Assembly: GCA_903863255.1 (NCBI GenBank)
Contig: CAIPBJ010000087.1
Coordinates: 1 to 46,628 of the forward strand
Origin: an uncultured Methylophilaceae bacterium
GTDB taxonomy: Bacteria > Pseudomonadota > Gammaproteobacteria > Burkholderiales > Methylophilaceae
Length of the DNA: 46,628 nucleotides
Direction: 5' to 3'
Of the stretch, positions 1-46,628 are shown in pieces. The translations under genes were made by a program, and so were the position numbers. Under the pieces are notes generated by a model, which was given only the letters and a program-made list of their open reading frames with translations, had not been told where the DNA came from and made no database searches. Positions within the stretch are counted from its first letter, which is position 1; every line of letters starts with the position of its first letter.

Positions 1-123
1 ATCAAGGATTAATGATAGCCCATATCTAACTGAGCGGTTAGCGATCAGGAATTTGTATCATTGACTCATTGCAATTGAGCTAATATTTGATTGAGCATGA
101 AGGCGTAAAAAGAGAAGACTGAT

Positions 124-215
124 TGGCGGAGAGGGAGGGATTTGAACCCTCGATACAGGTTGCCCTGTATGCCGAATTTCGAGTCCGGTGCATTCAACCA
201 CTCTGCCACCTCTCC
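124..215 (-). tRNA. tRNA-Ser (anticodon CGA)
   Basis: Read on the minus strand this folds as a class II tRNA with a long variable arm. The 7-bp acceptor stem GGAGAGG pairs with CCTCTCC, followed by discriminator G and an encoded CCA end. The anticodon stem CCGGA/TTCGG encloses the loop CTCGAAA, giving anticodon CGA for UCG codons. The variable arm pairs around TACAGG/CCTGTA, and the T loop carries GGTTCAAATCC. All identity features fit serine. It is a single tRNA gene with no other tRNA nearby. Confidence 0.97.
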
Positions 216-224
216 ATAAGTAGG

Positions 225-233
225 ATTTTAGCA
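225..233 (-). promoter_or_regulatory. candidate extended -10 of the tRNA-Ser gene
   Basis: On the minus strand TGCTAAAAT matches an extended -10 element (TGn followed by TAAAAT). It would place the start of transcription only a few bases upstream of the mature tRNA 5' end at 215. No clear -35 is seen, which is tolerated for extended -10 promoters. This is inference from the motif and spacing only. Confidence 0.35.
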
Positions 234-295
234 TTACAATCCTATTCTTCCGAACCTCTTTAAGAAGTCATTTAAAAAATGATTAGATTGACTGA

Positions 296-1702
296 ATGAG
301 AGCATTGATTTTATTTCTTTCCATACTCATTCTGGCTGGCTGCGACAAACCGGAGCCTAAGAAGGTCCCTTTGCCCTCCGTCGCTCAAAGCAAGGAATTG
401 GTCATCGTGACACATTACGGGCCAAACACGTATTATATTGACGGCGACAACCAATATGCAGGCCTGGAATACGATCTGGCAAAACTCTTTGCAGCTGACC
501 TCGGTGACGATTATCGAATAAAGTTCGTTGTCGTCGATACCGTTTCCCAGGTCATCCCTTCCTTGCTTCAGGGTAATGCCCATATTGCGGCAGCTGGGTT
601 GTCGATCACACCTCAACGGCAAAAGATCCTGAAATTTAGTATCCCCTATCAGAACGCTCAACAAGTTGTCGTCTACCGACAGGGGAAAGTCGAGCCGCCT
701 GAGGATATTGGCGATCTGGTTGGAAAGAACATTGCCGTTCCCTATGGAACAAGTTATTCAGAGGAATTGGAGACCCTAAAAAGGAAATACCCGAAACTGG
801 AATGGGAAGAGAAGAACAACGTCAGTACGGACGAGTTACTTGAATACGTCGCTAACGGCATCGTGGACTACACTCTTGCAGATGAGCATATCGTTTCGAT
901 GATGCAAAATTACTTTCCCGAACTGGGTCAGGGAATCAATGTGGGGGAGCCAGAAGAAATCGCATGGGCATTCCCTAAAAATTGTGATGACTGGCTATTT
1001 TCAAAAGCGAATGCCTTTTTCAAAAGAATAGCCAGCGACGGAACGCTTCGGAATCTGATTGACCGCTATTACGGGCATGCTGACAGACTGCAAGCCGTTG
1101 ATATTAATAAGTTCCTTGATAAATCAACGAACGTTTTGCCGAAGTATGTTGATATCTTTAAAGATGCCCAGGAAGTCACCGGAACCGACTGGCGACTGCT
1201 TGCGGCGATCAGCTATCAGGAATCCCACTGGGATGAGAGCAACACTTCACCCACCAACGTTCGCGGAATGATGATGCTAACTGAAGACACCGCCAAGAAA
1301 CTTGGCGTCACCGACCGACTGGATCCCAGGCAGAGTATATTGGCAGGGGCGAAATACCTGAATATCCTTAAGGAAAAGATTCCGGGACGCATCCAAGACC
1401 CAGACAGGACATGGATGGCTCTGGCTGCCTACAATATCGGATATTCACATCTGGAGGATGCAAGAGTCCTTGCTCAGCGCCTTAAACTGAATCCAGACAG
1501 TTGGGCAGACGTAAAACTGACCTTGCCTTTGCTCAATAAGGCAAAATATTACTCCACATTAAGGTTTGGCTACGCAAGTGGAGGGGCGCCCGTTATCTTC
1601 GTCGAATCGATTCGTACCTATAAGCAGATACTTGAGAAGTTCGAACCTGGACATGCCACCCCGCTCAAGAACTTCAACATGGCAATGCTGGATTTTTACT
1701 GA
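296..1702 (+). CDS. mltF: membrane-bound lytic murein transglycosylase F (MltF)
   Basis: MltF cleaves the glycan strand of peptidoglycan between MurNAc and GlcNAc, leaving 1,6-anhydroMurNAc ends, and is anchored at the outer membrane. The N-terminus is a lipoprotein signal ending in a lipobox (ILAGC, Cys at about residue 16). Residues about 35-260 form a solute-binding-protein family 3 domain, the regulatory half of MltF. Residues about 280-450 form a lysozyme-like SLT domain with catalytic Glu309 in SYQESHWD, then NVRGMMMLTEDTA and AAYNIGYSHLEDA. At 468 residues it is close to the usual family length. The upstream ATG at 279 runs into a stop, so the start at 296 is favoured, although its ribosome binding site is weak. 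It is convergent with serS. Confidence 0.93.
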   Translation: MRALILFLSILILAGCDKPEPKKVPLPSVAQSKELVIVTHYGPNTYYIDGDNQYAGLEYDLAKLFAADLGDDYRIKFVVVDTVSQVIPSLLQGNAHIAAAGLSITPQRQKILKFSIPYQNAQQVVVYRQGKVEPPEDIGDLVGKNIAVPYGTSYSEELETLKRKYPKLEWEEKNNVSTDELLEYVANGIVDYTLADEHIVSMMQNYFPELGQGINVGEPEEIAWAFPKNCDDWLFSKANAFFKRIASDGTLRNLIDRYYGHADRLQAVDINKFLDKSTNVLPKYVDIFKDAQEVTGTDWRLLAAISYQESHWDESNTSPTNVRGMMMLTEDTAKKLGVTDRLDPRQSILAGAKYLNILKEKIPGRIQDPDRTWMALAAYNIGYSHLEDARVLAQRLKLNPDSWADVKLTLPLLNKAKYYSTLRFGYASGGAPVIFVESIRTYKQILEKFEPGHATPLKNFNMAMLDFY

Positions 1703-1720
1703 GGTCTCAAAGCCTTGGAC

Positions 1721-3040
<1,320 letters not shown>

Positions 3041-4357
3041 CTATTTTTTTGCTTTTTTATCAAGTTCACGTAAATGAGACAATTTCTCGCTGATTTTACC
3101 CTCTAACCCGCGAGGAGTGGGATGATAAAATTGGACTGGGCCCATTTCATCGGGAAAATATTGCTCGCCGGCTGCATAGGCATCAGGCTCGTTATGCGCA
3201 TATCGGTATTCTTTGCCATAATCCAGCTCCTTCATGAGTTTTGTCGGCGCATTCCTCAAATGCAAGGGCACGGTCCTCGATTTATCAGAAGCCACATAGG
3301 CCTTGGCCTGATTATAGGCCATGTACGCTGCATTGCTCTTTGGAGCAACCGCACAATAGATAACCGCATTCGACAAAGCAAGCTCTCCCTCGGGAGAGCC
3401 TAATCGTTCGTATATCTGGCATGCTTCCAATGCCATCGTCTGGGCCCGTGGATCCGCAATGCCGATATCCTCGATTGCCATCCTGATGATTCGACGCCCA
3501 AGATAGAGGGGATCCGCACCGCCGTCCAGCATCCTCAGGAACCAGTACAAAGCCGCATCAGGATTGGATCCCCGCACGGATTTGTGTAGGGCCGATATCT
3601 GGTCATAAAACGCTTCGCCTCCCTTATCGAAACGGCGTAATTTACTGGCCATCGTGCTTTGCATGAATTCCAGATCGATATGAGATTTTCCGGCCGTTTC
3701 AGCGGCATTAAACAGGCCTTCAACAAAATTCAACAATCTTCTTGCATCCCCGTCGGCATAGGCCAGGATCTGCTGGGTCGCATCCTCGCTCAATTCGAAC
3801 AGGTTGTCATAAGCCGCTTTGGCTCGATTGAAAAGCTCGCTCAACTCCTGTTCGGATAAGGAATTCAAAACGAATACACTCGCCCGGCTAAGCAGGGCGC
3901 TATTGACTTCGAACGACGGATTCTCGGTGGTGGCTCCTATGAAGGTAATAAGGCCACTTTCCACATAAGGCAAGAAGGCATCTTGCTGCCCTTTGTTAAA
4001 GCGATGAACCTCGTCAACGAACAAAATGGTTTTTCTTCCAGACTGCTGCAGCGAGTGTTCGGCTCGTTCAACCGCTTCACGAATATCCTTGATGCCCGAC
4101 AACACGGCTGAGAGTGGGATGAATTCAGCATCCACGCTATTTGCTATCAAACGCGCCAGGGTGGTTTTGCCCACACCCGGTGGGCCCCATAGGATCATTG
4201 ACGGTAACTTGCCCGATTGAAAAGCCAGTCTTAATGGCTTGCCTGCTCCTAACAGATGCTTTTGACCAACGACCTCATCGATGTTCGCCGGACGCAACCG
4301 CTCGGCCAGGGGAGCTTGGGGCGCTTTGGGGGAAAATAAGCTAGTCAAGGCGAACAA
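3041..4357 (-). CDS. rarA: replication-associated recombination protein A (RarA/MgsA), AAA+ ATPase
   Basis: RarA is a clamp-loader-like AAA+ ATPase that acts at stalled replication forks with SSB. The sequence opens with [22 protein letters not shown], typical of the family. It then has Walker A GPPGVGKT (about residue 59), Walker B and sensor region [21 protein letters not shown], and sensor 1 [10 protein letters not shown] with an arginine-bearing LSR. The C-terminal half holds the MgsA tetramerisation domain with [19 protein letters not shown] and [16 protein letters not shown]. The length of 438 residues is normal. Its start abuts the lolA stop, in the standard lolA-rarA-serS order of gammaproteobacteria. 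Confidence 0.97.
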
Positions 4358-4972
4358 TCACTCGAACATGACGTCTGCTCCGGGAGGAGGAGTAAACTTG
4401 AAAACCGAAGCAGGGATTTTCTGGTTCCTTTCGATTTTCGAGAACTGGATAACCGTCTTGTTTCCAAAGTTATCGATCAACTGCATCTCGACCAGAGAAT
4501 CGCCATTAAAACCCAGCAGAAGATTTTCAAAGCTGCCTTCCTTATCCTTTGGGGTTGCCAATACCCACTCCAGTCCGTCCTTCGGGCTGCTGTCTTTGAG
4601 TTCATACAGTCTTTCGATATCCTTACCCCCAGCCAGCAATGCGGCCGGACTCGAGCCAAGTGCCTTATTCAGGTTCTGCGCCGTGACCTGGTTAAGGTCC
4701 GGATCAAATAACCACACTTTCTCCCCGTCCCCGACTATCTGCTGTATGTAGGGCTTGTTATAGTCCCAACGAAACTTGCCAGGCTTTTGGAGTTGCATGC
4801 TGCCATCGACTTCCTGGATTTTACGATTCTGCTTATCGAAAACCTCCTGATGGAACGAGGCACGCAGGGATGTCACGTTTTGGAGGTAATCCTTGAGTTT
4901 TTCGAGGCCGGCAGCATTGGCTAAATTAGTTAACAGTAAGCACGTTATAAGCAATAGGGTTTTCATAATCAT
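4358..4972 (-). CDS. lolA: outer-membrane lipoprotein carrier protein LolA
   Basis: LolA is the periplasmic chaperone that takes lipoproteins released by LolCDE and hands them to LolB at the outer membrane. The N-terminus is a Sec signal peptide ending near NLANA, so the mature protein starts at about [10 protein letters not shown]. The segment [21 protein letters not shown] followed by [15 protein letters not shown] is the classic start of the LolA fold, and [24 protein letters not shown] follows. The length of 204 residues is typical. The start ATG overlaps the ftsK stop by ATGA, implying translational coupling. An in-frame ATG two codons later (4966) is a possible alternative start. Confidence 0.96.
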
Positions 4973-7260
4973 TCGTTGTGGTTAGGGGCGAGCACTTCGC
5001 GGTTTCCATTACTTTGCATCGACGAGACCAATCCGGCACGTTCCATCTCTTCGATCAAACGAGCGGCACGGTTATATCCTATCCTTAAGTGTCGCTGAAC
5101 CGCCGAGATCGAGGCCCTTCTTGTTCTAAGCACGATGGCGACGGCTTCATCATAAAGTGGATCCGTTTCATTCGAAGCTGAAGAAGGATCCAGGGACTCT
5201 CCTCCTTCTTCATTGGCTCCCGTTAGAATGCTTTCAATGTAATTTGGTTCACCCAATGATTTGATGTGCTCGACGACACGATGCACTTCAGCATCGGAAA
5301 CAAAGGCACCGTGAATACGTTGGGGATAAGAGGTTCCAGGAGGCTGGTAGAGCATGTCGCCTTGACCAAGGAGCGCCTCCGCCCCCATCTGATCGAGAAT
5401 TGTTCTCGAATCGATTTTACTGGAAACCTGAAATGCAATCCGAGTCGGGATATTCGCTTTGATCAGACCCGTGATGACGTCCACGGAAGGTCGCTGCGTC
5501 GCGACCACAAGATGGATTCCGCAAGCCCTTGCTTTCTGTGCAAGTCTCGCAATGGGCTCTTCCACTTTTTTCCCAACCACCATCATTAGATCCGCCAGTT
5601 CGTCGATGACCACGACTATCGTCGGCAACTCTTCCAAGGGCTCGGGACTTTCTGGAGTAAGGGTGAACGGATGAGGGATAGGGTTGCCTTCCTTTTCTGC
5701 GTCTCGAACTCGCTGGTTATAACCCGCAAGATTACGAACACCCAGAACGGACATCAGCTTGTATCGCCTTTCCATTTCAGCCACACACCAATTCAGCGCA
5801 TTGGCCGCTTGTCGCATGTCGGTAATCACAGGGGCAAGCAGGTGGGCGATGCCTTCGTAGACGGAAAGCTCCAACATTTTCGGGTCGATCAATATAAGCC
5901 TGACTCGACTGGGTTCTGCCTTGTAGAGCAGGCTCAGTATCATGGCGTTGATGGCAACGGACTTGCCCGATCCCGTGGTCCCAGCAACCAGCACATGAGG
6001 CATTTTTGCAAGGTCGGCTACCACAGGCTTCCCGGCGATGTCCTTTCCTAAAGCGATTGCCAAGGGCGAATGGACATCTGCATAGACTTGAGAGCCAAGG
6101 ATCTCGGACAAGAAAACAATCTGACGTTTTGGATTGGGAATTTCCAACCCCATGCAGCTTTTGCCAGGAATGGTTTCAACCATCCGGATGCTGACAACGG
6201 ATAATGCCCGTGCAAGATCCTTGGAAAGGTTGGCAACCTGACTTCCCTTAACCCCCGCGGCAGGTTCCAGTTCATACCTCGTGATGACTGGCCCAGGCAA
6301 GGCAGCCAGCACCTTGACCTCGATATCGAAATCCTTGAGCTTTCTTTCTATGAGCCGCGAGGTGAATTCAAGCGTTTCGGGGGACTGCACCTCGACTTCG
6401 GCATGCGGTTCGTCGAGCAGATGCAAAGGAGGAAGGGGCGAGTCAGGCAATGTTTCAAACAAAGGCACTTGCCTCTCCTTTTCCTCTCTGTCGCTTTTCA
6501 GGATTTCTAGGGAAGGCGTTTCAATGACGATAGGCGGCCGGTCCTCGTTTCGCTTACGCTCGCTTTCTACGAATTCCTCTCTTTGTAGCTCGGCCACTCG
6601 TCCAACTTTCCTGTCCCTTCTGTCCTGGATTTTGGTTTTGATCGACTGATAGATGAACTCAAGGAAATAGCCGATCTTTTCAGCGATGAGAATCCACGAC
6701 CACCCCGTGAACAAACTGAACCCGACGGCGAACAAAGCGAAAAAAGCCAAGGTCGAACCTGTAAATCCGAGAATCTCTCGTAGAATCTGATCGGATATCA
6801 CCCCGACCAAGCCACCTGGATCCTGAGGCAGCTCAACAGCCAGTTTGACAATATGGCCGGATTCTAAAGCGCACGAGGAAATGAGCAACAAGCCAAATCC
6901 AATAAAATTGAACAGCAGCAAGGTCTGCTTACTTTTTGCTACGACGTCCAATCGAAGGTAGACCAGCCATATGCCATAGAAAGCAAAGATCACCCACCAC
7001 CAGGCCGAGAAACCAAACAAGTAAAGCAGCATGTCCGATAGCCAGGCGCCAAGCGCGCCCCCGGCATTATGGATGATTGCATCCTCACTCGCGCTATGAG
7101 ACCAGGACGGATCATTTCGATAAAATGTAAATAACACAATGGTGAGATATATTCCCACGACGACTAAGGCAAACCACCAGGCTTCTTTGACAATGCCATG
7201 GCTGACAGCCGGCGAATCGCTTGCTGTCTTTTTGATTGGATTGGACTTATTAAAAAACAA
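4969..7260 (-). CDS. ftsK: DNA translocase FtsK
   Basis: FtsK is the septal DNA pump that clears and aligns chromosome termini and activates XerCD at dif. The N-terminal 200 or so residues contain four membrane segments, for example near [20 protein letters not shown] short charged linker follows, much shorter than in E. coli. The motor has Walker A GTTGSGKS (about residue 430), Walker [15 protein letters not shown] and the conserved [23 protein letters not shown]. The C-terminal gamma winged helix, [20 protein letters not shown], reads KOPS sites. At 763 residues it matches the short-linker form common outside enterobacteria. It heads the ftsK-lolA-rarA-serS operon and is divergent from trxB. 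Confidence 0.97.
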
Positions 7261-8671
<1,411 letters not shown>

Positions 8672-8751
8672 TGCAAAAATTGATAACCTTGTAAACCATC
8701 GTAAATAACGCTTTTGAAGACTCCTATTTCGGTGGTTTACTACACTAACCT

Positions 8752-9291
8752 TTGGATAAGAAAAAAGACACCTTGGACGAACACGCACTGTTCCATGAAG
8801 CAGTGAAAGACGCTCGCCCAATAAAAACCGAGCGTATCCACCACGCACCCCCTCCGCCCAAGCCAGTACCGAAACAGTTCATCCGTGACGAGCAGCAGGC
8901 ACTGGTCGACTCGTTAAGCGATGACTATATTCCTTCCCATGAATTAGAAAGCGGCGAAGAACTGCTTTATCTCAGAGATGGCCAGTCACCGATCATACTG
9001 AGCAAACTGCGAAAAGGACATTGGGTAGTTCAAGCCTCAATCGATCTCCATGGACTGGTGAGTGAAGAAGCAAGACTCTATGTTTCGGATTTTATCAGTG
9101 CATGCAAAAAAAGAGGATTTCGTTGTGTAAGGATAGTTCATGGCAAGGGCCTCGGCTCAAAGAACCGTGAACCTGTTTTGAAAAACAAACTCAGAAACTG
9201 GCTGATCCAGAAAGATGAAGTCATCGCCTATGCCCAGGCACGCCAGCAGGATGGAGGAAGCGGTGCGGTTCTGGTGCTTCTCAAAGGTTAA
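8752..9291 (+). CDS. Smr-domain protein (SmrA-like putative endonuclease)
   Basis: The C-terminal 85 or so residues form an Smr (MutS2-related) domain, with IDLHGLVSEEAR at its start, VRIVHGKGLGSK carrying the HGKG signature, and a closing GAVLVLLKG. Stand-alone Smr proteins of this size are nucleic-acid nucleases or nickases; E. coli SmrA is the closest named relative. The N-terminal part is charged and proline-rich and ends in DDYIPSHELESGEELLYLRDG, a segment typical of the SmrA subgroup. The start is TTG with no strong ribosome binding site. The length is 179 residues. The gene follows trxB by 80 bases and is convergent with kdpE. The cellular role is not established. Confidence 0.88.
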   Translation: MDKKKDTLDEHALFHEAVKDARPIKTERIHHAPPPPKPVPKQFIRDEQQALVDSLSDDYIPSHELESGEELLYLRDGQSPIILSKLRKGHWVVQASIDLHGLVSEEARLYVSDFISACKKRGFRCVRIVHGKGLGSKNREPVLKNKLRNWLIQKDEVIAYAQARQQDGGSGAVLVLLKG

Positions 9292-9306
9292 TGAAATCAG
9301 GGATCT

Positions 9307-10005
9307 TCATAAGATGAAGCGATAGCCAACGCTTGATTCAGTCATAATATGTTTGGGTTGTGACGGAAGATCTTCAATCTTTTTTCTAAGTCGCCCCATG
9401 TAAATACGGACATAATGTACATCTTCACTATGGGAAGGGCCCCAAACGGATTTAAGAATCTGTTTTTGGGTGAGGACACAATCAGGATTGGATGCCATAT
9501 AGGTTAGAAGACGGTATTCGATCGGGGTGAGATGCAATATCTTTCCATTTCGCTCAACAATACGCTTTTGCCAGTCGATACGGACACTGCCAAACTCAAT
9601 CACGCCTTGATTCTCATTTTTGCCTGATGTTCTTCGTCTTAGATGTGCCCTGATCCGGGCGATAAGTTCAGCGACCCCAAAAGGTTTAGTCAAGTAGTCA
9701 TCTGCTCCGGCATCCAGCGCTCGAACTTTCTCTTTCTCTTCCGTTCTTGCAGATAAGATGAGGATGGGTATTTCAGACCAGTTCCGGATGTCATGAATAA
9801 AATCCACACCCTCGCCATCAGGTAGTCCAAGATCCAGGACAATAATATCCGGGTGCCTTGTTGCGGCTTCAATGAGTCCACGCTTAATCGTATCCGATTC
9901 ATGAACAACGCAACCTTCGGCCTCAAGCGCCATTCTTACAAATCGACGTATCTGTATTTCATCTTCAATCAGAATCACTACAGGTTTAGTGGAATCTCCA
10001 GCCAT
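9307..10005 (-). CDS. kdpE: KdpE, response regulator of the kdp operon
   Basis: KdpE is the OmpR-family DNA-binding partner of KdpD and activates kdp transcription when potassium is limiting. Residues 1-120 form the receiver domain, with acidic pocket IEDE near residue 14, phospho-acceptor Asp58 in IIVLDLGLPDG and Lys in the YLTKPFG loop. The C-terminal winged helix runs from VIEFGSVRIDWQKRIVERN to VGYRFIL, with HLTPIEYRLLTYMASNPDCV. The length of 232 residues is normal. The start ATG shares one base with the kdpD stop (TAATG), implying translational coupling. It is the last gene of the locus. Confidence 0.96.
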   Translation of the reverse strand: MAGDSTKPVVILIEDEIQIRRFVRMALEAEGCVVHESDTIKRGLIEAATRHPDIIVLDLGLPDGEGVDFIHDIRNWSEIPILILSARTEEKEKVRALDAGADDYLTKPFGVAELIARIRAHLRRRTSGKNENQGVIEFGSVRIDWQKRIVERNGKILHLTPIEYRLLTYMASNPDCVLTQKQILKSVWGPSHSEDVHYVRIYMGRLRKKIEDLPSQPKHIMTESSVGYRFIL

Positions 10006-12731
10006 TATTTCTCCAACCCAGCAACATCCATTTCAGGCTCAATTTCTGGTGGTGTTCCCTTAGTTAAGCTAAGTATAAATCTGGCCCCTCCAGTACTTTT
10101 ATTTTCGGCTCGGATAGTGCCTCCATGTGCTTCAATTATTGCCCTGCAAATCGCGAGCCCAAGTCCTACTCCTGGCGTCGCGCTCTCCTTCTCGCCTCGT
10201 TCAAATTTTTTAAATATTTCCTCTTCTCTTCCTTGAGGCAATCCGGGTCCATTGTCTTCAACGTAGACATTGACCACGGTTCCGCCATCAGCAGCCGTTA
10301 TTTTTATCTCACTTCCCTTTGGGGTATATTTAGCAGCATTTTCCAGAAGATTGCAAAAAACCCGTTCCATAAGCACGGAATCTATCTTAAGAAGAGGCAA
10401 GTTTTCTTCAAGATTAACCATGACTTTATAATCTTCCAGCATGGCTTTTTCCTCTCGAAGCGAAGTCTCAACGACTTCATCGATAAAACTCCATTGCTGA
10501 TTGAGTTTGACCTTCCCTGCCTGAAGGCGGGCCATATCCAACAAATTATTGACAAGAGCGGTCATGCGCATGGCTTCCATTCGCATGGCAGAAGCGATTT
10601 CCAGTTGCTGTGAATCAAGCGGAGGCTTGGTCATTGCCATTGAATCAGCCAGCCCCACCAATATACTAAGTGGCGTGCGTAAATCATGAGATATAGCGGA
10701 CAGTAAGGAATTACGCAATCGCTCGGATTCCATCGTCACGATGGTGGACTGGGCAATTTCCACATAATGGATCCGCTCTAATGCTATGGCAATCAATCGT
10801 GCAAACGTATCCAACAGTCTCCTTTGTTCTGGCGTCATCAGATTCTCACTGTCAGATGGCTCAAAAGCAAAAATCCCACGAACCCGCATGGGCGCTTTCA
10901 GCGGCAAATAGAGTACAGGGCTTCCTGGTAGTGTATCTGTTCCATTGCCTGCTGGCTCTTCGTGGTCAAACGCCCATTGGGCAATGCTGATATCTATAAC
11001 AGGTGGCTTGGTGGTTGCAGCAATAGGCGACTTCAGTTTATCTTCCATGTCAGACAAAACAACTGGCTCAGAGAGAATAATTGAGGCCTTTGCGCCAAAT
11101 TGAGACTCAATGAATCTGCCTGAAATCTCTGCGATCTGTTCGGGTACAAGCGCGCCAGACAAGTCTCTCGACATTTCGTAGAGCGCCCTGAATCGGTTCT
11201 CTCGGCTTTGTGCTATTTTTGCCTGGTATTTGAGTCCGGCAGTGAGCTGCCCTGTGATCAGCCCAACAGCAAGCATGATAAAGAAAGTCATCAAGTACTG
11301 AACGTCACTGACAGCAAAAGAAAACCTTGGTGGCACATAAAAAAAATCGAACGCGGCAACACTTAAGAACGAAGCGAGTACAGCAGGACCCCTCCCTAAT
11401 TTCAGTGCTACAAATACCACAGTCAGTAGAAATAACATCACGATATTTGAAAGTTCAAATACTGTATTCAATGGAGCGGAGATCAGGGTTGTCACGGCAC
11501 AGGCTAGCGCCGCCCATGCGTAGTTCTGCCAATCGTTTTCCATCCTATCAACTTGGCTTTGAAGCACCTGCTGGATCAGACCATGACGATTCGAACTCTC
11601 TCTCGATATGAGGATTACATCCAGGTCAGATGCCAGGGCACCCACCTTTTCAACAAACGTTCTTCGCCAAGGCCTCCAAGAACGAAGGTGATCCCGACCA
11701 GCCATGAGAATAACAAGGTTGTGCTGCCGAGCATATTGAACGGCAATCAAGGCAGCATCGCTTCCAGACAGGCTTGCGGTTTCGGCTCCCATATCCTGTG
11801 CTTGTTTAAGTATTTTAAGTGTTTGGTGACGTTTAGATTCTGGAAGACTTTGCAATTCTGGTGTTTCAATGTAAATCACGTGCCAGGGGGCATCCAGCAA
11901 TCCTGCAAGACGAGCCGCACTTCTTACGATCTTTTCACTTCCCACTCCGGAACTGATGCAAGCAAGTATGGATTCCCTCGCCTTCCATACAGGTAGAACA
12001 GACGAATCACGGCGGTATTGCTGCATTTCCTCATCCACACGGTCAGCCGTTCGTCGTAAGGCCAGTTCCCTTAAAGCGATCAGATTACCCTTGCGAAAGA
12101 AGTTCTGGATAGCACGCTCCGCTTGCTGTGGAAGATATACTTTACCTTCCTTCAGTCGTTGCAAAAGCTCGTCTGGCGGAAGATCGACCAGAACCACTTC
12201 ATCAGCCTCCTCGAATACCCTGTCTGGTATGGTTTCCCAAACGTTGATTCCAGTAATTCCGCTCACTACGTCATTGAGCGTCTCCAGATGCTGCACATTG
12301 ACGGTTGAGCATACATCGATGCCAGATGCGAGAAGTTCTTCCACATCCTGCCACCTTTTTGGATGCCGGGAACCAGCCACATTAGAGTGAGCAAGTTCAT
12401 CCACAAGAATAATTTCCGGTTTACGGGCTAAGGCTGCATCAAGATCAAACTCTTTGAGAATCCGGTCCCTGTAAGGAATCTCCTTCAGCGGCAGGATCTC
12501 TTGCCCTTCCGTCATGGCTTCGGTTTCTTTACGGCCATGGGTTTCTATGACCCCGACAACCACATCCACACCTTGAGAGCGCATCTGGCGCGCAGCAGCA
12601 AGCATCGCATAGGTTTTACCGACCCCCGCAGAGGCTCCAAAGAATAACTTTAATTTCCCTCGACTTGCTTTCTTTTCCTTGCGTTGAACCAACTCAAGCA
12701 ATTCATCGGGATCAGGTCGTTGATTTGTCAT
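10005..12731 (-). CDS. kdpD: KdpD, potassium-responsive sensor histidine kinase
   Basis: KdpD is the inner-membrane sensor that phosphorylates KdpE. The N-terminal cytoplasmic KdpD domain carries Walker A GASAGVGKT (about residue 32) and the segment VIETHGRKETEAM. A USP-like domain follows near residues 250-370. Four closely spaced membrane segments (DUF4118) lie at about 400-500, then a GAF-like region. The HisKA motif SAISHDLRTPLSILVG holds the phospho-acceptor His, and the ATPase domain has NLLENAAKYTPKG, DNGPGLP and GVGLGLAIC. At 908 residues it is complete. It starts 36 bases after the kdpC stop with a weak ribosome binding site. Confidence 0.97.
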   Translation of the reverse strand: MTNQRPDPDELLELVQRKEKKASRGKLKLFFGASAGVGKTYAMLAAARQMRSQGVDVVVGVIETHGRKETEAMTEGQEILPLKEIPYRDRILKEFDLDAALARKPEIILVDELAHSNVAGSRHPKRWQDVEELLASGIDVCSTVNVQHLETLNDVVSGITGINVWETIPDRVFEEADEVVLVDLPPDELLQRLKEGKVYLPQQAERAIQNFFRKGNLIALRELALRRTADRVDEEMQQYRRDSSVLPVWKARESILACISSGVGSEKIVRSAARLAGLLDAPWHVIYIETPELQSLPESKRHQTLKILKQAQDMGAETASLSGSDAALIAVQYARQHNLVILMAGRDHLRSWRPWRRTFVEKVGALASDLDVILISRESSNRHGLIQQVLQSQVDRMENDWQNYAWAALACAVTTLISAPLNTVFELSNIVMLFLLTVVFVALKLGRGPAVLASFLSVAAFDFFYVPPRFSFAVSDVQYLMTFFIMLAVGLITGQLTAGLKYQAKIAQSRENRFRALYEMSRDLSGALVPEQIAEISGRFIESQFGAKASIILSEPVVLSDMEDKLKSPIAATTKPPVIDISIAQWAFDHEEPAGNGTDTLPGSPVLYLPLKAPMRVRGIFAFEPSDSENLMTPEQRRLLDTFARLIAIALERIHYVEIAQSTIVTMESERLRNSLLSAISHDLRTPLSILVGLADSMAMTKPPLDSQQLEIASAMRMEAMRMTALVNNLLDMARLQAGKVKLNQQWSFIDEVVETSLREEKAMLEDYKVMVNLEENLPLLKIDSVLMERVFCNLLENAAKYTPKGSEIKITAADGGTVVNVYVEDNGPGLPQGREEEIFKKFERGEKESATPGVGLGLAICRAIIEAHGGTIRAENKSTGGARFILSLTKGTPPEIEPEMDVAGLEK

Positions 12732-12767
12732 GGCTTAGGATTATATAGAATGTAAGCTTATCAGCAT

Positions 12768-13343
12768 TTATTTAAGTTCCGCATCAAGGTCCAGGTTAAG
12801 AGCAAGCACATTGACCCTGGCCTCACCAAGGAACCCGAACAGACGGGAGTCAGTATGTTTGATCACCAGTTGATGCAACTGTTCATAATTAAGATTTCGA
12901 GCCTTCGCTACACGCTTGATTTGATATTCTGCTGCCGCTGGACTAATTTCAGGATCCAGTCCACTGGCTGATGAAGTCACTAAATCAATCGGTACCGGTT
13001 GCGCGTTCGCTGGATCGGCTTCTCTTAAGGCATTGATGCGCGCTTTCACCGCCTCTGCCAGCGCCGGGTTCAATGGCCCCATATTGGAGCCCCCTGAGGC
13101 AACACCATTATTTGGATACGGCGCAGTTGCAGAGGGCCGCCCCCAAAAATATTGAGAACCTGAGAAGTTCTGGCCAATCAGAGCGGAACCGACAACTTTG
13201 CCGTCTTTTTCTAACAGACTCCCGTTAGCAGCCGATGGAAAGAATATTTGAGCGATAACCGTGACCGCTAGCGGATAAACCATACCTGTCAATACGGACA
13301 ACAACAGAAAAAGAGTAATTGCAGGACGTAAAATTGTTTTCAT
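12768..13343 (-). CDS. kdpC: KdpC, accessory subunit of the potassium-transporting ATPase
   Basis: KdpC is the single-span inner-membrane subunit that stabilises the KdpA-KdpB interaction and affects nucleotide affinity. One N-terminal membrane segment, [21 protein letters not shown], is followed by a periplasmic domain with the family blocks [20 protein letters not shown] and [20 protein letters not shown]. The C-terminus, [19 protein letters not shown], is typical. The length of 191 residues is normal. AAAGGA lies at good spacing before the ATG, 13 bases after the kdpB stop. Confidence 0.97.
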
Positions 13344-13356
13344 TGTATTTCCTTTC

Positions 13357-15423
13357 TCAGACCACTCGGGCGACAGATAAAATCATGTCGATGAATTTAA
13401 TGCCAATGAATGGGACGATCACACCGCCTAACCCATAAATAGCAAGGTTCCGGCGAAGCAGGATGGCTGCCCCCAGCGGGCGATAAGGCACCCCTTTTAG
13501 GGCCAGTGGGATCAAGAAGATAATTATCAGTGCGTTGAAAATCACGGCGGATAATATTGCTGACGCAGGACTTGCCAGATGCATCACGTTTAAGGCCGAC
13601 AATTGTGGATAGGTACTTACGAAAGCCGCTGGGATAATCGCAAAGTATTTTGCAACATCGTTAGCGATGCTGAACGTAGTCAATGAACCTCGAGTCATGA
13701 GCATCTGCTTGCCCGTTTCTACAATCTCGATAAGTTTAGTCGGGTTGGAATCCAAGTCAACCATATTGCCTGCTTCTTTAGCTGCCTGCGTTCCCGAGTT
13801 CATGGCCACGGCCACATCTGCCTGAGCCAACGCCGGTGCGTCATTTGTTCCGTCACCTGTCATGGCCACTAGGCGTCCCTCTGACTGATGCTGTCGAATC
13901 AATGCCAATTTGGCCTCCGGTGTAGCCTCGGCGAGAAAATCATCAACCCCTGCCTCCGCAGCGATTGCTGCCGCCGTGAGTCGATTATCGCCGGTGACCA
14001 TGATGGTTTTGATGCCCATTCGTCGAAGCTCAGCAAAACGCTCCTTGATTCCGCCCTTAACAATGTCTTTCAGTTCCACTACACCAAGCACCGTGATTCC
14101 ATCGGAAACCAAAAGTGGCGTGCTGCCGCGACGGGCTACGTCATCGACCACCTGATCAAGCTGCTTGGGGAAAGCGCCGCCTAATGACTCAACGTGTTTA
14201 CGGATAGAATCGGCGGCTCCCTTTCTGATCTGGCGATCTTCAAGATCAACACCACTCATTCTTGTATGTGCTGAAAAGTGAACGAACACAGCGCCAAGTC
14301 CTTGAATGTCTCGTTCACGAATATTGAATTTCTGCTTCGCCAACACAACGATACTTCGGCCTTCAGGCGTTTCATCGGCTAACGAAGAGAGTTGGGCGGC
14401 ATCGGCAAGGGTTGCCTCAGTTACTCCCTTGGCGGGAATGAAAGCGGCGGCCTGGCGATTACCCAAGGTAATGGTACCCGTCTTGTCGAGGAGCAGCACA
14501 TCCACATCCCCGGCCGCCTCAACGGCTCGACCTGACGTCGCAATCACATTGGCTTGCATCATTCGGCTCATTCCGGCCACGCCAATCGCGGACAGCAGAC
14601 CGGCAATCGTCGTCGGAATGAGGCATACCAGAAGTGCAATCAAAGTAGTCATATTCACTGCCGTTCCGTTACCTGAAACACTGACACTGAACAAGGAATA
14701 GGGCAAAAGAGTTACCGTCACGCCAAGAAATACAATTGTAAGCGCAACCAGTAAAATGGTAAGCGCGATCTCATTGGGCGTCTTTTGGCGCTTTGCGTTT
14801 TCGACCATGGCGATCATTCGATCTACAAAGGTCTCCCCAGGATTCGCACTGACACGCATCACAATCCAATCCGAGAGCACTCGTGTGCCGCCCGTTACGG
14901 CAGAGAAATCCCCACCGGATTCACGAATCACAGGGGCGGACTCCCCCGTAATAGCCGACTCATCCACGCTTGCCACACCTTCTATGACATCGCCGTCTGC
15001 AGGGATAAATTCTCCAGCATCGACAATAACAACGTCCCCTTTTCTTAAGTCTATAGCGGGAACGCTATGCCAAGATGCTTTAGAGGTTGGTTCATGGAGT
15101 TTCTTGGCCCAAGTCTCCTTCTTCAGGCCACGCAGCGAAGCTGCTTGCGCCTTGCTGCGACCTTCTGCCAAAGCCTCAGCAAAATTTGCAAAAATTACCG
15201 TAAACCACAACCACACCGCAATACCCAGAATGAATCCGGATGGAGCCTCTCCTTGTCCACGCATCGATTGGAGCCAAAGGATCGTTGTTAGGATACTTCC
15301 CACGTAAACCACGAACATGACTGGGTTACGCCATTGTATATGGGGAGATAATTTTTTGAAGGATTCGACTATCGCTGGCTTGACCAGTTCTGGATCGAAA
15401 AGGGTAAACGTTTTACGTGACAT
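13357..15423 (-). CDS. kdpB: KdpB, P-type ATPase catalytic subunit for potassium uptake
   Basis: KdpB hydrolyses ATP to drive high-affinity K+ import through KdpA. It has the actuator loop ITGESAPV, the phosphorylation motif DKTGTIT (about residue 300) and the hinge [20 protein letters not shown], with about seven membrane segments. The start at 15423 ([14 protein letters not shown]) gives 688 residues, close to the usual length, and has GGAG at correct spacing. The frame extends nine codons further upstream, but those residues lie in the kdpA-kdpB spacer and look non-coding. The kdpA stop is 11 bases upstream. Confidence 0.97.
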
Positions 15424-15434
15424 ATAATTTCTCC

Positions 15435-17231
15435 TTAATGTCCTGTCCAAAGAACCAGATGCTCGACCACAGGACCTAGAGCCAGTGCAGGGACATAGTT
15501 AAGCAATCCAACCAGTATCACCTCCCCGATTAAGAGGGTAACGAACAAGGGGCCGTGTGTAGACATGGTTCCAGAAGTGACCGATATTCGTTTTTTGGCA
15601 GCGAGTGCACCAGCAATCGCTAAAACGGGAACGATGACGCCAAATCGGCCAAACCACATTCCGATTGCTAGTAAGACGTTATAAAAAGGAGTATTGGCAG
15701 ATAGACCTGCAAATGCGCTGCCATTATTATTCGCAACCGAAGTCAAGGCATAGAGGATCTCTGAGAACCCATGAGCGCCTGGATTTGCGATGCCGGCTCG
15801 ACCTGCCTCCGTCATCACGGCAATGGCCGTCCCAATCAGAACCAGAAGGGGGGTGACCAATATGGCAATGGAAGTCATTTTCATCTCAAACGACTCGATC
15901 TTTTTGCCTAGGTATTCTGGCGTTCTGCCTATCATCAGTCCGGCGATAAAAACAGCAAGAATCGCAAAGACTAGCATCCCATAAAGTCCGGAACCCACCC
16001 CGCCAAAAACGACCTCACCCAATTGCATCGAAGCCAATGGAATCATTCCACCCAATGGCGTGAAGGAGTCATGCATCGCATTCACCGCACCACAGGAGGC
16101 CAGGGTTGTGATTGTCGCGAACAATCCAGAGTCCGCAATACCGAAACGCGTTTCCTTGCCTTCCATGTTACCGCCAGCTTGCATGGCAGTTACGGATTGA
16201 TCGGTGCCCAGTGATGCCAACAGGGGATTTCCCTGTTGCTCGAACGTCATCGCTCCGATGGCGAATGCGAGAAACAGGAGCGACATCGCTGCATAGATTG
16301 TCCATCCCTGACGTGGATCTCCCACCATTCTTCCGAAGGTGATACAAAGCGCTCCAGGAATCAGAAAAATCGAAAGCATCTGAAAAAAATTCGTCAAGGG
16401 CGTGGGATTCTCGTAAGGATGGGCTGAGTTGGCATTAAAGAATCCGCCTCCATTTGTTCCCAGCATCTTGATTGCCTCTTGAGAAGCTACCGGGCCCATA
16501 GGCAACGTTTGTGTCTGAGTCATGGCTGGCTCAGTCACTGGATTACCTTTGGCATCCTTGATCGGTTGACCTGAGGCGTCAAGTTTGGGATTGTCGTACT
16601 TGGTGACCTCTAATGTTTGGATATCCTTATTGGCAACGAAATTCTGGATCACGCCCTGACTGACCAGGAAAACAGAAAACACCAGTGACAATGGCAGCAG
16701 GATATAAAGTGTCACTCTTGTCAAATCCACCCAAACATTGCCAATGGTCGAAGCGGTATGCCTTACAAAGCCACGAATTAGTGCGATCACCACCACGATC
16801 CCGGTTGCCGCAGAAAAGAAATTCTGAACCGCCAGCCCCAGCATTTGTGTGAGATAGCTCATGGTCGATTCACCGCTGTAGCCTTGCCAGTTGGTATTCG
16901 TGACAAAACTAATTGCCGTATTGAAAGAGGAGTCAGGGCTGACATTGGCAAATCTCTGAGGGTTTAACGGAAGCGAAATTTGCAACCGCTGTAATAAATA
17001 GACAGCTATGACGCCCAGTAGATTGAAAAATAGCAATGCCAGCGTGAAGTTGAGCCAGCCCATTTCTTCGTCCTTCTTGATTCCGCAGAAACGATAAAGT
17101 GTATTCTCAATGACCCCGCCGTACTTCAAGCGGCCTTCCATCACTTGTGCGATGTAGAGCCCAAGCGGTTTACTTAAAAGAAGTAGCGTTAGAAAGTAAA
17201 CTCCGAGCAAGATCCACGCATGATTAGTCAT
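15435..17231 (-). CDS. kdpA: KdpA, potassium channel-like subunit
   Basis: KdpA is the inner-membrane K+-selective subunit, related to SKT-superfamily channels and K+ symporters. About ten hydrophobic segments are visible, with the four selectivity-filter regions near [51 protein letters not shown] and [16 protein letters not shown]. The start at 17231 ([13 protein letters not shown]) gives 598 residues, slightly longer than E. coli KdpA. It has a strong GGAGG element that lies within kdpF. A longer frame to 17348 overlaps kdpF and the preceding micro-ORF and is rejected. Its ATG overlaps the kdpF stop (ATGA). Confidence 0.97.
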
Positions 17232-17320
17232 GAAAAATCCTCCGGATAGAGTAACGCAGCAATCAAGTAAATAAACAATCCAATAACGACGACACAACCT
17301 ATTACAGTGAGCCAGTTCAT
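17228..17320 (-). CDS. kdpF: KdpF, small single-span subunit of the Kdp ATPase
   Basis: This is a 30-residue peptide, [11 protein letters not shown]... to ...ALLYPEDFS, forming one hydrophobic helix with a short acidic tail containing YP, as in KdpF peptides. KdpF stabilises the KdpABC complex in the membrane. It was found by reading all frames of the short gap before kdpA. It has GGAGG at good spacing before the ATG. It overlaps kdpA by ATGA at its end, and its own start is overlapped by the preceding micro-ORF in the same way. Confidence 0.9.
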
Positions 17321-17409
17321 TGTTTACCTCCGAGTTTTGAACAGCCAAAGGCCATCGCTGCGATCAGAATGAAAAGGAGCAATATTGCAACTATATATAT
17401 AATATCCAT
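17317..17409 (-). CDS. 30-residue single-span membrane micro-protein at the head of the kdp operon
   Basis: This 30-residue ORF begins [20 protein letters not shown] and ends in a short polar tail with Gly-Cys-Ser-Lys and Gly-Gly-Lys-Gln. It has one strong membrane helix and a positively charged C-terminal tail. GGAG lies 8 bases before the ATG, and its stop overlaps the kdpF start (ATGA), mirroring the kdpF-kdpA overlap. Similar tiny ORFs sit before kdpF in other proteobacteria and are sometimes annotated only by position. I know of no established function. A role as an extra small subunit or assembly factor of KdpFABC is inference from operon position and topology. Confidence 0.75.
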
Positions 17410-17451
17410 CTAACAACTCCCAAATAGTGACTCAGCAATACTAGTCGCTCG

Positions 17452-17479
17452 AATATAAAAATACTCTTAAAGTTTGCAG
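17452..17479 (-). promoter_or_regulatory. candidate kdp promoter (-35/-10)
   Basis: On the minus strand CTGCAA (17479-17474) and TATATT (17457-17452) are separated by 16 bases, placing the transcription start near 17445 and a short leader before the micro-ORF at 17409. The -35 is weak, as expected for an activator-dependent promoter. The KdpE-like box lies 6 bases upstream. Confidence 0.5.
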
Positions 17480-17485
17480 GTAATT

Positions 17486-17502
17486 TATAAACAAAGTGTA
17501 AA
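17486..17502 (-). promoter_or_regulatory. KdpE-box-like direct repeat
   Basis: The minus strand reads TTTACACTTTGTTTATA, two TTTAYA units separated by CTTTG. The E. coli KdpE site has the same 17-bp geometry with TTTATA and TTTACA in the opposite order. It sits directly upstream of the candidate kdp promoter, in an operon that encodes KdpE. Assignment as the KdpE operator is inference from motif similarity and position. Confidence 0.6.
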
Positions 17503-17639
17503 TACGTTGAAGTAAGAACACCTTGTTTCTAAGTTTGGAGAGTTTGCTGAATGGGTTTGCTAAATTGCGGATCGTAGTTGCATCTTATGCAATTCGGATG
17601 CCCATAGGTCATTAGATAATTTTGATTGAATCTTCAAAG

Positions 17640-17870
17640 TCATTCTTTAATACACATGTTAAGTATTTTGTGAATTTGGGGAGCGACTACCAATATTGAT
17701 ATAAATACGATTGGCCAGGCTGTCAAAAAAGAAGTTAGCCATATTCCTATAAAGACGTTCCATTTAACATGATGAATGTACGTTATTGCAGCAGAAACAA
17801 TGAATGCTGTGCTAAATGACATCAGCACAGCAAACATTACCCCTTTGAATTTTTTTGGGATTTTTACCAA
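17640..17870 (-). CDS. DUF2798 family small membrane protein
   Basis: This 76-residue protein has two membrane helices (about FAVLMSFSTAFIVSAAITYI and WLTSFLTAWPIVFISILVVA) joined by a short loop. It starts with KIPKKFKGV and ends near VAPQIHKIL, the usual pattern of DUF2798 proteins, whose function is unknown. The start is TTG, and the gene overlaps the end of the short-chain dehydrogenase by 7 bases, suggesting co-expression under the TetR-controlled promoter. No other start gives a full first helix. Confidence 0.75.
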   Translation of the reverse strand: MVKIPKKFKGVMFAVLMSFSTAFIVSAAITYIHHVKWNVFIGIWLTSFLTAWPIVFISILVVAPQIHKILNMCIKE

Positions 17871-18613
17871 GGTAGCGCTTCACCTTCATGAAAGAACCCG
17901 CCACTTGGTCCATTTTCATCTAATGTTGCAAGGTGGACACTGGTCTTATAGCTATCGGCCACTTCCATCGGTGCATTCATTCCGCCTAATTCTGTCTTTA
18001 CCCAACCAGGATGTGCCGAATTGACTTTTATAGGAGAATTGCGAAGTTCATGTGCCAAATGAACTGTAAATGCATTCAATGCAGTTTTTGATGCGTTATA
18101 CGCGAACGCCTTGGCAGGATCAATCGGTGAGTTAGGCATGCTATGCAAAGTGAGCGAAGCCAATATACTGGAAAGATTTACGATACGTCCTGCTGATGAC
18201 TTACGGATGAGGGGAAGAAGCGTCTGCGTGAGATTCACCACATCAAAGAAATTAGTCTGAAATGTTTGAAGTAAGGTGTCACTGCTGATTGTACTACTTG
18301 ATTCATTACCGAATAAAGGTTCGGCGCACATGCCCGCATTGTTGATCAGAATGTCAAGCTTGCCGTACTTTTGTTCAAAATATGCGAATGCCTTAGGCGC
18401 TGAATCTTCACTATTGGCGTCATACTTTATTGCCTCAGCCTTGAATCCAAGCAACTCGAGTTTTTTTACCGCTTCTTCGCCTTTAGCCAGGTCTCGCGAA
18501 CCAATCACCACTGTCATGCCGAGCTCACTCAATCGTTTGGCAGTTTCAAACCCGATGCCTCGGTTTGCTCCAGTTATAAATGCTATTTTTCCTTCATGCA
18601 TTGCCATTTTCAT
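17864..18613 (-). CDS. SDR-family NAD(P)-dependent oxidoreductase
   Basis: This is a classical short-chain dehydrogenase/reductase of about 249 residues with a Rossmann fold. The cofactor motif TGANRGIG lies near residues 14-21, the structural motif NNAG near residue 90, and the catalytic Ser is in IVNLSSILASL with the Tyr-x3-Lys pair in YNASK. The C-terminus PSGGFFHEGEALPW resembles carbonyl reductase-like SDRs. The substrate cannot be told from sequence. AAGGA lies only 2 bases before the ATG at 18613 and 8 bases before the in-frame ATG at 18607, so the second start may be the true one. It is divergent from a TetR regulator, which is probably its repressor. Confidence 0.9.
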   Translation of the reverse strand: MKMAMHEGKIAFITGANRGIGFETAKRLSELGMTVVIGSRDLAKGEEAVKKLELLGFKAEAIKYDANSEDSAPKAFAYFEQKYGKLDILINNAGMCAEPLFGNESSSTISSDTLLQTFQTNFFDVVNLTQTLLPLIRKSSAGRIVNLSSILASLTLHSMPNSPIDPAKAFAYNASKTALNAFTVHLAHELRNSPIKVNSAHPGWVKTELGGMNAPMEVADSYKTSVHLATLDENGPSGGFFHEGEALPW

Positions 18614-18625
18614 ATTCCTTATATT

Positions 18626-18674
18626 GGATTGACTACTATTTATTTACCGTTCGGTATTTAATACTAGTCAATCC
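18626..18674. promoter_or_regulatory. nested palindrome with overlapping divergent promoters (TetR operator)
   Basis: The 10-base arms GGATTGACTA and TAGTCAATCC form a perfect inverted repeat centred at 18650. Inside, and on almost the same centre, TACCGTTCGGTA (18645-18656) forms a second dyad of the TetR-operator type. Each outer arm carries a TTGACT -35-like hexamer facing outwards across the dyad, towards the TetR gene on the plus strand and the SDR gene on the minus strand. Possible -10 elements (TATTTA or TAAATA) lie within the opposite half with about 19-20 base spacers. A repressor bound at the core would block both promoters. Confidence 0.65.
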
Positions 18675-18744
18675 ACATTTAATTGTCAATTATTTTTTTA
18701 CCATGCAGTATAATAATAACTTTCAATCAGGAATTTTCGATGCC

Positions 18745-19353
18745 ATGAACGTAACCGAAATGAAAAGGCCTCGTGGCAGGCCATCCGTTTTTGATCATGA
18801 GGAGGCTTTGGATAAGGCACTTCTCGTCTTTTGGACCCGAGGCTACGAGGGTGCGTCCATGGCTGAGCTAACGGATGCCCTCGGTATTAACCGTCCAAGT
18901 ATTTACGCTGCCTTCGGCAATAAGGAAGCCTTATTTCGTAAGGTAATGAGAAAATATCTATCTGGCCCAGTTTCTTATGTGTCAGAGGCTTTTCAACAAC
19001 CCACAGCAAAACAAGCGGTCGAAATGCTCTTAATTAAGTCAGCCGAGTTTCTTGGTAATCCGGATCATCCGAAAGGATGTATGCTGGTTCAGGGCGCATT
19101 GACATGTGGCCAAGGAGCCGAGCTGATCCAGCAGGAATTAGCCGGCTTTCGTAAGGGTTATGAAAACGCACTGACAAAGAGACTGGAATTTGCACAATCA
19201 CATCATGACTTTCCGAAGGAAATCAATCCGGCTGAGTTTGCAAAATACATCGCTACTGTCCATCAGGGCATGTCGGTGCAAGCAACTAGCGGAGCGACAA
19301 AAGAAGAGCTGCTTGCTGTTGTCAGCCTTGTTTTGAAAAATTGGCCACGCTGA
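18745..19353 (+). CDS. TetR/AcrR family transcriptional regulator
   Basis: The N-terminal TetR helix-turn-helix domain begins KRPRGRPSVFDHEEALDKAL, then ASMAELTDALGINRPSIYAAFGNKEALFRKV, a strong family match. The ligand-binding C-terminal domain includes HPKGCMLVQGALTCG. From the ATG at 18745 the protein is 202 residues, normal for the family. The frame is open further upstream to 18580, but those residues are low-complexity and cross the operator. ATG codons at 18703 and 18760 are alternatives. The divergent SDR-DUF2798 pair and the shared palindrome make autoregulation and repression of the SDR gene the likely role. The inducer is unknown. Confidence 0.92.
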   Translation: MNVTEMKRPRGRPSVFDHEEALDKALLVFWTRGYEGASMAELTDALGINRPSIYAAFGNKEALFRKVMRKYLSGPVSYVSEAFQQPTAKQAVEMLLIKSAEFLGNPDHPKGCMLVQGALTCGQGAELIQQELAGFRKGYENALTKRLEFAQSHHDFPKEINPAEFAKYIATVHQGMSVQATSGATKEELLAVVSLVLKNWPR

Positions 19354-19444
19354 AAACGAACTTCCTAAACCTCACCGAATTCAGTTAATCGTTACGGTCA
19401 TGTTAATATGAGTTTCCAGCTCATTTCGAATTCAATCGTCAAAC

Positions 19445-21070
19445 ATGATCGCCATTCTCGAAGCTAAACGCGCAGGTTTATTATCCAAAGGACATTGGGT
19501 TAATAATATGTTGGCTGGCCTGATCGTCGGGATTGTGGCATTACCCTTGGCTATGGCATTTGCAATTGCCTCCGGAGCAAAACCAGAGCAAGGCATCTAT
19601 ACAGCGATCGTGGCAGGAGGACTGACATCCTTGTTTGGAGGCAGTCGCTTGCAGATCGCCGGCCCAACCGGGGCTTTTATCGTCATACTTTCAGGCATTA
19701 CTGCCAAGTACGGTATAGGTGGTCTGCAGCTGGCGACCCTCATGGCCGGAGTGATCCTTATCCTGATGGGATTGACCAGATTGGGCGGAGTCATCAAATT
19801 CATTCCCGACCCAGTTATCGTTGGTTTTACCAGCGGGATCGGCGTCATTATCTGGGTAGGTCAATGGAAAGACTTTTTCGGACTTTTAGTCGAGTCAGTG
19901 ACCATTCATTTCCATGAAAAATTCTGGCATTTGATTCAAGCCCTACCTGGTTTGAACATAGAAACGACAGGGATTGGCATTTTCACACTGATGGTTCTGT
20001 TGGTTTCTCCAAGTGTATTTAAACGCATTCCCTCGCCCTTAGTGGCCATGGTGGCTGCAACCATCCTGGAATGGCATTTCGACTTCAAAGGTGTCGCCAC
20101 GATCGGCAGTACCTTTGGTGGCATTCCACAAAGCTTGCCCCATTTTCAAGTGCCGTCGATAACGTTTTCAGAAATACTGCAACTCATAGGCCCCGCGTTT
20201 ACCATTGCCTTGCTGGGCGCAATTGAATCTTTGCTCTCGGCAGTCGTTGCAGACAGCATGGCTGGTACCAAACACGATTCCAATCAGGAGTTAGTCGGCC
20301 AAGGCATCGCCAATATTTTTTCACCGCTGTTCGGCGGGTTCGCCTCGACCGGTGCGATCGCCCGCACAGCCACCAATATTCGTAATGGGGCCACGAGTCC
20401 ACTAGCTGGGATCATGCATACGTTGACACTGATGGTAATTGTGCTATTAATTGCCCCATTGGCTTCGCATATTCCACTCAGCTCGCTTTCTGCTATTTTG
20501 TTTGTCGTGGCCTACAACATGAGCGAACTTCACCGTTTTACCCATATGGTAAAAACCGCACCCAAGCCTGATGTGGCGGTTTTGCTGATTACATTCCTAC
20601 TGACTGTTTTTGCCGATTTAGTGATTGCCGTCAATATCGGCGTCATCCTGGCCGCACTCTTGTTCATGAAACGGATGTCGGAGACCGTTAGTATCGAATT
20701 GCAAGATCATGACATTCTGTCAGCAGAGATCGAGGACAGGAATTTCAACTTACCACCCAGAACTTTTGTGGTTTCTATGGATGGCCCTTTTTTCTTTGGT
20801 GCGGCGGAAAAACTTGAGATTGCGCTTGAATCTGTTCATGGCCATGCTGATATTCTTGTTATACGACTTGCCAGGGTCCCATTCATTGATGCAACCGGTC
20901 TACAGTCATTACTGAACCTGCTGGATACTTGCAAGCATCATAAAACACGATTGGTATTGTGCGAGGCAAAGCCAAATGTAATGGAGAAATTAAAGCGTTC
21001 AGGCCTGGTTGAGCAAATAGGAACATGGAATGTAATCCATTCCATTCATGAACTCGTTTCGAATGAGTAG
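19445..21070 (+). CDS. SulP family inorganic anion transporter with STAS domain
   Basis: This 541-residue inner-membrane SulP (SLC26-like) permease has 10 or more hydrophobic segments in residues 20-410, including GLIVGIVALPLAMAFAIASGAKPEQGIYTAIVAG and the family block GPAFTIALLGAIESLLSAVVADSMAG. The cytoplasmic C-terminal STAS domain spans about 440-535, with VIRLARVPFIDATGLQSLLNLL. SulP members carry sulfate, bicarbonate or other anions. No carbonic anhydrase or sulfate-assimilation gene adjoins it, so the substrate is undecided. The start has no obvious ribosome binding site, but the N-terminus fits the family. It is probably monocistronic. Confidence 0.93.
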   Translation: MIAILEAKRAGLLSKGHWVNNMLAGLIVGIVALPLAMAFAIASGAKPEQGIYTAIVAGGLTSLFGGSRLQIAGPTGAFIVILSGITAKYGIGGLQLATLMAGVILILMGLTRLGGVIKFIPDPVIVGFTSGIGVIIWVGQWKDFFGLLVESVTIHFHEKFWHLIQALPGLNIETTGIGIFTLMVLLVSPSVFKRIPSPLVAMVAATILEWHFDFKGVATIGSTFGGIPQSLPHFQVPSITFSEILQLIGPAFTIALLGAIESLLSAVVADSMAGTKHDSNQELVGQGIANIFSPLFGGFASTGAIARTATNIRNGATSPLAGIMHTLTLMVIVLLIAPLASHIPLSSLSAILFVVAYNMSELHRFTHMVKTAPKPDVAVLLITFLLTVFADLVIAVNIGVILAALLFMKRMSETVSIELQDHDILSAEIEDRNFNLPPRTFVVSMDGPFFFGAAEKLEIALESVHGHADILVIRLARVPFIDATGLQSLLNLLDTCKHHKTRLVLCEAKPNVMEKLKRSGLVEQIGTWNVIHSIHELVSNE

Positions 21071-21182
21071 AAATTAATCATCAATTTTGTTATAAAAAAC
21101 TGAAAATAAGACCATTCCTATTCGTTCTTCAATACTCCATTTCTTAATCCAGTCGATTCAATACTTAACAATTTTTTAACGA

Positions 21183-21204
21183 ATATAGTCCGAATGGACT
21201 ATAT
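21183..21204. repeat. 9-bp inverted repeat upstream of the PEP-CTERM gene
   Basis: ATATAGTCC and GGACTATAT form a perfect 9-bp dyad around GAAT, about 100 bases before the PEP-CTERM start and 113 after the SulP stop. With no T-tract it is more likely an operator than a terminator. Confidence 0.5.
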
Positions 21205-21305
21205 AAAGAAATATCTTAGTAACCCGAACAGCCTATATTGCTATCCGTGAATGTTTAGATTCAACCACTTTAGTAACGACAAGTTTTAATTTAGGAGTTT
21301 ATAGA

Positions 21306-21959
21306 ATGACAACCAGTAGATTCATATTATCCGCAATCGCGATTGTGATTGCGCTTGGCGTTACCGAAGCATCAGCCCAGACAGTAACGATAAACTCATC
21401 ATCAGTAAGTGATGGTGGCACATTGAACGCCTCCATTTATACTTCATCCATTGATACCTTGGCAATCAATTACAATGATCTTGTACTGAATCCAAGCCCT
21501 AGCACGACTGGATTTAACTTTAGCGGCACTACCGCAGCCTTCCCAGCAAGTACAAATGGTTACTTTTATTCAGACTACCTCATTAACGTGACTGGATCGA
21601 CAGCGGAAAGCGTAACGACAAGTCTCACGAACAACAGTGGTGTAGGTTCGCTTAATGAGCGAATCTACGCTTACAACCCTTCCTTGGGAAATAACGGTTT
21701 TCTTGGCGACACACCGGCTGGCAGTGGCATCCTTCAAGCATGGAGCACCAATTACGTGTTGCCTGGCACAAGCTTGTCCTATGTAAGCCCAACAGCACTT
21801 ACAGCTGGAAATTACGTCGTTGAGATTCGCGGCACAAGCGCAGGCAATTTTGCTGGCACGCTTTCAGTAACAGCCGTTCCAGAACCGGATGCCTTAGGTA
21901 TGATGATAAGTGGTTTGGGTTTGCTAGGCTTCATAGCAAGTCGACGTAAACAATCGTAA
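21306..21959 (+). CDS. PEP-CTERM sorting-domain protein, secreted
   Basis: This 217-residue exported protein has a Sec signal peptide (FILSAIAIVIALGVTEASAQ, cleavage about residue 25) and a C-terminal PEP-CTERM tripartite signal: VPEPDA, the hydrophobic segment LGMMISGLGLLGFIA, then the basic tail SRRKQS. PEP-CTERM proteins are processed by an EpsH/XrtA-type exosortase and exported with exopolysaccharide. The middle is rich in Ser, Thr, Gly and Asn with beta-strand character and no recognisable enzyme domain. AGGAG lies at good spacing before the ATG. The gene stands alone, with its own terminator at 21979-22007, and no exosortase gene is in the window. Confidence 0.92.
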   Translation: MTTSRFILSAIAIVIALGVTEASAQTVTINSSSVSDGGTLNASIYTSSIDTLAINYNDLVLNPSPSTTGFNFSGTTAAFPASTNGYFYSDYLINVTGSTAESVTTSLTNNSGVGSLNERIYAYNPSLGNNGFLGDTPAGSGILQAWSTNYVLPGTSLSYVSPTALTAGNYVVEIRGTSAGNFAGTLSVTAVPEPDALGMMISGLGLLGFIASRRKQS

Positions 21960-21978
21960 TTCGCTTCAGATGTTCACT

Positions 21979-22007
21979 AAAAGGAGCTTTTTTAGCTCCT
22001 TTTTTTA
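21979..22007 (+). terminator. rho-independent terminator after the PEP-CTERM gene
   Basis: AAAAGGAGCT pairs with AGCTCCTTTT around a T-rich loop and is followed by a run of T, the classic intrinsic terminator form, 20 bases after the stop. Confidence 0.92.
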
Positions 22008-22177
22008 TACCATAAGTGATTAAGATCCGGCAAAAAGGCTGGCTCAAGAGCAAGTATTATTGCTTTACTTCCATTTTTAAATAGACATGTTGATAAATGG
22101 TTTCAAATTATCTCCTGAGTCCAATTCCAGAATAATTGTTTAAATTTACAATATGATACATTTCTCCGTGTTTAATC

Positions 22178-22208
22178 TTGATATAAATTAAGATTTAGGT
22201 TGTATAAT
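22178..22208 (+). promoter_or_regulatory. candidate promoter of the metal efflux operon with a 19-base spacer
   Basis: TTGATA (22178-22183) and a perfect TATAAT (22203-22208) are separated by 19 bases, about 40 bases before the first efflux gene. A 19-20 base spacer is the hallmark of promoters activated by MerR-family metal sensors. No such regulator is encoded in the window and no clear dyad is seen in the spacer, so regulation is inference. Confidence 0.45.
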
Positions 22209-22249
22209 CCGTGCATTCAAATTTTGGCAACCGAAATTTTAGAAAAACC

Positions 22250-23560
22250 ATGAATTTATTCGTTTTTATTAGACTTTTTCTAAGTTTAATTCTATTAATC
22301 CCGATTTATACGCACGCTGAAGACATCAATCTTGACGATTTGAGCCTGAATTCGGCAGAACAGCTTTTCAAGGCAAACAATCGTGAACTGTTAGCGGCCA
22401 GACGAGCAGTCGAAGCTTCCCAAGCCGATACGATTACAGCGGGACAAAAACCGAATCCTTCCCTTAACATTGGGGTGTCGAGCTTCAACCTGAATCGCAA
22501 TCAGGGCAACCGCAACCCGAACGGCAGCAATGGGATCACCGACCAGACACTCAACACGTCGATTCAGGTAAGCCAGCTGTACGAGCGTGGCAATAAACGG
22601 GAGTTGCGTCAGGCCTCTGCCGAAAAGGCATTAAAGGCATCCCAATACGACTATAAGGATACCACCAGGCAGCAGGAACTCGCGTTGAAAAGCGCTTACT
22701 ACGACCTGCTCTTGGCTCAAGATTCGGAAAACATCCAGCGAACCAACGTAGAGTTATATGAAAAAACGCTAAAAGCATCGGAATTACGCTTGAGTGCCGG
22801 TGACATTGCCTCCTCGGACGTAGCAAGAATTCGGGTGGATGCACTTCGCGCAAAGAACGACTTGCGTCAGGCCGTTGCGTCTCATCAGAATGCGCAAACC
22901 AATCTGGCTTACATGATTGGAAAAGAAAAAGAATCCGATTCGATTAAGGCTACTGATCCCTGGCCAGACATCCACAATGTCCCTTCCAGCCTTTCAGAAC
23001 CAATCGATGACAGCCGACTCGATTCCCGTGCAGACGTGTTGGCAGCCGAAGCCAGGATGCAGCAAGCGGACCAGAACAGAAAATTGGCCGAATCCCTTAA
23101 GTCCAGGGACGTGGTTGTCGGCCTTGGCTATCAACACTTCCCGGGACAAGAACCCGGTGCAGGCGAACATACGATAGGCGCTTCGGTAAGCATCCCGCTT
23201 TTTACAAATTACGAATATCAGGGCGAGATCGCGCGATCCGAGGTCGACTACACTACGGCCCTTGAATCACGTGAGCAGGCACGGGCAGCGGCGCTAGGAG
23301 AAATCGAACGCGCTCGGGCGGACTTGAACGCCAGCATCGAAAAAGTGCAGCGATTTGATGAACAAATGCTGGCAGAAGCACAAAAGGCGGCGGATGCAGC
23401 CGAATTCGCCTATCAACACGGTGCGATGGGGGTAACCGACCTTCTTGATTCACGTCGAATATTACGCGCCCTTCAACTCGATGCCGTTTCCGTTCGAGCC
23501 GATTATGCAAAATCACTTGCTGCCTGGCAGGCTGCAATTGTTTCTGAGGAAAACAAATGA
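22250..23560 (+). CDS. CzcC-like outer-membrane efflux protein (TolC family)
   Basis: This is the outer-membrane channel of a tripartite RND metal efflux pump. A signal peptide (MNLFVFIRLFLSLILLIPIY, cleavage near THAED) is followed by two OEP repeats rich in coiled coil, with Ala-, Gln- and Glu-rich helices (for example residues 150-230 and 340-430). The ending YQHGAMGVTDLLDSRRILRALQLDAV is typical of CzcC. The ATG at 22250 gives 436 residues and a proper signal peptide; the in-frame GTG at 22211 adds 13 residues before it and is less likely. The stop overlaps the start of the next gene by ATGA. The metal is not certain. Confidence 0.9.
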   Translation: MNLFVFIRLFLSLILLIPIYTHAEDINLDDLSLNSAEQLFKANNRELLAARRAVEASQADTITAGQKPNPSLNIGVSSFNLNRNQGNRNPNGSNGITDQTLNTSIQVSQLYERGNKRELRQASAEKALKASQYDYKDTTRQQELALKSAYYDLLLAQDSENIQRTNVELYEKTLKASELRLSAGDIASSDVARIRVDALRAKNDLRQAVASHQNAQTNLAYMIGKEKESDSIKATDPWPDIHNVPSSLSEPIDDSRLDSRADVLAAEARMQQADQNRKLAESLKSRDVVVGLGYQHFPGQEPGAGEHTIGASVSIPLFTNYEYQGEIARSEVDYTTALESREQARAAALGEIERARADLNASIEKVQRFDEQMLAEAQKAADAAEFAYQHGAMGVTDLLDSRRILRALQLDAVSVRADYAKSLAAWQAAIVSEENK

Positions 23561-24672
23561 AAAGCCAATTGATTCGTTTCTTACTAATTTTCGCAATCTC
23601 ATTAAGTGCCGTTGCTGCTGAAGAACAAAAACCAGCCGAAAAGAAAGCAACCTTGTCTGACGAGATCGTCCTGCAGCCCAACTCCCCTCAGCTTGACAGT
23701 TTAAAGATTGAACCTGTGATTGAGATTACAGCCCCTGCTACGGAACCGCTCAACGGAAAGATCGTATTCGATGAGAACTATACCGCTCGCGTGAGCTCAC
23801 CCTTATTAGGAAGGGCGACAAGCATCAAGGCTCAGATAGGCGATAAAGTCAAAGCAGGTCAGGTGCTGATGGTAATGGATTCCCCGGATCTTGGCAGTGC
23901 CGTCTCCGATGCAAAGAAAGCGGATGCCGATCTGGAAATGAAACAAAAGGCAATGGAAAGAAATCGCATGCTCCTTGAGGGAGGCGTGATCGCCTTGAAG
24001 GACTTCGAAAGCAGTGAATCCGACCTAGCACAATCCAAAGCTGAAGCCGAACGAGCCAATGCCAGACTAAATAACCTTGGGATAAAGCATTCCCTCAATC
24101 AAACTTACACCGTTAGGGCACCCATTTCCGGCACGATTGTCGACAGGCAAGTGAACCCGGGCACGGAAGTGAGACCGGATGCCGCAGCACCGCTTTTCAC
24201 CATCACCAATCCCGATCACCTTTGGGCCAGTATCGATTTACCGGAACGGGATCTCGGAAAGATAGAAATTGGTCAAGCCCTCTCAATCAGCGTGGAAGCC
24301 TACCCTGATGAAACGTTCAATGGGCACGTGAAAGCGATCGGCGTGGTGGTTGACCCGACTACAAGACGCATACCCGTTCATTGCATCGTCGAGAGCAAAG
24401 GGAAACTCAAAGCGGAAATGTATGCCAAGATTACCCCCCTTAGCCTAAAAAGTGAAAAAGTCATTCAATTACCCAACACGGCCTTGATCACCGAAGGTTT
24501 GTATAATTACGTCTTCGTGGAGACCTCCCCTGGGCATATCAAGAAGCGCAGGATCGTTCTGAATGTTCAGGACCGGGATTACGCAACCGTAAAAGAAGGA
24601 CTCCAGGTAGGCGATAAAGTGGTAACGGTAGGAGCCATATTACTGAATTCTGAATTGATGGCCGGTAAATAA
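23557..24672 (+). CDS. CzcB-like RND periplasmic adaptor subunit
   Basis: This is the membrane-fusion protein that links the inner-membrane pump to the outer-membrane channel. The signal peptide ends near SAVAAEEQ. A lipoyl-like half-motif is at GRATSIKAQIGDKVKAGQVLMVMDSPDLG (about residues 85-115), a helical hairpin at 115-170, the second lipoyl half at YTVRAPISGTIVDRQVNPG, and the beta-barrel domain with DPTTRRIPVHCIVESKG. At 371 residues it lacks the long extra N-terminal domain seen in some CzcB proteins, and no His-rich stretch is seen. It is translationally coupled to the channel gene and sits 15 bases before the pump gene. Confidence 0.92.
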   Translation: MKSQLIRFLLIFAISLSAVAAEEQKPAEKKATLSDEIVLQPNSPQLDSLKIEPVIEITAPATEPLNGKIVFDENYTARVSSPLLGRATSIKAQIGDKVKAGQVLMVMDSPDLGSAVSDAKKADADLEMKQKAMERNRMLLEGGVIALKDFESSESDLAQSKAEAERANARLNNLGIKHSLNQTYTVRAPISGTIVDRQVNPGTEVRPDAAAPLFTITNPDHLWASIDLPERDLGKIEIGQALSISVEAYPDETFNGHVKAIGVVVDPTTRRIPVHCIVESKGKLKAEMYAKITPLSLKSEKVIQLPNTALITEGLYNYVFVETSPGHIKKRRIVLNVQDRDYATVKEGLQVGDKVVTVGAILLNSELMAGK

Positions 24673-24687
24673 TACAAAGCACAGCCC

Positions 24688-27600
24688 ATGTTAAAAAACG
24701 TCATTACTTTTGCGCTTCAACAACGCGTATTTGTCCTTCTAGGCACGATTGTCATTGCGATTGCCGGTTGGATGGCCGTTCAAAACCTGCCGATCGAGGC
24801 TTTTCCGGATGTTGAAGATGTCCATGTCGTAATCGTCACGCAGGCTCCTGGTCTCGCTCCTGAAGAAGTGGAACGTGTCGTATCGCTTGCAATCGAACAT
24901 GAGATGAGCGGGGTCCCGCATCTCATGCAGATGCGCTCGGTTTCCATCACGGGCCTTTCGGTGATCACGCTCACCTTCTCTGAACATACCGACGATTATT
25001 TCGCCAGACAACAGGTCATGGAACGGCTTCAAGGCGTTACCTTGCCTACCGGTATCCAGCCGACACTTGCGCCATTGTCTACGGCGGTAGGGGAAATATA
25101 CCGGTATCTCGTCGAGGCGCCTAAAGACATGCCTCAACGCGAGATTCGCGCCATTCAGGACTGGCAGATTGTACCCATGTTACGCACCGTGCCTGGCGTC
25201 GCAGACATCAACAGTTTCGGCGGCTCCATCAAGGAGTACCAGGTAAGTCTCAATCCCTACCTGCTCAAGAAATTCGAAGTGAGCATCGACCAGGTCAATC
25301 AGGCACTGACCAACAACAGCAGCAACGTGGGAGGCGGATTGATGCCTCGCGGTGACGAGGCCCTTGTTGTCAGGGGGATCGGTCTTTATCACAGCCTTGA
25401 TGACATCGCTCAAACCGTTATCACCTCAAGAGGTGGCAAACCGATTCTCGTAAGCGACGTAGGCGACGTTGAAATCGGTGATCGTCCCCGCTCCGGTATC
25501 GTTTCCTATAACGGCCGTGATGACGTGATCGAAGGCATCGTCATCATGAGCAAGGGCCAGAATCCAGCTAAGGTCATTGCCGCACTCAAAGTCAAGGTCG
25601 ACGAGATCAACAAGAAACTGCCTCCCGGTGTCAGGATTGCTCCGTTCTATGACCGTACCAGCCTGATCAACCATACCGTTCATACCGTCACGGAGAACCT
25701 GATAGTCGGTGCATTACTGGTCGTTGCTATCCTAATCATATTCCTGAGAAACTGGAAGGCAGCCCTGATCGTCGCGTCGGTGATCCCGCTATCCCTGCTG
25801 TTTGCGTTTATCGTGATGGATCTGCGCGACGTCTCAGCCAACCTGATCTCTTTGGGAGCCGTCGACTTTGGTATCATCATCGACAGTGCGGTCGTGTTGG
25901 TCGAAGCGCTCATGGTCAAGCTCGCCTTTACTCAGATTGATAAATTCCCCCAGCATGCGACCTATGCCTGGCGAATCCAGACGCTTAAAAGCACGGCTGT
26001 TGAAATGGGCCGCCCCATACTTTTCTCAAAAGCCATCATCATCCTGGCTTTCTTGCCGATCTTTACCTTCCAGCGCGTCGAAGGAAAGATCTTTTCCCCG
26101 ATGGCATTTACCTTGAGCTTCGCGCTATTAGGCGCCATCACCCTGACGTTGACGCTGATCCCCGCTTTGCTTTCCTACACGATGCGTCGTGAGGATATGG
26201 CGGAAAAAGAAAGCAAATGGATGCATGCACTACAGGAAGGCTACAAGAAGTTCCTGCTTAAGTTGGGCATGTTCAGGTTGCCTGTCATTCTGGTATCCCT
26301 TGGACTGTTGGGTCTTTCACTTGCTCTGTCACCCATGCTGGGTTCCGAGTTCCTTCCAAAGCTGGATGAAGGCAATATTTGGCTCACCATCAGCCTGCCT
26401 CCTTCTACCAGACTGGAGAAAACCAAAGATGTGGAAAGGCATGTCCGAAAGATCCTAAACAGCTACAAGGAAGTCAATCTGGTCGTATCACAGGTAGGCC
26501 GGCCAGATGACGGTACCGATCCGAAAGGACCGAATAACATCGAGATTCTGGCCGACTTGAAACCTGCCAGTTCCTGGTCGTTCCCAAACAAGGAAGCGCT
26601 GATCAAGGACATGTCGGATAAGATCCACACCATCCCGGGCATTCCCACGAACTTCTCCCAGGTGATCCAGGATAACGTGGAAGAAGCCTTGTCAGGGGTA
26701 AAAGGGGAAATCGCGATCAAGATCTTCGGACCCGATCTTTCTGTACTAGAACAGAAAGCCGACGAGGTAGTGGACGTGCTCAACTCGGTAAGAGGGGCAA
26801 CCGATGTCTCCGCTATCCGGATATCGGGGAACTCCGAACTGGATATCACCTTGAACCGTGCAAAACTGGCACGCTATGGATTGGCTGCTGGCGATGTGAA
26901 CAACACCCTGCAAACCGCATTGGCGGGCAATGCCGCAAACACATTCTACGATGGCGACCGACGTTTTGATGTAACCGTGCGTCTCCAACCAACCTTCCGG
27001 GACGCAGTGGATGACATCAATGAGTTGCCGATAGCGCTCCCGGACGGAGCAGGAACCATTCCTTTGAGCCAGGTTGCGGACGTCATCGTCAAACAAGGAG
27101 CTTCCCGAGTGAGCCGAGAAGGCGTTTCCCGAGTGGTATCCATCAAGTGTAACCTTGAAGACCGTGACCAGGGTGGCTTCGTAAAAGAAGCGATGTCTAG
27201 CGTTGCTCAGAAAGTGAAACTCCCACCAGGTTACACCATGACATGGGGCGGACAGTTCGAGAATCAGCAACGGGCGATGAAACGGCTTGAGGTGATCGTA
27301 CCCCTGTCCATCCTGCTTATTTTCGTCCTGCTGTTCTGGGCATTCAAATCTGTTAGAAACGCTTTCCTGGTCCTATCAATGATCCCGTTCACCCTGATAG
27401 GCGGACTGGCTGGACTGGGTGTGGCTGGACTCCATCTTTCAGTATCTGCAGCGGTCGGATTCATCGCGCTGGCAGGTATATCCGTTCAGAACGGCGTGAT
27501 CATGGTCGAGCAGATCAAGCATCTGATACTGGAAGGCAGCACGGTCGCAGAGGCGGTTCTGGACGGCGCGGTCGCCCGTTTACGACCCATACTGATGACT

Positions 27601-27795
27601 GCACTGATGGCAGGACTGGGCCTCCTTCCTGCCGCCCTCTCTCATGGAATCGGCTCTGAAACGCAGCGGCCTTTTGCTGTCGTGATTGTTGGTGGCCTGA
27701 TCAGCGCGACGTTCTTTACGCTCATGTTGCTGCCTTTGCTCTTCCCATACTTCTCGGATGAAGCCAAAGCAAGAAAATGGCGTGGGGAGCAATAA
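24688..27795 (+). CDS. CzcA/CusA family heavy-metal RND efflux pump
   Basis: This 1035-residue proton-driven inner-membrane transporter belongs to the heavy-metal efflux RND family. It has 12 membrane segments in the usual 1 + 5 and 1 + 5 arrangement with two large periplasmic loops. In segment TM4 the proton-relay acidic residues are present as Asp393, Asp399 and Glu406 in DFGIIIDSAVVLVE, matching divalent-cation exporters and not the copper/silver AIGAMVDAAIVMVE type. The usual Asn after VE is replaced by Ala. Terminal blocks such as GIGSETQRPFAVVIVGGL are typical. Zinc, cobalt, cadmium or nickel is the likely substrate class, but which one cannot be decided. Confidence 0.95.
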   Translation: MLKNVITFALQQRVFVLLGTIVIAIAGWMAVQNLPIEAFPDVEDVHVVIVTQAPGLAPEEVERVVSLAIEHEMSGVPHLMQMRSVSITGLSVITLTFSEHTDDYFARQQVMERLQGVTLPTGIQPTLAPLSTAVGEIYRYLVEAPKDMPQREIRAIQDWQIVPMLRTVPGVADINSFGGSIKEYQVSLNPYLLKKFEVSIDQVNQALTNNSSNVGGGLMPRGDEALVVRGIGLYHSLDDIAQTVITSRGGKPILVSDVGDVEIGDRPRSGIVSYNGRDDVIEGIVIMSKGQNPAKVIAALKVKVDEINKKLPPGVRIAPFYDRTSLINHTVHTVTENLIVGALLVVAILIIFLRNWKAALIVASVIPLSLLFAFIVMDLRDVSANLISLGAVDFGIIIDSAVVLVEALMVKLAFTQIDKFPQHATYAWRIQTLKSTAVEMGRPILFSKAIIILAFLPIFTFQRVEGKIFSPMAFTLSFALLGAITLTLTLIPALLSYTMRREDMAEKESKWMHALQEGYKKFLLKLGMFRLPVILVSLGLLGLSLALSPMLGSEFLPKLDEGNIWLTISLPPSTRLEKTKDVERHVRKILNSYKEVNLVVSQVGRPDDGTDPKGPNNIEILADLKPASSWSFPNKEALIKDMSDKIHTIPGIPTNFSQVIQDNVEEALSGVKGEIAIKIFGPDLSVLEQKADEVVDVLNSVRGATDVSAIRISGNSELDITLNRAKLARYGLAAGDVNNTLQTALAGNAANTFYDGDRRFDVTVRLQPTFRDAVDDINELPIALPDGAGTIPLSQVADVIVKQGASRVSREGVSRVVSIKCNLEDRDQGGFVKEAMSSVAQKVKLPPGYTMTWGGQFENQQRAMKRLEVIVPLSILLIFVLLFWAFKSVRNAFLVLSMIPFTLIGGLAGLGVAGLHLSVSAAVGFIALAGISVQNGVIMVEQIKHLILEGSTVAEAVLDGAVARLRPILMTALMAGLGLLPAALSHGIGSETQRPFAVVIVGGLISATFFTLMLLPLLFPYFSDEAKARKWRGEQ

Positions 27796-27835
27796 AAGAG
27801 GGATTGGCAAAGATTCATAACTAATCTTCGCCAAT
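27793..27835 (-). terminator. hairpin between convergent pump and ABC exporter genes
   Basis: ATTGGCAAAGATT (27803-27815) pairs with AATCTTCGCCAAT (27823-27835) with a single mismatched (G-U type) position and a 7-base loop. On the minus strand it is followed by CCTCTTTTATT, a weak T-tract, so it could terminate the ABC exporter transcript. The stem includes the ABC stop codon region. Confidence 0.55.
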
Positions 27836-29647
27836 GAATCCGCCGCTTTGATGGGCCCATAGCCTTGCGTAAAGCCCACCTTTAGCAAGCAAGAACTGAT
27901 GGTTGCCCTCCTCGATGATTTTGCCTTTGTCCAATACGATTAGTCTGTCCATGGCTGCGATCGTGGACAGGCGATGTGCGATTGCGATCACCGTTTTACC
28001 GGTCATCAGCTGATACAGGCTTTCCTGGATCGCAATCTCAGCTTCTGAATCAAGGGCACTTGTCGCCTCGTCCAGCAAAAGTATGGGTGCATTCTTCAGG
28101 ATCACTCTGGCAATGGCGATCCTCTGCCTCTGCCCGCCGGAAAGCTTGACCCCTCGCTCACCCACGTGCGCATCATAGCCACTGCGGCCTTTAGCATCAT
28201 TGAGATGAATAATGAAATGGTGGGCTTCCGCTTTTCTCGCAGCCTCGACCATCTCCTCTTCCGATGCCTCTGGTCGACCATAGAGTATGTTCTCCCTGAC
28301 TGAACGATGAAGAAGCGACGTATCCTGTGTCACCATAGCGATCTGTGATCGCAAACTGGTTTGCTGGACTCGTTCGATATTCTGGTTGTCTATCATTATT
28401 TGGCCGGAATCGACATCGTAGAACCTGAGCAAGAGATTCACCAGCGTGGATTTCCCAGCGCCGGAACGACCGACCAGACCGACCTTCTCTCCCGGCTTGA
28501 TACTGAGCGAGAAGTCATTCAGGATTTCCCCTGAACCGTTATAGTTAAAATTCACGTTCTTGAACTGAACTTCTCCCTGAGTGATCTCAAGTGGCTTGGC
28601 ACCGTCTGCATCCGTTACCTGATGTGGCAGCGATAATGTGTTGATTCCGTCTTGAACAGTTCCTATCTGCTCATAAAGTGACGTCATCTCCCACATCACC
28701 CAATGTGAGATCCCATTCAGGCGAAGTGCCATGGCAGTCACAGCGGCAACCGCCCCAACCGATAGTTCTCCCCTAGCCCATAACAACAAGGCAAATCCTG
28801 TTGTGCTCAGAACCAGCATCATATTCAGGATGTGATTGATTATTTCGATGCCGCTAACCAGCCGCATTTGTAAATGGACGGTTATCAGGAACTCGCGCAT
28901 GGCGGATTTTGCGAAGTTCGCCTCCCTGCCGGCGTGGGAAAATAGCTTCACGATGCTTATGTTTGTGTACGCATCGGTGATACGACCCGTCATCAACGAC
29001 CTGGCATCGGCCTGATTCTGGGATACCTTAGCCAATTTAGGTACGAAATAGCTTAATGAGGAGACGTATAAAACAAGCCAGAAGATAAAAGACCAGATCA
29101 TCCATCCGTTAAAATGACCCACGACCAGGATCATCGTGACAAAATAGATAATTACGAACACCAGAATGTCTGCCAGGATAAACCACATGTCGCGAACTGC
29201 CAAAGCCGTTTGCATCACTTTTGCGGCGACTCTTCCAGCAAATTCATCCTGATAGAAACTCATGCTTTGCTCCAGCATGAGTCGATGAAAGTGCCATCTA
29301 AGTTGCATGGGGAAGTTCCCTGCCAGGGTCTGATGCTTCAATAAGGTCTGAAGCGCGACCAGGAATGTACTCCCTACCAACAGCAATGCCAGGTAAAGGA
29401 GGTGCATGCCTTCCTGGGCCCATAGCTTTGCAGAAGGCACCTTGCTTAGCCAGTCAACGATTTGACCCATCATTCCAAACAGGATTGCTTCAAAACCGCC
29501 AATCACGGCCGTTAGGATCGTCATCCATAAGATATAGACCCGAAGATTACCCGTGCAGACCCAGACGAAGGACCAGAAAGAGGTCGGCAGGTTATCTTTA
29601 ACTGCCTCCGGGAAAGGATTTACAAGGTTTTCAAACCATTTAAACAT
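27821..29647 (-). CDS. ABC exporter, fused permease and ATPase (MsbA-like)
   Basis: This is a half-size type IV ABC exporter of 608 residues. About six membrane helices occupy residues 35-320. The nucleotide-binding domain has Walker A GRSGAGKS (near residue 405), Q-loop AMVTQDTSLLHRSVRENI, signature LSGGQRQRIAIARV, Walker B ILLLDEATSALD and H-loop IAHRLSTI. The family includes lipid and multidrug exporters that work as dimers. No partner or substrate gene adjoins it. The ribosome binding site is weak. It is convergent with the metal pump and stands alone between two operons. The substrate is unknown. Confidence 0.93.
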   Translation of the reverse strand: MFKWFENLVNPFPEAVKDNLPTSFWSFVWVCTGNLRVYILWMTILTAVIGGFEAILFGMMGQIVDWLSKVPSAKLWAQEGMHLLYLALLLVGSTFLVALQTLLKHQTLAGNFPMQLRWHFHRLMLEQSMSFYQDEFAGRVAAKVMQTALAVRDMWFILADILVFVIIYFVTMILVVGHFNGWMIWSFIFWLVLYVSSLSYFVPKLAKVSQNQADARSLMTGRITDAYTNISIVKLFSHAGREANFAKSAMREFLITVHLQMRLVSGIEIINHILNMMLVLSTTGFALLLWARGELSVGAVAAVTAMALRLNGISHWVMWEMTSLYEQIGTVQDGINTLSLPHQVTDADGAKPLEITQGEVQFKNVNFNYNGSGEILNDFSLSIKPGEKVGLVGRSGAGKSTLVNLLLRFYDVDSGQIMIDNQNIERVQQTSLRSQIAMVTQDTSLLHRSVRENILYGRPEASEEEMVEAARKAEAHHFIIHLNDAKGRSGYDAHVGERGVKLSGGQRQRIAIARVILKNAPILLLDEATSALDSEAEIAIQESLYQLMTGKTVIAIAHRLSTIAAMDRLIVLDKGKIIEEGNHQFLLAKGGLYARLWAHQSGGFIGED

Positions 29648-29771
29648 GGGTCTTTTGATAGCTTTTCTGAATTATGGAAAGTAGATTATCAATAAACTTG
29701 ATCCAGACAGTTGACAACGCGATTCAAGGGAAGTTTGATTTGCCTTATCCCACCCGCTAACCGGAACGGAG

Positions 29772-29824
29772 CAACTGGTCTACTTAAATCAACGCGCAAC
29801 CAACTGGCACTACTTTTAAATCAA
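29772..29824. repeat. imperfect direct repeat upstream of the ABC exporter
   Basis: Two copies of a unit beginning CAACTGG and ending TTAAATCAA lie 29 bases apart (29772-29792 and 29801-29824). The second copy has three extra bases and shares CTACTT in its middle. The surrounding 224-base gap between ispF and the ABC gene holds no other feature I recognise. Confidence 0.4.
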
Positions 29825-29871
29825 GTTAACACGGTTATATGAAATTAATTAGGTCGGAGTATTAAGTTACT

Positions 29872-30345
29872 TTACAGGGTAAAAAGGATGCAAACGGCTT
29901 CTGCGGCCACGCCTTCCCCTCTGCCGGTGAATCCCAGACGCTCGGTAGTCGTGGCCTTTACGTTGACTGCACCAACATCCGTCTTGCAATCTGCCGCGAT
30001 ATTAAGACACATTTGGCTCGTATAGGGTCCAAGTCGCGGCGCTTCGCAAATGACGGTTGCATCGATGTTACCGACCCGGTAGCCCTGCTTTTCCAATAAG
30101 GCCACCACGTTTCTTAATAGCTCTCTTGAATCGATGCCCTTGTAACGCATATCGCTTGGGGGAAAGTGCTTGCCAATATCACCCAAAGCGGCCGCACCTA
30201 TCAGTGCGTCGCATATCGCATGCAAAAGCACATCCGCATCGGAATGCCCATCGAGCCCCAATTCATAGGGTATTTCAACGCCGCCCAATATGCACTTCCT
30301 GCCTGCTACAAAGGCGTGTACGTCAAATCCGTGTCCTATTCTCAT
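29872..30345 (-). CDS. ispF: 2-C-methyl-D-erythritol 2,4-cyclodiphosphate synthase
   Basis: IspF cyclises CDP-ME 2-phosphate to MEcPP with release of CMP, the fifth step of the non-mevalonate isoprenoid pathway in the cytoplasm. It starts [12 protein letters not shown] with the metal-binding Asp and His of the DVH motif. It continues with [33 protein letters not shown] and ends with [25 protein letters not shown], all diagnostic. The length of 157 residues is normal. Its ATG overlaps the ispD stop (ATGA), so the two are translationally coupled. Confidence 0.98.
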
Positions 30346-31037
30346 TCTTGGGTTTCCCTATCTTTAGCCAGGATCGCCTCAGCCAGAATCAAATCCTGCG
30401 GGAACGTGATTTTTAGGTTCCTCAGCTCGCCCTGTACCAGTTTCGGTTTCATTCCCATCGATTCTACTGACTGGGCCTCATCGGTTGGCAAGCCACCTGC
30501 CCGCGACAATGCCTGCCTTAATAAATCGTAACGGAACATCTGCGGGGTCTGTGCCTGCCATAGACCGTCCCTTGACTCTGTTTTTGCTACTCGATGATTC
30601 TCGTCTTCACGTTTAAGGGTGTCAGCCAAAGGAATGGCAAGCAACCCGCCGACCGAATCAAACTCCAGGGTGTCGATCAGTTTGTGAAGAAGCGCCTCGG
30701 TGAGTCCCGGTCTGGCCGCATCGTGGACAAGTATCCAGTCATCCCCTTGGACCTTATCCTCAATGGCCCTTAATCCGTTAAGGACCGACTCCGCACGAGT
30801 CTGACCACCGAAAGGGTAAATAACAAGCTTTGAAAAGAAATGATCCCTGTCATGGAAGAAATCATCTTCCTTAGCGACCACCAATGAGATCGACGCTATC
30901 CGACTGGAACGCTGAAAGAGGTTAAGCGAGTAATCGATCATAGGGCGCCCATTCAAGGGCAAGTACTGCTTGGGCGTTTCCGAACCCATTCTACTTCCAG
31001 CACCGGCAGCCGGGATCAGTACATGAAAATTTGCCAT
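30342..31037 (-). CDS. ispD: 2-C-methyl-D-erythritol 4-phosphate cytidylyltransferase
   Basis: IspD joins CTP and MEP to give CDP-ME in the non-mevalonate isoprenoid pathway. The nucleotide-binding loop [19 protein letters not shown] is at the N-terminus, followed by [15 protein letters not shown] and the family block [11 protein letters not shown]. The ATG at 31037 gives 231 residues and has AAGG at good spacing. The open frame extends 13 codons further but those residues are not family-like. The start lies 45 bases after the fdsD stop, in the same direction, so ispD-ispF is plausibly read through from the formate dehydrogenase operon. Confidence 0.97.
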
Positions 31038-31082
31038 GGGAGCCTTATCTTGACGGCTAAAGTATGAACCAGTCAAAACAGA

Positions 31083-31307
31083 TCAAAGAAGCAGTGCCTG
31101 ATTCTCTTTAATCGCCTCAATCACAATCGGACTTAACCCTTGCCCGCCATGCTCTTGAACGTGTGCAATGATCTGCTGACGCATTCTTAATGCCCAGAAT
31201 TTCTTGATATGACCGATGATATCCTTTTTGGCGACGTCAGCATCCGGATATGCTTTGAAAAAGTCCCCGATCTGGTTAGCCATGGTAATCAAATGCTCGA
31301 TATTCAT
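31083..31307 (-). CDS. fdsD: formate dehydrogenase delta subunit
   Basis: This 74-residue helical protein is the small FdsD subunit of NAD-dependent formate dehydrogenase. It matches the family pattern, starting with MNIEHLITMANQIGDFF, then a central helix with IIGHIKKFWALRMRQQII and a C-terminal GLSPIVIEAIK. FdsD is required for full activity or cofactor insertion in Ralstonia- and Rhodobacter-type enzymes. AGGAAGAGA precedes the ATG. It follows fdhD by 11 bases. Confidence 0.93.
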   Translation of the reverse strand: MNIEHLITMANQIGDFFKAYPDADVAKKDIIGHIKKFWALRMRQQIIAHVQEHGGQGLSPIVIEAIKENQALLL

Positions 31308-31318
31308 TCTCTTCCTTT

Positions 31319-32161
31319 TTACAAAACTCTGTCTTCACCGCTGTAAATCACAAACTGGTCCGCTCTTGCGAATCCAATCAGTATGATGCCATAAAGACGT
31401 GCTATTCGAATAGCCAAACCCGTTGGCGCTGAGATTGCCACCAGCATGGGGATCCCTGCCACGATGACTTTCTGAACCATTTCATAGCTGGCGCGACTGG
31501 TTGTGATGACAAAGCCGGTACCTCGGCTATCCATCCTGGCGATTGCGCCAATTAACTTGTCGAGCGCGTTGTGTCGGCCCACGTCTTCTTTTAATACCTT
31601 GATCGCACCCTCTTTATCCACCCATGCGCTCGCATGGGTCGCACCGGTTAATTTCTGGAGTGTCTGCAGGTTCTTGATTTCAAGAAGTGCCTTATGAATC
31701 GATTCTTCATTGAATTCAAACTGGGCCTCAGCAACGTACTCGGGCAATCGCAAAGCATGTTCGAGGCTTTCTGTACCGCATAGACCGCAACCTGTCCGCC
31801 CAGCCATGCTTCGCCTGCGATCCTTCAGCTGAAGGAAACGCTCACTTGAAATCTCAGCGTGCACCTCAATCCCATTGGCTCTAATCGCAATTTCGACGCC
31901 AAACAGTTCGCGTGGCTCGTTGATAATGCCTTCGGAGAGCGAAAAACCCAGGATAAAATCCTCAAGGTCATCGGGCGAAGCCAGCATGACAGCGTGGGAA
32001 ATACCATTGTAGATCATGGCGACCGGTACTTCCTCAGCCACGCAGTCTTCAACGGATTGAACGTGATTGTTCTTTAACCGACTGACGGAATAATAGCCAA
32101 AACTGCCTTCACTGACCAACAAACCAGGAGAGGGGCACATTGTATTCAAGTTATCTTTCAA
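31319..32161 (-). CDS. fdhD: formate dehydrogenase accessory sulfurtransferase FdhD (FdsC)
   Basis: FdhD (called FdsC in fds operons) binds the bis-MGD cofactor and delivers sulfur to it before insertion in formate dehydrogenase. The sulfur-carrying cysteine pair is in GRTGCGLCGTESLEH (about residues 120-135), and the family block VLKEDVGRHNALDKLIG is present. The length is 280 residues. The start is TTG with no strong ribosome binding site; an in-frame ATG seven codons later (32140) is an alternative. It lies between fdsA and fdsD in the usual fdsGBACD order. Confidence 0.95.
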   Translation of the reverse strand: MKDNLNTMCPSPGLLVSEGSFGYYSVSRLKNNHVQSVEDCVAEEVPVAMIYNGISHAVMLASPDDLEDFILGFSLSEGIINEPRELFGVEIAIRANGIEVHAEISSERFLQLKDRRRSMAGRTGCGLCGTESLEHALRLPEYVAEAQFEFNEESIHKALLEIKNLQTLQKLTGATHASAWVDKEGAIKVLKEDVGRHNALDKLIGAIARMDSRGTGFVITTSRASYEMVQKVIVAGIPMLVAISAPTGLAIRIARLYGIILIGFARADQFVIYSGEDRVL

Positions 32162-32197
32162 GAGATAGCCTGCCTGAATAGGCCCTCACCCGGTATC

Positions 32198-35032
32198 TTA
32201 TTCCATCGCCTGTTGGACAAAACCAATCTGTTCTTCGCTAAATTCCTTGTAATTGCGCTGCCATTCGGAGAGCTGCGTCACGCGAGTCACCTGAACGGCG
32301 GTGACCTTGAATTCCGGACAGTTGGTCGCCCAGTCGGAGTTATCGGTCGTGATGACGTTCGCACCGGATTCTGGATGATGGAACGTCGTGTAGATCACGC
32401 CAGGCTGCACACGCTCAGTGATCTTGGCACGCAACACTGTCTCGCCTGCACGGCTGTTGATCCCGACCCAATCCCCGTTTCTAATTCCGCGTTCCTCAGC
32501 GTCGTGAGGATGGATTTCAACCAAGTCTTCAGGGTGCCATGACACGTTATTGGTACGGCGTGTTTGTGCGCCCACGTTGTATTGGGAAAGTATCCTGCCG
32601 GTAGTCAGGATCAGCGGATACCTTGCATTCACTTTTTCCGTCGTAGCCACATACTGGGTGATGAAGAATTTACCCTTGCCACGAACGAACTCATCGATAT
32701 GCATTGTAGGCGTACCCTCTGGATGCTCTTCATTGCAAGGCCATTGAACGCTGCCGAGCCTATCGAGCTTCTCAAAACTGACACCCTCGAACGTTGGCGT
32801 GAGCTTCGCGATCTCATCCAGGATATCTGACGCATGCTTATAATGCATCGGGTAACCCAGAGCCGTTGAGAACTTCGCGGTGATCTCCCAGTCCTCGTAG
32901 CCATTCTTCGGGGTCATGACCCGACGCACAGGCGAGATTCTGCGTTCGGCATTGGTAAAGGTACCGCTCTTCTCAAGGAAGGAGGCACCTGGAAAGAAGA
33001 CATGGGCAAACATGGCGGTTTCGTTCAGGAAAAGATCCTGAACGATCACACACTCCATCGACTCCAGGGCGTGCGTCACATGCTGCGTATTCGGATCGGA
33101 TTGAGCGATGTCTTCGCCGACACAGTACAAACCTTTGAAACCGCCTTCGGTGGCAAGATCCAGCATATTCGGTATGCGCAAACCCGGATCGTTGCTCAAT
33201 GGCCTGCCCCAGGCTTCTTCGAAGAGTTTTCTTGTTTCATCATCCGACACATGACGATAGCCTGGGAATTCATGAGGCATGGAACCCATGTCACACGATC
33301 CCTGAACATTGTTCTGGCCTCGCAACGGGTTGACTCCCACGCCTTCCCTGCCTATGTTCGCCGTCGCCATCGCGAGATTGGCTATGCCCATCACCGTGGT
33401 CGAACCCTGGCTGTGCTCGGTGACACCCAGGCCATAATAGATCGCTGCATTGCCGCCCGTAGCAAACAATCGAGCAGCCGCACGTAGTTCACCGGCTGGT
33501 ACGCCCAGTTCGACTTCAAGTGCTTCAGGTGAGTTCTCTGGTTTTGCCGCGAAATCGCGCCAGGCAACATAGGAATCCCATTCGCAACGTTCACGAACGA
33601 AATCCTCTTTGACCAGGCCCTCCGTGACGATCACGTGCGACATCGCGGAGATGAGGGCCACGTTCGTACCGGGACGAAGTTTCAGATGAAAGTCCGCTTT
33701 GACGTGCGCCGTGGACACGAGATCGATGGAACGCGGATCCACAACGATGAGCTTGGCGCCCTCACGCAGACGACGTTTCATCATGGATCCGAAAACGGGA
33801 TGACCGTCAGTAGGATTGGCTCCCATGACCATGATCACATCCGATTTCATAACCGAATCGAAGGTCTGGGTGCCTGCCGACTCGCCCAAGGTCTGTTTGA
33901 GTCCATAGCCGGTCGGGGAATGGCAGACGCGAGCACAGGTATCCACGTTATTGCTTCCAAATACAGCACGTACCACTTTTTGCGTGACATAGACTTCTTC
34001 GTTGGTGCAACGTGAAGAAGTGATGGCACCGACCGAATCCTTGCCATATTTTTCCTGGATCCGCTTCATTTCGCTTGCCGCGTAATTGATCGCCTCATCC
34101 CAGGAAACCTCGGTCCAGGGATCAGAAATGCTCTTACGGATCATTGGTTTGGTTATGCGGTCCTTATGGGTCGCATAACCCCAGGCGAAACGTCCCTTGA
34201 CGCAGGAATGGCCATGGTTCGCGCCACCTTTCTTATCGGGCACCATGCGGATGACTTCCTCGCCCTTCATCTCGGCATTGAAAGAGCAACCCACCCCACA
34301 ATAAGCACAGGTAGTCGTAACAGAATGTTCCGGTACGCCATGTTCGACAACGGTTTTTTCGATCAGCGTGGCTGTCGGGCAGGCTTGCACACAGGCACCG
34401 CAGGAGACGCATTCCGAATCAAAGAAATTCCCGAAATTTCCAGCTGCAACTTTCGAATCAAAGCCTCGGCCCTGAATGGTCAGCGCAAAAGTGCCCTGAG
34501 TCTCTTCACATGCCCTCACGCATCGAGAGCATACGATGCATTTGGATGGGTCAAACTGGAAATAGGGATTCGAGACATCCTTTTCAGAACGGAGATGATT
34601 CTCTCCATCATAGCCGTAGCGCACCTCTCTCAAGCCAACCGCACCCGCCATATCCTGCAGTTCACAATCCCCGTTGGTGGCGCAGGTCAGGCAATCCAAA
34701 GGATGGTCGGAGATATAAAGCTCCATGACACCTTTTCTGATGTCAGCGAGCTTAGGGGTCTGGGTATGCACTTTCAGGCCTTCCGCAACCGGTGTCGTGC
34801 AGGAGGCAGGGTAACCGCGCCTTCCTTCAATTTCGACCAGGCAGAGACGACAGGAACCAAATGGTTCCAGGCTGTCCGTCGCACAAAGTTTCGGAACGCT
34901 GACCCCTGCGACCATCGCCGCATGCAGGATAGACGTTCCCTCGGCAACGCTGACCGAGGTACCGTCAATGTCGAGCGTTATGTTTTTAGCGGATTCCCTG
35001 GCAGGGGTTCCAAAATCCTTGTTACTGTCCAT
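32198..35032 (-). CDS. fdsA: NAD-dependent formate dehydrogenase alpha subunit, molybdenum or tungsten
   Basis: This catalytic subunit oxidises formate to CO2 in the soluble Fds complex. Residues 15-100 form an N-terminal [2Fe-2S] ferredoxin-like domain (GSCRLCLVEI). Then come [4Fe-4S] motifs CIVCSRCVRACEE and CVSCGACVQACPTATL, and the cofactor-linked cluster CAYCGVGCSF. The active-site ligand is Cys370 followed by His371 in TCARVCHSPTG, so this is the cysteine and not the selenocysteine form. A C-terminal MopB/aspartate-decarboxylase-like domain ends the 944 residues. AAGGAG lies before the ATG, and the fdsB stop is 16 bases upstream. Confidence 0.97.
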   Translation of the reverse strand: MDSNKDFGTPARESAKNITLDIDGTSVSVAEGTSILHAAMVAGVSVPKLCATDSLEPFGSCRLCLVEIEGRRGYPASCTTPVAEGLKVHTQTPKLADIRKGVMELYISDHPLDCLTCATNGDCELQDMAGAVGLREVRYGYDGENHLRSEKDVSNPYFQFDPSKCIVCSRCVRACEETQGTFALTIQGRGFDSKVAAGNFGNFFDSECVSCGACVQACPTATLIEKTVVEHGVPEHSVTTTCAYCGVGCSFNAEMKGEEVIRMVPDKKGGANHGHSCVKGRFAWGYATHKDRITKPMIRKSISDPWTEVSWDEAINYAASEMKRIQEKYGKDSVGAITSSRCTNEEVYVTQKVVRAVFGSNNVDTCARVCHSPTGYGLKQTLGESAGTQTFDSVMKSDVIMVMGANPTDGHPVFGSMMKRRLREGAKLIVVDPRSIDLVSTAHVKADFHLKLRPGTNVALISAMSHVIVTEGLVKEDFVRERCEWDSYVAWRDFAAKPENSPEALEVELGVPAGELRAAARLFATGGNAAIYYGLGVTEHSQGSTTVMGIANLAMATANIGREGVGVNPLRGQNNVQGSCDMGSMPHEFPGYRHVSDDETRKLFEEAWGRPLSNDPGLRIPNMLDLATEGGFKGLYCVGEDIAQSDPNTQHVTHALESMECVIVQDLFLNETAMFAHVFFPGASFLEKSGTFTNAERRISPVRRVMTPKNGYEDWEITAKFSTALGYPMHYKHASDILDEIAKLTPTFEGVSFEKLDRLGSVQWPCNEEHPEGTPTMHIDEFVRGKGKFFITQYVATTEKVNARYPLILTTGRILSQYNVGAQTRRTNNVSWHPEDLVEIHPHDAEERGIRNGDWVGINSRAGETVLRAKITERVQPGVIYTTFHHPESGANVITTDNSDWATNCPEFKVTAVQVTRVTQLSEWQRNYKEFSEEQIGFVQQAME

Positions 35033-35048
35033 GATGTGCTCCTTAATC

Positions 35049-36602
35049 CTAGGCTGCTTGTTCTTTCTTTACGAGACCGAAATCTTCCGGAAAATGATTG
35101 ATTGCACTTAAAACAGGATACGGCGTCATTCCGCCCAGCGCGCAGAGCGAACCATTCAGCATAGTGTCGCTCAAATCGCGAACCAGTTCGATGTTCCTGG
35201 TGGAATCCGTACCCGAAATAATTTTGTCCATAACCTCCACCCCGCGTGTCGACCCGATACGGCATGGGGTACATTTCCCGCAGGATTCTATTGCACAGAA
35301 TTCGAATGCATAACGCGCCATCTTTGCCATGTCGACCGTATCATCGAACGCAACGATTCCGCCATGACCCAGCACGGCCCAGATCTCAGTGAACTTCTCG
35401 TAATCAAGGGGTGTATCAAATTGCGACTCGGGCAGATAGGCTCCCAATGGACCACCGACCTGAACAGCCCGGATCGGGCGACCGGTCGCAGAACCGCCAC
35501 CGAAATCGTACAACAACTCCCTAAGCGTGATGCCGAATGCCTTCTCTACGAGACCGCATTGTTTGATATTCCCTGCCAATTGAATTGGCAAGGTTCCCCT
35601 CGATCGACCCATGCCGTAGTCTTTGTAGTAATCGGCACCTTTATCAAGAACGATCGGTATCGTCGCGAGGGAGATCACGTTATTCACCACCGTTGGTTTG
35701 CCAAAAAGCCCTTCGATTGCCGGTAGAGGTGGCTTGAAACGTACTAGGCCACGCTTGCCTTCAAGGCTTTCCAGTAGCGATGTCTCTTCACCGCACACGT
35801 AAGCGCCCGCCCCAAGGCGCACTTCCAGGTCGAATGTCTTCCCGCTTCCCTGTATGTTGCGACCCAGCCAATTCGAGGCATAGGCATTCTTAATTGCCTG
35901 ATTGAGGGTTTCCATGGCATGAGGGTATTCCGACCTCAGGTAGATATAACCTTGTGTCGCGCCGACGGCCACGCCGGCGATGGTCATGCCCTCGATCAGG
36001 ACAAAAGGATCGCCTTCCATGATCATGCGGTCGGAATAGGTTCCCGAATCGCCTTCATCCGCATTGCAAACGATGTATTTTTGATCCGACTGGCACTCCA
36101 TGACGGTTTTCCATTTGATACCCGTAGGAAATGCCGCCCCGCCCCGCCCTCTCAGACCGGAATCGGTTACCTGCTTCACGATATCGGCTCCAGACATGGC
36201 CAAGGCATTCTTCAACCCATTGAAGCCGTCATGAGACATGTAGTCATCGATTGAGACAGGGTCGACCACACCCATCCGGGCAAAGGTCAACCTTTCCTGT
36301 TTCTTAAGCCAGGACAATTCCTCAGTCAAGCCCAAGCGAAGGGCATGGGCGCCACCTTCAAGGAAGTTATTGTCAAACAGCGAAGCCACGTCACCAGGCA
36401 GAACCGGTCCGTAAGCCACTCGGCCTTCCGACGTCACCACCTCGACAAGCGGTTCCAGCCAATACATTCCCCTTGATCCATTCCTGACCACTTTAACGTC
36501 AAGGTTTCTGCTTGCGGCTTCCGCAAGAATCGTTTGAGCTGTCTTATCTGCACCCATCGACAGAGCGCTGGAATCTCGCGGGACGAAAACGGTATAACTC
36601 AT
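35049..36602 (-). CDS. fdsB: NAD-dependent formate dehydrogenase beta subunit (NuoF-like)
   Basis: FdsB carries FMN, the NAD site and a [4Fe-4S] cluster and reduces NAD+ with electrons from FdsA. The N-terminal 120 or so residues form a thioredoxin-like domain. The NuoF core has [36 protein letters not shown] (FMN), [19 protein letters not shown] (NAD) and the cluster motif [16 protein letters not shown]. The length is 517 residues. The start ATG overlaps the fdsG stop (ATGA) and has AAGGAG upstream. Confidence 0.97.
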
Positions 36603-37084
36603 ACTTTCTCCTTAACGGATTCAATGATCTCATCGATCCGTTTGACATTCACCCGTCCGTAGATCTGATCATCCATCATCACAGCAGGTGAAAGCGCGCA
36701 ATTACCAAGGCAGTAAACCGGTTCAAGACTGATCTCGCCATCGGAAGTGGTCTCGTGGTAATCCACGCCCAGTGAGCACTTGACATGCGTCTCAAGTTCT
36801 CCGCAACCCATCGATTGACAAGACTCGGCTCTGCAGATCTGCAGGATATGCTTGCCTGGCCGATGGGTCCTGAAATGGTGATAAAACGTAACGACGCCAT
36901 GGACTTCGGCAACGGAAAGGTTGAGCTCTCTTGAAATGGATGGATAAGTCGATTCCGGGATATAACCCATTTCATTCTGTATTTCATGAAGAAGAGGCAT
37001 TAATGCTCCAGGCACAGACTTGAAGGCGCCGATGATACTTTCTATCTTTGATAATTGATCCTTCGATACAATTTCTTCTTGCAC
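36599..37084 (-). CDS. fdsG: NAD-dependent formate dehydrogenase gamma subunit (NuoE-like)
   Basis: FdsG holds a [2Fe-2S] cluster in a thioredoxin-like fold and works with FdsB in electron transfer to NAD+. The family block [17 protein letters not shown] is followed by [14 protein letters not shown]. The cluster cysteines are in [11 protein letters not shown] and [11 protein letters not shown]. The length is 161 residues. The start is GTG with AAGGAG at good spacing. It is the first gene of the fds operon, 132 bases downstream of the enhancer-binding-protein gene on the same strand. Confidence 0.96.
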
Positions 37085-37145
37085 AACGTCTCCTTGAACG
37101 AATTATAGGGTCCATGCAAACCCTCAGTTGCTATCTATTTCATAA

Positions 37146-37173
37146 TTGTATCAAGCATTATTCTATTTGTATC
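37146..37173 (-). promoter_or_regulatory. direct GATACAA repeats upstream of fdsG
   Basis: On the minus strand GATACAA occurs twice, with starts 21 bases apart, or two helical turns, 62-90 bases before the fdsG GTG. This spacing suits a dimeric activator contacting one DNA face. A TTGACA lies just upstream but no matching -10 was found, and no sigma-54 element is present here. Confidence 0.4.
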
Positions 37174-37216
37174 CTGTCAACCTTATCAAAACCGACGAAT
37201 TTATAAGGAATTGCGC

Positions 37217-39151
37217 TTATCTTAATCCAAGCCGTTTTGATTTTCTGTACACCGTAGCTCGGCTAATACCCAATTCATTGGCTACGGCCGTCATATTGCC
37301 GTGATGCAACTCCATCGCCTGCTTGATCAGGATCGCTTCGGCACTGGCAAAATTTGTCACTTCCATGTAAGCATTTCGTTCACGACCGTCCGATTCCAGT
37401 CGTACGTCGTCGAATTCCTCCATGAAATCTTCCGGCAGATGCACCGTCTCGATCACATCCCCATCCAGAAAAATGACGGATGAACGTAAGACATTAAACA
37501 ACTGACGGACGTTCCCTCGCCACTCGTGTTTTTTCATCAACTGCATGACTTCGGGATGAATGCTTACCTCGGGCTTGTTGAGTTTGTCTTTCAGGATGAG
37601 CTTTATCAGCTTCTCGATATCGGTCCTGTCCCGCAGGGCAGGAAGGGAGAGACGAAGCCCATTCAGTCTGTAATAGAGGTCTTCACGGAATTCGCCTTTA
37701 GCCACTTTTTGTTTCAATCGGCAGTTTGTGGCCGAGATGATGGCAATATCCACCGGGATCGATTTTGAACCACCGAGCGGAATCACCTCCCTCTCCTGGA
37801 TCACCCGAAGCAACCTGGCCTGAAGCGCCAACGGCATCTCCCCTACCTCATCGAGGAAAAGCGTCCCGCCATGAGCCTGCTGCACGCGCCCCATCGCCCC
37901 CCTTCGCTTGGACCCGGTAAACGCACCTTCTTCATGACCAAACAATTCCGATTCGATCAGCCCCTCAGGTATGGCCGCGCAATTGATGGCAACAAAGGCA
38001 CCGTGCTTTCTCGTGCCGGACTGGTGGATCGCCTTTGCAAACAACTCTTTTCCAGTCCCCGTTTCTCCCTCGATCAGAATGGGGATATCGTGTCCAATCG
38101 ATAATTTTGCCCGTTCTATCGTTTTTCGAATGGCCGCATCCCCATGATCCAGCATATCCAAAGGTTCGGTTTCTGCTCTAACTGGCCTCGGCGGGAGTGA
38201 TTCATAGGACTTCGCACTGAATAAGGTGTAAGGTCCGGGGTCGGCCTTGACGTAAAGCTTCAGTCCATTTTTAAGTGCCAAGGTCGTACTTACCGAAAGC
38301 GAACGCTTTCTTATCGTATCCAGAAAGATACTGATGGATATACCAAAGATCGCGCTGAAATCCATCCCGATGTAATTGTGTCCATTTAGACCCAGCTGAA
38401 AGGCACCGCTTCGGTTGGCAGCCAGCAATTTTCCGTCGGGAGAGAACGTGGCAATCCCTTCCCACAGGGTACCGATGAACTCAATCCGGCTGTGAAAGCG
38501 AACGATGATGTCCTTGGTGAAGTTGACGTTGAACAATCGATTCTCAATCATTTGGGCCGACATTCTGACCAAGGCCATCGTATGCTCCTGAGGCTGGCGG
38601 TGATCGCCAGACAAGTCCAACACACCGATGACATTACCGTGCGGATCGGAGATAGGCGCCGCGGAACAGTTCAGGAATGCGTTGCGCTCGAAATAATGTT
38701 CCCCACCCATGACAAAAACGGGGGTCTTTTCGACGAGTGCCGTGCCTATCGCATTGGTTCCCGTAAGCTCCTCTTTCCAAGAAACACCTGGCTGCAAGGC
38801 GACCCGCTGCGCTTTAGTCATAAAGTCGGGATCACCCATGGCATGCAAAATAGTCCCTTCTGCATCACTTAAGATCACCATGCTTTGCGTCCCGAGTATA
38901 TGCGAGGAAAGGTTCTCCATTTCCGCCTGAGACTGGGTCAGCAACTGCCCGTTCTTTTCCTTGAGTTCGCTTAGCACCCTGCTGTCCGCCGGCTCCAGAT
39001 CCGCCCCCAGATCAACGGCCAAGCCGGTTTTTAGGCAACGTTCCCATGATCGGTAGATGGATTCCGGCAACAGTCCATCCGGAACTTCCCCCTTGCCCAG
39101 GAAGAGTTCGCGTGCATTTCGTATGCGGTTTAGGTAATTTGGCTGTTTCAC
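37217..39151 (-). CDS. sigma-54-dependent transcriptional activator, AcoR-like
   Basis: This is a bacterial enhancer-binding protein of 644 residues. The N-terminal half starts with ESIYRSWERCLKTGL and a GAF domain with GTNAIGTALVEKTPVFVMGGEHY, as in AcoR and DhaR, followed by a PAS-like segment. The AAA+ domain has Walker A EGETGTGKELFAKAIH, the sigma-54 contact loop GAFTGS (usually GAFTGA) and Walker B GGTLFLDEVGEMP. The C-terminal Fis-type helix-turn-helix is MTAVANELGISRATVYRKSKRLGL. The GTG start at 39151 has GGAGA at good spacing; the frame is open to a TTG at 39217. It probably activates the divergent aldehyde dehydrogenase gene, which has a sigma-54 promoter. Confidence 0.92.
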   Translation of the reverse strand: MKQPNYLNRIRNARELFLGKGEVPDGLLPESIYRSWERCLKTGLAVDLGADLEPADSRVLSELKEKNGQLLTQSQAEMENLSSHILGTQSMVILSDAEGTILHAMGDPDFMTKAQRVALQPGVSWKEELTGTNAIGTALVEKTPVFVMGGEHYFERNAFLNCSAAPISDPHGNVIGVLDLSGDHRQPQEHTMALVRMSAQMIENRLFNVNFTKDIIVRFHSRIEFIGTLWEGIATFSPDGKLLAANRSGAFQLGLNGHNYIGMDFSAIFGISISIFLDTIRKRSLSVSTTLALKNGLKLYVKADPGPYTLFSAKSYESLPPRPVRAETEPLDMLDHGDAAIRKTIERAKLSIGHDIPILIEGETGTGKELFAKAIHQSGTRKHGAFVAINCAAIPEGLIESELFGHEEGAFTGSKRRGAMGRVQQAHGGTLFLDEVGEMPLALQARLLRVIQEREVIPLGGSKSIPVDIAIISATNCRLKQKVAKGEFREDLYYRLNGLRLSLPALRDRTDIEKLIKLILKDKLNKPEVSIHPEVMQLMKKHEWRGNVRQLFNVLRSSVIFLDGDVIETVHLPEDFMEEFDDVRLESDGRERNAYMEVTNFASAEAILIKQAMELHHGNMTAVANELGISRATVYRKSKRLGLR

Positions 39152-39217
39152 TGCTTTCTCCTGCTGCTTCACTTTGAGAAAAATAAGCGTCTCATTTTGA
39201 GAATATTGTAATACCAA

Positions 39218-39258
39218 ACATCATGACAAGGTGAAATATTCATTAATAATCATGATGT
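39218..39258. promoter_or_regulatory. inverted repeat, candidate activator site upstream of the sigma-54 promoter
   Basis: ACATCATGA (39218-39226) and TCATGATGT (39250-39258) are perfect inverted 9-mers with starts 32 bases apart, about three helical turns. They lie between the activator gene and the sigma-54 promoter. Each contains TCATGA, itself a palindrome. This is the best candidate for the upstream activating sequence of the divergent regulator. Confidence 0.55.
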
Positions 39259-39275
39259 AATTCTGATAGTGAATT

Positions 39276-39293
39276 CAGGCATGTTTTCTGCTA
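39276..39293 (+). promoter_or_regulatory. sigma-54 (-24/-12) promoter of the aldehyde dehydrogenase gene
   Basis: AGGCATGTTTTCTGCT matches the -24/-12 consensus, with GG (39278-39279) and GC (39290-39291) exactly 10 bases apart. Transcription would start near 39303, about 70 bases before the aldehyde dehydrogenase ATG. A sigma-54 activator is encoded divergently. The call rests on spacing, motif and context. Confidence 0.7.
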
Positions 39294-39375
39294 TGTTATA
39301 GCACGCTAAAGTGTTTGCTGATGCAGGCACAATAAAAGTGATAATAACCATGATCAATTATTCGGGAGTGATGTA

Positions 39376-40896
39376 ATGAGTATAGAAAGCTTGAAGAATC
39401 TGGGTGTAACCATCCCATACAAGGCAAAATACGAGAACTTTATCGGGGGGAAATGGGTTCCTCCTGTCAAGGGTGAGTACTTTGATGTCATATCGCCAAT
39501 CACAGGTAAACCTTACACGAAGGCACCCCGTTCAAGTGCTGAAGATGTGGAATTGGCATTGGATGCCGCCCATGCTGCGGCAGGGGCCTGGGGACGTACG
39601 CCTGCAGCTGAGCGGGCCAATATCCTAAATAAGATCGCTGACCGAATCGAGGCTAACCTGCATTTGATCGCCACTGCTGAGACAGTCGATAACGGCAAGC
39701 CAATCCGCGAAACCGTCAATGCCGACATTCCTTTGGCCGTTGATCACTTCCGTTATTTCGCAGGTTGCATCCGCGCACAGGAAGGTAGCTTGAGCGAACT
39801 GGATGAAAACACCGTCGCATACCATTTCCACGAGCCAATCGGCGTAGTGGGCCAGATCATTCCCTGGAACTTCCCGATCCTGATGGCAGCATGGAAACTG
39901 GCTCCGGCTCTGGCTGCAGGTAACGCTGTGGTTTTGAAGCCAGCAGAATTCACACCGATCAGCCTGCTTATCCTGACAGAAGTGATTGCAGACCTGGTTC
40001 CGCCAGGTGTCATGAACATCGTGAACGGCTATGGCCGTGAAGTGGGCTCCCCACTTGCAAACAGCAAGCGCATAGGCAAGATCGCCTTCACAGGATCGAC
40101 CGCAACGGGCCGGGTCATTGCCCAGGCTGCGGCAAGCAATCTCATTCCTGCCACGTTGGAACTCGGTGGAAAATCGCCCAATATCTTCTTTGAAGACATC
40201 GCCGACGCTGACGACGACTTCTTTGACAAGGCGATCGAGGGCCTGGTCCTTTTCGCGTTCAACCAGGGCGAAGTGTGTACCTGCCCATCACGCGCACTCA
40301 TCCAGGAATCCATTTATGACAGGTTCATGGAACGCTGCCTTGAACGCGTCAAGGCGATCAAGCAAGGCAACCCACTGGATCCAAACACGATGATTGGCGC
40401 ACAAGCTTCCCAGGATCAAATCAACAAGATCATGTCTTATATGGATATTGGAAGACAAGAAGGTGCAGAAGTCCTCATCGGTGGCGAACGCAATCACCTG
40501 ACAGGCGACCTGGCTGACGGCTACTACGTCAAACCGACCCTCTTCAAGGGCCACAACAAAATGCGCATCTTCCAGGAAGAGATCTTTGGACCCGTATTGG
40601 CCGTCACGACATTCAAGGACGAAGCGGATGCACTTGCCATCGCCAACGATACGATCTTCGGTCTTGGCGCAGGGGTCTGGAGCCGAAATGGCAACCTTGC
40701 ATACAGAATGGGTCGTGGCATCAAGGCTGGTCGTGTATGGACGAACTGTTACCACGCTTACCCTGCCCATGCTGCTTTCGGTGGATACAAGGAATCCGGT
40801 ATCGGTCGTGAGAACCATAAGATGATGCTAGACCATTACCAACAAACCAAGAATCTGCTGGTAAGTTACAGTCCCAAGAAGCTCGGATTCTTCTAA
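39376..40896 (+). CDS. NAD-dependent aldehyde dehydrogenase, ExaC/AldB type
   Basis: This 506-residue cytoplasmic enzyme oxidises aldehydes to acids with NAD(P)+. It belongs to the ExaC/AcoD/AldB branch, shown by [19 protein letters not shown] at the N-terminus, the cofactor segment [20 protein letters not shown], catalytic Glu in [10 protein letters not shown] and catalytic Cys301 in [13 protein letters not shown]. The C-terminus [19 protein letters not shown] is typical. Enzymes of this branch commonly act on acetaldehyde; the exact substrate here is not shown. GGGAG precedes the ATG. It is followed by a DUF779 gene, a common pairing, and preceded by a sigma-54 promoter. Confidence 0.95.
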
Positions 40897-40930
40897 ATTT
40901 GAATTAGAAGGTTTTCGAAGTTAATATAAT

Positions 40931-40952
40931 GAGGCGGGATGATTCCCGCCTC
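40931..40952 (+). terminator. strong GC hairpin between aldehyde dehydrogenase and DUF779 genes
   Basis: GAGGCGGGA and TCCCGCCTC form a perfect 9-bp stem with a TGAT loop, followed by TTATAAATTTAA and not a full T-tract. It may act as a leaky terminator or an mRNA-stabilising stem that sets unequal expression of the two genes. Confidence 0.55.
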
Positions 40953-40972
40953 TTATAAATTTAAGGATAAAA

Positions 40973-41344
40973 ATGTCTGCTCGAGTCTCTGCCACTGCCA
41001 GCGCCATTGAATTGATCAATAAACTGACGGCCCAGTATGGTCCAATCCTGTTTTTTCAATCCGGGGGCTGTTGTGAAGGAAGCGTTCCCCTTTGCATGCC
41101 TGAAAATGAATTTCATGTCAGCCCATCCGACGTGAAAGTGGGTGAACTGGCGGGTGCGAAGTTTTATATGGGACACAGCCATTTTCAATTCTCGGAACAC
41201 ACGCACACGATCCTGGATGCCGTTCCCGGATCAAGCGGGTCATTCTCGATCGACTGCGGCACAGGCATGGCTTTCATCACACGCGGACGACTCTTTACCG
41301 ATGAGGAATGGGCGAATCTGCCGCCTCTCGAAACAACCAACTAG
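40973..41344 (+). CDS. DUF779 family protein
   Basis: This 123-residue protein matches DUF779: FFQSGGCCEGSVPLCMP near the N-terminus with a paired-Cys motif, FYMGHSHFQFSEHTHTILDAVPG, and SIDCGTGMAFITRGRLFTDEEW near the C-terminus. The several conserved Cys and His residues suggest metal or redox chemistry, but no activity is established. The family is very often beside ExaC/AldB-type aldehyde dehydrogenases, as here, so a helper role in aldehyde oxidation is likely by association. AAGGA lies before the ATG. Confidence 0.88.
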   Translation: MSARVSATASAIELINKLTAQYGPILFFQSGGCCEGSVPLCMPENEFHVSPSDVKVGELAGAKFYMGHSHFQFSEHTHTILDAVPGSSGSFSIDCGTGMAFITRGRLFTDEEWANLPPLETTN

Positions 41345-41363
41345 CTTAGCAAACGGCTGCGAA

Positions 41364-42239
41364 TCACCTTGTCAATATTCTTAAGGGCTTGGCTCGCTTT
41401 AAAGAAACCTGATACAAATCAACGTAACCGGTTTCGAAACACCGTCTTGCCGAATCAAAGTAGATTCGGTAATGATCGAATAAGGCCTGACCATAACGCT
41501 CAACGATCAGACTCTTATTCATCTCCAGCCTTTTGTTCCATTCAGACAATGTCCTCGCGTAATCCAGGCCGATTCGACTGACCGCCGAGATTTCATATTT
41601 ATCGACCGCAGCAGCCTGAATGTCGCTGATGGAAGGCAGACCAGAGCCTGGAAAGACCTTGTCCAGCAGATACCTTGAGTCCCTGACCTCGGATAACGAG
41701 TTTGGCGCTCTCGCAATCACGATGGTTTGCAATCCAAGGTAGGCTTCAGGGGTCGAGATGGAAAGACACCAATCGAAAAAACCCTTATAGACATCCCGTT
41801 GGCGATAAGCCATGTGATCTTCGAACGTCGCAAAATGCTCAAACGCCCCTACGGAAACGATCGAATCGAATTTCTTCTCGGGTAGCGGAAAGTCTTGCCA
41901 ACTGCACAGTTCAACCTTGACGTTCGCAGCCTTGGTCGCATTCACGTATTCAAACTGTTCCGTGCTTAATGTCACGCCCTGTATTTCATTCGACGGGAAT
42001 CGCTCGGCGATTCGATGCATCATGCCACCCCATCCGCACCCTACATCGATCACCTTATGACCTTCAGCTACGTTTGCGTAGCGTATGATGCGATCCAGTT
42101 TATCTTCCTGAGCCTGTTCAAGGTCGTGTGCCTTTTTCCAGACACCGCAACTATAGGCCCGGTATTTCTTGTCTAGAAATAATGCGAAGAAATCATTATT
42201 CACATCGTAATGATGTTCAATATCAGCTTTTGTCGCCAT
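41364..42239 (-). CDS. SAM-dependent methyltransferase, cyclopropane-fatty-acid synthase family
   Basis: This 291-residue class I SAM methyltransferase resembles CFA/mycolic acid cyclopropane synthases. The N-terminus EHHYDVNNDFFALFLD and YRAYSCGVW are typical of the family. The SAM motif is VIDVGCGWGGMMHRIAERF, followed by GVTLSTEQFEYVNA and SVGAFEHFATFEDHM. The C-terminal ARTLSEWNKRLEMNK segment is also typical. Whether it cyclopropanates lipid double bonds or methylates another substrate is unknown. It lacks the N-terminal extension of E. coli Cfa. It is convergent with the DUF779 gene, with 19 bases between the stops. Confidence 0.88.
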   Translation of the reverse strand: MATKADIEHHYDVNNDFFALFLDKKYRAYSCGVWKKAHDLEQAQEDKLDRIIRYANVAEGHKVIDVGCGWGGMMHRIAERFPSNEIQGVTLSTEQFEYVNATKAANVKVELCSWQDFPLPEKKFDSIVSVGAFEHFATFEDHMAYRQRDVYKGFFDWCLSISTPEAYLGLQTIVIARAPNSLSEVRDSRYLLDKVFPGSGLPSISDIQAAAVDKYEISAVSRIGLDYARTLSEWNKRLEMNKSLIVERYGQALFDHYRIYFDSARRCFETGYVDLYQVSLKRAKPLRILTR

Positions 42240-42450
42240 TACGCACCTTTAATACGATCTGCCTTTGCAGAGATTAGAAAAGACCGGGTAGAACCTAACC
42301 CGAAAAACCGTATATTTACACGATTCCAGAATTTTTCCAAACACGTATTCAAGTTACACTTAAGTTGACCTAAGTCAAAAATAAAAAAAATTAGCGCATT
42401 AGGATAGTGTTGCAGTTTGAAAAAAATATTTGCACTTAAAGGAGAATGAA

Positions 42451-42873
42451 ATGGCTAACTTGACTAGGTTGACAAGACCTTCCCAATTTGACGAGTTGTT
42501 CAGCAATGTCTTTTGGAGGCCGGTTGGACTTCTGGATACCCCTCAGGACATTTCAATCAAGACGGACATCAGCGAGGATGATAAGAGCTATACTGTAAAA
42601 GCTGAAATCCCGGGGGTAAAAAAAGAAGACATCGAAGTAAAGATCAACGGCAATCAGCTTTACATCGGTGCGGAAATCAAGCAGGATAAGGTCGAGAAGA
42701 AGGATGAGAAAGTCGTTCGCAGTGAGCGTTATTATGGAATGACCTCAAGGAGTTTTACTTTCGATTCCGATGTGAATGCCAATGATGCGGAAGCGAAGTA
42801 CGAGAACGGGGTTTTAAAACTGACCATTCCCAAAATAGCAGGTTCAAAAACCAAGCAACTGAAAATAAGCTGA
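42451..42873 (+). CDS. Hsp20/alpha-crystallin family small heat shock protein
   Basis: This 140-residue ATP-independent holdase binds unfolding proteins in the cytoplasm. The alpha-crystallin domain spans about 40-130, with DISEDDKSYTVKAEIPGVKKEDIEVKI, GMTSRSFTFDSDVN and the signature AKYENGVLKLTIPK. The tail is short and has no clear I-x-I motif. The ATG at 42451 with GGAG upstream is preferred over an in-frame TTG at 42430. In the leader a small dyad, TTGAC-ctaa-GTCAA, lies at 42365-42378. It sits next to a universal stress protein gene. Confidence 0.95.
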   Translation: MANLTRLTRPSQFDELFSNVFWRPVGLLDTPQDISIKTDISEDDKSYTVKAEIPGVKKEDIEVKINGNQLYIGAEIKQDKVEKKDEKVVRSERYYGMTSRSFTFDSDVNANDAEAKYENGVLKLTIPKIAGSKTKQLKIS

Positions 42874-42905
42874 TCGCCTTACAGTTGACAGATTAATATT
42901 GTGAT

Positions 42906-42937
42906 TTCCCGGAGCATCAGTACCGTCCCTCCGGGAA
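42906..42937 (+). terminator. hairpin downstream of the hsp20 gene
   Basis: TTCCCGGAG and CTCCGGGAA form a perfect 9-bp stem around a 14-base loop, followed by CTATTTTAAAA. The long loop and short T-tract make it a probable but not ideal terminator. Confidence 0.6.
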
Positions 42938-43040
42938 CTATTTTAAAATCAATGGCGGTAAAGACATAGGAATGGTTTAACTGCCTATCCGGGAATTTTT
43001 AAAATTGCATGGTGTTTAGATAACAATGAAAGGATAAAAG

Positions 43041-43469
43041 ATGCATTCGATTCTAATTCCAGTGGATGGTTCGGAACATTCAACAAAGGCGATTAAGTAC
43101 GCCATCAAGACAATCAGTGAAGGCCTCTCGGCCAAGGTCTATTTGATCAACGTCCAGATGCCGGTCATGATCACGGTGAGTGAGTTTCCGCTTTATGATT
43201 ACGATCAAATAGAAAAAGCGCAGGCGCTGCAGGCTAAAAGCGTCTTGAAACGAGCCTGCAAGTTACTCGAGGAAGCCAACATTGACGTGACGAAACATTA
43301 TGAAATCGGCCCCATTTCCCGAACGATCGTGGAATATGCCAAAGCAAACAATTGCGATAACATCATCATGGGCACACGTGGCATGGGTGCATTCGGCAAT
43401 TTGGTCATGGGATCCGTAGCGAATCAGGTGGTGCACCTTGCCGAGGTGCCCGTGACCCTCGTCAAGTAA
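43041..43469 (+). CDS. universal stress protein (UspA family)
   Basis: This 142-residue cytoplasmic protein has the Usp fold, starting MHSILIPVDGSEHSTKAIKYA. The nucleotide-binding motif is present as GTRGMGAFGNLVMGSVANQVV (G-x2-G-x9-G-S), so it is probably an ATP-binding type. Usp proteins aid survival under starvation and stress, mostly by unclear mechanisms. AAAGGA lies before the ATG. It follows the hsp20 gene in the same direction with a 167-base gap that contains the hsp20 hairpin, so it probably has its own promoter. Confidence 0.94.
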   Translation: MHSILIPVDGSEHSTKAIKYAIKTISEGLSAKVYLINVQMPVMITVSEFPLYDYDQIEKAQALQAKSVLKRACKLLEEANIDVTKHYEIGPISRTIVEYAKANNCDNIIMGTRGMGAFGNLVMGSVANQVVHLAEVPVTLVK

Positions 43470-43477
43470 AGAACCCC

Positions 43478-43714
43478 CTATACATCCTTGAACACGCACT
43501 GCGCCTTGACCGCCTCGTGGTAGATGTCATCGATATCATCGTCTTCCAAAGTGGGAGACGATAACTTCTTCTTGAATGAATCGCATTTCTCCGACCCTAT
43601 GATCAATTCTGACACCATTTTTGCTTTTTTTGCAGACATGAGCGGATGATGCGTTTTGGAGCAACCGGAAACGATCATCAAAAACATGATAAACGGAATA
43701 ACGATTTTTTTCAT
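43478..43714 (-). CDS. small putative lipoprotein, family not recognised
   Basis: This 78-residue protein starts with a lipoprotein signal (KKIVIPFIMFLMIVSGCSK) with lipobox IVSGC, so the Cys near residue 18 would be lipidated. The mature part is charged and probably helical, with an acidic cluster EDDDIDDIYHE and two further cysteines about 30 residues apart (EKC and QCV). I do not recognise the family. AGGA lies 10 bases before the ATG. It is convergent with the universal stress protein gene, with 8 bases between the stops. Confidence 0.7.
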   Translation of the reverse strand: MKKIVIPFIMFLMIVSGCSKTHHPLMSAKKAKMVSELIIGSEKCDSFKKKLSSPTLEDDDIDDIYHEAVKAQCVFKDV

Positions 43715-44019
43715 GGTGGCAAAGTCCTACAATTGGTTGATTCATTATACTTTTAAATAGGGCATCGGTCTTGAATCCTAAAAAAGAAATCCACCCAACT
43801 ATCTCACCAAGCCGAAACGTCACAAAACCTTCAAACTCACAAGATGAGCGTTCACATAAAAATCACATAATCTATTGTTTTATATTATTATTCACGCCAT
43901 ATAATTCAACTCGCACTCAAGCAGACTATATCCTGAGGCTAGTTCTCATTCATGTTCCCGTCATGTGATTTTGTCATAATTTGTATTCCATCAAATCTAT
44001 AACATTAAGGAAGTATTCC
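43715..44019. other. intergenic region between the divergent lipoprotein and phosphatase genes
   Basis: This 305-base AT-rich region holds promoters for the lipoprotein gene (minus) and the phosphatase gene (plus). The clearest element is the PHO-box-like promoter at 43947-43980. A plus-strand frame of 65 codons at 43771-43968 has no ribosome binding site or family features and is not called. Confidence 0.6.
43947..43980 (+). promoter_or_regulatory. PHO-box-like element and -10 upstream of the phosphatase gene
   Basis: CATTCATGTTCCCGTCAT (43947-43964) contains two CTGTCAT-like units with starts 11 bases apart, matching 5/7 and 6/7 of the PhoB half-site consensus. CATAAT at 43975-43980, 10 bases further on, is a plausible -10, the arrangement of PhoB-activated promoters. 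A third TTGTCAT unit (43971-43977) overlaps it. No phoBR genes are in the window, so this is inference. Confidence 0.5.
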
Positions 44020-45600
44020 ATGAATCTCAAGCAAACCGCACTAGGCATTTTGCTAGGCTTTGGGATGACCAATGTCATCGGCTTAGCAAATGCAGAAGAA
44101 AGCCAACCCATCGTCAATGAACATTTCAAGCATGTTCTGCTCATCAGCATCGATGGATTGCATGCCATCGACCTTGAGAAATTCATCAAAAATCCTAATA
44201 ATTCCCATTCCGCTCTGGCAGAGTTAGCCGAGCACGGTGTTCGTTACACAAACGCATCGACATCGAAGCCGTCCGATTCTTTCCCGGGGATCCTGTCTAT
44301 CGTTACAGGCGGCTCACCCGTGTCAACCGGGGTATTTTATGACGTAAGCTGGGACCGCACTCAATTCGCACCGACTGACACCGAGTGCAAGGGACCGATC
44401 GGCAACCAGTCCACTTACGATGAAACCATTGATGTGATTGACTCACAAGGTAACGACCTGGACAAAATCGATGAGACCTTGCTTCCGAACGCATTGAAGA
44501 ACGGTAAATGCGTGCGTGTTTACCCGCATGACTTCGTCAAGGTCAATACGATTTTTGAAGTGATCAAAAAAGCAGGCGGCCACACGGCTTGGGCGGATAA
44601 GCATCCGGCTTACGACCTTGTTAACGGTCCGTCCGGAAAAGGAGTAGACGATCTCTACACACCAGAAATCACCAATCCGGTAGGGTTTGATAATACAGTC
44701 AGCACAGTTTGCACCGTGGACAATGACTCAAAGAAAGTGAATGCCATCTTAAATGAGATCAAGGGATTGGATCATAGCGGAACCAAAAAGGTCGGCGTTC
44801 CAACAATCTTTGGCATGAATTTCCAGGCAGTCAGTGTTGGTCAGAAGTTAGGTATCGACAACATCAATCTCGACTGTAAACTTCAGGACAAATACAATGT
44901 ATATGGCAAGCAAGGCGGTTACCTTGACGCAGCCGCCACGCCATCCGACGTTCTGTCATTCGGTCTTAAACAAACCGACCAGGCCATTGACAAGATTGTG
45001 GACAGTTTAAAGACGCATGGTCTTTATGACTCAACCCTCATCGTGATTACTGCAAAACATGGACAATCACCGATCGACAAGTCCAAATCAAACAAGGTTG
45101 GCGGACTTCAAACGCTGGTTCAGAACCTGCCAGACTCCAGTACTGCAGCGGCTCAAGCAATCATCAATGCCGGTGAGAACGAGGACGACTTTGCTATGAT
45201 CTGGTTAAACGATCAAACACAAACTGAGGCGGCCGCGCAATACTTGAGAAACAATCAGGATGCTTTGCATATTCAGACTGTATTGGCAGGTGAGTCCATC
45301 AAGTTGAAATTCAACAATCCGTTGCATGACAATCGCACCCCCGACATCATCGTCTTGCCAAATCCAGGTACGATCTATACAAAACCAAGCAAGAACAAAA
45401 CAGCGGAACACGGTGGCTTTGCCGATGACGACACCAATGTAGGATTGCTGATATCCAATCCGGCCATCTCCAGAACGGTCATCAAGACTCCGGTTACAAC
45501 CACTCAGGTCGCACCAACGATCTTAAGAGCCCTGAATCTTGACCCGGATGACTTACAAGCCGTACAAATCGAACACACTGAGATTCTGCCTGGATTTTAA
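44020..45600 (+). CDS. exported alkaline-phosphatase-superfamily protein (type I phosphodiesterase/nucleotide pyrophosphatase)
   Basis: This 526-residue secreted enzyme has a signal peptide (LGILLGFGMTNVIGLANA, cleavage before EES). The metal-binding Asp is in LLISIDGLHAID, and the nucleophile region SKPSDSFPGILSIVTGG has Ser where NPP enzymes often have Thr. Further metal ligands appear in WADKHPAYDL, VITAKHGQSPID and AEHGGFADDDTN. The superfamily cleaves phosphate mono- or diesters with two zinc ions; the substrate here is unknown. The ATG at 44020 has AAGGAAG upstream and gives a proper signal peptide, while the open frame begins at a TTG at 43981. A strong terminator follows. Confidence 0.92.
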   Translation: MNLKQTALGILLGFGMTNVIGLANAEESQPIVNEHFKHVLLISIDGLHAIDLEKFIKNPNNSHSALAELAEHGVRYTNASTSKPSDSFPGILSIVTGGSPVSTGVFYDVSWDRTQFAPTDTECKGPIGNQSTYDETIDVIDSQGNDLDKIDETLLPNALKNGKCVRVYPHDFVKVNTIFEVIKKAGGHTAWADKHPAYDLVNGPSGKGVDDLYTPEITNPVGFDNTVSTVCTVDNDSKKVNAILNEIKGLDHSGTKKVGVPTIFGMNFQAVSVGQKLGIDNINLDCKLQDKYNVYGKQGGYLDAAATPSDVLSFGLKQTDQAIDKIVDSLKTHGLYDSTLIVITAKHGQSPIDKSKSNKVGGLQTLVQNLPDSSTAAAQAIINAGENEDDFAMIWLNDQTQTEAAAQYLRNNQDALHIQTVLAGESIKLKFNNPLHDNRTPDIIVLPNPGTIYTKPSKNKTAEHGGFADDDTNVGLLISNPAISRTVIKTPVTTTQVAPTILRALNLDPDDLQAVQIEHTEILPGF

Positions 45601-45640
45601 TCCTTCTCATCTCTGAATGATTTGATTATGTTCGAAATTG

Positions 45641-45668
45641 AAGAGCCCCATTTGGGGCTCTTTTTTTA
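45641..45668 (+). terminator. rho-independent terminator of the phosphatase gene
   Basis: AAGAGCCCC and GGGGCTCTT form a perfect 9-bp stem with an ATTT loop and a run of seven or more T, about 40 bases after the stop. It is a textbook intrinsic terminator. Confidence 0.95.
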
Positions 45669-45744
45669 TTATCCAAGCATAACCCTAGCGAGGTTATTTT
45701 TCTTAAAACCTAATTTTGATTGACGGATATGGGTGGCACGTGTA

Positions 45745-45774
45745 ATTTAAATCATGATCATTAATCATTTAAAT
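45745..45774. repeat. two ATTTAAAT palindromes two helical turns apart
   Basis: ATTTAAATC occurs at 45745 and 45767, exactly 22 bases apart, about 130 bases before the haemerythrin start. Because ATTTAAAT is its own reverse complement, the pair is both a direct and an inverted repeat, with ATGATCAT between. It looks like a tandem regulator site. Confidence 0.45.
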
Positions 45775-45902
45775 CCAACGGCAGAATCAGGTTGTGGTAT
45801 TGAAAATATTCGATAAGGGAACCATGTAGATAAGTGTAGCAATTCATTTCGTTAACGGTATAACTAAAAACCAGTTGTTGTCATGCATGAGGGGGAATTA
45901 TC

Positions 45903-46379
45903 GTGGTAACGCACACACATGCCATCAAGAATTTATCAAAAAGCGATTACCTGCTTATCGAAAAGGAACACCGTCAATTAAATGGTTTCCTGGATGTCCT
46001 TAAGGAAACATGCTGCAATCTTGACAACGACCTGACCTGCCAGTCCTGCACGCTCGAACAATATGGCACGTGTAGAGGACGTTTGCCTTCCTTTCTGCAT
46101 GACATTATCGATTTGGCAAGTAAACATTTCATAAACGAAGAAAAAATCATGCTAAGCAGGCCAAATGTGACGGAAGATTACGAATACTTCCGAAATCATA
46201 GTCTTGCTCATAACGAAATCATGAGAAAACTGAATGCCCTTCTAGTCGAATGCTACCAGTTTGACAAAGAAGGCGACACGGTCAGTAGTTATCGAAAGCT
46301 CTTTACCAGTCTTGTGACCATCTTTGAGAACCATGATGCTACCTTTGATGATCCCTTCATCGAATCCACAAAAAGTTAA
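45903..46379 (+). CDS. haemerythrin-like protein with an added cysteine motif
   Basis: This is a 158-residue four-helix haemerythrin-domain protein. The likely di-iron ligands are His in EKEHRQLNGFL, the H-x3-E of KHFINEEKIM, the H-x3-H of HSLAHNEIM and the H-x4-D of HDATFDD, so a complete oxygen-type site appears present. Between helices one and two there is a CC pair and a C-x2-C-x7-C motif (residues about 37-60), not part of classical bacteriohaemerythrin. It could be a sensor, carrier or iron-sulfur repair-like protein. The start is GTG with GAGGGGG at 7-base spacing. No neighbour explains its role. Confidence 0.85.
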   Translation: MVTHTHAIKNLSKSDYLLIEKEHRQLNGFLDVLKETCCNLDNDLTCQSCTLEQYGTCRGRLPSFLHDIIDLASKHFINEEKIMLSRPNVTEDYEYFRNHSLAHNEIMRKLNALLVECYQFDKEGDTVSSYRKLFTSLVTIFENHDATFDDPFIESTKS

Positions 46380-46467
46380 GTCGTCATAATCAAACCCGAA
46401 ATCGACCTCCATTTCTTTAGAAGGCGATACATTCCGTTACATAAAACACTGAGGAGCAGACTGCCTA

Positions 46468-46479
46468 GGGGTCAACCCC
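46468..46479 (+). other. GGGG-TCAA-CCCC hairpin in the leader of the last gene
   Basis: In the 166-base leader between the haemerythrin stop and the last gene, GGGGTCAACCCC forms a short perfect stem with a TCAA loop. There is no T-tract. The surrounding purine-rich sequence matches no riboswitch class I can recognise. Confidence 0.35.
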
Positions 46480-46545
46480 GTGGAGACACAAGCGTTTATG
46501 GAACTGTAACAAGAATTTATTAAAATTAATTATCAGGAGAAGATC

Positions 46546-46628
46546 ATGAAGAAATCATTGTTAGCTTTTGTTCTGGGCAGTTTGCTTGCTGTTAGTTTTT
46601 CTAACGCCGCATTTGCGGAAGATAAGGA
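46546..46628 (+). CDS. start of a secreted protein, truncated by the window edge
   Basis: Only the first 27 codons are in the window. They encode a textbook Sec signal peptide (MKKSLLAFVLGSLLAVSFSN then AAFA, cleavage before ED). GGAGA lies 6-7 bases before the ATG. The mature domain is outside the window, so no function can be assigned. The protein is probably periplasmic or outer-membrane located. Confidence 0.8.
   Translation, partial: MKKSLLAFVLGSLLAVSFSNAAFAEDK

Follow-up and report, generated by a model that had tools for sequence, protein, structure and literature searches.

In the window (the whole stretch of DNA which was analysed, 46,628 nucleotides from an uncultured Methylophilaceae bacterium), an unnamed micro-ORF lies upstream of kdpF, which raises the question of whether it is a gene of the Kdp system and, if so, what its product would do. 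We refer to this micro-ORF as X. KdpFABC is a model for the joining of a channel-like protein with a P-type ATPase, and the structural papers on Kdp which we encountered deal with the E. coli complex. E. coli, the main organism of Kdp study, is without X (strain C4), and the textbook pump may therefore miss a part.

The kdp operon of the window

All features described here lie on the minus strand. X (17317..17409), identified from the sequence and from comparison with its family, is the first kdp gene and encodes 30 aa from an ATG start, with one hydrophobic span (maximum 17-residue Kyte-Doolittle mean 3.25). A Shine-Dalgarno-like GGGAG (17417..17421) is found 7 nt upstream of this ATG, and 93 nt upstream of it is a direct-repeat box, TTTACACTTTGTTTATA (17486..17502), of the KdpE type (TTTAYR-N5-TTTAYR). 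X is followed by kdpF (17228..17320; 30 aa), kdpA (15435..17231; PF03814 794.7 bits, TIGR00680 763.2 bits), kdpB (13357..15423; named by position and by the DKTGT motif, its start being set at an internal residue stretch), kdpC (12768..13343; named by position), the sensor kinase gene kdpD (10005..12731; PF02702 match at 12036-12662) and the response regulator gene kdpE (9307..10005; named by position and sequence type).

The TGA of X and the start of kdpF share an ATGA at 17320-17317, and the TGA of kdpF and the start of kdpA share another at 17231-17228. The coordinates therefore bear out the initial annotation, which had described two 30-residue peptides chained by ATGA into kdpA, and its naming of the second as KdpF agrees with scores above the curated cut-offs of both PF09604 (34.7 bits) and TIGR02115 (37.8 bits). 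GGAGG stands upstream of both kdpF and kdpA which, together with the GGGAG before X, indicates a separate ribosome site for each of the three genes.

X-like peptides upstream of kdpA

We searched 200 regions of DNA upstream of kdpA, originating from 102 genomes (near and phylum samples), 78 of 80 named contigs and 20 plasmid records. Two named contigs (L172 and L211) were dropped as their kdpA match starts at or near the contig edge, and the upstream regions of G232, G237, G268, G322 and G330, of 97 genomes, were left out of the set; outside the 200 regions, a genome-wide profile search found X adjoining kdpA in G232, G322 and G330. The set contains some near-duplicates, for example L082/L201, L073/L191 and L118/L159. 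X was called where a peptide scored ≥ 8 bits and above its score for KdpF; 146 of the 148 peptides called in this way reach 12 bits. An X-like peptide was present in 148 of the 200 regions, KdpF in 192 and both in 144. By source, X was found in 72 of the 102 sampled genomes, 63 of the 78 named contigs and 13 of the 20 plasmid records. Seven diverged or startless copies (L004, L006, L008, L010, L133, L135 and L197) were judged by eye; these were used only in the tree described below and are not among the 148.

The peptides align almost without gaps and have a median length of 29 aa (range 26-52, n = 148, with starts assigned by script). Their size and topology are those of single-span accessory subunits, which have under about 50 aa and one span.

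At ≥ 12 bits the X profile matched 147 of the 200 regions, but none of the 200 antisense strands and none of 1000 dinucleotide-shuffled regions. These controls matter because some of the scored regions had served to train the profile. At 8 bits the controls gave 0 of 200 antisense strands and 2 of 1000 shuffled regions, and 1 of 1480 residue-shuffled peptides reached 12 bits with the X profile.

Selection and residue conservation

X has a pooled pN/pS of 0.36 (bootstrap 95% interval 0.29-0.43; 21 independent pairs), and KdpF one of 0.31 (0.26-0.37; 53 pairs). The same X DNA gave 1.41 and 1.41 in the two shifted frames. As the ratio is low only in the frame of X, the peptide itself appears to be kept, beyond the mere reading of the region. 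This is the bias towards synonymous change for which the initial annotation had proposed to look, and it supports both X as a gene and selection on X at the level of the protein.

These results bear directly on whether X could be an ORF due to chance or without function. Such a reading would fit with most of the X-bearing plasmid records inspected listing no feature for X, in gene tables which are incomplete, and with the presence of X changing at least nine times on a tree of KdpA. It is hardly credible in the face of the empty antisense (0 of 200) and shuffled (0 of 1000) controls, the pN/pS of 0.36 and the conservation over several phyla described below, which lead us to hold it refuted at the level of the family. 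At this level, X almost certainly codes for a protein of the Kdp system.

Over 96 non-redundant rows, the conserved positions of X are D2 (92%), F13 (71%), C23 (52%), D/E24 (64%), R/K25 (80%) and L26 (72%). The pattern is weak, D2 alone exceeding 90%, and the helical periodicity of conservation in X was not significant (p = 0.34; 0.11 for KdpF).

Comparison with KdpF and other families

X from the window matched no model of Pfam or NCBIfam at E values up to 10. When 45 members of the X family were compared, no database family matched more than two of them (best E value 0.013 in Pfam and 0.044 in NCBIfam), and at E values up to 1 the KdpF models were not among the families matched. A few further X peptides gave a best E value of 0.025 against family models. 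No relatives of X were found in the PDB (best E value 4.8).

KdpF resembles X in being a single span of about 30 aa, in belonging to the kdp operon, in its frequent overlap with a neighbour and in its similar pN/pS. However, KdpF has Y18 in 100%, E27 in 95% and F29 in 83% of 145 rows whereas the 96 rows of X follow a different pattern, and the columns of the two alignments show that the YL..AL...E.F signature of KdpF is absent from X. We considered whether X is a duplicate or paralogue of KdpF and found this unsupported, as X has no PF09604 or TIGR02115 match and a distinct signature, and profile-profile comparison with hhalign gave a probability of 12%. Small accessory proteins such as CydX and AcrZ are also under 50 aa with one span and form part of, or bind, a membrane complex, as X may do.

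X has already entered RefSeq as WP_212667346.1, a 34-aa Mycetohabitans protein which lies in the slot before kdpF (L118:433-537). Its name there, "potassium ABC transporter ATPase", cannot fit a single-span peptide of 34 aa. Recognition of X would give annotators a slot for a peptide which is now missed or mislabelled.

Specificity for kdp loci

We also searched the X alignment against 299 whole genomes of the phylum and found 69 matches in 67 genomes (E ≤ 0.01). The majority of these, 62 of the 69, adjoin kdpA or kdpF, including two directly upstream of kdpF at contig ends (G240 and G287), and 60 are within 900 nt of a KdpA match. Six of the remaining matches are weak (E values of 0.003-0.009), lie inside frames of 135-761 codons and are probably due to chance. 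In ten genomes of other phyla, X matches were found in nine; G445 also has a weak second match inside a 553-codon frame. X therefore shows conserved co-localisation with the genes of the kdp complex.

In G151, an orphan X-like peptide (L219, G151:C9:84620-84691; E = 7e-4) has no kdp gene in the 3.5 kb inspected. A full kdpA, accompanied by X, is present at another site of this genome, and the orphan is possibly the relic of a second kdp operon. In G446, the genome of L202 (titled Myxococcales bacterium 68-20), there are two kdpA loci (L220 and L226), each with X and kdpF.

Gene order and overlap

Among the 144 regions with both peptides, X precedes kdpF in 142 and follows it in 2, and inspection added a third kdpF-X case (L107). 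The 142 X-kdpF pairs include 56 with the 4-nt overlap, 69 with any overlap and 138 in which the two genes lie within 25 nt. The initial annotation had argued from the overlap and from the equal length of the two peptides that X is real; both features are true of the window, but neither is general, with the 4-nt overlap in 56 of 142 pairs and X ranging from 26 to 52 aa.

The order kdpF-X-kdpA is found in L107, L111/L223 and L134, that of G225 (L111) being kdpF-X-kdpA-kdpC-kdpB. As a separate arrangement, G382 (L221) has kdpF-kdpB-X-kdpA-kdpC-kdpD-kdpE, in which X stays with kdpA and kdpF with kdpB. In all four rearranged operons (L107, L111, L134 and L221) X is directly upstream of kdpA, and these orders support its place in the operon.

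Since X so often comes first, it could be a leader peptide or uORF whose translation, rather than whose product, sets ribosome loading or attenuation of kdpF and kdpA. The 142 of 144 regions in which X precedes kdpF, with overlap in 69 and spacing within 25 nt in 138, would suit such a device. However, purifying selection acts on the amino-acid sequence in the X frame only (pN/pS 0.36 over its full length, 21 pairs), whereas the peptide of a leader is free to vary outside its regulatory codons, and a peptide profile of X transfers between phyla. A leader is also promoter-proximal, and the rearranged operons argue against it in that X is not first in any of the four, being second in the kdpF-X-kdpA operons and third in kdpF-kdpB-X-kdpA. 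We therefore consider this reading very improbable, and on the basis of protein-level selection and the non-first positions we rejected a leader peptide as the main role of X.

Promoter box

A KdpE-type box was found at ≤ 300 nt before X in 53 of 140 X-first operons (median position -101; 3 of 140 on the reverse strand) and at ≤ 300 nt before kdpF in 29 of 41 regions in which X was not seen (median position -100; 3 of 41 on the reverse strand). The interval from -115 to -85 held 33 of the 53 boxes before X and 22 of the 29 before kdpF. In E. coli C4 the box is at -99 from kdpF, and in four loci missed by the profile (L004, L006, L008 and L010) it lies 187-202 nt upstream of kdpF and some 100 nt upstream of a diverged X. 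These positions indicate that, in operons with a box, X takes the promoter-proximal place which kdpF has in E. coli, and they support an association of X with the promoter box. With a box about 100 nt upstream of it, X is expected in the kdp mRNA, of which it should form part.

Small ORFs and long leaders in the literature

A paper from 1997 on C. acetobutylicum reportedly describes two ORFs for small hydrophobic peptides, orfZ and orfY, upstream of kdpA, and this would probably be the first sighting of X together with kdpF; its kdpX is said to be a different gene, located after kdpC. The C. acetobutylicum transcript is cited as "kdpZYABCXDE" in a passage of PMC5401905. Here kdpZ and kdpY are probably X and kdpF.

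X may also account for "long 5' UTRs" which have been reported upstream of kdpF. For M. smegmatis, a passage of PMC5401905 gives a 120-bp "5'-UTR" before kdpF, determined by 5'-RACE, and calls it long and worth study. For Caulobacter, a passage of PMC8552747 gives about 100 nt before kdpF, a length inferred from a sigma-T promoter with the start site not determined. Both stretches are of the right size for an X gene of 81-93 nt but are described, in those passages, as untranslated. As relatives in the actinobacteria and alphaproteobacteria have X, we predict that both of these "5' UTRs" hold it.

A literature search of openly licensed papers found none which names X or treats the first of these ORFs as belonging to a conserved family. 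The main text of a Sinorhizobium Ribo-seq paper (PMC10117765) has no word beginning with "kdp", a paper on Deinococcus peptides (PMC9650054) names KdpF once, in its introduction, and the relevant passages of a Streptomyces review (PMC10117811) list KdpF, A, B and C and no further kdp peptide.

Distribution and history of X

In a search of 120 genomes, X was found in three relatives from the same family (G007, G020 and G106) at 54, 64 and 67% identity, with E values of 1.8e-5 to 3.7e-8. KdpA was present in 15 of 61 near genomes. In G001, G016, G034 and G021 the X slot is taken by a diverged single-span peptide which shares an ATGA with kdpF, as judged by eye, and G006 keeps kdpF with no X-like peptide upstream. 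Three genomes (G055, G049 and G039; L013-L018) have KdpA-like proteins which match only in two pieces, and the readable part of their upstream DNA, mostly masked in G055, contains no kdpF or X.

To follow X beyond the phylum of the window we used a profile trained on 59 peptides from this phylum (Pseudomonadota) only, and 19 of 25 loci from outside it reached ≥ 12 bits, with L134 at exactly 12.0 bits. The titles of the passing contigs are taxonomically diverse: Acidobacteria, Chloroflexi, Nitrospirae/Nitrospira, Planctomycetaceae, Verrucomicrobia-type, Ignavibacteriae, Binatia, Myxococcales, Deltaproteobacteria, Deinococcus, Allomeiothermus, Streptomyces and one "bacterium". The profile misses Phocaeicola and Listeria, where a similar peptide can be seen by eye; in Lactiplantibacillus, Enterococcus, Halobacterium and one Geobacteraceae contig, X was found neither by profile nor by eye. 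Among five further actinobacterial records, Arthrobacter, Rhodococcus and Nonomuraea reached ≥ 12 bits, a second Streptomyces scored 10.7 bits and no X was found in Tsukamurella; in the first four the X-kdpF overlap is ATGA or GTGA. X was also seen in alphaproteobacteria.

Several lineages are without X. It was absent from 8 of 8 named enteric contigs and from E. coli strain C4, from 10 of 10 sampled genomes of family f33 and from Ideonella. Family f33 may be Pseudomonas, judging by its KdpF sequences; the named Pseudomonas contig TH31 (L141) carries X. Family f36 appears to be the enterics, as the kdpF of G319 is identical to that of a Pantoea contig (L191). These absences indicate that a kdp operon is able to do without X.

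Of 138 KdpA proteins placed on a tree, 117 go with X (7 of these judged by eye) and 21 do not, and the state of X has to change at least 9 times. Shuffled states required 19.9 changes, and 0 of 500 shuffles were as low as the observed 9. The tree was made with a fast method which joined long branches, and gain and loss are indistinguishable on it; the breadth of X across phyla makes an early origin with repeated loss the likelier history.

The initial annotation had proposed that a frame conserved across gammaproteobacteria would speak for X, and that frame-breaking changes in relatives which keep kdpF would speak against it. The frame is conserved across phyla, well past the gammaproteobacteria, and close relatives mostly keep it, with G007, G020 and G106 retaining X and G006 lacking it. 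The view that X is a real gene, laid out for being made with the pump, is thus upheld by its conserved frame, purifying selection, near-restriction to kdp loci and upstream box.

Possible roles of X

On the evidence of sequence, X most likely serves the Kdp pump with its single span as an accessory subunit, as an assembly factor or as a regulator, and the first two of these, an accessory subunit or a factor for the assembly or stability of KdpFABC, together form the reading which we think probable. The nearest model for its function may be that of KdpF, which Gassel et al. reportedly found in 1999 to stabilise the E. coli Kdp complex in vitro. We infer that X would be transcribed as first gene from the KdpE-controlled kdp promoter and translated from its own ribosome site, overlapping kdpF in about half of the operons. 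After insertion into the membrane it would act as a membrane protein on KdpFABC itself, in the manner of KdpF, by binding to the pump, where KdpA is the likelier partner. Some observations count against this reading. The lineages which lack X weigh against a subunit because their kdp operons manage without one, only 53 of the 140 X-first operons showed the box, and X has no significant helical face, such as tight packing might show. Regulation of the activity of the pump, or of KdpD, would leave similar traces.

Phospholamban and sarcolipin are micropeptides which act on P-type ATPases of animals. X might similarly be a regulatory micropeptide which, without being a fixed subunit, tunes or inhibits the activity of the pump by binding to KdpB or KdpA within the membrane; it too is a single-span microprotein encoded together with a P-type ATPase, its short charged C-terminus is conserved (R/K25 in 80% and D/E24 in 64% of 96 rows) and it is missing from several lineages. 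However, a structural subunit would leave the same traces and encoding in the same operon would tend toward a fixed ratio with the pump, and we regard such a regulator as rather unlikely.

Action on the sensor kinase KdpD, by feedback or by modulation of its signal, is less likely again. In the window kdpD shares the operon with X, and mycobacterial KdpF is described in part of PMC3618439 as binding KdpD in a two-hybrid assay, yet as having no major regulatory effect. Against this reading, G316, whose genome is rated 100% complete, has X-F-A-B-C and no KdpD (PF02702) match. Conversely, KdpD is present and no X was found in families f33 and f36 and in E. coli, and X in the rearranged operons adjoins kdpA and not kdpD. 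The retention of X in G316 makes a peptide which depends on KdpD unlikely.

With a second micro-gene conserved in the majority of the remaining kdp operons which we examined, the list of subunits, the constructs for purification and the structural models of Kdp may be incomplete for many bacteria. A further suggestion, which we put forward tentatively and consider somewhat doubtful, is that the common bacterial Kdp is a five-gene X-F-A-B-C complex whose ancient fifth subunit was lost toward E. coli. Were this true, the structures and biochemistry of E. coli KdpFABC would describe a reduced form of the pump, and "long 5' UTRs" of kdp mRNAs elsewhere would be coding sequence of the X subunit.

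Other small ORFs in kdp operons

Further small ORFs were observed in some kdp operons. In six of the eight sampled f63 genomes (L059, L068, L049, L050, L052 and L053) kdpF and kdpA are separated by an additional hydrophobic micro-ORF, 29-34 aa long, which in three cases starts with GTG, so that in these six genomes three micro-ORFs stand upstream of kdpA. In the Acidiphilium plasmid pACRY03, X ends about 310 nt upstream of kdpA and a hydrophobic ORF of 46 aa, annotated as hypothetical, lies between kdpF and kdpA (L125:464-604). In Phyllobacterium a hypothetical ORF of 57 aa is located between kdpA and kdpB (L127:2284-2457).
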